A stretch of DNA of 41,816 nucleotides from Acidobacteriota bacterium. GTDB lineage: Bacteria; Acidobacteriota; Blastocatellia; UBA7656. Position numbers and translations under genes: made by a program. This document shows positions 1-41,816 of this stretch, piece by piece; the stretch's first letter is position 1, and each line of letters starts with the position of its first letter. The stretch covers positions 1 to 41,816 of the forward strand of contig JBBPIG010000037.1 of NCBI GenBank assembly GCA_038040445.1. Reading direction: 5' to 3'. The notes beneath the pieces were generated by a model, which ran no database searches, was not told the DNA's origin, and saw only the letters and a program-made list of their open reading frames with translations.

Positions 1-10
1 ACACATCCTC

Positions 11-765
11 TCATCGGCGCTCTTCCGAAGTAACGTGTTTAACAGACGATGGATTAGTCAGGCTTAGGGTTCCATCGTCGGAGGCCGAAACGATGCGGCT
101 GCCATCGGGGGAAAAGGCGCACGCCTCCACCTCATATGTGTGGCCCTTGAGGGTGGCCAGTTCGGCTTTCTTAGTATCCCAAAGCTTCAGGGAGAAAAGC
201 CCAGCCGAAACGATGCGGCTGCCATCGGGGGAAAAGGCGCACGCCACCACCTCCTTCGTGTGGCCCGCAAGGCTGGCCACTTCGGTCCCTGTCTGAGCAT
301 CCCAAAGCTTCAGTGTGCTCTCGAAGAGCCCGGAAGCCGAAACGATGCGGCTGCCATCGGGGGAAAAGGTGCAAGCCTTCACCTCACACGTATGGCCCGC
401 AAGGGTCGCCAGTTCGGCTCCTGTCTTAGCATCCCAAAGCTTCAGGGTCGTATCGACGGACGCCGAAACGATGCGGATGCCATCGGGGGAAAAGGCGCAC
501 GCACGCACCGTATCTGTGTGGCCCCTGAGGGTGGCCAGTTCGGCTCCTGTCTTAGCATCCCAAAGCTTCAGGGTATCATCCCCGGAACCCGAAACGATGC
601 TGCCGCCATCGGGGGAAAAGACGCACGCCGTCACCCACCCTGTGTGGCCCTTGAGGGTGCCCAGTTTCGCTCCTGTCTTAGCATCCCAAAGCTTCAGGCT
701 CTTCCGGGAAGCCGAAACGATGCGACTGCCATCGGGGGAAAAGGCGCACGCGTTCACGCCCCCCC
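11..765 (-). pseudogene. Frameshifted WD40 tail of the STAND protein
   Basis: This stretch encodes six further WD40 repeats of the same sort (ACAFSPDGSRIVSAS, LKLWDAKTGAELATL), ending SVKHVTSEERR at a stop at 11-13. It lies in a different frame from the upstream part. The switch falls beside two homopolymers: seven C at 759-765 and eight T at 779-786 (G and A runs on the coding strand). One extra G in the G run would join the frames as KGGGVNACAFSPDG. The rejoined protein would have about nine repeats, close to a seven-to-nine-blade propeller, and about 1170 residues. It may be a sequencing error, phase variation, or real decay of the tail. No ribosome binding site supports separate translation. 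Confidence 0.7.
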
Positions 766-1185
766 TTTCACCACGCTCTTTTTTTTGTGGCCTGCAAGGG
801 TGGCCAGTTCGGCTCCTGTCTTGGCATCCCAAAGCTTCAGGGTATCATCCTTGGACGCCGAAACGATGCGGTTGCCATCGGGGGAAAAGGCGTAAGCCTC
901 CACCGAATCCGTGTGACCCTTGAGGGTGGCCAGTTCGGCTCCCGTCTTAGCATCCCAAAGCTTCAGAGTGTTGTCCGAGGAAGCCGAAACGATGCGGCTG
1001 CCATCGGGGGAAAACGCGCAGGCGTCCACCCAAAACGTATGGCCCGCAAGGGTGGCCAGCTCGGCGCCTGTCTGAGCATCCCAAACCTTCAGGGTGTTGT
1101 CCCAGGAGGCCGAAACCACGCGGCTGCCATCGGGGGAAAAGGCGCACCCCACGACAAAACTTGTATGGCCCTCAAGGGTCATCAA
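60..1185 (-). repeat. Nine near-identical WD40-coding DNA repeats
   Basis: On the plus strand a block like CGATGCGGCTGCCATCGGGG followed by GAAAAGGCGCACGC recurs nine times, near 91, 211, 342, 468, 594, 718, 862, 988 and 1115. Spacing is mostly 120-132 bp and longer where the homopolymer insertion lies. The high nucleotide identity implies recent duplication or ongoing gene conversion within the propeller. Variation concentrates in the few codons after GHT and in the D-A loop codons, which are the exposed positions of a WD40 propeller. Confidence 0.85.
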
Positions 1186-3525
1186 GCAAGCCGAGCGTGA
1201 TTGAGGCTTATTCACATACTGAAACCAGGGGCGAGTTTCAAGTCCCACTTCCATGCGGGCGTGCGCAGCGCGAGCAGGCGCCGTAGAGTCCGGCTCATTC
1301 GCCGCCTGTTGGAAAGTGAGCGCAGCCTTCCTGACCAGCTCGTGACTCTGGGCATGCACAAAGCGGGCAAAGTCATCCAGGCCGGATCGCGATTCAACCG
1401 GAACACCTTCCGCACTCAACGCGGATTCATAGTCTGCTCCCAGGTCGTAGGTCATCGCCGCCTGGCATTTCAACTCGATGAATTGCAGGTCACAAAGTAT
1501 TCCAACCAGCGCCTCCCAGTTTCTTGCCCTCATTTGCTGGTGAGGGAGTTCATCGAGGGCGCGCGCATACGGCTCTCTCCACCGCTCGTTCAGGTAGTCC
1601 GCTATCGCGCTATGTGCAGCATCGCGACTGCTTTTCTCCGATAGATACCGTTTCCCAACTGCTTCCTTGAGCTGACCATGAAAGAAGTCGATCACGCCGG
1701 AACGTTCGAACAGATAGGCGCTCAGGGAACGGTAGAGGCGGCTCCATAACATGTCAGGTAGTTTGGGCGCCTCGGCGGCAGGTTCAATGCGCGGCGCATG
1801 AGCTTTGAGCAGCGTCTGTAACTCTTCCGCGGTCATACCGTGGCGCCCGCAAGCAATGTAAGACATGCAATCACCGACAAGCGCAGGATTGAAGTCGGAT
1901 TCGATGCGTTCCAGCACCTGATCGAACAGAGCGGGCACGTTGTCGGGAAGCCTGTTGATTCTGCCGCCCAGCTCTTCGAACTTGCCGAAGACCCGCAGTT
2001 CTTCCAGTGCTACCAGAATGTACAGCGGATTTCCCTGTTCTACTTTTCGATAAAACTCCCGCTCCACGTCAGGGTTTGGAAACTCGTGACGGATTTCGCG
2101 CAAGTACGTCCCGGCCAACTCTCTTATCTCCGGAGCGGTGAGTCCCGTGACGGTCTCTTCCGGCGGCTTGATCCTTCGCTGCAGCATCGCGTCGCGCGCG
2201 TCGCCTTTCAGAGTGCTGATCACCACGCGCACGTTCTTAGGCAGCACCTGAGGAAGCCAGTGCATGGAGTGCGCGTGATCGGACTGCTCCAACTGGTTTA
2301 CCGCATCGATGATGATCAACAGGTTTCGCTGCTCGCTCGCGCTTGTTAGCAGCTCGGGAAACAGCTTGAGTAATTCTTTGATATCCTCTGGCGCATCTTC
2401 AGTGACGCCGGTGGCGCGGTTTAGATGCGTGCACAACCTGCGCAGCATCTGGCGCAGACTCGTGGAAGAAGGGAATGCCCCGACAAAATGCCCGAGGATC
2501 AGCCAGTCCGGATGCAGGCGCAATGCTTCTTCGGTGAAGCGGGCCATCAAAGCGGACTTGCCGCAGCCGGGTTCTCCGATGATCACCAGCAACGATGGAT
2601 TCTCATCGCCGTTGCAGAATCCGTGCATGCGGTCGAGCAGATCGCGGCGGCCAACGAAGCGACGCGTGCGGTCGGCCATGAACAACTCATGAAGCTCGGC
2701 TTCCTGCCCCAGCCAGTCTCTCTCTTCACTGGGCGCCTGCTCTGCCTCGGCTTCGATCCGCTCCCAAAGCGTGTTCAGAACAAGCTGCCCAAACGCCTCG
2801 ATGCCGTCATATTCGGAATGTGGCAACTCTGCATCTACAATCTCCTTCTTCAGCGCATCGAGCTTGTCCCGATCATCCTGGTTCTGCTCGAAGAAGTCGA
2901 TTGTCTTTGTGCCTGCAATCTGGCGAGAGAGAGCTTCGCTCCGGAAGAAGAAGAAGCTTCGGTCCTTCTGGTAGATCGAATAGCGCTCGAACACAGAGCG
3001 GATGATGTCTGCATCTTCCGGCGCTACATCTTCCTGCAGGAGATACTTGTGTCTATCCGTATCCCAGTTGTAGCAGCGGACCAGGCAGTCCTTCTGCTCG
3101 ATCGAGAGAGTCTGTCCTTCGAGCTGAACTTCGAGTTGATCTGCGAGCTGATCTGCGAGGATCTTGCGCAGGTCCACTACCTGCTTCGGAATGCTCCCGT
3201 GCAATACTCCGTGATAGATTTCTTGTGCGGTGATGGAGTGGCGGTGACCTTCGGGAACAAAACCATAACGATGCCCCAGGATTCCGAGAAAGTAGGGGCG
3301 GCAACTATCGATCTCATCCAGACAAATGTCGAGCGCCTTTCCGTGTTCGGCATCGGCCTCGGTAACACCCCAGCGAAGATCCACGTCGACCAGTTGCACG
3401 TGTTTGGTTCGACATCTTTCTTTCAGTTCGGGAAACACCACGCGAACCAGATGATCGCGCTCAAGGTGCATATCCCGAAAGGTCGAGGAGATGAAAACCC
3501 GTACCGTCTTCCAACCTGCTGCCAT
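754..3525 (-). CDS. DUF4062 / STAND NTPase / WD40 protein, 5' part
   Basis: Probable large intracellular sensor or effector ATPase. Residues 7-90 match the DUF4062 domain (VRVFISSTFRDM start, then a VDLRWGV stretch), a Rossmann-like domain often fused to signalling NTPases. A STAND/NACHT-type NTPase follows, with Walker A GEPGCGKS at 317-324 and Walker B LLIIIDAVNQ at 402-411. A helical region comes next, and WD40 repeats (GHT...AFSPDG...LKLWD) begin near residue 790. This frame ends after about three repeats at GHKKKSVVKGGA, but WD40 coding continues immediately in another frame down to position 11, so the gene appears frameshifted. The start ATG (3523-3525) gives a DUF4062 of normal length. 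It is divergent from the RCK/RyR gene, with about 180 bp between them. The architecture is typical of bacterial conflict or signalling proteins; the ligand and output are unknown. Confidence 0.85.
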   Translation of the reverse strand: MAAGWKTVRVFISSTFRDMHLERDHLVRVVFPELKERCRTKHVQLVDVDLRWGVTEADAEHGKALDICLDEIDSCRPYFLGILGHRYGFVPEGHRHSITAQEIYHGVLHGSIPKQVVDLRKILADQLADQLEVQLEGQTLSIEQKDCLVRCYNWDTDRHKYLLQEDVAPEDADIIRSVFERYSIYQKDRSFFFFRSEALSRQIAGTKTIDFFEQNQDDRDKLDALKKEIVDAELPHSEYDGIEAFGQLVLNTLWERIEAEAEQAPSEERDWLGQEAELHELFMADRTRRFVGRRDLLDRMHGFCNGDENPSLLVIIGEPGCGKSALMARFTEEALRLHPDWLILGHFVGAFPSSTSLRQMLRRLCTHLNRATGVTEDAPEDIKELLKLFPELLTSASEQRNLLIIIDAVNQLEQSDHAHSMHWLPQVLPKNVRVVISTLKGDARDAMLQRRIKPPEETVTGLTAPEIRELAGTYLREIRHEFPNPDVEREFYRKVEQGNPLYILVALEELRVFGKFEELGGRINRLPDNVPALFDQVLERIESDFNPALVGDCMSYIACGRHGMTAEELQTLLKAHAPRIEPAAEAPKLPDMLWSRLYRSLSAYLFERSGVIDFFHGQLKEAVGKRYLSEKSSRDAAHSAIADYLNERWREPYARALDELPHQQMRARNWEALVGILCDLQFIELKCQAAMTYDLGADYESALSAEGVPVESRSGLDDFARFVHAQSHELVRKAALTFQQAANEPDSTAPARAAHARMEVGLETRPWFQYVNKPQSRSACLMTLEGHTSFVVGCAFSPDGSRVVSASWDNTLKVWDAQTGAELATLAGHTFWVDACAFSPDGSRIVSASSDNTLKLWDAKTGAELATLKGHTDSVEAYAFSPDGNRIVSASKDDTLKLWDAKTGAELATLAGHKKKSVVKGGA

Positions 3526-3706
3526 TGAGCAACCTCTGTGATTCGACTCTATCGGTTCCCTGTGATCACGCTGATGTAGTCTACTCCGTGCTCATCGGCT
3601 TAGCATCCGTCGCAGCAAGCAGATAATACTAAGTGGGTTTTGTGCGACCTTCGGGTTGTGAGAGGATAGGCTCCTGCTGTGATTGCCAGGGGCGAGGAGA
3701 ACTCAG

Positions 3707-5503
3707 ATGAAACACGGTGATCCGTTGAAATCCGAACATCGCTCAGACTGGCAATGGCGTATCGGCCTGCTTGTTGCCGCGACCGCTTTTGGGTTTGGCG
3801 CTTTCGGGCTGTGGGAATACGAGAGCGCCGCGGAACACGGCGCCCACCCGGATGCCGTCTCGGTCTTCTACCATACGCTGCAGTTGTTCATTCTTCACGC
3901 GCCTCATCTGGAACACGCGGCGCCCTGGCAACTGCACGTCGGCCGAATGCTCGCCGCGGGGTTGTTCTTTGCAGCCGCCGGCAAGGCTTTCGTTAAAGTG
4001 TTTCGCGATGAACTCTTGCTGGTGCGACTGTGGTTGCCGTGGCGGCGGGGACACGTGGTTGTTTGCGGTCTTGGTGACCTGGGTCTGCGTTTGGCGCTCG
4101 ATGGGCGGAAGCGGGGGCGGTTTGTTGTGGCCATCGAGAAGCATTCTGCTTCAGGCGCGTTGGAGCAAGCGCGCGCGTGCGGGGTGCTGGTAATAGAAGG
4201 GGATGCGCGCGACCCCGCGCAGTTGCGCCGGGCGCGAGTAGAGCGTGCTGAGTTTCTTGTTGCTGCTTGTCCGGACGATCACACCAACGTAGCCGTCGCC
4301 TCGATCGCCGGCCAGTTTGCGCAACGGGAGAAACTAGGAGCCCCGCTTGTTTGCCGCCTCTTGATTCGCGACCCTGAGCTTCGCGCGATCGTCAGCGACG
4401 AAGCCCTCTTCCCTCACACAGGACCGGGCTATCGAGTCAATTTCAGCGATCTCGACCTCGAGGCTACCGCGGCTAGACAGGCGTTGCGCCGGTATCCGCT
4501 CGACTTCGAGTCAATTCAGCAGGACGACCAGACCGCGGTTCATCTGGTGGTGATCGGCTTTGGCCAGATCGGCAAGAGCCTTGCGCTGCAAGCGGCACGC
4601 ATAGGCCACTTTGCCAACGAAGTTGGGGGAGGCCACATGCAGCTTCGGATCACCGTTGCGGACACGGATCCGAGCGGCTGGAATGGCTTCGCGTCACGAT
4701 ACAAGAACCTGCAGAAGGTGTGCGCCGCGGATTTCTTTGTGCATAAGCTCGGCGATGCCGGCTTCATCAGCGCGCTTGCCGCTCTTAGTCCGGCGGCGGG
4801 CTCGCGCCTCGCATTGGTCACCTACGCTATCTGCATCGAAGGCGAAGAAGAAGACAATAATTGTGACCGAACCAACCTGCGGCTGGGGTTGGAACTGTCG
4901 AAGCTATTAGCCGGCCGTCCGGCGAGGGTGTTGATTCATCAGACTTCTTCTGGCGGCTTCGCCTCGTTGTTCCCGAACCAAGGTCGTGGCCGCGGACTGA
5001 GCAATAATATCCACGCATTCGGGATGGAAGAAGGCGTGTACACCTGGGACGTTCTGTTGCACGAAAGTGAAGATGACCTGGCGAAAGCCGTGCATGAAAA
5101 CTATCAGGCCACGAGCGGCGAGGCAGGGGTGCCGCGTTGGGGGGAACTCCCGGAGCACTTTAAGGAATCCAACCGGCAGGCCGCGGACCATATTCCGATC
5201 AAGCTCCGGGCGCTTGGTTACGTCGACCGTCCCGTTGATGAACGCACCGAGCGAATCGGGCGCTTCGATGAAAAGCAGATGGAGCTGCTCGCTAAGATGG
5301 AACACGCTCGCTGGTGCGCCGAACGCTTTCTCGCTGGTTGGGAATACGGAAAGCCGACCGCGCGCGAACTCAAGATCAACGAAAGCCTCGTGCTCTGGAA
5401 TGAGCTCAAAGAGAAGGACAGGAAGAAGGATTGGAACCAAATCAACGCGATTCCGGAGATTCTCCGCCTGGTGGGGCGGGGCATCTACCGAAAGGAAGAT
5501 TGA
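3707..5503 (+). CDS. Membrane-anchored double-RCK (TrkA-N like) protein with C-terminal RyR domain
   Basis: 598 aa. ATG 3707 is preceded by GAGGAGA six bases upstream, better than the TTG at 3683. Two hydrophobic segments (about residues 19-35 and 78-95) flank a loop, followed by a Rossmann/RCK domain with GLGDLG and an acidic strand end (VVAIEK). A second Rossmann domain begins with VVIGFGQIGKS. The C-terminal ~100 residues match the RyR repeat domain: NRQAADHI, then MEHARWCAERFLAGWEYG, then a charged ELKEKDRKKDW segment. The RCK domains suggest nucleotide-dependent gating or sensing, and bacterial RyR domains are proposed ligand-binding modules. I see no potassium-channel selectivity filter (TVGYG), so it is probably not a classical channel. 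The divergent arrangement with the DUF4062/STAND gene suggests a shared regulatory region and possibly a joint sensing role. Confidence 0.82.
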   Translation: MKHGDPLKSEHRSDWQWRIGLLVAATAFGFGAFGLWEYESAAEHGAHPDAVSVFYHTLQLFILHAPHLEHAAPWQLHVGRMLAAGLFFAAAGKAFVKVFRDELLLVRLWLPWRRGHVVVCGLGDLGLRLALDGRKRGRFVVAIEKHSASGALEQARACGVLVIEGDARDPAQLRRARVERAEFLVAACPDDHTNVAVASIAGQFAQREKLGAPLVCRLLIRDPELRAIVSDEALFPHTGPGYRVNFSDLDLEATAARQALRRYPLDFESIQQDDQTAVHLVVIGFGQIGKSLALQAARIGHFANEVGGGHMQLRITVADTDPSGWNGFASRYKNLQKVCAADFFVHKLGDAGFISALAALSPAAGSRLALVTYAICIEGEEEDNNCDRTNLRLGLELSKLLAGRPARVLIHQTSSGGFASLFPNQGRGRGLSNNIHAFGMEEGVYTWDVLLHESEDDLAKAVHENYQATSGEAGVPRWGELPEHFKESNRQAADHIPIKLRALGYVDRPVDERTERIGRFDEKQMELLAKMEHARWCAERFLAGWEYGKPTARELKINESLVLWNELKEKDRKKDWNQINAIPEILRLVGRGIYRKED

Positions 5504-6034
5504 GCGACTCGCATCGCCCGCGCGGGTGACCCACTGCCCCAGCCCGGATCAACGACTCTTACGTCGAGAGCACTAAACTCAACATTCGATGTTCTCAACG
5601 AACCGATCTCAACTCCGCAACTCAATCCGCTAGCCCGCGCGCCGTCGCCGTCCTCGCGAAATCGTAACATTCTCGTGCTGCTGTCTCGCGGCACGCTGCT
5701 CGCACCCACCTAGAAACGAACTACAAGAACTCAACGCTAGCTTGAAGGCAAGAGGCGCGATGACCAAGACGATGATTGGCAGTCGGGTAGATCATCGTCG
5801 CTTTCGCGACCGGCGTTCGGTTCAGAGTCAGCTAACGAGATGGCGGTGACCGATTGTGACTTGCTGCTATTGAAGATTGAGAAACCGGAACGAACGCTAG
5901 CTTTGCGCGCGGATAACCCGTGTGACTTTGAGACCGCGCACGCCGCCCGATTGTTGATGTGGTCTGATTTAAGAGAGCGGCTTATCGAGCGGATCGTTTC
6001 AACGTGCGAATCGAAAACCGCGGAGGTAGATGAA
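5504..6034 (+). other. Gap with no convincing gene
   Basis: 531 bases between the RCK/RyR gene and the outer-membrane protein gene. Short open frames exist on both strands, but none has a recognisable protein, a plausible ribosome binding site or domain-like composition. The frame leading into the next gene is open from 5840, but that extension is charged and precedes a clear signal peptide, so I treat it as untranslated. I see no tRNA, no obvious terminator and no strong promoter. Confidence 0.5.
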
Positions 6035-6679
6035 ATGACAACCAGTCTCGGCAAATTGAGCCTGATCGCGCTTGCTTTCTGCGTTCTGAACGGTGTTACG
6101 AATGCGCAGACACAATCTCAGGCGCGAGCTTCGAGGTTCGAGGTAGCGACGTTCTTCGGAGCGATGATCGCCGGCAAACAAGTAGCGCGCAGAGTCAATG
6201 CAACGGGAGGCGAGCAACTGATAGCGAGACTGGATCACGGGGGTGCGCTCGGCTTGCGAGCCGGCGTACACAGCGAGCTGATTGGCTTGGAAGCTAATTT
6301 TCTCACCACCGGCAACGCCGTGGTGGTCAGGAATGAGTTTGGCGTGCTGTTTCCCCATCACGCTGAAACGCCTTTGCTTTACTCCGGCGAGGCGCTGCTT
6401 TATCCGCTTCGCAGGGCGGTCAGAGAGGGCAGGGTACGGCCTTATGTAACGAGCGGCATAGGAGGGATGTTGATATCCGCCGACCTCGACAACATCAACG
6501 ATCAGGAACCACACCACCGTTTGATGTGGAATGCGGGAGGCGGAGTGAAACTGTTTGCCGGCAAAGCGCCGGCAGTTTTTGTCGACGTCCGATTCACAAA
6601 TCATCGGTTGCTTGGCTCACGCGGAACGGGCGCGATTGATCTCCGCTCGATAGCCGTGGGAGTGGGTTATCGGTTCTGA
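6035..6679 (+). CDS. Outer-membrane beta-barrel protein
   Basis: 214 aa. ATG 6035 has GGAGG eight bases upstream (6022-6026) and opens a signal peptide (TTSLGKLSLIALAFCVLNGV, probable cleavage after TNAQ). The mature part alternates polar and hydrophobic residues in short strands rich in Gly and aromatics (YVTSGIGGMLISAD, LMWNAGGGVKLFAG, FVDVRFTNHRL) and ends in a strand with terminal phenylalanine (SIAVGVGYRF). This is the usual C-terminal signature for BAM-dependent barrel insertion and fits an 8-stranded OmpA/OprF-like or PF13505-type barrel. Its specific role is unknown. It lies 76 bp upstream of the E2-like gene, but nothing shows that it belongs to that system. Confidence 0.75.
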   Translation: MTTSLGKLSLIALAFCVLNGVTNAQTQSQARASRFEVATFFGAMIAGKQVARRVNATGGEQLIARLDHGGALGLRAGVHSELIGLEANFLTTGNAVVVRNEFGVLFPHHAETPLLYSGEALLYPLRRAVREGRVRPYVTSGIGGMLISADLDNINDQEPHHRLMWNAGGGVKLFAGKAPAVFVDVRFTNHRLLGSRGTGAIDLRSIAVGVGYRF

Positions 6680-6755
6680 GAGGGAGGCGCGCGCGAGAAA
6701 AGAGATATCAATTTCGCGCAAAGAAGCGAAGACGCTTAAGACGCAAAGGAAGGAA

Positions 6756-7295
6756 ATGCAGGACAATATCTTTGAAGCCTTTCTAAAGCGCCAATACCAG
6801 GACGGCATCGCGCTGGCTGCATCGAGCGATCTTATCGAGATCTATCCGATGGCCGGCGATCCGCCGGACCGCTACATCGCCGAGTTTCGATGCAAGGGGC
6901 TGATGCGGTCCGAGGGTGGTGACGTGGTTGAAGCCGATCGTTTCGAGGTCGGCATCTGGTTTCCGTCCGACTACCTTCGGCGCGCCGAGCCGTTTCAAGT
7001 TCTGACCTGGCTGGGGCCGTTTGACGTGTTTCACCCGAACATCAGCGACAAGGCGCCCTTTATCTGCGTCGGCAAGCTGGCGCCGAACACGGCTCTTGTC
7101 GACATTTTGTATCAGTGCTTCGAGATCATCACCTACAACAAGGTGACGATGAGGGAGGACGACGCACTCAACAGAGAAGCCTGCGTGTGGGCGCGTGAGA
7201 ATCAGCACAGGTTTCCGATCGATCGGCGCCCGCTCAAGCGGCGCGCGCTAGACCTGCAGGTCGAATATGTTGAGCCTGCAGGTCGAACAAGTTGA
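6756..7295 (+). CDS. E2-like (UBC-fold) ubiquitin-conjugating protein
   Basis: 179 aa, ATG 6756 behind AAGGAAGG. The central part follows the E2 core: an HPN tripeptide (VFHPNIS, H93-N95), then the presumed thioester cysteine C104 in PFICVGKL 11 residues later (10 in eukaryotic E2s). LAPNTALVDILYQCFEII follows, matching the eukaryotic segment after the catalytic Cys (WSPALTISKVLL). Upstream strands (YIAEFRCKG, RFEVGIWFPSDY) fit the UBC antiparallel sheet. Keeping both HPN and Cys implies an active conjugating enzyme carrying a Ubl thioester. It is the first gene of the nine-gene plus-strand run that includes a Ubl, a JAMM protease and Pup genes. No E1 is nearby. The last ~10 residues arise from a 22-bp duplication. 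Family assignment is confident; the substrate is not known. Confidence 0.85.
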   Translation: MQDNIFEAFLKRQYQDGIALAASSDLIEIYPMAGDPPDRYIAEFRCKGLMRSEGGDVVEADRFEVGIWFPSDYLRRAEPFQVLTWLGPFDVFHPNISDKAPFICVGKLAPNTALVDILYQCFEIITYNKVTMREDDALNREACVWARENQHRFPIDRRPLKRRALDLQVEYVEPAGRTS

Positions 7296-7296
7296 G
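7253..7296 (+). repeat. 22-bp tandem duplication at the 3' end of the E2-like gene
   Basis: Two adjacent 22-bp copies (7253-7274 and 7275-7296), each starting CCTGCAGGTCGAA and ending GTTGAG, differ at two bases. Because 22 is not a multiple of three, the duplication changes the E2 C-terminus. With one copy the protein would end LQVEQVEKVG at the TGA inside GGGATGAAC. The second copy supplies the present stop codon (7293-7295) and a possible TTG start for the next gene. Confidence 0.8.
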
Positions 7297-7312
7297 AAGG
7301 TGGGATGAACGG

Positions 7313-8269
7313 GTGGCTTATCCGGCAAACAGACGAGACGGCAGAGTCCTTGAGTCGCTGAAGAAGTGCGCGGCCTCCGCCGAACAGAGCGGCGGCGGCC
7401 GCTGGAGTTTCGCGCTGGGGAACGGCAAGTCGTTCGCCGTTACCGCGCGAGCCGTCGACGAGTGGCTGCTTCTTGATCTGCCGCTGACCGATAGAATCGC
7501 GCGCGGCGAAATGTGGGACCTGCTTCGGATGAATGCGACCCTCGAAGGGCCGAGCAAGTTCGTGCTGATGCCGGACAACCGCTCCGTTCACCTCCGCGCG
7601 GACATACCCCTGTTCGAGGAAGAGTATGGCGAGACCGAGTGCGAGGGCGAGACGGACGACGACCCGGCGCGACGGGTCGAGACAGCGTGCGCGGGACTAA
7701 AAGCGGCGCTTCGGAGCTTTCGGGGCGAGGCGACGAACAAACGCGTGGTGAAATCAGGTCAGAGTGAGGGCGTGGATGAGAGCCGCGCTCAGGAGCTTCA
7801 GCGTTTGTGTGGCGAAGCCGGCTGGCCGTTCATCGAGCGCGCGGCGGGAAAGCTCGCGATTGATCTCGACGCTCGAGGAGGCTTCTATCAAGCGCTGGTT
7901 GAACAGCGTAGTTCCGGTGCTCACGTGTCGGTTGAGGTCGCGGTTTGCGACGCTCTTGCTGCGACGAGCCGTCAGGCGATCAGCACCTTGCTGCTCAAGA
8001 CCGGAGGAGTTGTGAGGATGGCTCGCCCGTCGGTCGACGAACAGGAGAGCCGTGTCGCGGCGCGGTTCGAAGTTGCGTTTGTCGCCCCGCCGACCGCGAT
8101 TGAATTGGCGCACGCGCTTTCGTCCCTGTCAGTCGCGTGTTCACTTTGCGGACGCGAGACGCAGGCTCTGAGGGATGAAACTATCGCCAACGACTATCTG
8201 GCAATCGCAGGTATTGCCGCGGGCCCTGCGGAAGTCAGAGAAGAAGCAATGCACTCCGCGGCTGATTGA
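7313..8269 (+). CDS. Unrecognised two-domain protein between E2 and Ubl
   Basis: 318 aa from GTG 7313, with AGAAGGTGGG upstream; TTG 7292, overlapping the E2 stop, is the alternative. I do not recognise it by sequence. Two similar halves can be seen. Residues ~20-105 read as strands and helices (RWSFALGNGKSFAVTARAV, WLLLDLPL, WDLLRMN, KFVLMPDNRSVHLRADIPL). Residues ~155-300 repeat the pattern (KLAIDLDARGGFYQALVEQ, HVSVEVAV, ARFEVAFV). An acidic linker (EEEYGETECEGETDDD) lies between. The alternation resembles the alpha/beta fold of YbjN or type III secretion chaperones, duplicated in tandem; this is inference. Tight packing between E2 and Ubl genes suggests a scaffold or adaptor of the Ubl pathway. 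No catalytic motif is visible. Confidence 0.7.
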   Translation: MAYPANRRDGRVLESLKKCAASAEQSGGGRWSFALGNGKSFAVTARAVDEWLLLDLPLTDRIARGEMWDLLRMNATLEGPSKFVLMPDNRSVHLRADIPLFEEEYGETECEGETDDDPARRVETACAGLKAALRSFRGEATNKRVVKSGQSEGVDESRAQELQRLCGEAGWPFIERAAGKLAIDLDARGGFYQALVEQRSSGAHVSVEVAVCDALAATSRQAISTLLLKTGGVVRMARPSVDEQESRVAARFEVAFVAPPTAIELAHALSSLSVACSLCGRETQALRDETIANDYLAIAGIAAGPAEVREEAMHSAAD

Positions 8270-8288
8270 GAAAGGGAGGTCAAAAACA

Positions 8289-8573
8289 ATGGGAACGCCA
8301 CAACAGTTGGGCATTGGGCTTCAGGTAAGCGACGTGTCAGGCCAGAAGCTGCACAATGTCAGCAACGTGCCGCCCGATGCAACGGTCGGAGAGTTGATAC
8401 AGGGAATGCTGTCGCAGATGAATCTGCCGCAGAACGATGTAAGCGGGCGCCCGCTTACGTATCACGCGCTACTCGAGCGCGAGGGGCGCCACTTGCACGC
8501 ATCCGAACGCGTCGGCGATGCAGTTCAAAATGGCGACAAGGTCGTTCTGCAGCCGAATATCGATGCCGGCTAG
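8289..8573 (+). CDS. Ubiquitin-like beta-grasp protein (Ubl)
   Basis: 94 aa. ATG 8289 follows GGGAGGT with eight-base spacing; open codons upstream lack such a site. The pattern fits a beta-grasp: a first hairpin (GIGLQVSDVSGQKLHNV), a helix introduced by a threonine (PPDATVGELIQGMLSQMN), and later strands (LTYHALLEREGRHL, then GDKVVLQP). The layout resembles YukD/EsaB-type and other bacterial Ubls. It ends NIDAG, so the C-terminal residue is a glycine without processing, although a canonical GG is missing. Next to an E2-like gene and a JAMM gene it is the obvious modifier for conjugation. Only two lysines (K20, K83) are present, which limits possible chain formation. Known: bacterial Ubl-E2-JAMM neighbourhoods exist. 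Inferred: covalent attachment in this organism. Confidence 0.8.
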   Translation: MGTPQQLGIGLQVSDVSGQKLHNVSNVPPDATVGELIQGMLSQMNLPQNDVSGRPLTYHALLEREGRHLHASERVGDAVQNGDKVVLQPNIDAG

Positions 8574-8585
8574 GAAAAGAAGGAG

Positions 8586-8757
8586 AATTGAAAAATGAAA
8601 ATTGAAAATGGAAAAATGCAAATTGCACTCGAGCATCGGGTCCCACATCGATCTGGGATCCTCGATCCTCGATCTGCGATCTGCGATCTGAGATTAGCCA
8701 TCAGCAATTTGCAATTTCAAATTTGCAATTTGCAATTTTCAATATCCTGTTTCCACG
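8586..8757 (+). repeat. AT-rich imperfect palindrome A1 in the operon gap
   Basis: The gap between the Ubl and JAMM genes is a self-complementary element. The left arm is rich in GAAAATTGAAAAT and ends in CAAATTGC (8586-8629). The right arm is rich in GCAATTTGCAATTT and ends in CAATTTTCAAT (8705-8744). Between them lies a run of short GATC-containing repeats (CGATCTGCGATCTG). A block AAATTGCACTCGAGCATCGG recurs, with one change, in the next intergenic gap. It could fold into a long hairpin in the mRNA. It is noncoding and contrasts strongly in base composition with the flanking genes. Confidence 0.75.
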
Positions 8758-8772
8758 CTAAGAGGGGTCGTC

Positions 8773-9813
8773 ATGCCGACTAATGGATATCGCTACGTCG
8801 TAGAGCTGTTTCGCGAGGATGACACGCCGCTCGGGCAGGCTTCCGTAAAAGTGGACTGGGGGCCTGCCGAGGAGTGGGCCAAGTTCGAAGCGCTGCGCCG
8901 AGGCGAAACCGGCTCGAATGAAACAGGCCGCGTCATCTCGATTCAGCCGCTCTGGCTGCGCGAAGCCGGAGAACCGTATCTCCAAGGGTTCCGCGTGGCC
9001 GTCATCGGAGGCGGCCGCGAAGTAGCCACAGATTTCTCGAGCAGCTACTTCAAAGGGATCGCGGCTCAGGCGTCGAGTCATTTCATTGAGAATGGACGAC
9101 TCGAAACCGGCGCGCGCTTCCGATACCTGGCCGCTGCGTTTCGGGAGCAGAGTGAGCAGCCGAACGGCTCACGATTTCAGTTCACGACCGAAGAGGTCAC
9201 GCGGCCGATCGCGATTAAGGATTCGTCGCTTGCCGAAGCCGTGGCCGGGTCTGTGCCCGGCGGTACGATGTGCGCGGGCGATGTGCCGGTCTTCGTGCCT
9301 CGATGTGTACTGGACGAAGCGGTCACTCTGAGCCGCGAAGCCGGGGCTAAGGAGACGGGTGGAATCCTGATCGGACATCTCCATAGGGATGCCGCGGTTC
9401 CGGATGTCTTCGTTGAAGTGACTGCTCAGATTCACGCGCGGCACACCGAAGCCAATTTGACCAGGCTGACGTTCACCGCCCAGACGTGGACCGAAGTTCA
9501 AGGTGCGATCGACCTTCGCCGAAAGGACGAGATCATGCTCGGCTGGTGGCACTCGCATCCGGTGCGCGAGTGGTGCAAGGACTGCTCGGCCGAGCGGCAA
9601 CAGGTCTGCAAGATGGCCGGAGACTTTTTCAGCGCGCACGATCACGCGCTGCATCGCACGGTGTTCCCGAGCGCTTACAGCATCGCGCTGGTGGCGAACG
9701 ACCTTCCGAATGGCGAGGTGACTTTCTCCGCCTTCGGATGGAGAGAAGGCTTGCTGGAGTCTCGCGGGTTTTATGTTGCTGGTACTCAACAACAGAGTGC
9801 CGTCACTTCGTAG
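8773..9813 (+). CDS. JAMM/MPN+ metalloprotease (Ubl isopeptidase candidate)
   Basis: 346 aa, ATG 8773 after AAGAGGGG. The C-terminal half carries the JAMM zinc set: the conserved Glu in AKETGGILIGHL (E194), H260 and H262 in GWWHSHP, then S287 and D290 in FFSAHD. This is the signature of deubiquitinase-like peptidases that cut after a Ubl C-terminus. Unusually, the spacing from HSHP to SxxD is 23 residues instead of about 7, and the insert holds three cysteines (C268, C271, C279 within WCKDCSAERQQVC), perhaps a metal or disulfide site. Residues 1-140 form an extra N-terminal domain (YRYVVELFRED...), not recognised. The likely role is removing the Ubl from targets or maturing it; since the Ubl already ends in Gly, deconjugation seems more likely. 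It lies between the Ubl and the AAA+ ATPase genes. Confidence 0.87.
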   Translation: MPTNGYRYVVELFREDDTPLGQASVKVDWGPAEEWAKFEALRRGETGSNETGRVISIQPLWLREAGEPYLQGFRVAVIGGGREVATDFSSSYFKGIAAQASSHFIENGRLETGARFRYLAAAFREQSEQPNGSRFQFTTEEVTRPIAIKDSSLAEAVAGSVPGGTMCAGDVPVFVPRCVLDEAVTLSREAGAKETGGILIGHLHRDAAVPDVFVEVTAQIHARHTEANLTRLTFTAQTWTEVQGAIDLRRKDEIMLGWWHSHPVREWCKDCSAERQQVCKMAGDFFSAHDHALHRTVFPSAYSIALVANDLPNGEVTFSAFGWREGLLESRGFYVAGTQQQSAVTS

Positions 9814-9833
9814 AGAGCGAGGTCACGGAGAAG

Positions 9834-9960
9834 AATTGAAAATTGAAAATTGAAAATTGCAAAATGCAAATTTGAAAATGCAAATTGCAATCGAGCATCG
9901 GGTTCAACTTCGATCTGCGATCTACCGTCGGCAATTTTCAATTTTCAATTTTCAATTGTC
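9834..9960 (+). repeat. AT-rich imperfect palindrome A2 in the operon gap
   Basis: Second copy of the element family seen in the Ubl-JAMM gap. The left arm consists of repeated GAAAATT units (9834-9887); the right arm is ATTTTCAATTTTCAATTTTC (about 9933-9956). Both copies share CAAATTGCAxTCGAGCATCG and the CGATCTGCGATCT stretch. The arms can pair over about 25 bases. It sits between the JAMM stop and the ATPase start and has no long U run that would make it a simple terminator. Confidence 0.75.
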
Positions 9961-10017
9961 TAGTTCACGAAGATGCCTTAACCGAAGGATGCCGAACAAG
10001 TTCAAGTGGAGACGAAA

Positions 10018-11706
10018 ATGATGCGGTCGCGACAAGATGCTGACATAGAAACTTTGCTCAAGCAGCTTACCGCCGTTGGTGATGAAGCTCCTTCGATCGA
10101 GGAGAAGGTGCAACTCGCCCATTTGATTCGCGGGCAGTCGAGAGAAGCCGGACAGCAGGTCGATCATTTCCTGATAGACCAGGTGACGCGACTGCGGTCG
10201 GGCCTGGATGAAGCGCGAGTCACTCACGAGAAGCTTCAGTCGATGCTCGATGAACTGACGTCGCCGCCCTGGCATCCGGCGATCTTTCTCGGTCTCGCTC
10301 CCATGGAAAGCCGCGAGGCCGCAATGGTGATGTACGGCAACTCGCGCCGGGTTGTGACGATTTCTGATGATATAGACCACTATTCGCTGGCAGTAGGCGA
10401 CGAGGTGCTGCTCGGCAACGAACTAAACGTCGTCGTCGGCAAGTCGCCCTACAACTTTTTTCAGAGTGGCGAGACTGCCAGGTTCGACCGCTACATGCCC
10501 GATCGACGGTTGGTGATCAAGCATCGAGACGACGAAGTCATCGTCGATGGCGCCGACTCGCTGGATCGCAACGAGCTGAAACCCGGCGATCTGGTTCGAT
10601 GGGACCGGAGCGCGTGGATGGCGTTTGAACGCGTCGAGCGCTCGCAGGGAACCGAGCTCTTTCTCGAGGAGACTCCGCAAGAGAGCTTCGAGAACATCGG
10701 AGGGCTCGAACGCCAGATCGAGGGGCTTCAACGGTCGATTCAATTGCACCTCTACCATGCCGACACGGCGCAAAAGTATCAGCTTCGTCAGAAGGGCTCG
10801 GTGCTTCTGGTAGGACCGCCGGGTACCGGCAAGACGATGATGGCGCGCGCACTTGCGAACTGGCTCGGAACGATTTCGAAGTCGGGGCGCGCTCGCTTCA
10901 TGAACATCAAGCCCGCGAGCCTTCACAGCATGTGGTACGCGCAGAGCGAGGCAAACTACCGCGAGGCGTTCCGCGTCGCGCGCGAGGCGGGAGACCAGGA
11001 ACCGGAGGTGCCGGTAGTGATGTTCTTCGACGAGGTAGACTCGTTGGGCGCATCGCGTGGGCAGTCGTTAATGCGGGTTGACGATCGCGTGTTGACTGCG
11101 TTCATGACCGAGCTTGACGGGCTGGATTCGCGCGGAAACGTACTGGTGGTCGCGGCGACCAATCGCCGCGACGCGATCGACCCCGCGCTGTTGCGGCCGG
11201 GCAGGCTCGGCGATCTGGTGCTCGAAGTTCCGAGGCCGAATATGAAGGCCGCGCGGGAGATCTTACGCAAGCATCTACAATCCGGCATACCGTACGCGCT
11301 CGAGGGCTTTGCCGCAAACGCCGCGCGCCGCGAGATCATCGAGTCGGCTGTGTCGAGGATCTACTCGCCGAACGGCGACAGCGAGCTGCTGGCGATCACG
11401 TTTCGCGACGGCAAGCGCCGCACGGTACGGGCGAAGGAGCTGATCAGCGGCGCGAGCATTGCCAAGATTGCGCTGGCGGCAAAGGAGCGCGCATGCGTGG
11501 AGGAAATTGAAACCGGGCAGTCCGGTGTGGGACTGAAGCACGTGTTGTCGGCGATCGCTGACGAGCTGGAATGCCTTGCGGGGTCGCTGACGTCGGCGAA
11601 CTGCCGCGATTACCTCACCGACTTGCCCCAGGACGTTGATGCGGTGCGAGTCGAACCGATTCGGCGCAAAGTGCCGCGACCGCACGCGTACTTGCACGTT
11701 GCGTGA
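10018..11706 (+). CDS. ARC/Mpa-type proteasomal AAA+ ATPase
   Basis: 562 aa; ATG 10018 (or 10021) lies 6-9 bases after GGAG, preferred to GTG 10006. It looks like the hexameric unfoldase of the Pup system. An N-terminal helical stretch (about 1-85) is suited to the coiled coil that recognises Pup. OB-like strands follow (SRRVVTISDDIDHYSLAVGD, VIVDGADSLDRNELKPGD). A single AAA domain has Walker A GPPGTGKT (266-273), Walker B VVMFFDEVDS (D338/E339), sensor 1 AATNRRD and RPGRLGDL. In Mpa the C-terminus ends in a Gln-Tyr-Leu motif that docks into the 20S core. Here it ends AYLHVA, so the docking tail is altered or absent. No PrcA or PrcB gene occurs in the window. It is followed by dop/pafA-like and pup genes, which supports the assignment. 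Confidence 0.87.
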   Translation: MMRSRQDADIETLLKQLTAVGDEAPSIEEKVQLAHLIRGQSREAGQQVDHFLIDQVTRLRSGLDEARVTHEKLQSMLDELTSPPWHPAIFLGLAPMESREAAMVMYGNSRRVVTISDDIDHYSLAVGDEVLLGNELNVVVGKSPYNFFQSGETARFDRYMPDRRLVIKHRDDEVIVDGADSLDRNELKPGDLVRWDRSAWMAFERVERSQGTELFLEETPQESFENIGGLERQIEGLQRSIQLHLYHADTAQKYQLRQKGSVLLVGPPGTGKTMMARALANWLGTISKSGRARFMNIKPASLHSMWYAQSEANYREAFRVAREAGDQEPEVPVVMFFDEVDSLGASRGQSLMRVDDRVLTAFMTELDGLDSRGNVLVVAATNRRDAIDPALLRPGRLGDLVLEVPRPNMKAAREILRKHLQSGIPYALEGFAANAARREIIESAVSRIYSPNGDSELLAITFRDGKRRTVRAKELISGASIAKIALAAKERACVEEIETGQSGVGLKHVLSAIADELECLAGSLTSANCRDYLTDLPQDVDAVRVEPIRRKVPRPHAYLHVA

Positions 11707-11723
11707 GGGAGGGCGGGAGAAGG

Positions 11724-11850
11724 ATTTCAGATTTCAAATCTCAGAGTGGTGCTTTGAGATCCCGGACGTTTTGAGAAACGGTGATATCAGAAATAACAAT
11801 TTGGGACTTGAATGATCGAGATTTGGAATCTGAAATCTGAAATTTGAAAT
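11724..11850 (+). repeat. AT-rich palindrome A3 upstream of the Dop-like gene
   Basis: Inverted repeat with arms ATTTCAGATTTCAAATCTC (11724-11742) and its complement at 11818-11836 with one mismatch. The right side continues with CTGAAATCTGAAATTTGAAA. It lies in the gap between the ATPase and Dop-like genes and resembles A1 and A2 in composition and placement, but not in exact sequence. It could form an mRNA hairpin of about 19 pairs. Confidence 0.75.
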
Positions 11851-11902
11851 TCGTCCTTCGAATCGACGCAAAGTCCGGCCGCCACGCTAGACAGGGATTG
11901 AA

Positions 11903-13666
11903 ATGAGAGAGAGCGGAACCAAAAATCAACCGCGTAACCGAAAGCCGGAGCGCAAGTGCCTGCCCAAGCTGTGCGGTGCGGATATTGAGCTCGGTAATTT
12001 TCTCCTTGGCCTAGAGACCAAACGCGGGACAGGTTACGAGGCGTCGCGCCTGTTGTTGCGGGAGATCGACGGCCTGCCGCGAGTCCAGAAGTCCCGTGGC
12101 GAGGCGTGCGATTGCGCTGCGTGCAGGCGCGCTCGAAGCTCCTCGGACGCCGGCGACGGGGCGAGTACTCGAGGCTCGAACGGCCAGGTCGCGGTGAATC
12201 CGCAGGATTGGGGCCGCAAGTATCTCGCTTCAAACGGCGGCTGCGTTTACATCGACCTCGATCATCTCGAGCTATGCTTGCCCGAAGTGCTGAGTGCTTA
12301 CGACCACGTCGCGTGTTGGCACGCGATGTTAAGAATCGCCCGCGCGGCGCTCGAGGCGGCTAACGAAAAGCTACCCGCGCGAAACAAGATTCAGGTGCTG
12401 GTCAACAACAGCGACGGGAAAGGCAACTCATATGGCAGCCACCTCGACTTTCTGATAACTCGTCAGGCGTGGGAGAACATCTTCCGGCGAAAGATTCACT
12501 ACATGCTGTACCTGGCGGCGTTTCAAGCGTCGAGCATCGTCTACACGGGGCAGGGAAAAGCCGGAAGCGAGAATAGTGCGCCGGACGTTTCGTTTCAGTT
12601 GTCCCAACGCGCCGACTTCTTCGAGCAGTTGGTGGGATCGCAGACGACTCATAATCGCCCTATCGTGAACAGCCGCGACGAGCCCCTTTGCGGAAACCGC
12701 CGCGGCCGGGACGATGATGACGCTTCGCAAGAGATGGCCCGGCTGCACGTGATCTTTTTCGACAACACGTTGTGCCACACCGCGAGCCTGTTGAAAGTCG
12801 GAGTGATGCAAATCGTGTTGTCGATGATTGAGGCCGAGCAGGTGAATCCCGAATTGCTGCTCGACGATCCGGTGGAAGCGGTTGTGCGATGGAGTCACGA
12901 TCCGACGCTTCAAGCCCGGGCGATGATGACGTCAGGCGAGGAACTGACCGCAGTCGAGCTTCAGTTGCGATTTCTGGAAGACGCGAAAGGTTTCGTCGAG
13001 CACGGAGGGTGCGACGAAATAGTCCCTAGGGCAAACGAGATTCTTGCCTTGTGGGAGGACACCTTGCTCAAGCTTCAGGCGGGCGATTTCGAACCGCTTG
13101 CGCCGAGACTCGATTGGGTGTTGAAGCTTTCGATCTTGCAGCAGGTGCTTGATGAGCGGCCGGACCTGACCTGGGATTCGCCTGAGATCAAACATCTCGA
13201 TCTTCTCTACTCCAGCCTGGACCCGTCGGAGGGTTTGTATTGGGCTTATGAAGAAGGCGGATTCGTAGAGCGCGTGGTGGGTAACGAGCAGATCGAACGC
13301 TTCACGGTCAGTCCGCCTGAAGACACGCGCGCGTGGACTCGGGCGATGCTTCTGCGATGGGCCGGGCCGGACGGCGTAGATGATGTGGATTGGGATGCGA
13401 TTGGTTTCAAGACGGGGTATGAGCGCTACAGGACCATCTATCGCAAGCTCGAGCTGGCCAATCCGCTCGCGTTTAGTAAGGAAGCTTGCGAGCGCGCCTT
13501 CGAAAATGCGACTACGCTTGACGAGTTGCTTGATGCGCTGGGAGCGGCAGAGAGCAATATGCAAGGCGAATCGAAACGTGAGGGAGAGGCGAGGATTGAA
13601 TTGGCTCCAATCGGTTTCAGTGCGCCGCGCAAAGACAAGAGGGAAAAAGGGAGGACGTTGAGATGA
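11903..13666 (+). CDS. PafA/Dop-family Pup enzyme, Dop-like paralogue
   Basis: 587 aa, ATG 11903 with a weak AGGGA upstream. Member of the Pup ligase/deamidase family (glutamine-synthetase-like fold). Visible family motifs are CGADIELGNF with E29 (PafA GIETEFG), GGCVYIDLDHLELCLPE with D119 at the catalytic Asp position, NNSDGKGNSYGSH, QLSQRADFFE, RPIVNSRDEPL, and RLHVIFFDNT followed by LLKVG. I lean to Dop (deamidase/depupylase) for three reasons: NNSDGKGxSYGSH is the Dop form; an insertion at ~58-108 sits where Dop carries its loop; and the gene directly precedes pup, as dop does in actinobacteria. The insertion contains a cysteine cluster (CDCAAC at 69-74). A Dop would convert the pup GGQ end to GGE. 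The stop overlaps the pup start (ATGA). Family is secure, subtype less so. Confidence 0.85.
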   Translation: MRESGTKNQPRNRKPERKCLPKLCGADIELGNFLLGLETKRGTGYEASRLLLREIDGLPRVQKSRGEACDCAACRRARSSSDAGDGASTRGSNGQVAVNPQDWGRKYLASNGGCVYIDLDHLELCLPEVLSAYDHVACWHAMLRIARAALEAANEKLPARNKIQVLVNNSDGKGNSYGSHLDFLITRQAWENIFRRKIHYMLYLAAFQASSIVYTGQGKAGSENSAPDVSFQLSQRADFFEQLVGSQTTHNRPIVNSRDEPLCGNRRGRDDDDASQEMARLHVIFFDNTLCHTASLLKVGVMQIVLSMIEAEQVNPELLLDDPVEAVVRWSHDPTLQARAMMTSGEELTAVELQLRFLEDAKGFVEHGGCDEIVPRANEILALWEDTLLKLQAGDFEPLAPRLDWVLKLSILQQVLDERPDLTWDSPEIKHLDLLYSSLDPSEGLYWAYEEGGFVERVVGNEQIERFTVSPPEDTRAWTRAMLLRWAGPDGVDDVDWDAIGFKTGYERYRTIYRKLELANPLAFSKEACERAFENATTLDELLDALGAAESNMQGESKREGEARIELAPIGFSAPRKDKREKGRTLR

Positions 13667-13866
13667 CAATGCGTGAAAGGCTCGAAGACGATCGGCCACC
13701 GGATGAGCGAGACCCAGCCGGTGATGCTTCGGGAGACGCCAACTTGCGGCGAATGCGGCTTGCGGGTGAGAGCCTGCTTGCCGCGGGCGCGGATGCCATT
13801 CAAAGAGCTTTATCGGGCAACAGCGAATCATTCTTGAAAGCCACCCGTCAACAGGGAGGTCAATAG
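13663..13866 (+). CDS. pup: Pup, prokaryotic ubiquitin-like protein
   Basis: 67 aa; ATG 13663 overlaps the previous stop as ATGA and lies eight bases after AGGGAGG. It is small, hydrophilic and probably disordered in its first half (LEDDRPPDERDPAGDASGD), with a helical second half. The C-terminus aligns column for column with actinobacterial Pup: NSESFLKATRQQGGQ against NAEDFVRAYVQKGGQ, preserving N, E, F, A, Q and the final GGQ. A terminal Gln means it must be deamidated to Glu before ligation, which explains a Dop next to it. An upstream LL...D spacing also fits Pup. UBact, a related modifier, ends in a different context, so Pup is the better name. It lies between two PafA/Dop-family genes. 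Confidence 0.88.
   Translation: MTMRERLEDDRPPDERDPAGDASGDANLRRMRLAGESLLAAGADAIQRALSGNSESFLKATRQQGGQ
13853..13860 (+). promoter_or_regulatory. Shine-Dalgarno for the PafA-like gene inside the pup GGQ codons
   Basis: AGGGAGGT at 13853-13860 is spaced eight bases from ATG 13869. The same bases are the Gly-Gly codons (GGA GGT) of the Pup C-terminus, followed by CAA TAG. The ligase start signal is therefore embedded in the functional tail of Pup, which ties the two genes translationally. Confidence 0.75.
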
Positions 13867-13868
13867 CC

Positions 13869-15512
13869 ATGGCCGAAAGGCTAATGGGGGTAGAAACTGA
13901 ATACGCGCTCAGCGCCATGACGGAGTGGCACGGCGGCTTCGACCAAACCGAGCTCTTGAAGAAATTGTTCGGAGTGGCCCGGAGAAGGCTTGTGCACCTG
14001 CCCGACGTGCACGGCGGCATGTACCTGGGAAACGGCTCGCGATTCTATATCGACTACGGCAATCACCCTGAGTTGACCACGCCCGAGTGTACAAACCCGT
14101 GGGACGTAGTTCGGTACATTCTCGCCGGCGAGCGAGTGCTCGCGAACCTGACAGAAGAGCTCGAGCGCGAACTGCGAGAGTGCAAGCTGATGCTGTTCAA
14201 GTCGAATGTCGACTACGGCGGCACCTATGTGACCTGGGGCTGCCATGAGTCGTACCTGCATCGCGCGTCGCCCAGCGCGATGTCGGACGAAATCATCCCC
14301 CACCTGGTCACGCGGATCATCTACACGGGAGCGGGCGGGTTCGATTCCGTGTCCAGGGGATTTGAGTTCACTCTTTCGCCACGGGTGCCTCACCTGGCAA
14401 ACGTGGTGTCGAACAATTCGACCTCTGATCGTGGGATTTTTCACACAAAGGATGAGTCGCTGAGCAAGCCTGGCTATCACCGGCTTCACATCATCTGCGG
14501 CGAAAGCCTGTGCTCGGAGACCGGCATGTGGTTGAAGGCGGCGACGACCGCTTTGGTGGTCGCGATGGTAGAAGCCGGGCTGCACCCCGGTCACGGGGTT
14601 GGTCTACGCTCGCCCCTGCAAGCTATGCAAACCATCGCGATGGACCAGTCGTGCGCTAAGAGTGTGGAAACGACCACAGGGCGGCGTCTTAGCGCAATCG
14701 AGATCCAGTATCACTACCTGAGCATGGCCGAGAAACACGCCGGTGACCCGTGCATGCCGGCGTGGGCGGAAGAAGTCTGTTGCAAGTGGCGGGCGATGTT
14801 GAATAGCTTGCTCGACGCCCCTGAATCGGTGGCGGCGAATCTGGATTGGGCAATCAAACGCTCGGTGTACGAGGGCTATGCAAACAGCAAAGGTGTTGCG
14901 TGGAGCTCGCTTCCTCAGTGGACGCGCGTGCTCCAGGAGGTTCGTCAGGTGGTCGACGTCGGTGGTGAATATGACCAGCCGCTGAGCGCCGAGCACATTC
15001 TGAACGAGTGGAGCACGGCGAAGCCGGCAATGAAACGACTGACGGAGTTCACTGATCGGAACGGTCTTAGCTGGGATGCGATCGAATCGGTGCTCAAGCT
15101 CAGAGAGGAGCTCTTCGAGATCGACACACGGTTTGGGCAAATCGGCGGGCAAGGTATTTTTGCGAGTCTCGATAGAGCGGGTGTGCTGAAACATCATGTT
15201 CCGGGAGTGGACAACATAGAATACGCTGCTACTCATCCGCCCGCGGCCGGGCGCGCGCGTGTTCGAGGAGAGGTCGTCCGCCGGCTGGCCGGTCAGAATG
15301 GATACTACAAGTGCGACTGGCAAGGCGTGGTCGATCTGGTAGCGAAACGGGTGCTCGATCTATCGGAGCCGTTTGAAAGCGAAGAGCGGTGGCTCAACCT
15401 GGACGAAGCTCAAGCGAGCAGCCTTAGTCCGTTTATCGAGTTGCTCAGCCGGGAGGGGTTGAGAGGGGACACCACCGTCTGGCGTTCAGCGTCGAATTGC
15501 CTTGCGCGCTAA
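13869..15512 (+). CDS. PafA/Dop-family Pup enzyme, PafA-like paralogue
   Basis: 547 aa, ATG 13869. Second member of the Pup ligase/deamidase family. It opens MGVETEY like PafA (MGIETEF), lacks the long loop of the other paralogue, and has NGSRFYIDYGNHPE with the catalytic Asp. It continues with LFKSNVDYGG, WGCHESYL, PHLVTR, HTKDES and YHRLHII. It ends with ATHPPAAGRARVRGE, then CDWQGVVDL and EPFESEERWLN, resembling PafA ends (DWxxLKL, DPFxSVDER). These features favour the ligase that joins the Pup C-terminal Glu to substrate lysines, although HPELTTPECTNP and AGERVL look Dop-like. Its start signal lies within the pup gene. In actinobacteria prcB and prcA usually follow pup; here this gene does. 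The two paralogues are clearly diverged, not a recent duplication. Confidence 0.85.
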   Translation: MAERLMGVETEYALSAMTEWHGGFDQTELLKKLFGVARRRLVHLPDVHGGMYLGNGSRFYIDYGNHPELTTPECTNPWDVVRYILAGERVLANLTEELERELRECKLMLFKSNVDYGGTYVTWGCHESYLHRASPSAMSDEIIPHLVTRIIYTGAGGFDSVSRGFEFTLSPRVPHLANVVSNNSTSDRGIFHTKDESLSKPGYHRLHIICGESLCSETGMWLKAATTALVVAMVEAGLHPGHGVGLRSPLQAMQTIAMDQSCAKSVETTTGRRLSAIEIQYHYLSMAEKHAGDPCMPAWAEEVCCKWRAMLNSLLDAPESVAANLDWAIKRSVYEGYANSKGVAWSSLPQWTRVLQEVRQVVDVGGEYDQPLSAEHILNEWSTAKPAMKRLTEFTDRNGLSWDAIESVLKLREELFEIDTRFGQIGGQGIFASLDRAGVLKHHVPGVDNIEYAATHPPAAGRARVRGEVVRRLAGQNGYYKCDWQGVVDLVAKRVLDLSEPFESEERWLNLDEAQASSLSPFIELLSREGLRGDTTVWRSASNCLAR

Positions 15513-15525
15513 GGAGAAACGACCG

Positions 15526-16683
15526 GTGTTCGAGTTGGAACAAGAGCTGGCCAAGAGACTGAAGCATCTGCGGGTTCATATCGACGTGGCGGATAACGAC
15601 ACGGTCTTGCTGCGGAATGTTCCGGCGAACGATCAATTCTTCAGCAAGCCGCGGACGAATCTGCTCATCAAACGGCCGCGCAAAGGAATGCCGTACCTGA
15701 TCTGTGTCGATGAAGACCTGGACTACACCGGGTCGGATTCCGCTATGGCGCGCGCGTTCGTTGGCGGTCACACGCAGCAGGGTTGGCGGGTGCTATTCGT
15801 CGGGCACGACGTTCGAGCGAACATTCAGCAGGTGATCGAGGAGGCGCTCGACGCCGTAGGCTTCGACGGTCGCGAGCCCGAGTTGAAGCCGCTTGCGCCA
15901 GGCATGGAGCCCGAGACTCGGGGAAAGCTTCTTGCGAGCTTTGCCACGGAGATTCGCGTTCGCGCGGCGGACGCTATCGACGAGCCGACGATCGGACGCG
16001 AAGAGAAGGTCGAAGAGGTCGTCTCCGGTCTGCTCCAATGGCAAGTGCGTTTGCCGGTGATCGCCGGAGAGTCCGGTGTCGGCAAGACAAACCTGGTACG
16101 CGCAGTCGCGCGAAAGCTGAAGCAGTGCCGGCCGCAGTTCAAGGTTATGTCGGTGGAGCTCAGCGCGGTGATGGCCGGAACTCTGTTTGATTCCGAGCGC
16201 GAGAGCGTGCTGATCGCGCTTCTCAAAGACGTGGAGGAACAACCGCAGACGGTCGTCGTGCTGGAGCATCTGGAGATGGCTTTGATGGGGGTGCCTCGCG
16301 GGCACCTTCTGCTTGGGCAAGCGCTGGACCTGGGCGCGCGGATTATTGGGACTACGCTGCCGGTGCACCTTTCAAGTTTCGAAATCGCGCCTTTGATGAG
16401 GCGGCTACTAGTAACCGAGCTTGTCGAAATGAGCTTGAGCGAGACGGGTGAGGTGTTGCTCGCGCTGCGAGAGCGGATCGCCGAGCACCATCACGTTGCG
16501 ATCGAAGAATCTCTGCTGAACGCGGTCATCGAGACCGCGCTTCCTTTGACCGGACATTTTCCTGCTAAGGCGATTTCGCTGCTTGATGCGGCAGCGGCGA
16601 GAGCCGTGCTCGCGGGTGAGAGCGAATTGAGCCTATTTGACGTGTACACGGCAGCCACGAAGGTCGGCGGAGATTATGCCTAA
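15526..16683 (+). CDS. Clp-like AAA protein with degenerate Walker B
   Basis: 385 aa from GTG 15526, nine bases after AAGGAG (15511-15516), which overlaps the previous stop; this beats TTG 15502. Residues ~155-385 resemble the first AAA module of ClpA/ClpB: PTIGREEKVEEVV, Walker A GESGVGKT (181-188), a LGARIIGTT sensor-1-like stretch, and the Clp lid signature FPAKAISLLDAAAARA. Where ClpB has hhhhDE, this protein has VVVLEHLE (243-250). Asp is replaced by Glu and the catalytic Glu by His, so hydrolysis may be weak or absent. Residues 1-150 form a domain I do not recognise (LLRNVPANDQFFSKPRTNLL, MPYLICVDEDLDY). It is the last gene of the Ubl/Pup run and may act as an adaptor or regulatory ATP-binding protein for the pathway. 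Confidence 0.78.
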   Translation: MFELEQELAKRLKHLRVHIDVADNDTVLLRNVPANDQFFSKPRTNLLIKRPRKGMPYLICVDEDLDYTGSDSAMARAFVGGHTQQGWRVLFVGHDVRANIQQVIEEALDAVGFDGREPELKPLAPGMEPETRGKLLASFATEIRVRAADAIDEPTIGREEKVEEVVSGLLQWQVRLPVIAGESGVGKTNLVRAVARKLKQCRPQFKVMSVELSAVMAGTLFDSERESVLIALLKDVEEQPQTVVVLEHLEMALMGVPRGHLLLGQALDLGARIIGTTLPVHLSSFEIAPLMRRLLVTELVEMSLSETGEVLLALRERIAEHHHVAIEESLLNAVIETALPLTGHFPAKAISLLDAAAARAVLAGESELSLFDVYTAATKVGGDYA

Positions 16684-17131
16684 GACAAGCGGCCAACAAG
16701 GCGCGGCGGCCAGGCTGAACAGCGATGCTGCCCGTAGGCTTGCAGCAGGTTCTTCAAGATCGCAGGTCGGGAAGGCATCTGAGGTCTTCTGATGACCGAC
16801 AGAGCTTGGACACTTTGCTTACCTCTGAGTCCACCATGCGACTGCCAGGAATGGCTATGACCTCAAGCTCGCGGTCGGGAAGGGTGGCTTGCCCCCGCTG
16901 TTTCTAAGCTGGAGATTCACAAATGATGTGGTCCTTCAGTCAGCGCGCGGGCAAGCCCTCCTTCCCGACCGCGAGCTTGACCAGTTTGCTGATCACCGAC
17001 CTATTTGTGGTAGCGGTCGGCTCCAGTTCAACCCTTACCGACCGCCAGCTAACGGCCGGCTTGTAAGCGTAGGGGACCGGGGATAGAATTGGGCCGCTCT
17101 GAACGAAGCACATCGCAGCGGAGGTAAAATA
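16684..17131 (+). repeat. Gene-free gap carrying a 32-bp inverted repeat
   Basis: No gene is convincing in these 448 bases. An inverted repeat with 32-base arms (16863-16894 and 16949-16980) contains TCAAGCTCGCGGTCGGGAAG and its complement; only the middle two bases mismatch. A third, partial copy (GGTCGGGAAGGGTGGCTTGC) lies at about 18933. The pattern resembles REP/BIME elements or a small palindromic mobile element. It could also end transcription of the Ubl/Pup run, but no T-tract follows. Confidence 0.72.
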
Positions 17132-18808
17132 ATGTTGGAAGTCGGGAGCAGGTTCAAATCGTCGGTCGCTTCAATCGTTTTAATCATCTCAGCGCTATCG
17201 CTCAACGCAACCGCGCAACAAACGAAGCTGGGCAAGGTTCAGTTTCCGACCTCCGGTTCGGAAAAAGCCCAGGTCCATTTCCTGCGGGGACTCGCCGCGC
17301 TTCATTCGTTCTGGTTTGAAGAAGCGCTCGACGAGTTTCGGGAGTCGACGAAGATCGACCCCGACTTTGTTATGGGCTACTGGGGCGAAGCTATGGCCTA
17401 CAATCATCCGCTTTGGGCCGAGCAGGACACCGAGGCCGCGCGAAAGACGCTTGCGAAGATCAAGGACGGGTCGAAGACAACCGCGCGGGAGCGAGCTTAC
17501 GTCGACGCTGTGCGCGCGCTTTACGGGCCGGGTGATAAGCTGGCTCGCGACAAGGCTTATTCCGCGGCGATCGAAAAGCTCTACCGCAATTCTCTTGATG
17601 ATTTGGAGGCGGCGTGCTTTTACTCGCTGTCGTTGCTCGGCACTGTGCGTCCCGGCGACAAGGGATTCGGGCGCCAGACGTTGGCCGGCGCGATCGCTTT
17701 CGATGTCTATCAGAAGAACCCCGACCATCCCGGCGCGGCGCACTACATCATTCATTCGTTCGATGATCCGGAACACGCGATCCTCGCCTTGCCGGCGGCC
17801 CGGCGCTACGCCGAGATAGCTCCCGAAGCTCATCACGCGCGTCACATGCCTGCTCACATTTTTTTACAGTTGGGAATGTGGCCCGAAGCCGCCGCGTCCA
17901 ATGAGTCGGCCTGGGCAGTCTCGAATGCGTGGGTGAAAAGAAAGGGGCTGCCGATCAGTGCGCGTGATTATCACAGCCTCCACTGGCTGGAGTACGTTTA
18001 CTTGCAGCAAGGGCGGTACGCGAAAGCTGAAGAGCTACTGTCAATGAAACGCAGCGACGTTGAGCAGGCGAAGAACGACGCCGGGGTTGCGCGATACAAC
18101 CAGGATATGGCCGTTGCGTTTGTGGTCGAGACCGAGCGGTGGGACCTGGTGGTGAAGCTGTTCGGTGCCGGGGGAGATTCATCAGCCGAGGGAATGGCGG
18201 GACACGCGGCGCACAATGCGCCGCCGGCGCCTGCAACAGGGAGGCGTCGCAGCAACCAGTCGCTACCCGTCTTCATACGAGGGATGGCGGCGGCGAAGAC
18301 CGGCTCTACCGAAGCACCTCAATACTCTGCTCAGTTGCAGGCGCTGACAAAGCAGCTTTCCGAGGGAGGTGAATCCTACGCAGCAAAGTCGGCGGAGATC
18401 ATGCATCACGAGATCAGTGCTATGGTCCATGCCTCGAAAGGGAATTACGACCAAGCGATCGAACTGATGAAGCGCGCCAGCGCGATCGAGGAGGAAATGT
18501 CTCCCCCATCGGGACCGCCCAGCCTTATTAAGCCGTCGCACGAATTATTCGGTGAGATCCTACTCTCCGCTAGCCGTCCTAAAGAAGCCGCACGGCAGTT
18601 TGAGACCTCGCTGCTGCGGCAGCCTAATCGGGCGCGTTCGTTGTTGGGCGCGGCGCGGGCGGCAGCAAAGATGGGAGATACGAAAGCAGCGCTGGAAACC
18701 TATTCCAAGGTGATACGTCAGTGGAGCAAAGCCGACCCGAATCTGCCCGAGCTTCGCGAGGCGCAGGACTACTTGAAACAGGCTAGCACTGGCCCGGCGG
18801 CTCGATAG
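17132..18808 (+). CDS. Secreted TPR-repeat protein
   Basis: 558 aa, ATG 17132 after GGAGGTAA. An N-terminal signal peptide (SSVASIVLIISALSLNATAQ) precedes tetratricopeptide-like helical pairs: FLRGLAALHSFWFEEALDEF, then FVMGYWGEAMAYNHPLW, later LEYVYLQQGRYAKAEELL and a C-terminal pair (ARSLLGAARAAAKMGDTKAA). The middle has a His-rich conserved-looking segment (AAHYIIHSFDDPEHA, HARHMPAHIFLQLGMW) typical of a family of uncharacterised exported TPR proteins common in acidobacteria and their relatives. Probably periplasmic, with a role in protein-protein contacts. No catalytic domain is evident, and nothing links it to the Ubl/Pup genes beyond position. Confidence 0.75.
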   Translation: MLEVGSRFKSSVASIVLIISALSLNATAQQTKLGKVQFPTSGSEKAQVHFLRGLAALHSFWFEEALDEFRESTKIDPDFVMGYWGEAMAYNHPLWAEQDTEAARKTLAKIKDGSKTTARERAYVDAVRALYGPGDKLARDKAYSAAIEKLYRNSLDDLEAACFYSLSLLGTVRPGDKGFGRQTLAGAIAFDVYQKNPDHPGAAHYIIHSFDDPEHAILALPAARRYAEIAPEAHHARHMPAHIFLQLGMWPEAAASNESAWAVSNAWVKRKGLPISARDYHSLHWLEYVYLQQGRYAKAEELLSMKRSDVEQAKNDAGVARYNQDMAVAFVVETERWDLVVKLFGAGGDSSAEGMAGHAAHNAPPAPATGRRRSNQSLPVFIRGMAAAKTGSTEAPQYSAQLQALTKQLSEGGESYAAKSAEIMHHEISAMVHASKGNYDQAIELMKRASAIEEEMSPPSGPPSLIKPSHELFGEILLSASRPKEAARQFETSLLRQPNRARSLLGAARAAAKMGDTKAALETYSKVIRQWSKADPNLPELREAQDYLKQASTGPAAR

Positions 18809-18910
18809 ATCGGCTCACTTGAACCGATTAACTAGTAGGGACACTACCAGGCCCGGCTCGATAGATCAGTTCACCTGGATTGACTAGCTAGTCGGTACAC
18901 TAACAGGGAA
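18801..18910 (+). repeat. 56-bp tandem repeat, two copies
   Basis: CTCGATAGATC begins at 18801 and again at 18857. Each copy continues with a diverged CTTGAACCGATTAACTAGTA-like stretch and ends near ACTACCAGG or ACTAACAGG. The stop codon of the TPR gene (18806-18808) lies in copy one. A bystander duplication is the simplest reading. Confidence 0.7.
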
Positions 18911-18931
18911 AACTAGATTGCCAGGATTCAC

Positions 18932-18959
18932 GGGTCGGGAAGGGTGGCTTGCCCCCGCT
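18932..18959 (+). repeat. Third copy of the REP-like repeat
   Basis: GGGTCGGGAAGGGTGGCTTG followed by CCCCCGCT repeats the left arm of the 16863-16894 inverted repeat almost exactly, 2 kb away on the other side of the TPR gene. Here it stands alone without an inverted partner. Confidence 0.75.
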
Positions 18960-19038
18960 CTTCTTGACCCTTCCGGACCTGTGATCCTGAAGACGGCCCT
19001 GATAAGGTGCGATCGAGCAACTTGGAGACAATAAAAAG

Positions 19039-19323
19039 ATGAATCTAAACCGCAGGACGTTTGTGAAACTCAGCGCGCTGTCGTCCGTAGCGCTCGGGGT
19101 CAACGCAAAGAGCGCAGTCGCTCTTCAAGACGCGCCTCTCAAACCAATTGCCAGCCAGGCCAGACCGATCACGCGCGAGGAGTATTTGCAGCGTCAGGAG
19201 ACCGCGCGGCGGTATATGCCCGATGCGGAAATCGACGCGCTCTATGGACGGAGTAATTCCCTGGTGGGAAAAGTAGCTTCAGAACAGAAAAATGTCTGCG
19301 ACTTTGCAACTGAAACCCGGTAG
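19039..19323 (+). pseudogene. Truncated Tat-exported metallopeptidase (M24-like) remnant
   Basis: 94 codons. The N-terminus has a twin-arginine signal (MNLNRRTFVKLSALSSVALG). The next part, ITREEYLQRQETARRYMPDA followed by EIDALYG, resembles the beginning of exported Xaa-Pro aminopeptidase/creatinase (M24) proteins, which continue with a tyrosine- and glycine-rich segment and a ~350-residue catalytic domain. Here the sequence departs after ~80 residues and stops. The 3' end overlaps the convergent Uma2 gene (ends 19279). The catalytic part is missing from the whole neighbourhood, so this looks like a gene cut off by an insertion or deletion. It may still be expressed as a short peptide. Confidence 0.6.
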
Positions 19324-19839
19324 CAATGAAGAAGTAAGCTCGTCCTGCTCTCGCAATACAGTCTGCAGTTTCAGGTTTCGCCCAACGCGGCAGTAGATTT
19401 CTATCGTGCGTTGCAGCGGATCGACTACCCAGTACTCCTTCACCCCGTATTTCCCGTAGAGTTGTCTTTTCGCCACCCTGTCTCTCCGATCATTCTCAGA
19501 ACCTGGCGAGATTATCTCGATTATCAAATCCGGCGCGCCCATTATTCGTTCTGTAGACGCAATCTCGTCTCGTCGCTCATTGCTGAAAAAGACGATGTCA
19601 GGAATCACTCCGCTGAATTCACTGAAGATCACTCCGGGTGTGGCCAAGACCTCTCCGATTGGATCTTCCACGAGGTGATTTCTAATCCGCATGAACAAGT
19701 TTCCGGAAACGCGTTGGTGAGTGAGGAAAGGTGAGCGAGACACGAAGAGTTCCCCCTCAATAATCTCGTAGCGATTGCCATCATCGGGCATGGCGTCGAG
19801 GTCGGCTATCGTCAAGAGTGGTTCAATCTGAGTGCTCAT
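19279..19839 (-). CDS. Uma2-family PD-(D/E)xK nuclease-fold protein
   Basis: 186 aa. Typical Uma2 (DUF820) protein: an N-terminal LTIADLDAMPDDGNRYEIIE (the YE-I-I-x-GE hallmark), GVIPDIVFFS, and GAPDLIIEIISPGSENDRRD followed by KRQLYGKYGVKEYWVVDP. The Asp of PDLIIEI, the Glu and the downstream Lys supply a restriction-endonuclease-like active site. Function of the family is unproven; members are very numerous in cyanobacteria and acidobacteria and are often scattered as accessory genes. The gene is convergent with, and overlaps, the truncated Tat gene, which suggests it arrived together with the event that broke that gene. Confidence 0.88.
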   Translation of the reverse strand: MSTQIEPLLTIADLDAMPDDGNRYEIIEGELFVSRSPFLTHQRVSGNLFMRIRNHLVEDPIGEVLATPGVIFSEFSGVIPDIVFFSNERRDEIASTERIMGAPDLIIEIISPGSENDRRDRVAKRQLYGKYGVKEYWVVDPLQRTIEIYCRVGRNLKLQTVLREQDELTSSLLPGFSCKVADIFLF

Positions 19840-19922
19840 GATCGGTCCCTATTCACGCAGACTGTATCATAACGTTCGATGCCGGGTTCTGTTTCATCCA
19901 TCACACCGCCCATTGCGTGATC

Positions 19923-21080
19923 TCACTTCGCGAGCGCGACGACCTTTTCTGCGGCGTCTTTCATTCCTGAAGCAGACACAAATCCTAAACCCGATTGCTC
20001 GATGACCTCTCGGCCCTTCTCGACATTGGTCCCTTCGAGTCTGACGACCACCGGGACTTTCACGCCGATATTGCGCGCGGCTGCGACAACTCCAGAGGCG
20101 ACCATGTCCGTGCGCACGATCCCGCCGAAGATGTTTATCAGAACGGCTCGGACGTTTTTGTCCGAGAGCAGAATCCTGAAAGCATTCTCGACTCGTTCCT
20201 GTGAGGCCCCGCCTCCCACATCCAGGAAGTTAGCGGGTTCGCCGCCGGCGAGCTTGATGATGTCCATTGTAGCCATCGCCAGACCCGCCCCATTCACCAT
20301 GCAGCCGATGTTGCCGTCCAGCTTGATGTAGTTCAAATCGTACTTCGAAGCTTCGATCTCCAGAGGGTCCTCTTCGTTCAGGTCGCGAAGCTCGGCGTAC
20401 TCCTTGTGGCGGAACAACGTGTTGTCGTCGAAGTTGAGCTTGGCATCGAGCGCGTACAATTCTCCGTCTTCGGTGAGCAGGAACGGGTTGATCTCGGCAA
20501 GCGATGCGTCGAGATCGACGTAGGCTCGGTAGAGCGCCGTCATGAACTTCACCGCTCTGTTGACAAACTCTTTTGGAAGGCCGATGCCGAATGCAAGCTT
20601 GCGTGCTTGAAAAGCTAATAGCCCGACGGCTGGATCGACGGCTTCTTTGAGAATCTTTTCAGGCTCTCGGGCGGCGACTTCCTCGATATCCATTCCGCCT
20701 GCCGCCGATGCCATGAAGACCAGGCGCGAGATAGCTCGGTCCAATACGATGCCCAGATAAAACTCTTGCTTGATCTTGAGAGCCTCTTCGATCAACAGAG
20801 TGCGGACCACGCGGCCTTCGGGACCGGTCTGATGAGTGACCAGCTTCATGCCGATCATCTTTCTGGCGATGTCGATGGCTTCATCGAGGGATCGAGCGAG
20901 CTTGACGCCGCCGCCTTTGCCGCGTCCTCCCGCGTGGATCTGCGCTTTGACAACAACGGGAAGCCCGAGTTGCTCGACGGCCTTGCGGACCTGGTCTTGG
21001 TGAGTGACGACAACGCCGCGCGGCACAGGCACTCCGTACCTGGCGAGAAGTTGTTTCCCCTGGTATTCGTGAATTTTCAT
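19923..21080 (-). CDS. sucC: Succinyl-CoA synthetase, beta subunit (ADP-forming)
   Basis: 385 aa, the normal length. TCA-cycle enzyme converting succinyl-CoA and ADP (or GDP) plus phosphate to succinate, CoA and ATP (or GTP). It begins [20 protein letters not shown], has the ATP-grasp [20 protein letters not shown], the acidic [33 protein letters not shown], and the C-terminal [13 protein letters not shown] and [11 protein letters not shown]. The alpha subunit gene (sucD), commonly adjacent, is not in the window; the downstream side holds the Uma2 gene. Upstream lie a palindromic repeat and, further on, korAB, which makes succinyl-CoA from 2-oxoglutarate. Confidence 0.95.
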
Positions 21081-21084
21081 TTAT

Positions 21085-21200
21085 CGTAGTAGTCCGTAGT
21101 CGGTAGTCGGTAGTCAGGAAAGTTGGGAGGTTTTGACTTCGTGCCGTAGCATCTAAACATACGGACTACGGACTACGGACCACGGACTACGGACTACGTT
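21085..21200 (-). repeat. Palindromic GTAGTCCGTAGTC repeat block
   Basis: Left side 21086-21115 repeats GTAGTC with small changes; right side 21161-21198 repeats GGACTAC, its complement. Together they make a large imperfect hairpin between the Asp-box protein gene and sucC, both on the minus strand. It lies just 3' of the Asp-box gene stop, so it may also act as a terminator. Confidence 0.75.
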
Positions 21201-21204
21201 TGTG

Positions 21205-23475
21205 CTATTGCTGGCCCGTGGTGTTCGCGCGTTGCTGAATAGTAAAAACGTAAACACCGCTCGAGAAGCTGCCTAGATAGACGCGATCACGTTCAAACGG
21301 ATCGAAGATTAATGTCCATACTCTATTCGATGGTAGCTCTACGTCGACGCGCTCCCAGTTGTAGCCCTTGTCGGTAGAACGAAACACTCCGCCTTTCGAA
21401 TACTCGGCAGCCATCACTTCATCGGGGTTGGTTGGACTCATGACCACCGACGTGAAATCACCGGAAGGCAGCCCCCCGCCTCTTCGCACCCACGTGCGGC
21501 CGCCGTTGGTCGACCGAAAGATGTATTGGTTGGTGCCAACGATTACCAACTGCGCGTCGCGCGGGTCCTGGGCAATAGCTTTGACCGACATATCGCTGGG
21601 TCCGCGATCAACGTGCTGCCACGTTTCGCCGCTGTCGTTCGAGATAAACAGACCCTGTTTGGTTCCGGCTAGTATCTTTCTCGGTGTGTCTCTGTGAGTG
21701 GAAACCGAGAACACGCGGCCTCCGGACTCATAGCCGTCTATCGAGACCTTCTCCCACCCCCTCGACTCGTCGAAGGTGCGATACAACCCGTCCATGGTTG
21801 CGGCGAGCAAGCCTACGTGGCCTTCGCCGTTGGTGAAGCTGGTGATGTCGCCGACCTCCCGGGTCAACTCGACGAACCCAGGCGCCAGACCCGTTTCAGT
21901 CTTGGGCTTGGGCTTCTCTTTTTTCGCCGGACGCTTCTGAGCCGGCTTTTTGGATTTCTGATTCGGCGTCCGTTTTGAAACTGCGACGCTTTCATATCGG
22001 CCGACCTGGGTTGGTGACCAGGTAACGCCGGCACGTCGTCTTGGACGAGTAGTTCTCGCCGGCGGTTTCGCAGACTTCTCAGGCTTTTTGATTTGGCTGA
22101 CTCCCGTGACGGCCCAGGTCGCGCCTCGATCATTCGAGCGATAGACTCCACTGTTGGTGCCGGCGTAAATCACATTGGGGTTGGCAGGAATCTGATAGAA
22201 GGAGAACACGTCTCGTCCGCCGAGCCCGGTTGAAGAAGACCGCCAGGACTCGCCGCCATCGGAAGAGGCGAACACGCTTCCCCCTGAGCCGTCGTGGAAG
22301 ACGCTCGCGAGTAATCGCCCGCGTTCGGTCGCATCCGGCATGATCGCAAGCACGTGGCGATGGATGAAGCCGGTGTTCGAGTCGCTGAAGTCATCGCCGA
22401 GGTTCTCGGACACTCGCACGCCAAAGTCGTCGGTGGCAATCAATACGCGGTTCGGTTTGTCTGGAGTGACCACGATCGAACGGATCACCAGCGTCTTCGA
22501 GGTCAGCAGCATCCAGCGCTTGCCATCATCTTTCGAGCGCCACAACCCCTCACTCGTTCCGGCAAAAATCACTTTGGGGTTCGATGGGTGCACCAGTAGC
22601 GTGTACGTCCGGCGCGCACTGAACGGAATGCCGGGAAACTTGAACCACTTCTCCCCCGAATTCAATGAGCGATAAAACCCGCTGCACGCATTGACGTAGA
22701 CAGTACTTGGCTGTTTCGGATCGACGGTGATCCCAAAAACATCCGAGTCGTTAATCATGCCGGCGATCTGGTTGCCAATCTGTTTCCAGGTCGCTCCGCC
22801 GTTGGTTGTCTTCCACGGCAAATGCCACGTTCCGGCGTAGATGACGTTTGTATCACGCGGATCGATCGCTACCGACTCAATGTTGCGGATCTCTTTATCG
22901 CCGATCGGCGAGATGCGCTCCCATGATTTGCCGGCATCCGTCGAGCGGAAGACCCCGTTTAGATTCGGATCGTCGTTGGCGCTCCCGGCAATCAAAACAT
23001 TGGAGTCGGATGGAGCGACGGCCACAGAGCGAACGGACAGTTTCTTCGTACCCTCGAGCTGCTTCCAATGCTCGCCGCCGTCATTGCTTCTGAAGACGCC
23101 GCCTTCCTGGTCGCGCTCGACCGCCCACGCGCCGGCGTAGAGCGTTTTGGGATCCCGCGGATCGATGACGATGTGGTCAACCGAGAGTCCGCGCTTATCG
23201 AGTCCGGGTTTGAGCCGTTTCCAGGTGCGAGCACCATCGTTCGAGCGGAAGATCTGTCCGTCGGCGGTGCCCAGGTAGAGCAGGTCGGCGTCGGACGGGG
23301 AGGCTACAAGCGCGCGAACGTCGCCGCCCCACGGCCCGGTCACCTCAAACCGGCGAACTTCTTTTCCGCTTGTACTGGAGGAAACTATCCGAGTCGCGTC
23401 GTCACTACTCACCAGAGCAGTCGATGCGCACACAAGCAGCAGCGTGAGGATTGGGAACAGGCGATGGGATTTCAT
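21205..23475 (-). CDS. Secreted Asp-box (BNR/sortilin-type) beta-propeller protein
   Basis: 756 aa from ATG 23475 (AAGGAG about 12 bases upstream); the upstream open frame lacks a signal sequence. An N-terminal signal peptide (SHRLFPILTLLLVCASTALV) is followed by about eleven Asp boxes of the S/T-x-D/N-x-G-x-x-W type: SNDGARTW, SNDGGEHW, STDAGKSW, TTNGGATW, SKDDGKRW, SSDGGESW, SNDRGATW, SNDSGETW, STNGGRTW, STDKGYNW. Strands of the form TLYAGT/VIYAGT separate them. A Lys/Pro-rich low-complexity linker (about residues 495-560) splits two propellers. This family (VPS10/sortilin-like, plant photosystem-II assembly factor-like, or sialidase-like) has no clear sialidase catalytic residues here. Role unknown, extracellular or periplasmic. 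Confidence 0.85.
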   Translation of the reverse strand: MKSHRLFPILTLLLVCASTALVSSDDATRIVSSSTSGKEVRRFEVTGPWGGDVRALVASPSDADLLYLGTADGQIFRSNDGARTWKRLKPGLDKRGLSVDHIVIDPRDPKTLYAGAWAVERDQEGGVFRSNDGGEHWKQLEGTKKLSVRSVAVAPSDSNVLIAGSANDDPNLNGVFRSTDAGKSWERISPIGDKEIRNIESVAIDPRDTNVIYAGTWHLPWKTTNGGATWKQIGNQIAGMINDSDVFGITVDPKQPSTVYVNACSGFYRSLNSGEKWFKFPGIPFSARRTYTLLVHPSNPKVIFAGTSEGLWRSKDDGKRWMLLTSKTLVIRSIVVTPDKPNRVLIATDDFGVRVSENLGDDFSDSNTGFIHRHVLAIMPDATERGRLLASVFHDGSGGSVFASSDGGESWRSSSTGLGGRDVFSFYQIPANPNVIYAGTNSGVYRSNDRGATWAVTGVSQIKKPEKSAKPPARTTRPRRRAGVTWSPTQVGRYESVAVSKRTPNQKSKKPAQKRPAKKEKPKPKTETGLAPGFVELTREVGDITSFTNGEGHVGLLAATMDGLYRTFDESRGWEKVSIDGYESGGRVFSVSTHRDTPRKILAGTKQGLFISNDSGETWQHVDRGPSDMSVKAIAQDPRDAQLVIVGTNQYIFRSTNGGRTWVRRGGGLPSGDFTSVVMSPTNPDEVMAAEYSKGGVFRSTDKGYNWERVDVELPSNRVWTLIFDPFERDRVYLGSFSSGVYVFTIQQRANTTGQQ

Positions 23476-23615
23476 GAGCTGACGGTACTCCTTGATGAAA
23501 ACTGCTAAACCCCTCGAGGCTTCGTTGGCCCGAGCTTTGTGCTGATTCGTTTTATGCGTCGGCAACTATACAATAGCTGAAGGCGTGATTCCAGGCAGAA
23601 CCGCCAAGGCGGAGC

Positions 23616-23657
23616 AGCATAGGCTTGAGTATTCGTCGGTCTACTAGAGCCTATGCT
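23616..23657 (-). terminator. Hairpin after korB
   Basis: Arms AGCATAGGCT (23616-23625) and AGCCTATGCT (23648-23657) are perfect complements with a 22-base loop, just 3' of the korB stop on the minus strand. No clear U run follows, so this is a weak or factor-assisted terminator candidate, or an intergenic palindrome. Confidence 0.4.
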
Positions 23658-23668
23658 ACGTCCCTGGT

Positions 23669-24730
23669 CTACTCGATAACCCAGGTGTCACCGGCGTTAA
23701 TCAGTTTCTCGAGATTCCCCGGACCCATCTTCTCGGTCGCCGTCTTTATTTGACCCGCGAGCATGTCCTCGTAAGTAGGCTTGGTGATATCCCGGAACAC
23801 GCCGATTGGAACTGGATAGTCCGGGTATTCCATTCGCGCCAGCATGTAGGCCAGATAGGAATCCGGCGCCTTCTCGTCGTGTACGATCAGATCGGATTCG
23901 CTGATTTCGTCGCCGAGTGCGACAACCTCGAGATGCATATCGCTGTTGCGTATTCGAATGCCGCGATTGTGTTCTTTGCCGAACACCAGCGGCTTGCCGT
24001 GCTCGATTTCGATCATCGCATCATCCCTTACGCCGCGGTCGGTGAACATATCGAATGCGTGGTCGTTGAAGATGTTGCAGTTCTGATAGACCTCGACGAA
24101 CGAGACGCCTTTGTGGTGCATCGCCCGCTCCACGACCTTCTGAAGATGCGAAGTGAAAGTATCTACCGACCGCCCGACAAACGTTGCCTCTGCCGCGAGC
24201 GCGACCGAGAGCGGGTTGAGCGGATAGTCGATCACTCCATAAGGGGTCGACTTTGTCTTCTTGCCGAATTCGGAAGTCGGCGAGTACTGGCCCTTCGTCA
24301 GGCCGTAGATTCGGTTGTTAAACAGAATGATGTTGATGTCCAGATTGCGGCGGATCATATGGATCAAATGATTGCCGCCGATCGATAGCGCGTCGCCGTC
24401 GCCGGTGATGACCCAGACCGAGAGATCAGGGTTCGACGCTTTGATACCGGTGGCGATCGCCGGCGCCCGGCCGTGGATGCTGTGAAAACCGTAGGTGTTC
24501 ATGTAGTACGGGAAACGGCTCGAGCAGCCGATCCCTGACACGAAGACGGTGTTCTCGCGCTTTATGCCGAGCTCGGGCATGACCTTCTGAATCTGCGCGA
24601 GTATGGAGTAGTCGCCGCAGCCCGGGCACCATCGGACTTCCTGATCCGAGACAAAATCTTTTCGAGTAAGCTTGACCGGCGGAGCTTGTGAGCCGCCTCC
24701 GTTTGTTGGAATGTTTGCATCTGTGCTCAT
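23669..24730 (-). CDS. korB: 2-oxoacid:ferredoxin oxidoreductase, beta subunit
   Basis: 353 aa. Thiamine diphosphate subunit of 2-oxoglutarate (or related 2-oxoacid):ferredoxin oxidoreductase, which oxidatively decarboxylates the oxoacid to its acyl-CoA and reduces ferredoxin. It contains VRWCPGCGDYSIL (cluster-ligating cysteines), GIGCSSRFPYYMNTYGFHSI, the ThDP motif GDGDALSIGGNH with the partner NNRIYGLTKGQYSPTS, and VEVYQNCNIFNDHAF. These are typical of KorB. It is translated after korA with a 95-bp gap. The sucC gene on the same strand suggests the 2-oxoglutarate branch of the TCA cycle. Pyruvate is less likely because korA/korB-type beta subunits with the N-terminal CPGC pattern mostly use 2-oxoglutarate or branched oxoacids. 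Confidence 0.93.
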   Translation of the reverse strand: MSTDANIPTNGGGSQAPPVKLTRKDFVSDQEVRWCPGCGDYSILAQIQKVMPELGIKRENTVFVSGIGCSSRFPYYMNTYGFHSIHGRAPAIATGIKASNPDLSVWVITGDGDALSIGGNHLIHMIRRNLDINIILFNNRIYGLTKGQYSPTSEFGKKTKSTPYGVIDYPLNPLSVALAAEATFVGRSVDTFTSHLQKVVERAMHHKGVSFVEVYQNCNIFNDHAFDMFTDRGVRDDAMIEIEHGKPLVFGKEHNRGIRIRNSDMHLEVVALGDEISESDLIVHDEKAPDSYLAYMLARMEYPDYPVPIGVFRDITKPTYEDMLAGQIKTATEKMGPGNLEKLINAGDTWVIE

Positions 24731-24825
24731 AGTGTTTTCCTTCTAACCACAAAGGCACCAGGCCACTAAGATCTAACGCTCATTTCTCTTGATGTGCCTG
24801 GTGTGTTCGTGTTTCGCCTCTCATC

Positions 24826-26688
24826 TCAGTCCTCATACAACTCATTCATCTTTGCCGTAAGCTCGCTGATCTTAAACGGCTTGCCTTTGACCTTCGGGAA
24901 GGACACTGCCGGCACCAGGTAACGAGCGCGCAGCAGCATCGCGAGCTGGCCCAGGTTCAGCTCGGGAATCAACACCCGATCGAACCGTCCCAGTATCTCG
25001 CCAAGATTGCTGGGGAACGGGTTCAGATAACGAAGATGAATGCTCGAAACTGACTTGCCGCTGCGTTGCATCTCCTCGACCGCCGATGTAATCGAGCCGT
25101 AGGTAGAACCCCAGCCGATCACCAGCAAGCGGCCCTCGGGCTCGCCAAACACTTCGACGTCGGGTATGTCGTAGGCGATCCGGGCGACCTTTTCCGCGCG
25201 AGTCAAAACCATGTGCATATGGTTTTCTGGTTCGTAGGAGACGTTGCCGGTTATGTCTTCCTTTTCGATCCCACCGATGCGATGTTCCAGGTTTGGCGTG
25301 CCGGGTACTGCCCAGGGCCGCGCAAGCGTTTCCGGATCGCGATTGTACGGGTTGAAACCCTCGGCGTTGGTGGCAAGCTTGACTTCGAACCTAGGCAGCT
25401 CGTCCATTTTCGGCAGCAACCACGGCTCCGCGCCGTTGGCCAGGTAGCCGTCCGAAAGGTAAATCACCGGCAGCATATGCCTGGTCGCGATGCGGAACGC
25501 TTCAACCGCCATGTGGAAGCAATCAGCGGGAGTCGCGGGAGCGACTATCGCGACCGGACACTCGCCGTTTCTGCCGAACATCGCTTGAAGCAAATCAGCT
25601 TGTTCAGTCTTCGTCGGGAGGCCGGTTGACGGGCCGCCGCGTTGCACGTCGATGATCACGACCGGAAGCTCGGTCATCACCGCAAGTCCGATTGCTTCGC
25701 TCTTTAATGCGAGGCCCGGGCCGCTGGTGCCGGTCAATCCGAGATTGCCGGTGAAGGATGCGCCGATGGCCGCGCACATAGCCGCGATTTCGTCTTCGGC
25801 TTGAAAAGTCTTCACTCCGAAGTTCTTGTGAATCGCAAGCTCGTGCAAGATGTCGGAGGCCGGCGTGATCGGGTAGCTCGCGTAGAACAGCGGCCGCTTT
25901 GCAAGCACCGACGCCGCCACAAACCCAAGCGCGGTCGCTTCGTTGCCGGTGATGTTGCGGTACTTGCCGGGAGCGATCGCAGCGCGGCGCACGCGATAAT
26001 GAGTGGTGAATATCTCAGCCGCTTCCGCATAAGCAAATCCAGCTTTCAACGCAGTCAAGTTCGCCGTCTGAAGTTCCTGGTTCTTGAATTTGCCCTGTAT
26101 CCACCGCTGAGTCGGTTCAAGCGGCCGGTCGTAAAGCCAGTACATCATTCCAAGCGCCCAGAAATTCTTGCAGCGATCGACATCCTTGGACGACAGCTTC
26201 ACCGCATCGCGCAGCGCCGCCCGGTTGAGCGTTGTGATCGGAAGTTTGAACAGGCGGTAGCCGCTGAGACTTCCATCGTCAAGCGGGTTCGACTGGTAGC
26301 CCGCCTTCTTCAGGTTGTTCTCGCTGAAGGCGTCGGTGTTGGTGATCAATATGCCGCCTGGTTCAAGATCCGCGATGTTGACTTTGAGCGCCGCGGGGTT
26401 CATCGCAACCAGCACGTTAGGCTCGTCGCCCGGCGTGCGGATGTCGTGATTCGAGAAGTTCAACTGAAACCCCGAAACGCCCGGCAGCGATCCGGCAGGC
26501 GCGCGAATCTCGGCAGGGAAGTCGGGCAGCGTCGAGATGTCATTGCCGACTACGGCAGCCGTGTTCGTGAACTGCGTCCCGGTGAGCTGCATGCCGTCGC
26601 CCGAGTCACCTGCGAACCGTATCGTAACGGTCTCCAGCTCTTCGATGTGTTTGTCTTCGACGTTGTCGAGAATCGTTATTGATTCCAT
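24826..26688 (-). CDS. korA: 2-oxoacid:ferredoxin oxidoreductase, fused gamma-alpha subunit
   Basis: 620 aa. The N-terminal ~200 residues are the gamma domain ([20 protein letters not shown], then [20 protein letters not shown]). The rest is the alpha subunit: [71 protein letters not shown], and [20 protein letters not shown]. This gamma-alpha fusion with a separate beta subunit is the KorAB type found in actinobacteria, some thermophiles and acidobacteria. It forms the oxygen-tolerant or anaerobic alternative to the 2-oxoglutarate dehydrogenase complex. It is the first gene of the korAB pair on the minus strand, divergent from the S41 peptidase gene. Confidence 0.94.
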
Positions 26689-26975
26689 GATAGCTTGTCC
26701 TGTTATGAGAGAGGATCAGGAGGCCCGCTCACCTCTCATCTTCTTCGTTTGATCTGTCCTTCCAAAGCTCGAAATTCTACACAACTACATACTACAACGT
26801 AAAGCAACGCAAGTTGAAGCCATCGCTGCCGCCTCGTCGAAAAAGATCTGCAAACAGAGACCCTTCGGCTTATATTGGAACTTTCAAGGCTGAGAATTGT
26901 AATAGTGGACAAGGCGGAAGTTTCAGACGGTGCCCATCCGAATCAGTTTAACCAGGTGTTGAGGAGGGAAGGGGA

Positions 26976-28097
26976 ATGATAACCAAGCGATGGCTTTACG
27001 CGTTCGCTATGGCGGTGGCGCTCTTACTGAGCCATCGCGCCTTGATGGCTCAGGGGCCGGCCGAACAGCCCGACTTGACCATCGACGCCGCAACCCGCTC
27101 CGCAGTGATCGAAGGGGCGCTGAAGAAACTGAACGACAACTATGTCTTTCCTGAAACAGCAAAGAAGATGGAGCAAGCGGTTCGAGAAAGGATCGCCCGC
27201 AAGGAATACGATCAGATCACCAGCGCGAAGACCCTGGCCACAACGCTCCAGGCTCACCTGCAGGACGTCAGCCACGACAAACACCTGCGCGTGATATTCA
27301 GCGCAGAGCGGCTGCCACCCGAGCGCGAAGAAGATCGCGAGCCCAATCCCGAGGAGCTTGCGAAGGAGATTGAGTTCCTTCGCACGATAAATTTCGGTTT
27401 CGAGAAAGTGGAGCGGCTACCAGGCAATGTTGGCTATATCGACCTGCGAGGCTTTTTACCCGCCCAGTTTGGAGCTGAAACCGTCGTCGCGGCGATGAAC
27501 TTTGTTGGCAACACGGATGCGTTGATTATCGACCTTCGGCGAAACGGCGGCGGGCAGCCAGATATGGTCGCTTTGATCTCAAGCTACCTTTTCGACGGCG
27601 AGCCGGTCCATCTTAACGATCTTTACTTTCGTCCCGACAACAGCACTCGACAGTGGTGGACGCTGCCTTATGTGCCCGGGAAACGCTACGGCAATAAGAA
27701 AGCCGTTTATGTGTTGACCAGCAATCGAACGTTCTCGGCGGCGGAGGAGTTTACCTACAATTTGAAAAGCTTGAAGAGAGCTACGATTGTCGGTGAGACG
27801 ACCGGAGGCGGTGCGCATCCCGGCGGCCCGCGCAGAATTAACAACCACTTCGGGATCTGGGTACCAAGCGGCCGAGCGATAAATCCGATCACCAAGACAA
27901 ATTGGGAAGGCACCGGCGTAAAGCCCGACGTTGACGTTCCCGCGGACCAGGCCCTGAAGGTCGCGCACATCGCGGCGATGAACAAAGTCCTCGAGAAGGT
28001 CACCGCGCCCGAGCGTCAAGGCGTGATCAAGCGTGCGATCGCAAACGCGCAGAAGGAGCTCGACGAAATGAAACAGAGTCCGAAGCGCAATCCTTGA
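26976..28097 (+). CDS. Exported S41-family peptidase (IRBP-like)
   Basis: 373 aa, ATG 26976 with GGAGGGAAGGGG upstream. Signal peptide at 1-25 (WLYAFAMAVALLLSHRALMA). An N-terminal helical domain (VIEGALKKLNDNYVFPETAK, ITSAKTLATTLQAHLQDVSH) is the usual partner of the S41 tail-type protease domain in interphotoreceptor retinoid-binding protein-like members. The protease core shows GNVGYIDLRGF, ALIIDLRRNGGGQPDMVAL, and VLTSNRTFSAAEEFTYNLKS with the presumed catalytic Ser in TFSAAEE, followed by ATIVGETTGGGAHPG. No PDZ domain is present. It probably trims proteins or peptides outside the cytoplasm; the substrate is unknown. Its 287-bp upstream region is shared with korA but shows no clear promoter to me. 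Confidence 0.9.
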   Translation: MITKRWLYAFAMAVALLLSHRALMAQGPAEQPDLTIDAATRSAVIEGALKKLNDNYVFPETAKKMEQAVRERIARKEYDQITSAKTLATTLQAHLQDVSHDKHLRVIFSAERLPPEREEDREPNPEELAKEIEFLRTINFGFEKVERLPGNVGYIDLRGFLPAQFGAETVVAAMNFVGNTDALIIDLRRNGGGQPDMVALISSYLFDGEPVHLNDLYFRPDNSTRQWWTLPYVPGKRYGNKKAVYVLTSNRTFSAAEEFTYNLKSLKRATIVGETTGGGAHPGGPRRINNHFGIWVPSGRAINPITKTNWEGTGVKPDVDVPADQALKVAHIAAMNKVLEKVTAPERQGVIKRAIANAQKELDEMKQSPKRNP

Positions 28098-28516
28098 GAG
28101 AACGGCGCCGGCGGCTACAGGGCAGGTCTAGTGACTTGCAACAGCCGTTTCGCTAGGGATCAAATCCGTGCGAATCCGTCAAACCCGCGTCATCGGTGGT
28201 CTATGGGTTCGTAAGAAAGAGCCTTGCAAGCGCGGCATAGACCACGGATGACACTGATTCGACCGATTTGCGCGGATATCCTCCTTCACCAGTGAAGCGC
28301 ATCTTACATGCCGCTAGTTAGGCGAGCCGATTGACGGGTGAATCAACCATATTGTTATCCTTGTTGGAGTTGCGCAATGACACGCCAATAGATGAGACGC
28401 GACTAACTCAAAACCCGGTTTTCATCACACCCGTTCCTTGACACCCTTCCAGATCGGTACTCATAATGACGGGTCATCAACCGTCCTAGATCAGAAGAGG
28501 AGTCATCCCGCTGCCA
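28098..28516 (+). repeat. Gene-free gap with dispersed repeat and 42-bp imperfect palindrome
   Basis: No gene is seen. 28128-28165 (starts CTAGTGACTTG, ends GGGATCAAAT) recurs at 33351-33388 with a few changes. It runs into an inverted repeat with arms of about 42 bases: ATCCGTGCGAATCCGT to GTGGTCTATG at 28164-28205, and CATAGACCACGGATG to GCGCGGAT at 28236-28277. The arms resemble widespread 'fossil' intergenic palindromes. The remaining bases hold the M20 gene leader, with GAGGAG near 28497. Confidence 0.7.
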
Positions 28517-29902
28517 ATGTCAGAAAACGAAAGACTCTATGAGGGCCTTGATTCGTATATTCAGGCTTCCAGGAAAGAGTTTGAGTCGAAGCTCGCCCAG
28601 CTCGTCGAAGTTCCGACCGTCAGCATGGAACCCGAGCGGAAAGACGACTGCCGGCGAGGCGCCCAGCTTGCTCGCGAGTTCCTTGAATCGATCGGCGCGC
28701 GAGCCGAATTGGTCGAAACTCCGGGCAATCCAGTTGTGTTCGGCCGCATTGCGAGCGGCGCCAACGATCCAACCCTTACAATCTACAACCACATCGATGT
28801 GCAGCCCGCCGATCCAGACGAGTGGCACAAATCGCCGTTCACATTCTTCAACGAAGACGGCCGCTACGAAGGACGCGGCACAACCGACGATAAGGGCCCG
28901 GCGCTTTCGGCGATGATGGCAGCGCGCTACGCCGCTGAAAACTACATTCCTCTAAACATCAACTTCGTGTGGGAGCTTGAAGAAGAAATCGGGAGCCCGA
29001 ACTTCGAGCACTTCGTCAAGAACCACGTTGGCAAACTGGCCTGCGACTCAGTTCTTGTGAGTGACACGATATGGATATCCCGAAGCCGGCCGGCGATTCC
29101 TTACGGGCTGCGAGGCGCGATGATGTTGACGATGACGCTGGAGACCGGCGCGAAGGACGTGCACTCCGGTTTGACGGGAGGGCCCGCTCGCAACCCAATC
29201 GGCGAGATATGCAAAGTCATAAGCGAGTGCTACGATGCCGATACAGGCCGGGTCAAGATCAAGGGCTTCTACGACGACGTTCTGCCCGCGACTAGGAAAG
29301 AAGTGCGAAGCTTCCTTGATTCGGGATTCACCACGGCAAAGTTCAAAGCTGCTCACGAGCTGAAGAAGCTCCGGTTCGAAGACCCGGCGCGGGTGTTGAA
29401 GGCCATTATGGCGGAACCTACATTCGAGGTTCACGGCATCACGGGCGGTTATCAGGGACCGGGGGTGAAGACCATTGTCCCCTATCGCGCTCAAGCCAAG
29501 ATCAGTTGCCGGTTGGTTCCACGGCAGGACCCGAAGACGGTCTTCAAAGTCATTCGCGATTTCGTGCGACAAAAGAATCCCGATATTAAAGTAGAGTTCA
29601 TCTCCGCGCTCGAGCCTTACATCGGCGAGTTCAGCGGGCCGTACGCGGATGCGGCAGCAGAAGCGACGAAGTTTGCTTTCGGCCGCCAGCCCGCCTTCAC
29701 TCGCGAGGGCGGATCGATCGGCGCCGTTGTAACTATGAAGAAGTACCTGAAAGCGCCAGTCATCTTCCTGGGTCTCTCGCTGCCCGAGCACGGTTATCAC
29801 GCGAAGAATGAAAACTTCGACTGGGGGATGGCGTCGGGTGGTATGAAGATGTTCGTGCGCTATCTCGATCAGATAAGCCGCTTGCCTCGTCAAAAGCAAT
29901 GA
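28517..29902 (+). CDS. M20-family peptidase (dipeptidase-like)
   Basis: 461 aa. Zinc-dependent exopeptidase of the M20 family. It has a [15 protein letters not shown] active-site segment (H92, D94 in NHIDVQ), [20 protein letters not shown], the catalytic acid and metal ligand in [13 protein letters not shown], and the later [14 protein letters not shown] with the C-terminal His ligand. An internal dimerisation (lid) domain runs from about residue 210 to 330. Members hydrolyse dipeptides or similar small peptides in the cytoplasm. ATG 28517 is about 12 bases after GAGGAG. The stop overlaps the DoxX start (ATGA at 29899-29902), so the two are co-translated. Confidence 0.92.
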
Positions 29903-30348
29903 GCGAACACACTGGTCAAGACCGTGCGTGGGCGCTCCTGTTTGCGCGCGGCGTTCTCGGTTTCATCTTCTTCATGGCCGGCGTGTACAAGGTCTTTGAG
30001 ATGGGGCCGCTTGGTCACGCCCGGAAGTTCTTCATCGAGCCGTACTCGGACACATTCTTGCCCACGTGGTCTCTCTGGGCGGTCGGCTCGATCGTCCCGA
30101 TAATCGAACTTGTAGCTGGAGCGCTGGTCATTATTGGTCTGCGAACGCGCGAGGCGCTCATCGCGCTCGGGGGCATTTTAGTTCTTGTCACGTTCGGCCA
30201 TCTTTTGAAAGAACCGCTCTACCAGTTCCACACTCACGTAATTCCTCGACTCGCGTTGTTGTTGTTTGTGTTGATGCTCCCGCGCGAGGACGATCGCTTT
30301 TCGCTGGACCATCTGCTGGCGCGACGGCGTGGATCACACTCGGTTTAG
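29899..30348 (+). CDS. DoxX-family membrane protein
   Basis: 149 aa, start overlapping the M20 stop. Four hydrophobic helices are visible: [59 protein letters not shown] and [15 protein letters not shown]. The first helix pattern (ARxxLGxxFxxAGxxKxF) is the DoxX/thiosulfate-quinone oxidoreductase small-subunit-like signature. Function of most DoxX proteins is undefined; some associate with thiol or sulfur redox. Co-translation with the M20 peptidase suggests a shared promoter, not necessarily a shared pathway. Confidence 0.85.
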
Positions 30349-30364
30349 CGTGCGCGCTTTATTG

Positions 30365-32560
30365 ATGCGTAGAATTCTACTCGCAGTCCTTATTCTAGCT
30401 TTGCCTACCGCCGTGGCCGTCGGTGTTTATCTTTTCGTCAACAAGTCCATCCCGACAGATCGCGAGGCCGTTGGAAATGCCACCACGATTGCAGGCACGG
30501 GATATCCGGGCGTTGAAGACGGGCCGGTAACATCAGCGAGTTTCAACGACCCGTTCGGCGTCGCCGTGGACAGGCGCGGCAACGTGATCGTCGCCGACGG
30601 CGGACAGAGCAATCGAATTAGAAGAATCAGAGTTGACGGCAGAGTAGAGACGATCGCCGGCTCCACCGAAGGCTTCGCCGACGGTGACGCTATGCGCGCT
30701 CAGTTCAACACGCCTTCAGGTATCGCCATCGACAAGAACGGCAACCTGATCATTGCGGATACTTCGAACAACCGTGTTCGAAAGCTCTCCTCCGACGGCC
30801 GCTCCGTCAGCACGATCGCCGGGAGCGGCGTTGCGGGATTTAGAGACGGCCCGGCAACCGAAGCCGAGTTCGATGGTCCGATCGGCATCGCGACGGATAG
30901 GCACGGAAATATTTTCGTCGCCGATACCTACAACGATTGCATACGGCGGATTTCAACGGACGGCCAGGTCACCACGATTGCCGGAACGGGCGCGCCGGGC
31001 TATGGCGATGGTCAGTCGGCTTCGGCGTCGTTTGACACACCTTCGGGCATCGCCATCGATGAGCGCGGCGATATCTTTGTCGCCGACACCGGCAATCACG
31101 CCGTCCGCAAGATCACCGAGCTCGGCGAAGTGACTACAGTAGCTGGAAGGACCGCAGCCGATGACGGGCACGGAAACGAAGTCCGGTTGAATAACCCCGT
31201 CGGTATAAGCGTCACACACGATGGCTTCCTATTCATCTCGGATGAAGGCAGCGGCCGAATCATTCGCATAGCGCCAGAAGGCGCGAGGAAGAGTTATGCG
31301 GGGAGTTCGCCGGGCTACGCAGACGGCGTCGAAGGTCACGCGAGGATGAACGGTCCCACGGGGATCGCGATTGATCGGAAAGGCATTCTTCACGTGGCTG
31401 ATTCGCAGAACTACCTGGTTCGACAGATTTCGCCAACGCCCGCCCCTTTGACGGCGGATCAGGAAACCGGGCTTTTCCTTCAGCCTGATGAGAACACCGC
31501 GATCAAACCGGACGCTGTGATTCCGAAACTTAGTGCGGCCGCACTCGGTCTGGGTGAGACATTTCCATGGCCTCTCAACTCGCAACAGAGCTGGCATGAA
31601 GTCGCGGGCGTAGCCGGCGAAGCTCGCGGAGCGCCGGGCGGAGTCGCGCTTGATCATCTTCACAGCGGTCTCGACATTCGCGGCAGCGCAGGCGAAGGAG
31701 CGCTTTCCGTCTATAGTGAAAAAGTCAGCTCACCCATAGCCAATTGGGACTTCGAGGGCGGGGGCGAAGGAATTCGAGTCGGCTTGTTCAGCTACATTCA
31801 CGTTCGCGTCGGACGGAGGGCGAACGGCGAGATTCAAGCCCCGGAGAAGTTCAAACCTAGAACAGACAGCGCTGGAAAGCTTGCCGGTGTGCGAGTCCGT
31901 CGCGGAACACGCTTCAGAGTTGGGGATTTAATCGGTTCGTTGAATGGTTTGAATCACATGCACCTTAACCTGGGCCCGTGGAACGCTCAAGCGAACCCGC
32001 TCGAGCTTCCTTTCGTCGGATTCAAAGACACGGTCGCTCCCACCATCGAAAGGATTGAGATCGTGTCACCGGACGCACTGTCAGCAAGCGTTATCGGGAA
32101 GGAGGGGTCAGCGCCTTCAACCGGGCAGCGCGATCGCCGTCTCTTGATATCGGGCGACGTTGCGATCGTGGTCACGGCTTACGATCTGGTCGACGGCAAC
32201 GCCGCTAATCGAAAGCTGGGACTCTACCGGATCGGCTATCAACTGCTGAATGCGGATGGCGCTCCAGTTAAGGGATTCGAACAGCCGCTTATGAACATCG
32301 AGTTCAATCGCCTGCCACCCGACGATTCTTCGGTCACTATGGTTTATGCTCCCGGGAGCGGAGTGAGCGCTTATGGAACGCCGACGAAGTTCAGATACAT
32401 CGTCACGAATCGCGTTCGAGACGGCGAAGCCAGAAACGGATTGCTGCGGACCTCAAATCTCCCTTCCGGAGACTACGTAGTCAAGGTGATAGCCGAAGAC
32501 TACGCGGGCAATCGTGCTTCGGGCAAGGTTGCTGAACTCCCGGTCACCGTGCGGAATTAG
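30365..32560 (+). CDS. NHL-repeat propeller fused to a LytM/M23-like domain
   Basis: 731 aa from ATG 30365; GTG 30350 and GTG 30329 are in-frame alternatives, and no strong ribosome site marks any of them. The N-terminus is a signal or anchor helix (RRILLAVLILALPTAVAVGV). Six or seven NHL repeats follow (TTIAGTGYPGVEDGP, FGVAVDRRGNVIVADG, GIAIDKNGNLIIADTSNNRV and so on) up to about residue 365. From ~395 a LytM-like region carries LDHLHSGLDIRGSAGEG, with H433 and D437 in the HxGxD position, and NHMHLNLGP with H531 and H533 in the HxH position. This is the M23 metallopeptidase zinc set, so a cell-wall or other peptide hydrolase role is possible. The last ~200 residues are beta-rich (ITVTAYDLVDGN-like). 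Extracytoplasmic; the combination is unusual. Confidence 0.78.
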   Translation: MRRILLAVLILALPTAVAVGVYLFVNKSIPTDREAVGNATTIAGTGYPGVEDGPVTSASFNDPFGVAVDRRGNVIVADGGQSNRIRRIRVDGRVETIAGSTEGFADGDAMRAQFNTPSGIAIDKNGNLIIADTSNNRVRKLSSDGRSVSTIAGSGVAGFRDGPATEAEFDGPIGIATDRHGNIFVADTYNDCIRRISTDGQVTTIAGTGAPGYGDGQSASASFDTPSGIAIDERGDIFVADTGNHAVRKITELGEVTTVAGRTAADDGHGNEVRLNNPVGISVTHDGFLFISDEGSGRIIRIAPEGARKSYAGSSPGYADGVEGHARMNGPTGIAIDRKGILHVADSQNYLVRQISPTPAPLTADQETGLFLQPDENTAIKPDAVIPKLSAAALGLGETFPWPLNSQQSWHEVAGVAGEARGAPGGVALDHLHSGLDIRGSAGEGALSVYSEKVSSPIANWDFEGGGEGIRVGLFSYIHVRVGRRANGEIQAPEKFKPRTDSAGKLAGVRVRRGTRFRVGDLIGSLNGLNHMHLNLGPWNAQANPLELPFVGFKDTVAPTIERIEIVSPDALSASVIGKEGSAPSTGQRDRRLLISGDVAIVVTAYDLVDGNAANRKLGLYRIGYQLLNADGAPVKGFEQPLMNIEFNRLPPDDSSVTMVYAPGSGVSAYGTPTKFRYIVTNRVRDGEARNGLLRTSNLPSGDYVVKVIAEDYAGNRASGKVAELPVTVRN

Positions 32561-32606
32561 AGCCCCATGCGCTCGATAACCACTGGATAGCATGTATCGG
32601 TGGTGG

Positions 32607-32700
32607 GTCAGTTTGAGTTCAGAGTACAAGCTTCAGCTTGCTCTTTCGGCCGCATGAACCTGAGGCAAGCTAAAGCTTGTACGCTGAACCGCAAACTGAC
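32607..32700 (+). repeat. 35-bp arm inverted repeat (palindromic element)
   Basis: Left arm 32607-32641 begins GTCAGTTTGAGTTC and contains GTACAAGCTTCAGCTTGC. Right arm 32665-32700 contains GCAAGCTAAAGCTTGTAC and ends GCAAACTGAC. A few mismatches separate the arms from perfect complementarity; the loop is about 23 bases. It fits a small non-autonomous or REP-like element. It lies in a 352-bp gap (32561-32912) that otherwise holds only the leader of the RRM gene. Confidence 0.75.
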
Positions 32701-32912
32701 CATACCCATGGATCATAAATCTCGACAAATGTAACCAATGCTGATACGATTGCCGCTGTTCGACGCGGTGGCGCAGCAGCCGCCGCAACGGTTGGTTCAG
32801 GAGCGCGTCTTCTCTGTTCGGAACGGTTTGCCAGCTTCTACTGCTCGACTTTCTGCCGGATAGCCAAAACGAGTTCCTCTAACAAGGTTTCGTTAGAAAC
32901 TCAGGAGAGACA

Positions 32913-33227
32913 ATGAGAATATTCGTTGGAAACCTGTCGTATCAAACGACAGAAGATCAGCTGAACGATCTGTTTTCAGAGGCGGGTGCGGTTGAGTCGG
33001 CTACTATTGTGACTGACCGAGACACCGGCCGTTCGCGCGGCTTTGCCTTCATCGAAATGGACGAGAACGCTGCGGCGGCGGCTATCGAAAAGTTCAACGG
33101 CGTTGAACTGAACGGCCGAATAATCAACGTGAATCAAGCCCGGCCTCGGCCCGAACGCAACTTCGGAGGCGGCGGAGGCGGCGGCTACGGCGGAGGGCGC
33201 GGTCAGCGCCGCGAACCGCGCTGGTAG
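32913..33227 (+). CDS. RRM RNA-binding protein with glycine-rich tail
   Basis: 104 aa, ATG 32913 after CAGGAGA. One RNA recognition motif: RNP2 RIFVGNLS at 2-9 and RNP1 RGFAFIEM at about 42-49, with strand VNQARPRP. A Gly-rich tail (GGGGGGGYGGGRGQRREPRW) follows. This is the architecture of cyanobacterial-type Rbp proteins and plant glycine-rich RNA-binding proteins, common in several bacterial phyla, and linked to cold adaptation in cyanobacteria. It binds single-stranded RNA in the cytoplasm. The leader has a hairpin-like CTCTAACAAGG/GTTTCGTTAG segment just upstream of the ribosome site. A strong terminator follows directly, so it is probably monocistronic. Confidence 0.95.
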   Translation: MRIFVGNLSYQTTEDQLNDLFSEAGAVESATIVTDRDTGRSRGFAFIEMDENAAAAAIEKFNGVELNGRIINVNQARPRPERNFGGGGGGGYGGGRGQRREPRW

Positions 33228-33246
33228 CCGGCTCCAAAAACAAAAG

Positions 33247-33285
33247 GTAAAGAAAAGACCGGGCTTGTCCCGGTCTTTTCTTTAC
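33247..33285 (+). terminator. Strong hairpin terminator after the RRM gene
   Basis: Perfect 17-bp arms: GTAAAGAAAAGACCGGG (33247-33263), loop CTTGT, and the complement (33269-33285), ending CTTTTCTTTAC. A-rich on the left and T-rich on the right, so it could terminate in either direction. Confidence 0.9.
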
Positions 33286-33350
33286 ACCCTTAGCTTGCCG
33301 ATCTCGTATGAGCAACCTCGATCTTGAACTCCGAATCCTCGACATGAGTC

Positions 33351-33388
33351 CTAGTGCCTTGTAACAACCATTTCGCTAGCGATCAAAT
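33351..33388 (+). repeat. Second copy of the CTAGTG...GATCAAAT dispersed repeat
   Basis: CTAGTGCCTTGTAACAACC then ATTTCGCTAGCGATCAAAT. It matches 28128-28165 at all but a few positions. The shared core TTTCGCTAG and GATCAAAT is retained; the flanks differ. Confidence 0.75.
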
Positions 33389-33510
33389 GGTTACGAAATC
33401 TGTTTGTAGCCCTATCACTACCCTCTCAGTTCCGAGCAGGATCTTTAGCTACGATCCTGACGGGTCTCTCTGGCTTTCACCCTCCCACCTCTCGAGGCGC
33501 ATTTTCTCAC

Positions 33511-33539
33511 TTGACAAAGAAGCCGCCAGGCGGTACTTT
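33511..33539 (+). promoter_or_regulatory. Sigma-70-type promoter of the yerC-his operon
   Basis: TTGACA (33511-33516) and TACTTT (33534-33539) are separated by 17 bases, consensus spacing. The -10 box lies inside the palindromic operator at 33531-33556. Confidence 0.75.
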
Positions 33540-33556
33540 ACTCAACTAAAGTACCG
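33531..33556 (+). promoter_or_regulatory. Operator 1 (probable YerC/HisR site)
   Basis: Perfect inverted repeat: CGGTACTTTA, six-base spacer CTCAAC, TAAAGTACCG. It overlaps the -10 box and ends five bases before the yerC start, ideal for autorepression by the encoded TrpR-like protein. A second half-length copy lies upstream of hisG. Confidence 0.8.
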
Positions 33557-33560
33557 GAAT

Positions 33561-33848
33561 ATGAGAAAAGTGGCGAAACAAGACATCGAGTCCTTATACA
33601 AGGCGATACTGGACTTGAGAAATCTCGGCGAGGCGGACAGATTTTTCCGCGATCTTCTGACTGCCACTGAGACTGAAGGGCTCGCCGAGCGCTGGAAGGC
33701 GGCCCGATTGCTCGCCGAGGGAGTCCCGTACACCCAGATCATCGAGCAGACCGGCCTCAGCTCTACAACCGTCGCGCGGGTCGCTCGCTGGGTTAAGGCC
33801 GGCGCCGGTGGCTATCAGACGGCGCTTAAACGGGCGGTTCGCCGCTAG
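33561..33848 (+). CDS. YerC/YecD (TrpR-like) regulator, probable histidine repressor
   Basis: 95 aa from ATG 33561 directly downstream of operator 1; the open frame upstream is noncoding because it runs across the promoter. The sequence matches YerC/YecD (TrpR superfamily): LYKAILDLRNLGEADRFFRD, LLTATETEGLAERWKAARLL, then a helix-turn-helix YTQIIEQTGLSSTTVARVAR and WVKAGAGGYQTAL. The family binds DNA as a dimer. Its neighbour is the his operon 37 bp downstream, and the same palindrome occurs at both genes. A histidine-responsive repressor role (HisR-type) is inferred from this arrangement. Confidence 0.9.
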   Translation: MRKVAKQDIESLYKAILDLRNLGEADRFFRDLLTATETEGLAERWKAARLLAEGVPYTQIIEQTGLSSTTVARVARWVKAGAGGYQTALKRAVRR

Positions 33849-33867
33849 TCCCTTTTTTGCTCGAGGC

Positions 33868-33885
33868 ACTTTATTGAACTAAAGT
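33868..33885 (+). promoter_or_regulatory. Operator 2, abutting the hisG start
   Basis: ACTTTA, spacer TTGAAC, TAAAGT: same half-sites and six-base spacing as operator 1. Its last base is immediately followed by the hisG ATG (33886). Confidence 0.8.
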
Positions 33886-34761
33886 ATGACAACTGAAACT
33901 TACAGATTGAAGCTGGCCCTTCAGAAGAACGGCCGCATCACCGACGAGTCGATTGCCCTGTTGAGGGCATCAGGTTTGGACTTCGAGTTCACCGTGCGTT
34001 CGCTGTTTTCTCCATGCACTAATTTCCCGCTCGACGTTCTTTCGCTCAGGGATGACGACATACCGGAATACGTTCAGGACGGCGTGAGCGACCTGGGTAT
34101 CGTGGGCGCCAACGTGGTCGAAGAAAAAGGAGCGAAGGTGAGAGTCGTCGAAAGGCTGGGATTCGGCAAGTGCCGGCTCGCCATCTGCGTCCCAAAGAAC
34201 GGCAGCCTTAACGACCTCGATTCCCTCAAAGGCAAACGAATAGCAACGTCCTATCCTAAGACGCTCGGACGCTTTCTTTCCTCCAGGGATATCGAGGCGA
34301 ACATCATAGAAATCAGCGGCTCGGTAGAGATCACGCCGGCCCTGAATGTCGCCGATGCTACTTGTGACATCCTGTCCACCGGGAGCACGGCGCGGGTAAA
34401 CGGGCTCGAGCCTATGCTCAATATCATGGAGTCGGAAGCCGTCCTGATCGCTAACGAGCGAGTGCTCGCGTCGGTGAGCGCGAACAATGAGATCGACCGG
34501 CTGTTGACCCGCATCCGAAGCAGCCTGCGCGCTCGCGGCAAGAAATACGTAATGATGAACGCCCCTCTCTCCTCCGTCGAGAAGTTGAAACAACTCGTCC
34601 CCGGAATGAAGAGCCCAACCGTCGTGCCGCTCGCCAACCGCGAGATGGTAGCCATACAAAGCGTCGTCGGAGAAGAAGTTCTCTGGGAAGTGATTGAACA
34701 ACTGAAACGGGCCGGGGCCTCGGACATAGTTGTCACGTCCATAGAAAAGATTATCCCCTAG
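33886..34761 (+). CDS. hisG: ATP phosphoribosyltransferase (long form)
   Basis: 291 aa. First step of histidine synthesis: ATP + PRPP gives phosphoribosyl-ATP. It starts LKLALQKNGRITDESIALL, has YVQDGVSDLGIVGANVVEE, the PRPP-loop-like region CDILSTGSTARVNGL, and a C-terminal regulatory domain (about 215-291: YVMMNAPLSSVEKLKQLVPG), so it is the long, histidine-inhibited HisG type that works without HisZ. No ribosome site is visible before ATG 33886, because operator 2 fills that position. TTG 33907 is an alternative but also lacks one. It heads the his genes and is 37 bp after yerC. Confidence 0.96.
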   Translation: MTTETYRLKLALQKNGRITDESIALLRASGLDFEFTVRSLFSPCTNFPLDVLSLRDDDIPEYVQDGVSDLGIVGANVVEEKGAKVRVVERLGFGKCRLAICVPKNGSLNDLDSLKGKRIATSYPKTLGRFLSSRDIEANIIEISGSVEITPALNVADATCDILSTGSTARVNGLEPMLNIMESEAVLIANERVLASVSANNEIDRLLTRIRSSLRARGKKYVMMNAPLSSVEKLKQLVPGMKSPTVVPLANREMVAIQSVVGEEVLWEVIEQLKRAGASDIVVTSIEKIIP

Positions 34762-34766
34762 AGCTT

Positions 34767-36059
34767 ATGCGCAAATTTATTCTTGAAGAACTGACCGACA
34801 CCGAACTCATCTCGCTTACGCAGCGGACACCGGATGACTTCCACGAAGTCATTGCCACCGTCCGTGAAGTCATCGATAACGTACGGGCAAACGGAGACCA
34901 GGCTCTGGCCGCATACTCGAGAGAATTCGACCAGGCGCAGGTCGTCGATATTCGAGTCTCAGAGCAAGAAATTCGCGACGCCGTAGACTCGGTCCCGGAT
35001 GAAGTTAGACGAGCCCTCCAGCAGGCTGCGGACAATATCGAGAAGTTCCACAAGCTTCAACTTCCAAACGCCGTCGAGACCGAAACGGTCCCTGGTGCTT
35101 ATTGCCGGCTCGAATGGCGGCCGATACATCGAGTTGGTTTGTATGTACCGGGCGGCACCGCGCCGCTCGCCTCCACGGTGTTGATGCTCGCGATTCCCGC
35201 CCGAATTGCGGGCTGTGCGGATGTTGTGTTGTGCACTCCTCCTTTGAAGTCGGAGGCGGCAGCTCCGGAGATTCTTTGCGCGGCGGCGATGTGCGGAATC
35301 AAGAGAGTCTTCAAGGTTGGCGGAGCGCAAGCGATTGCCGCAATGGGGCTGGGCACGGAGACTGTTCCAAAAGTAGACAAGCTATTTGGGCCTGGCAATC
35401 GCTTCGTTGCAGCGGCCAAGTCGCTGCTCTCACAGCCGCCGCACAATATCGCCGTCGATATGCTTGCCGGACCAAGCGAGCTCCTGGTCATCGCGGATGA
35501 GACGGCTAATCCTGGCTGGGTCGCCGCGGACCTGCTCTCCCAGGCCGAGCACGGCGCCGACTCTCGAGTCATTCTAGTCACCACCTCGGTAACCGTCGCC
35601 GAAGAGGTCCAACGCCAACTATCTCGCCAACTTCACGGGCTTGAGCGCCGCTCGATTTTGGAACGAGCTCTCGAGAGCAGCCTGGTGATTCTCACGTCGA
35701 GCCTTACCAGGGCGGTGGAGTTCGCGAACCTATACGCGCCCGAGCACTTGATGCTTGCCGTCCGGGACGCTGAGCGGCTTGCGTGCAAAATAACAAACGC
35801 AGGGTCGGTATTCATCGGCTCGGCAAGTTCGGTAGTCTTCGGTGACTACGCGTCCGGGACCAACCATACCCTTCCGACTGCAGGGACAGCGGTAGCGACG
35901 GGCAGCCTTTGTGTCAGCAGTTTTATGAAGCCAATCGCATTTCAGACGATCACGCAACCGGGGCTCGCGACTCTAACGCCAATCGTAGCGACCCTGGCGC
36001 GCGCCGAAGGTCTCGAAGCTCACGCCAGAGCCGCCACAATTCGGGGGGAAGCCTCGTGA
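34767..36059 (+). CDS. hisD: Histidinol dehydrogenase
   Basis: 430 aa, five bases after hisG. Oxidises L-histidinol to L-histidine with two NAD. Family features are VGLYVPGGTAPLASTVLML, FKVGGAQAIAAMGLGTETVP, KLFGPGNRFVAAAK, DMLAGPSELLVIADETANP, LLSQAEHGADSRVILVT (zinc-binding region), YAPEHLMLAV and SVVFGDYASGTNHTLPTAGT. Length is usual. The start is ATG 34767; the ribosome site is weak, suggesting translational coupling to hisG. The stop overlaps the hisC start by one base (TGATG). Confidence 0.97.
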   Translation: MRKFILEELTDTELISLTQRTPDDFHEVIATVREVIDNVRANGDQALAAYSREFDQAQVVDIRVSEQEIRDAVDSVPDEVRRALQQAADNIEKFHKLQLPNAVETETVPGAYCRLEWRPIHRVGLYVPGGTAPLASTVLMLAIPARIAGCADVVLCTPPLKSEAAAPEILCAAAMCGIKRVFKVGGAQAIAAMGLGTETVPKVDKLFGPGNRFVAAAKSLLSQPPHNIAVDMLAGPSELLVIADETANPGWVAADLLSQAEHGADSRVILVTTSVTVAEEVQRQLSRQLHGLERRSILERALESSLVILTSSLTRAVEFANLYAPEHLMLAVRDAERLACKITNAGSVFIGSASSVVFGDYASGTNHTLPTAGTAVATGSLCVSSFMKPIAFQTITQPGLATLTPIVATLARAEGLEAHARAATIRGEAS

Positions 36060-37102
36060 TGGAAGCATTGATTCGTCCACACCTCAGAAACTTCCGCCCG
36101 TATGTTTCCGCCAGGAGCGAGGCGGTGGAAGCGAAAGTCTTTCTTGACGCAAACGAGTTGAGTTTGGAGTGCCCGGTTTTGTTTGACGGTCTGGCGCTGA
36201 ATCGCTATCCCGATCCAAATCAATTGCAGTTGAGAGCAAAACTAGCCGCGCTGTCGGGCGTTTCGTCCGACTCGATCTTCGTCGGCGTCGGGTCGGATGA
36301 GATTATCGATCTGCTTTTTCGCCTCTTTTGCGAGCCATCGATCGATAGCGCGATCGTCCTCGAGCCGACCTATGGCGTCTATCGCGTTGCCGCGGAGTTG
36401 AACTGCGTTGAAGGGTTCGGCGTGGAGCTCGACGACGATTTTCAAATCGATGTAGAGAAGACGCTTCGCGCGGTTCGTCGCGGCACAAAGCTTATTTTTT
36501 GTTGTTCACCGAATAACCCCACCGGCAATCTTTTGCGGCGCCAGGATATTCTCGCTCTCGCCCGATCTTTCAACGGCATCGTGGTAGCCGACGAAGCATA
36601 CGTTGAATTCTCCGGCCAGGCATCGCTTGCTCAGGATGTTGCACCGGCGGCCAATCTCGTAGTTCTTCGCACGCTTTCCAAGGCGTGGGGGCTCGCCGGC
36701 ATCCGGCTCGGTTACTGTGTTGCTAATCCAGCGCTCGTCGAGTACCTGCTTCGGATCAAGTCGCCGTACAACATCAGCGCCATCGCGTCAGCATTGGCGT
36801 TAAAGACTCTCGAAATGAACGCGTCTGTCCAACAGACGGCGCGCGAGCTTGTAGCCGAGCGTGAACGGCTTGGTCTCGCATTACAGGAGCTTTCTATCGT
36901 GCGCCACGTTTATCCAAGCAGCGCAAATTTCCTGCTGGCACGATTCATAGACTCAGGACGCGCGTTCTCCCATCTCCTGGTTTGCGGCATCGTCGTTCGC
37001 CGCAGAAGCGAGCCGCGCCTCCAGGATTGCTTGAGAATAACGGTGGGCACGGCTGAAGAGAATCAGCTCGTGTTGAATGCTCTTTCGGAACTTGAAGGAT
37101 GA
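36059..37102 (+). CDS. hisC: Histidinol-phosphate aminotransferase
   Basis: 347 aa from ATG 36059, overlapping the hisD stop; an upstream open frame inside hisD is ignored because the protein begins MEALIRPHLRNFRPYVSAR as in other HisC. PLP enzyme converting imidazole-acetol phosphate to histidinol phosphate with glutamate. Motifs: LDANEL and NRYPDPNQLQLRAKLA, GVGSDEIIDLLFRLFCEP, CCSPNNPTGNLL, DEAYVEFSGQ, and the PLP lysine in LRTLSKAWGLAGIRLGYC. GGGGGGAAG precedes the start. The stop overlaps hisB (ATGA). Confidence 0.96.
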   Translation: MEALIRPHLRNFRPYVSARSEAVEAKVFLDANELSLECPVLFDGLALNRYPDPNQLQLRAKLAALSGVSSDSIFVGVGSDEIIDLLFRLFCEPSIDSAIVLEPTYGVYRVAAELNCVEGFGVELDDDFQIDVEKTLRAVRRGTKLIFCCSPNNPTGNLLRRQDILALARSFNGIVVADEAYVEFSGQASLAQDVAPAANLVVLRTLSKAWGLAGIRLGYCVANPALVEYLLRIKSPYNISAIASALALKTLEMNASVQQTARELVAERERLGLALQELSIVRHVYPSSANFLLARFIDSGRAFSHLLVCGIVVRRRSEPRLQDCLRITVGTAEENQLVLNALSELEG

Positions 37103-38193
37103 AAAAGGTAGTCTTCGTAGACAGGGACGGAACGATTATCCGTGAGCCGCGCGATAAGCAGATTGATTCGCTCGAGAAGCTCGAGTTTGTTCCGGGCATC
37201 ATCAGCGGGTTGAAGATGCTTGTAGACGCAGGCTACTCGCTCGTCCTTGTGAGTAATCAAGACGCTCTCGGCACCGCGCGCTACCCCCGAAAGAACTTTG
37301 ACCTGGTTCAAGGAAAACTACTGCGATTGCTGAGCGGCGAAGGAATCGTGTTCGAGAAGATTCTCGTCTGCCCGCACGATCGGCAGGACAACTGCAAGTG
37401 TCGCAAACCGAAATTGGGCCTTCTGAAAAACTACCTGAAGACCAATAGCCTGGATCTCAGCCATTCATTTGTTCTCGGCGACCGGGAGACCGACATCGAG
37501 TTCGCGGCCAATCTCGGGGTCCGGTCGGTGCGGTTATCAAACGCAAAGAGATCGGCGGCCAGCTTCGTTGCTCGAGACGCTCTGGCGGCGTGCCAATACA
37601 TCGCTCGCGCATCGCGGTCTCTGTCGATCGAGCGCGTGACCAAAGAGACTCAAATCCGCGTATCGGTGACTCTCGACGGAATGGGAAATCACGAGATCGG
37701 CACCGGCATTCATTTCTTCGATCATATGCTGGCGCAGCTCGCCAGGCATTCGGGAATCGATATCCAGTTGACGGCCGTGGGCGACATAGAGGTGGACGCG
37801 CACCATACGGTCGAAGATACAGCCATCACTCTCGGCGAGGCGCTGCGAAGAGCACTGGGAGACAAGCGAGGCATCGAGCGATTTGGATTCACCGCTCCAC
37901 TCGACGAAGCGCTCGCCGAAGTCGCACTCGATCTGAGCGGCCGGAGTTTTTTGTCTTTCAAATGCGAGTTTAAGCGTGAAACCGTAGGCGACCTTCCAAC
38001 CGAGTTGGTCGAGGACTTCTTCAAGGCTTTCGCCGATAGTCTGGGCGCGTCGATCCACATAAAATGTAGTGGACGAAACGATCATCACAAGATCGAAGCG
38101 ATCTTCAAAGCAACTGCCCGCGCTCTAAAGCAAGCCGTCAGCATCGACTCGCGGGCGCGGGCGACTCTCCCCTCGACCAAGGGCAGACTATGA
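37099..38193 (+). CDS. hisB: Bifunctional histidinol-phosphatase / IGP dehydratase
   Basis: 364 aa fusion. Residues 1-165 are a HAD phosphatase of the HisB-N type: VVFVDRDGTIIREP (nucleophile D8, D10), LVSNQDALG, a zinc loop CPHDRQDNCKCRKPKLG and VLGDRETDIEF. Residues ~170-364 are imidazoleglycerol-phosphate dehydratase: TGIHFFDHMLAQLARHSG, DAHHTVEDTAITLGEALR and SGRNDHHKIEAIFKATARAL with the metal-binding histidines. It thus performs two steps of the pathway, as in enterobacteria. Start ATG 37099 overlaps the hisC stop; the stop overlaps hisH. In many other bacteria these activities are separate genes. Confidence 0.96.
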   Translation: MKKVVFVDRDGTIIREPRDKQIDSLEKLEFVPGIISGLKMLVDAGYSLVLVSNQDALGTARYPRKNFDLVQGKLLRLLSGEGIVFEKILVCPHDRQDNCKCRKPKLGLLKNYLKTNSLDLSHSFVLGDRETDIEFAANLGVRSVRLSNAKRSAASFVARDALAACQYIARASRSLSIERVTKETQIRVSVTLDGMGNHEIGTGIHFFDHMLAQLARHSGIDIQLTAVGDIEVDAHHTVEDTAITLGEALRRALGDKRGIERFGFTAPLDEALAEVALDLSGRSFLSFKCEFKRETVGDLPTELVEDFFKAFADSLGASIHIKCSGRNDHHKIEAIFKATARALKQAVSIDSRARATLPSTKGRL

Positions 38194-38792
38194 TCGGAGT
38201 CATCGATTACGAAGCGGGTAACCTGGCATCGGTGACCAATGCATTGCGGTCCGTCGAAGCGAGCGTCGTCGTCTCATCCGATGCGAGGCAGCTCGGCAGA
38301 TGCAGCGGGATTATCTTGCCGGGAGTAGGAGCGGCGCCCTTGGCAATGGACTCACTCAACCGGCACAACCTTGCCGGCTTTATTCGGACCCTCGAGGTTC
38401 CGTTCTTGGGAATCTGCCTCGGCATGCAGGTGCTCTACGACCAGTCAAGGGAAGGCAACACGAAATGCTTGGGGATCGTGCCGGGAACGGTGGAACAGTT
38501 CGACGCTCGCGCGGCGAGAGTGCCGCACATGGGATGGAACGAGGTGGTGCTCACGTCAGAAGAAGCACCGGCACAGTTGCTCGACAGGAAGGCGCACTTT
38601 TATTTCGCTCATTCCTACTATTCGCCGATTGGTCCGGCGACCAGCGCGATAACAGAATGCGGGGTCAGCTTTTCGGCCGCGATCAGAAGAGATAATTATT
38701 ACGGCGTGCAATTTCATCCGGAGAAATCGGGGCCTGCCGGCCTGCAGGTATTAAGGAACTTCTGCAGCTTATGCGAATCATTCCGGCAATAG
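38190..38792 (+). CDS. hisH: Imidazole glycerol phosphate synthase, glutaminase subunit
   Basis: 200 aa class-I glutamine amidotransferase that supplies ammonia to HisF. Nucleophile cysteine in FLGICLGMQVLYD, oxyanion and PGVG strand (GIILPGVGAAPLAMD), VPHMGWNEV, and the catalytic His-Glu in GVQFHPEKSGPAGLQ. ATG 38190 overlaps the hisB stop (ATGA). The 3' end overlaps hisA by 22 bases. Confidence 0.96.
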   Translation: MIGVIDYEAGNLASVTNALRSVEASVVVSSDARQLGRCSGIILPGVGAAPLAMDSLNRHNLAGFIRTLEVPFLGICLGMQVLYDQSREGNTKCLGIVPGTVEQFDARAARVPHMGWNEVVLTSEEAPAQLLDRKAHFYFAHSYYSPIGPATSAITECGVSFSAAIRRDNYYGVQFHPEKSGPAGLQVLRNFCSLCESFRQ

Positions 38793-39487
38793 ACATAATC
38801 AATGGAGAGTGCGTCAGGCTGACGGAAGGCGACTTCGCAACCAAGCGGGCTTACGGTGATCCGGTGTCCGCGGCCCGGCGTTTTGCCGCGGCGGGCGCAA
38901 GCCGGCTGCACGTGGTAGACCTTGAAGGCGCAAAAGAAGGACGGGTCGTCAACTGGAAGTCGCTATCCGCCATCCTGGCGCTCGACAGCATTGAGGTTCA
39001 GGCCGGCGGCGGAGTCAGAACGGCAGAGGATGCCTCGCGGCTCCTGGGCCTGGGCGCGAAGAGAATAGTAGTCGGGAGCATTGCGATCAGATCCCCGCAC
39101 CTGTTCGAGGAGTGGATCAAACAATTCGGTCCCGAAAGTTTCTGCGTTGCAGTTGACGTCAAGCACGGCGTGCTGGTCTCCCAAGCTTGGCTCGTCCAAG
39201 AGCCGGTTCCTCTTGCCGAGGTGGTAAACCGCGTGAAAGATCTCGGCGTTCAGACGCTCCTCTGCACTGACGTAATGCGAGACGGCAAGCTCGCCGGCCC
39301 AAACGTCGATTTGTATAGGCAACTAGTCGGCGAATTCCCCTCGCTTCGATGGATAGCTTCGGGCGGCGTGCGCTCCAGGGATGATTTGATGGAACTCCAA
39401 AAGACAAAGGTTTACGGCGTTGTGCTGGGCAAGGCTCTGCATGACGGCACGCTAGACGCCAGCGATCTTGCGGAGTTCTTATGTTGA
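38771..39487 (+). CDS. hisA: ProFAR isomerase
   Basis: 238 aa TIM barrel that isomerises phosphoribosylformimino-AICAR-P. Begins MRIIPAIDIINGECVRLTEG (catalytic Asp in AID), HVVDLEGAKEGRVVNW, QAGGGVRTAEDASRLL, LCTDVMRDGKLAGPNVDL (second Asp) and IASGGVRSRDDL. The start lies inside hisH, a 22-bp overlap. Confidence 0.96.
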   Translation: MRIIPAIDIINGECVRLTEGDFATKRAYGDPVSAARRFAAAGASRLHVVDLEGAKEGRVVNWKSLSAILALDSIEVQAGGGVRTAEDASRLLGLGAKRIVVGSIAIRSPHLFEEWIKQFGPESFCVAVDVKHGVLVSQAWLVQEPVPLAEVVNRVKDLGVQTLLCTDVMRDGKLAGPNVDLYRQLVGEFPSLRWIASGGVRSRDDLMELQKTKVYGVVLGKALHDGTLDASDLAEFLC

Positions 39488-40236
39488 CCAAACGCGTGAT
39501 TCCCTGCCTGGACATTCGCGCCGGCCGGGTGGTGAAAGGCCGGCGCTTTGAAAACCTGATCGATGTGGGTGATCCGGCTTCGCTTGCCGCGCGCTACTCT
39601 GCCGAAGGCGCGGATGAGCTCGTCATACTGGACATATCGGCTTCATTGCAGGAACGAAGACCTTTTTTTGACATCGTGCGAACCGTAGCGCGCGAGGTAG
39701 CGATTCCTCTCACGGTCGGGGGAGGCATTCGCACCATCGACGATATAACCGAGCTGCTGCGCGCCGGCGCCGACAAAGTCACGCTCAATACCGTTCTGGT
39801 TGAAGATCCCGGCTTGCTGTCAATGGCCGCCGAGAGGGTTGGCTCGCAAGCTTTGGTCGCTTCAATCGACGCGACGCGAATTCACGGGGGCTGGAGCGTT
39901 CGTGTTAAGAGCGCCACCCAGGAAACGCGCCTTGATGCAGTCGAGTGGGGACGGCGACTGGTCAGCTACGGAGCAGGCGAGCTTTTGATTACCTCGATCG
40001 ACAGGGATGGAATGAAGTCAGGCTATGATTGCGACTTGCTGCGGGCTCTTCACGAATCAGTCCGTGTTCCAATAGTAGCGTCAGGCGGAGCAGGCACGCG
40101 GGAGCATATTCTGGAAGCGCTCGAACGTGGTAAGGCAGATGCCGTGCTGGCCGCAAGCATCTTTCACTTTGAGGAGATCCCGATTGGCGATCTCAAACTT
40201 TTCTTGAAGTCGCGGGGCATAGCGGTGCGAGCATGA
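39481..40236 (+). CDS. hisF: Imidazole glycerol phosphate synthase, cyclase subunit
   Basis: 251 aa TIM barrel that closes the imidazole ring and releases AICAR, using ammonia from HisH. Begins MLTKRVIPCLDIRAGRVVKG (catalytic Asp), LVILDISASLQERRPF, PLTVGGGIRTIDDITELLRA, KVTLNTVLVEDP, ITSIDRDGMKSGYD (second Asp) and VASGGAGTREHILEAL. It overlaps hisA by seven bases and hisI by four. Confidence 0.97.
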   Translation: MLTKRVIPCLDIRAGRVVKGRRFENLIDVGDPASLAARYSAEGADELVILDISASLQERRPFFDIVRTVAREVAIPLTVGGGIRTIDDITELLRAGADKVTLNTVLVEDPGLLSMAAERVGSQALVASIDATRIHGGWSVRVKSATQETRLDAVEWGRRLVSYGAGELLITSIDRDGMKSGYDCDLLRALHESVRVPIVASGGAGTREHILEALERGKADAVLAASIFHFEEIPIGDLKLFLKSRGIAVRA

Positions 40237-40877
40237 AAAAGGAAGTAGATTTCGAAAAGATGAATGGCCTTGTAAGCGTTGTCCCGGCGATTATCCAGGA
40301 CGACTTTGACGGCGCCGTTTTGATGCTCGGTTTCATGAATGCCGAAGCGCTTGAGCGAACACTGGAACAGGGGCTGGTGACATTTTGGAGCCGGACCAAA
40401 CAACGGCTCTGGCAAAAGGGCGAGACCTCCGGAAATCACCTCGAGGTCGTCTCCGTGGACCTGGATTGTGACAGGGATACGTTGTTGATCAGGGCACGGC
40501 CTCGCGGACCGGTCTGTCACACAGGGAGCAGGAGTTGTTTCCCTGCGCGACAAGATGAGGAGGCCGGCAGAATTCTCAACCAACTCGCTCGGATAATCGC
40601 CGACCGTAAAGAGAAAGCACCGGCGGGATCATACACAGCGGAATTGTTCAGCGCCGGGCTTCAGAAGATCGGCCAGAAGTTGGGTGAAGAAGCCGTTGAG
40701 CTTGCTATCGCCGCGCAATATCCCGACGTTCAACGCTGCGTCGAAGAAGCGGCCGACCTCGTCTATCATTTGATGGTCTTGTTAGCCGCCAAAGACATAA
40801 CGCTCCAGCAAGTGGAAGCCGAGTTGGCAAAGCGAATGATCGAGAGGGATGTTACGTCATCGCGGGAACCTGACTGA
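40233..40877 (+). CDS. hisI: Bifunctional PR-AMP cyclohydrolase / PR-ATP pyrophosphatase
   Basis: 214 aa HisI-HisE fusion doing the second and third steps of the pathway. HisI part (about 1-115): LMLGFMNAEALERTLEQGLV, FWSRTKQRLWQKGETSGNHL, metal-binding VDLDCDRDTLLIRARPRGPV with CHTGSRSCF. HisE part (about 120-205): LARIIADRKEKAPAGSYTAE, KIGQKLGEEAVELAIAAQ and EEAADLVYHLMVLL. Last gene of the operon; the following 135 bases to hicB show no strong terminator. Confidence 0.96.
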   Translation: MKKEVDFEKMNGLVSVVPAIIQDDFDGAVLMLGFMNAEALERTLEQGLVTFWSRTKQRLWQKGETSGNHLEVVSVDLDCDRDTLLIRARPRGPVCHTGSRSCFPARQDEEAGRILNQLARIIADRKEKAPAGSYTAELFSAGLQKIGQKLGEEAVELAIAAQYPDVQRCVEEAADLVYHLMVLLAAKDITLQQVEAELAKRMIERDVTSSREPD

Positions 40878-41012
40878 GCCTATCCTGGAGGGATGACCTG
40901 TTTATAGCCAAACCGTCCCGCCACCCCAACGTTTGACATGAGCGGCGGCCGACGGGAGTAGCGGTTCGCCGTCCGCTCGATGGAAGGGTTAGATACCTCT
41001 TGGTGGAAACGC

Positions 41013-41345
41013 TCAACCATGGCTCGCTTCTTCGAGCACCTCGGTGGCCCATTGATTCAGGCTCTTGCCTGCCGCCTTAGCTGCGACCAATGCCGCACCG
41101 TGTACCTCAGGAGGCACTCTTAGCATGAGCTTGCCGGACGCAGGTTTCTCGGGGCGAACACCTTGCTCCTTGCAATCGCGCAAGAACTCTTCGATGGCGG
41201 TTTCGAACTCGGAACGCAACTCGGCCACTGTTTCGCCGTGAAAGCTAATCATGGTGTGCAGCCCAAGAACGCGACCTACAAAGATGTTGTCGCGCTCGTC
41301 GAACTCGATTCTTGCGGTGTATCCCTTGTGACTCATGGTGTTCAT
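41013..41345 (-). CDS. hicB: HicB-family antitoxin
   Basis: 110 aa from ATG 41345, overlapping the hicA stop (ATGA). The N-terminal partial RNase-H-like domain shows YTARIEFDERDNIFVGRVLG and FHGETVAELRSEFETAIEEF. The C-terminal ribbon-helix-helix segment, KLMLRVPPEVHGAALVAAKA then GKSLNQWATEVLEEA, binds the operator and represses the locus. It neutralises HicA by protein contact. An open frame upstream extends to 41438 but lies inside hicA. Confidence 0.88.
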   Translation of the reverse strand: MNTMSHKGYTARIEFDERDNIFVGRVLGLHTMISFHGETVAELRSEFETAIEEFLRDCKEQGVRPEKPASGKLMLRVPPEVHGAALVAAKAAGKSLNQWATEVLEEASHG

Positions 41346-41596
41346 GGCTTGACTCCGATACGTTCCAGCAACTCGCGAGCCTCTTCGACCTGATAGCGCT
41401 TGGCGTGCTTGCCCGGATGAGGACGATGACAGTGCCACTGTTCACCCTGCAACGTGATCTTGATGCGCGAACCTTCACGCTCTGTGATCGAGCCGCCCAG
41501 AGCAACGACCAACGCTTCGATGGCAGAGAAAACAACCGACGGCGACGTTGGCCGGGCGAAGATGGCCTGAAGCGTCTTTCGGTGTTTGGCGTTCAC
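41342..41596 (-). CDS. hicA: HicA-family mRNA interferase toxin
   Basis: 84 aa. Small double-stranded-RNA-binding-like toxin: helix 1 (KTLQAIFARPTSPSVVFSAI), LVVALGGSITEREGSRIKIT, HCHRPHPGKHAKRYQVEE and the C-terminal ELLERIGV. The His of the classical GSHH motif is replaced here (GSRIK), so it is the variant subfamily; activity is uncertain. It precedes hicB on the minus strand. Confidence 0.82.
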   Translation of the reverse strand: MNAKHRKTLQAIFARPTSPSVVFSAIEALVVALGGSITEREGSRIKITLQGEQWHCHRPHPGKHAKRYQVEEARELLERIGVKP

Positions 41597-41755
41597 AACG
41601 GCAGATGCTAGCGCTTATTGCTATCAGTTGCAAGCGCGAAGTGATAGCGCCTTAAGATCGCGAAGAGGGCGTCTAACGAGTAAGCTGGTGTGGCCGAAGC
41701 CGCCGACCTGGCTGGCTACCACAAGAGATGTGCGGCGAGGCTCGCGTCCAGCGTC

Positions 41756-41816
41756 GTGTTGTTACAGCACGTGTTGCCGGAGCGGTTCGTGAAGGTGAGG
41801 TACTACGGATTGCTGA
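41756..41816 (+). mobile_element. Probable IS91-type transposase fragment running off the window
   Basis: The last 61 bases translate as VLLQHVLPERFVKVRYYGLL, close to the conserved HVLPxGFVxIRxYGLL segment of IS91/IS801 Y2 transposases, just upstream of their C-terminal region. No start codon or ribosome site is visible for it and the frame upstream is poor, so it may be a decayed remnant. Confidence 0.55.

Follow-up and report, generated by a model that had tools for sequence, protein, structure and literature searches.

A ubiquitin-type cascade with its probable E1 gene on a separate contig, clustered with ARC and pupylation genes in an Acidobacteriota genome

The DNA analysed here (the window) comprises contig C37 in full, at a length of 41,816 bases. 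It belongs to a 6.75 Mb genome with a listed completeness of 100% and contamination of 0.7%. A run of genes on the plus strand, 6756-16683, encodes an E2-like protein, a protein termed X, a ubiquitin-like protein (Ubl), a JAB protein, an ARC-type ATPase, two Pup-ligase family proteins with Pup between them, and a ClpA/B-like protein (Table 1). Four adjacent gene pairs overlap or are separated by at most 2 bases, and three spacers of 192-199 bases directly follow the Ubl, JAB and ARC genes. The spacers downstream of Ubl and JAB contain related runs of short repeats (8583-8755 and 9831-9965) of TTGCAAT and CGATCTG types, which form long imperfect palindromes. A shorter palindrome is located in the spacer after ARC (11723-11850).

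Table 1. Genes of the plus-strand run, with positions in the window
Product	Position	Strand	Features
E2 (UBC-like)	6756..7295	+	179 aa, HPN 93-95, Cys104
Protein X	7292..8269	+	325 aa, no known family; same position in relatives
Ubl	8289..8573	+	94 aa, beta-grasp, end ...NIDAG
JAB/JAMM protein	8773..9813	+	346 aa; E, HSH, S..D kept; N-terminal part of ~150 aa
ARC/Mpa-type AAA ATPase	10006..11706	+	566 aa, C-terminal HVA
Pup-ligase family protein 1 (PafA-like)	11903..13666	+	Pfam Pup_ligase
Pup	13663..13866	+	67 aa, end GGQ; assigned by its end, its place and homologues in relatives
Pup-ligase family protein 2 (Dop or PafA)	13869..15512	+	Pfam Pup_ligase
ClpA/B-like AAA protein	15502..16683	+	393 aa; also in G143 and UBA7656 clusters

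The Ubl reading frame extends from the ATG at 8289 to the TAG at 8573, is preceded by AGGGAGGT 5' of the ATG and ends with ...QPNIDAG. Its predicted model (pLDDT 88) displays a clear ubiquitin fold. Foldseek search returned 126 PDB matches at E <= 0.001 with Caldiarchaeum ubiquitin at the top (1.6e-5), and VIA-align many Ubl domains at Z 10-11, with no single family clearly ahead. Pfam alone does not reveal the protein, its sole match being at 0.18; weak sequence matches include MoaD and SAMP1. Both the reading frame and the beta-grasp fold bear out the first-pass annotation, which described a Ubl terminating in NIDAG with C-terminal glycine.

The E2 assignment is based on several features. 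His93-Pro94-Asn95 and Cys104 are kept in the alignment of all six close sequences (the window's included), which agrees with the earlier statement that the neighbouring E2 contains a cysteine. Pfam UQ_con matches at 0.015, under the cut-off, and profile matches in PDB are UBC enzymes (best E 0.006). The first matches of the predicted model are UBC enzymes as well (best E 0.005); the model is poor (pLDDT 59) and too weak to be taken for more than a hint. Window-type E2 and Ubl have one match each in the genome. The JAB protein is above the Pfam cut-off, and the JAMM residues E, HxH and S..D are kept in four of four complete JAB rows.

To find related loci, 297 Acidobacteriota genomes were searched with E2. 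Eleven matches were retrieved: the source genome, G143 and G110 (E < 1e-60), and eight distant ones. Four loci (L031-L034) came from scanning a species-level genome collection, a method that picks up close relatives. These are Chloracidobacterium sp. UBA7656 (by coordinates the same place as G301:C146), a locus identical to the G110 contig, Acidobacterium sp. palsa_291 and a Chromatiales MAG whose locus is cut off inside E1 at one end and inside JAB at the other. In G143, UBA7656 and palsa_291, a single contig bears the order E1-E2-X-Ubl-JAB-ARC and goes on to Pup-ligase 1, Pup and Pup-ligase 2. The ubiquitin-type cascade, ARC and complete pupylation genes are therefore found in one cluster in all three relatives with enough contig. 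At the palsa_291 locus, the gene of Pup-ligase family protein 2 is on the other strand and no ClpA/B-like gene was found. Because G110 carries its ubiquitin-type genes on contig C3 and its Pup genes on contig C69, and each contig breaks off inside JAB, a single operon is only presumed in this genome.

Six close Ubls could be compared at their C-termini: AG in the window, AGQ in UBA7656, AGA in G143, AGGC in G110, AGLC in palsa_291 and AG in the Chromatiales MAG. The terminal glycine is thus the last residue in two of them and is followed by one or two residues in four, so that a bare C-terminal glycine is not general among close Ubls. Those with residues beyond AG would need trimming. The glutamine end of the UBA7656 Ubl (L031:11430-11705) resembles that of Pup, and Dop/PafA may act on this AGQ Ubl.

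As the first-pass annotation had noted, the run lacks a ThiF/E1-like protein, and this holds for the whole window: tblastn with the genome's four ThiF proteins detected neither E1 nor an E1 remnant in the 41.8 kb (none better than E 1.5). ThiF genes are present on other contigs. The genome search for ThiF/MoeB-like proteins that had been proposed was carried out with PF00899 and identified four ThiF-fold proteins. According to Pfam, two of them, both on contig C3, are a ThiS-ThiF-rhodanese fusion and a MoeB/ThiF-like protein, and the one on C36 is a JAB-ThiF fusion. The fourth is a 368-aa ThiF protein encoded on the minus strand of contig C2 (13038-14141), with the gene of a RING-like protein (14146-14772) just upstream. 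Blastn at 1e-3 detected no DNA common to the window and the C2 locus; the corresponding tblastx listing was left unused because its scores were pooled.

Several lines of evidence point to the C2 protein as the dedicated E1. The gene immediately preceding E2 encodes a homologue of this protein in each of the five further genomes where a close E2 was found (G143, G110, UBA7656, which has the same coordinates as G301, palsa_291 and the Chromatiales MAG). In a phylogenetic tree (the second one constructed), the C2 protein, these five linked E1s and that of G339 make up one clade with support 100/99, and both C3 proteins fall outside, on the side of another type of E2-linked E1. Three long rows, including the C36 protein, had been removed from this tree, which supports the clade and not the order inside it. 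In the first tree, with all rows kept, the group of five rows that held the own E1 was less well supported (80/88). When own proteins are compared with the UBA7656 cluster, the closest one and of the same family, identities amount to 59% for E1, 71% for E2, 81% for Ubl and 59% for JAB. Identities and tree fit one inherited system whose genes would have become separated, not an E1 from elsewhere.

Distribution of the genes was examined as well. Among eight genomes of the order to which the source belongs, Ubl and C2-type E1 are present in the same two, the own one and G301; in the latter they are 1.7 kb apart. In the phylum (396 genomes), C2-type E1 occurs at E 1e-45 or better in four (own, G110, G143 and G339), and a Ubl profile in which one distant row was included finds seven. 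G339 has a RING-like protein together with E1 (40%); no E2, Ubl or PafA was detected in this genome, whose completeness is 74% and whose scaffold is interrupted by a gap at the end of E1.

Since the C2 protein is orthologous to E1s that adjoin E2 in relatives, a split of the operon accounts for the arrangement, and neither a borrowed ThiF/MoeB protein nor E1-free charging is needed. Of the options offered by the first-pass annotation, an unlinked E1 is hence the supported one, recruitment from the thiamine or molybdopterin pathway is dispensable with the ThiS-ThiF-rhodanese and MoeB-like proteins outside the E1 clade, and charging of E2 in another way has found no support. Its surprise at the absent E1 was justified for this genome and does not hold for relatives. 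What looks like a missing E1 comes down to gene order in this single genome.

The C2-type E1 retains the glycine loop, the N, K and D residues and CxxC. Cys171 is kept in seven of seven window-type E1s and five of five more distant E2-linked E1s, and in neither of the two own C3 proteins; this alignment did not include L024, L026 or the C36 protein. Arginines usual in the ATP site of ThiF/MoeB proteins are those of the NLQRQ motif and of the RYxRQ segment. The former is absent from all six window-type E1 rows that cover the motif, and the N-terminal RYxRQ segment is missing in six of six, also within the open frame upstream of each E1. The full set of usual ATP-site residues is thus not present in C2-type E1s. 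Because this family lacks two usual arginines, adenylation is not certain, and we consider this the chief reason for caution as to predicted activity.

The RING-like protein (209 aa) matches Prok-RING_1 at 8.3e-5 with 22.9 bits, below the cut-off of 29.1. Seven cysteines and one histidine are invariant in six of six intact copies, and the gene precedes E1 in four of four relatives with enough sequence, as on C2. An FHA domain was suspected by eye only; it was dismissed, as Pfam and PDB profile search gave none. Another RING-like copy is found on the other side of E1 (C2:12446-13005, or L018:8347-8906, minus strand). Its matches fall in two frames, and it appears to be decayed or frameshifted. 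Genes with WD40-like repeats, recognised by eye, occur near both halves of the system (754-3525 on the minus strand of the window; L018:4274-8048), as do genes of a RyR-domain protein (3683-5503 in the window; L018:12484-15297, by similarity).

More distant loci extend the picture. An E1 match is present in the fetched stretch in seven of eight genomes with distant E2, and none was found in that of G026. L027 (genome G234) has the same order E1-E2-X-Ubl-JAB-ARC, where X is assigned by place only and ARC is 25% identical, and its Ubl ends in glycine. No Pup or Pup-ligase match was found on this 8.8-kb contig; the link between the Ubl cascade and an ARC-like ATPase is therefore independent of Pup. 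In other Acidobacteriota (L022, L023, L050), a second type of E2-linked E1 with Ubl was observed, in which an NLSR arginine is kept. Ubls of this type end with ITAGAR in L022 and ITAG in the genome of L023, and the stretches fetched for the three loci gave no Pup-ligase match.

Regarding the Pup half, the two Pup-ligase family proteins of the window match Pup_ligase at 1.4e-94 and 7.4e-88. Pup itself has no match in Pfam or NCBIfam. Five of six Pups (the window's, GGQ, included) end with GG(E/Q) and one, that of L033, with SGE. Pup-ligase genes occur in seven genomes of the 297-genome phylum sample, and all three sample genomes with close E2 are among these (chance probability 8e-6, uncorrected for relatedness and assuming that the E2 and Pup-ligase draws of 297 genomes are the same set).

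No 20S core was found in any of the four genomes with ubiquitin-type and Pup genes that were searched (own, G143, G110, G301). In each, the clear proteasome-fold match is HslV, located beside HslU; the own one, on contig C27, was rejected as a 20S candidate on this ground. One further match on own C30 (3.7e-5), part of a 383-aa frame, is too weak for assignment. Proteasome-fold genes other than HslV lie next to a Pup ligase in G006 (C11) and G057 (C58; genome 72% complete), and E2 was found in neither genome. G003 carries HslV alone and lacks E2; G223 (85% complete, with a Pup contig beginning 259 bases ahead of ARC) yielded neither a proteasome-fold match nor E2. The seven Pup-ligase genomes thus comprise three with E2 and without 20S, two with 20S and without E2, and two with neither. 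As G003 and G223 show neither, a rule of either ubiquitin module or 20S is not established. ARCs of six clusters of the window kind lack the Tyr-Leu end, including that of G223, a short contig with only the ARC and Pup section of the cluster; the ARC of G006 ends with RYL.

Taken together, it is likely that the Ubl is part of a complete ubiquitin-type cascade with genes in two places of this genome. In all probability this cascade is both genuine and complete; its activity is predicted. The C2 E1 would adenylate the C-terminal glycine of Ubl and take Ubl on Cys171, from which it would be passed to Cys104 of E2, and the RING-like protein may aid transfer to targets. JAB would remove Ubl and, in relatives, also trim the one or two extra residues. 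Ubl-tagged proteins, like pupylated ones, may be handled by ARC of the same cluster. With no 20S core detected, the probable role of ARC is to unfold or take apart its targets, or to feed another protease.

Alternatively, the Ubl might stay unconjugated, with E1, E2 and Ubl forming a sulphur carrier or a non-covalent adaptor of ARC. MoaD and SAMP1 among the weak matches would suit such a role, as would the two arginines missing from E1, and there is a precedent in YukD, a bacterial Ubl reported as not conjugated (PMC1779556). Nevertheless, the Ubl is accompanied by an E2 with HPN and cysteine, a JAB that has its metal-site residues and a RING-like protein, and a scan of ten window proteins revealed no domain for sulphur transfer, rhodanese included. 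We consider this explanation unlikely. An even smaller probability is given to charging of E2 by a housekeeping ThiF/MoeB protein, either the ThiS-ThiF-rhodanese fusion or the MoeB-like protein of C3, while the C2 E1 serves something else. Both candidates have strong ThiF domains and, unlike the C2 E1, retain the NLQR arginine. They are, however, devoid of the extra cysteine of E2-linked E1s and placed outside the window-type clade; moreover, a dedicated E1 orthologue exists, and no second E2 or Ubl of the same type that the C2 E1 could serve was found in the genome. Some cross-talk of the own ThiF/MoeB-type proteins with the cascade may occur.

It is scarcely credible that the JAB-ThiF fusion of C36 (L017:9715-11112) is the E1. 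It combines a ThiF domain with a weakly matching JAB part, an arrangement familiar from known ubiquitin-like operons. On the other hand, the protein has a very long branch in the E1 tree, tblastn revealed no E2 or Ubl beside it, and used as query it gave no match at 1e-3 in five loci with an E2-linked window-type E1. A defence system was considered too and set aside, as PADLOC returned only weak matches to E1-E2, BilD and JAB besides AAA matches to ARC. The latter (best 7.7e-26, TRIP13) say little on the role of ARC.

The complete ubiquitin-type cascade favoured here resembles several known systems. The prokaryotic RING/E1/E2/JAB systems described by Burroughs et al. (2011) reportedly contain RING-like proteins beside E1, E2, JAB and Ubl, a combination shared with the present system, in which the weak RING match is to Prok-RING_1. 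Small Ubls with C-terminal glycine, JAB with an N-terminal domain and separate E1 and E2 are features of type 6d (Iyer et al. 2006) and BilABCD operons, as described in PMC1779556 and PMC11354881, and are found here likewise. The window E2 differs in its classical HPN, the histidine of which is absent from type 6d, and the RING-like protein, ARC and Pup genes are additions with respect to both. PADLOC (2023 models) gave no BilA or BilB match, and BilD only at 4.3e-4. The same set of parts also occurs in the cascade of Caldiarchaeum subterraneum (ubiquitin, E1, E2, small RING and Rpn11), where a JAMM protein trims the ubiquitin pro-form (PMC5654768). That organism is an archaeon and its ubiquitin has a di-glycine end, in contrast to the Ala-Gly end of the window Ubl and the Pup genes of its cluster.

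The other half of the cluster is similar to the Pup-proteasome system in its Pup ending with GGQ, two Pup-ligase family proteins and ARC-type ATPase. Unlike in that system, none of the four genomes with both gene sets yielded a 20S subunit, and ARC has no Tyr-Leu end. For C. glutamicum, which lacks 20S, ARC has been proposed to unfold pupylated ferritin (PMC8223512); a coreless ARC thus has precedent. Literature search found no description of ubiquitin-type and Pup genes in one operon, which is not proof of absence.

The question of the missing E1 is answered with one gene. The part worth following is the joint ubiquitin-type and Pup cluster without 20S core: gene order ties a ubiquitin-type cascade to a proteasomal-type ATPase and pupylation in genomes apparently devoid of 20S. 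Tentatively, and with the balance slightly against it, we suggest that one cluster combines two chemically unrelated tagging cascades, RING-E1-E2-Ubl-JAB and PafA-Pup-Dop, with one shared proteasomal-type ATPase and no 20S. If this is true, one unfoldase would read two tags, and JAB would be the counterpart of Rpn11, which in eukaryotes sits next to the Rpt ring. With the gene order described here, reading of a ubiquitin-like tag by ARC and the role of an ARC motor without core become directly testable.
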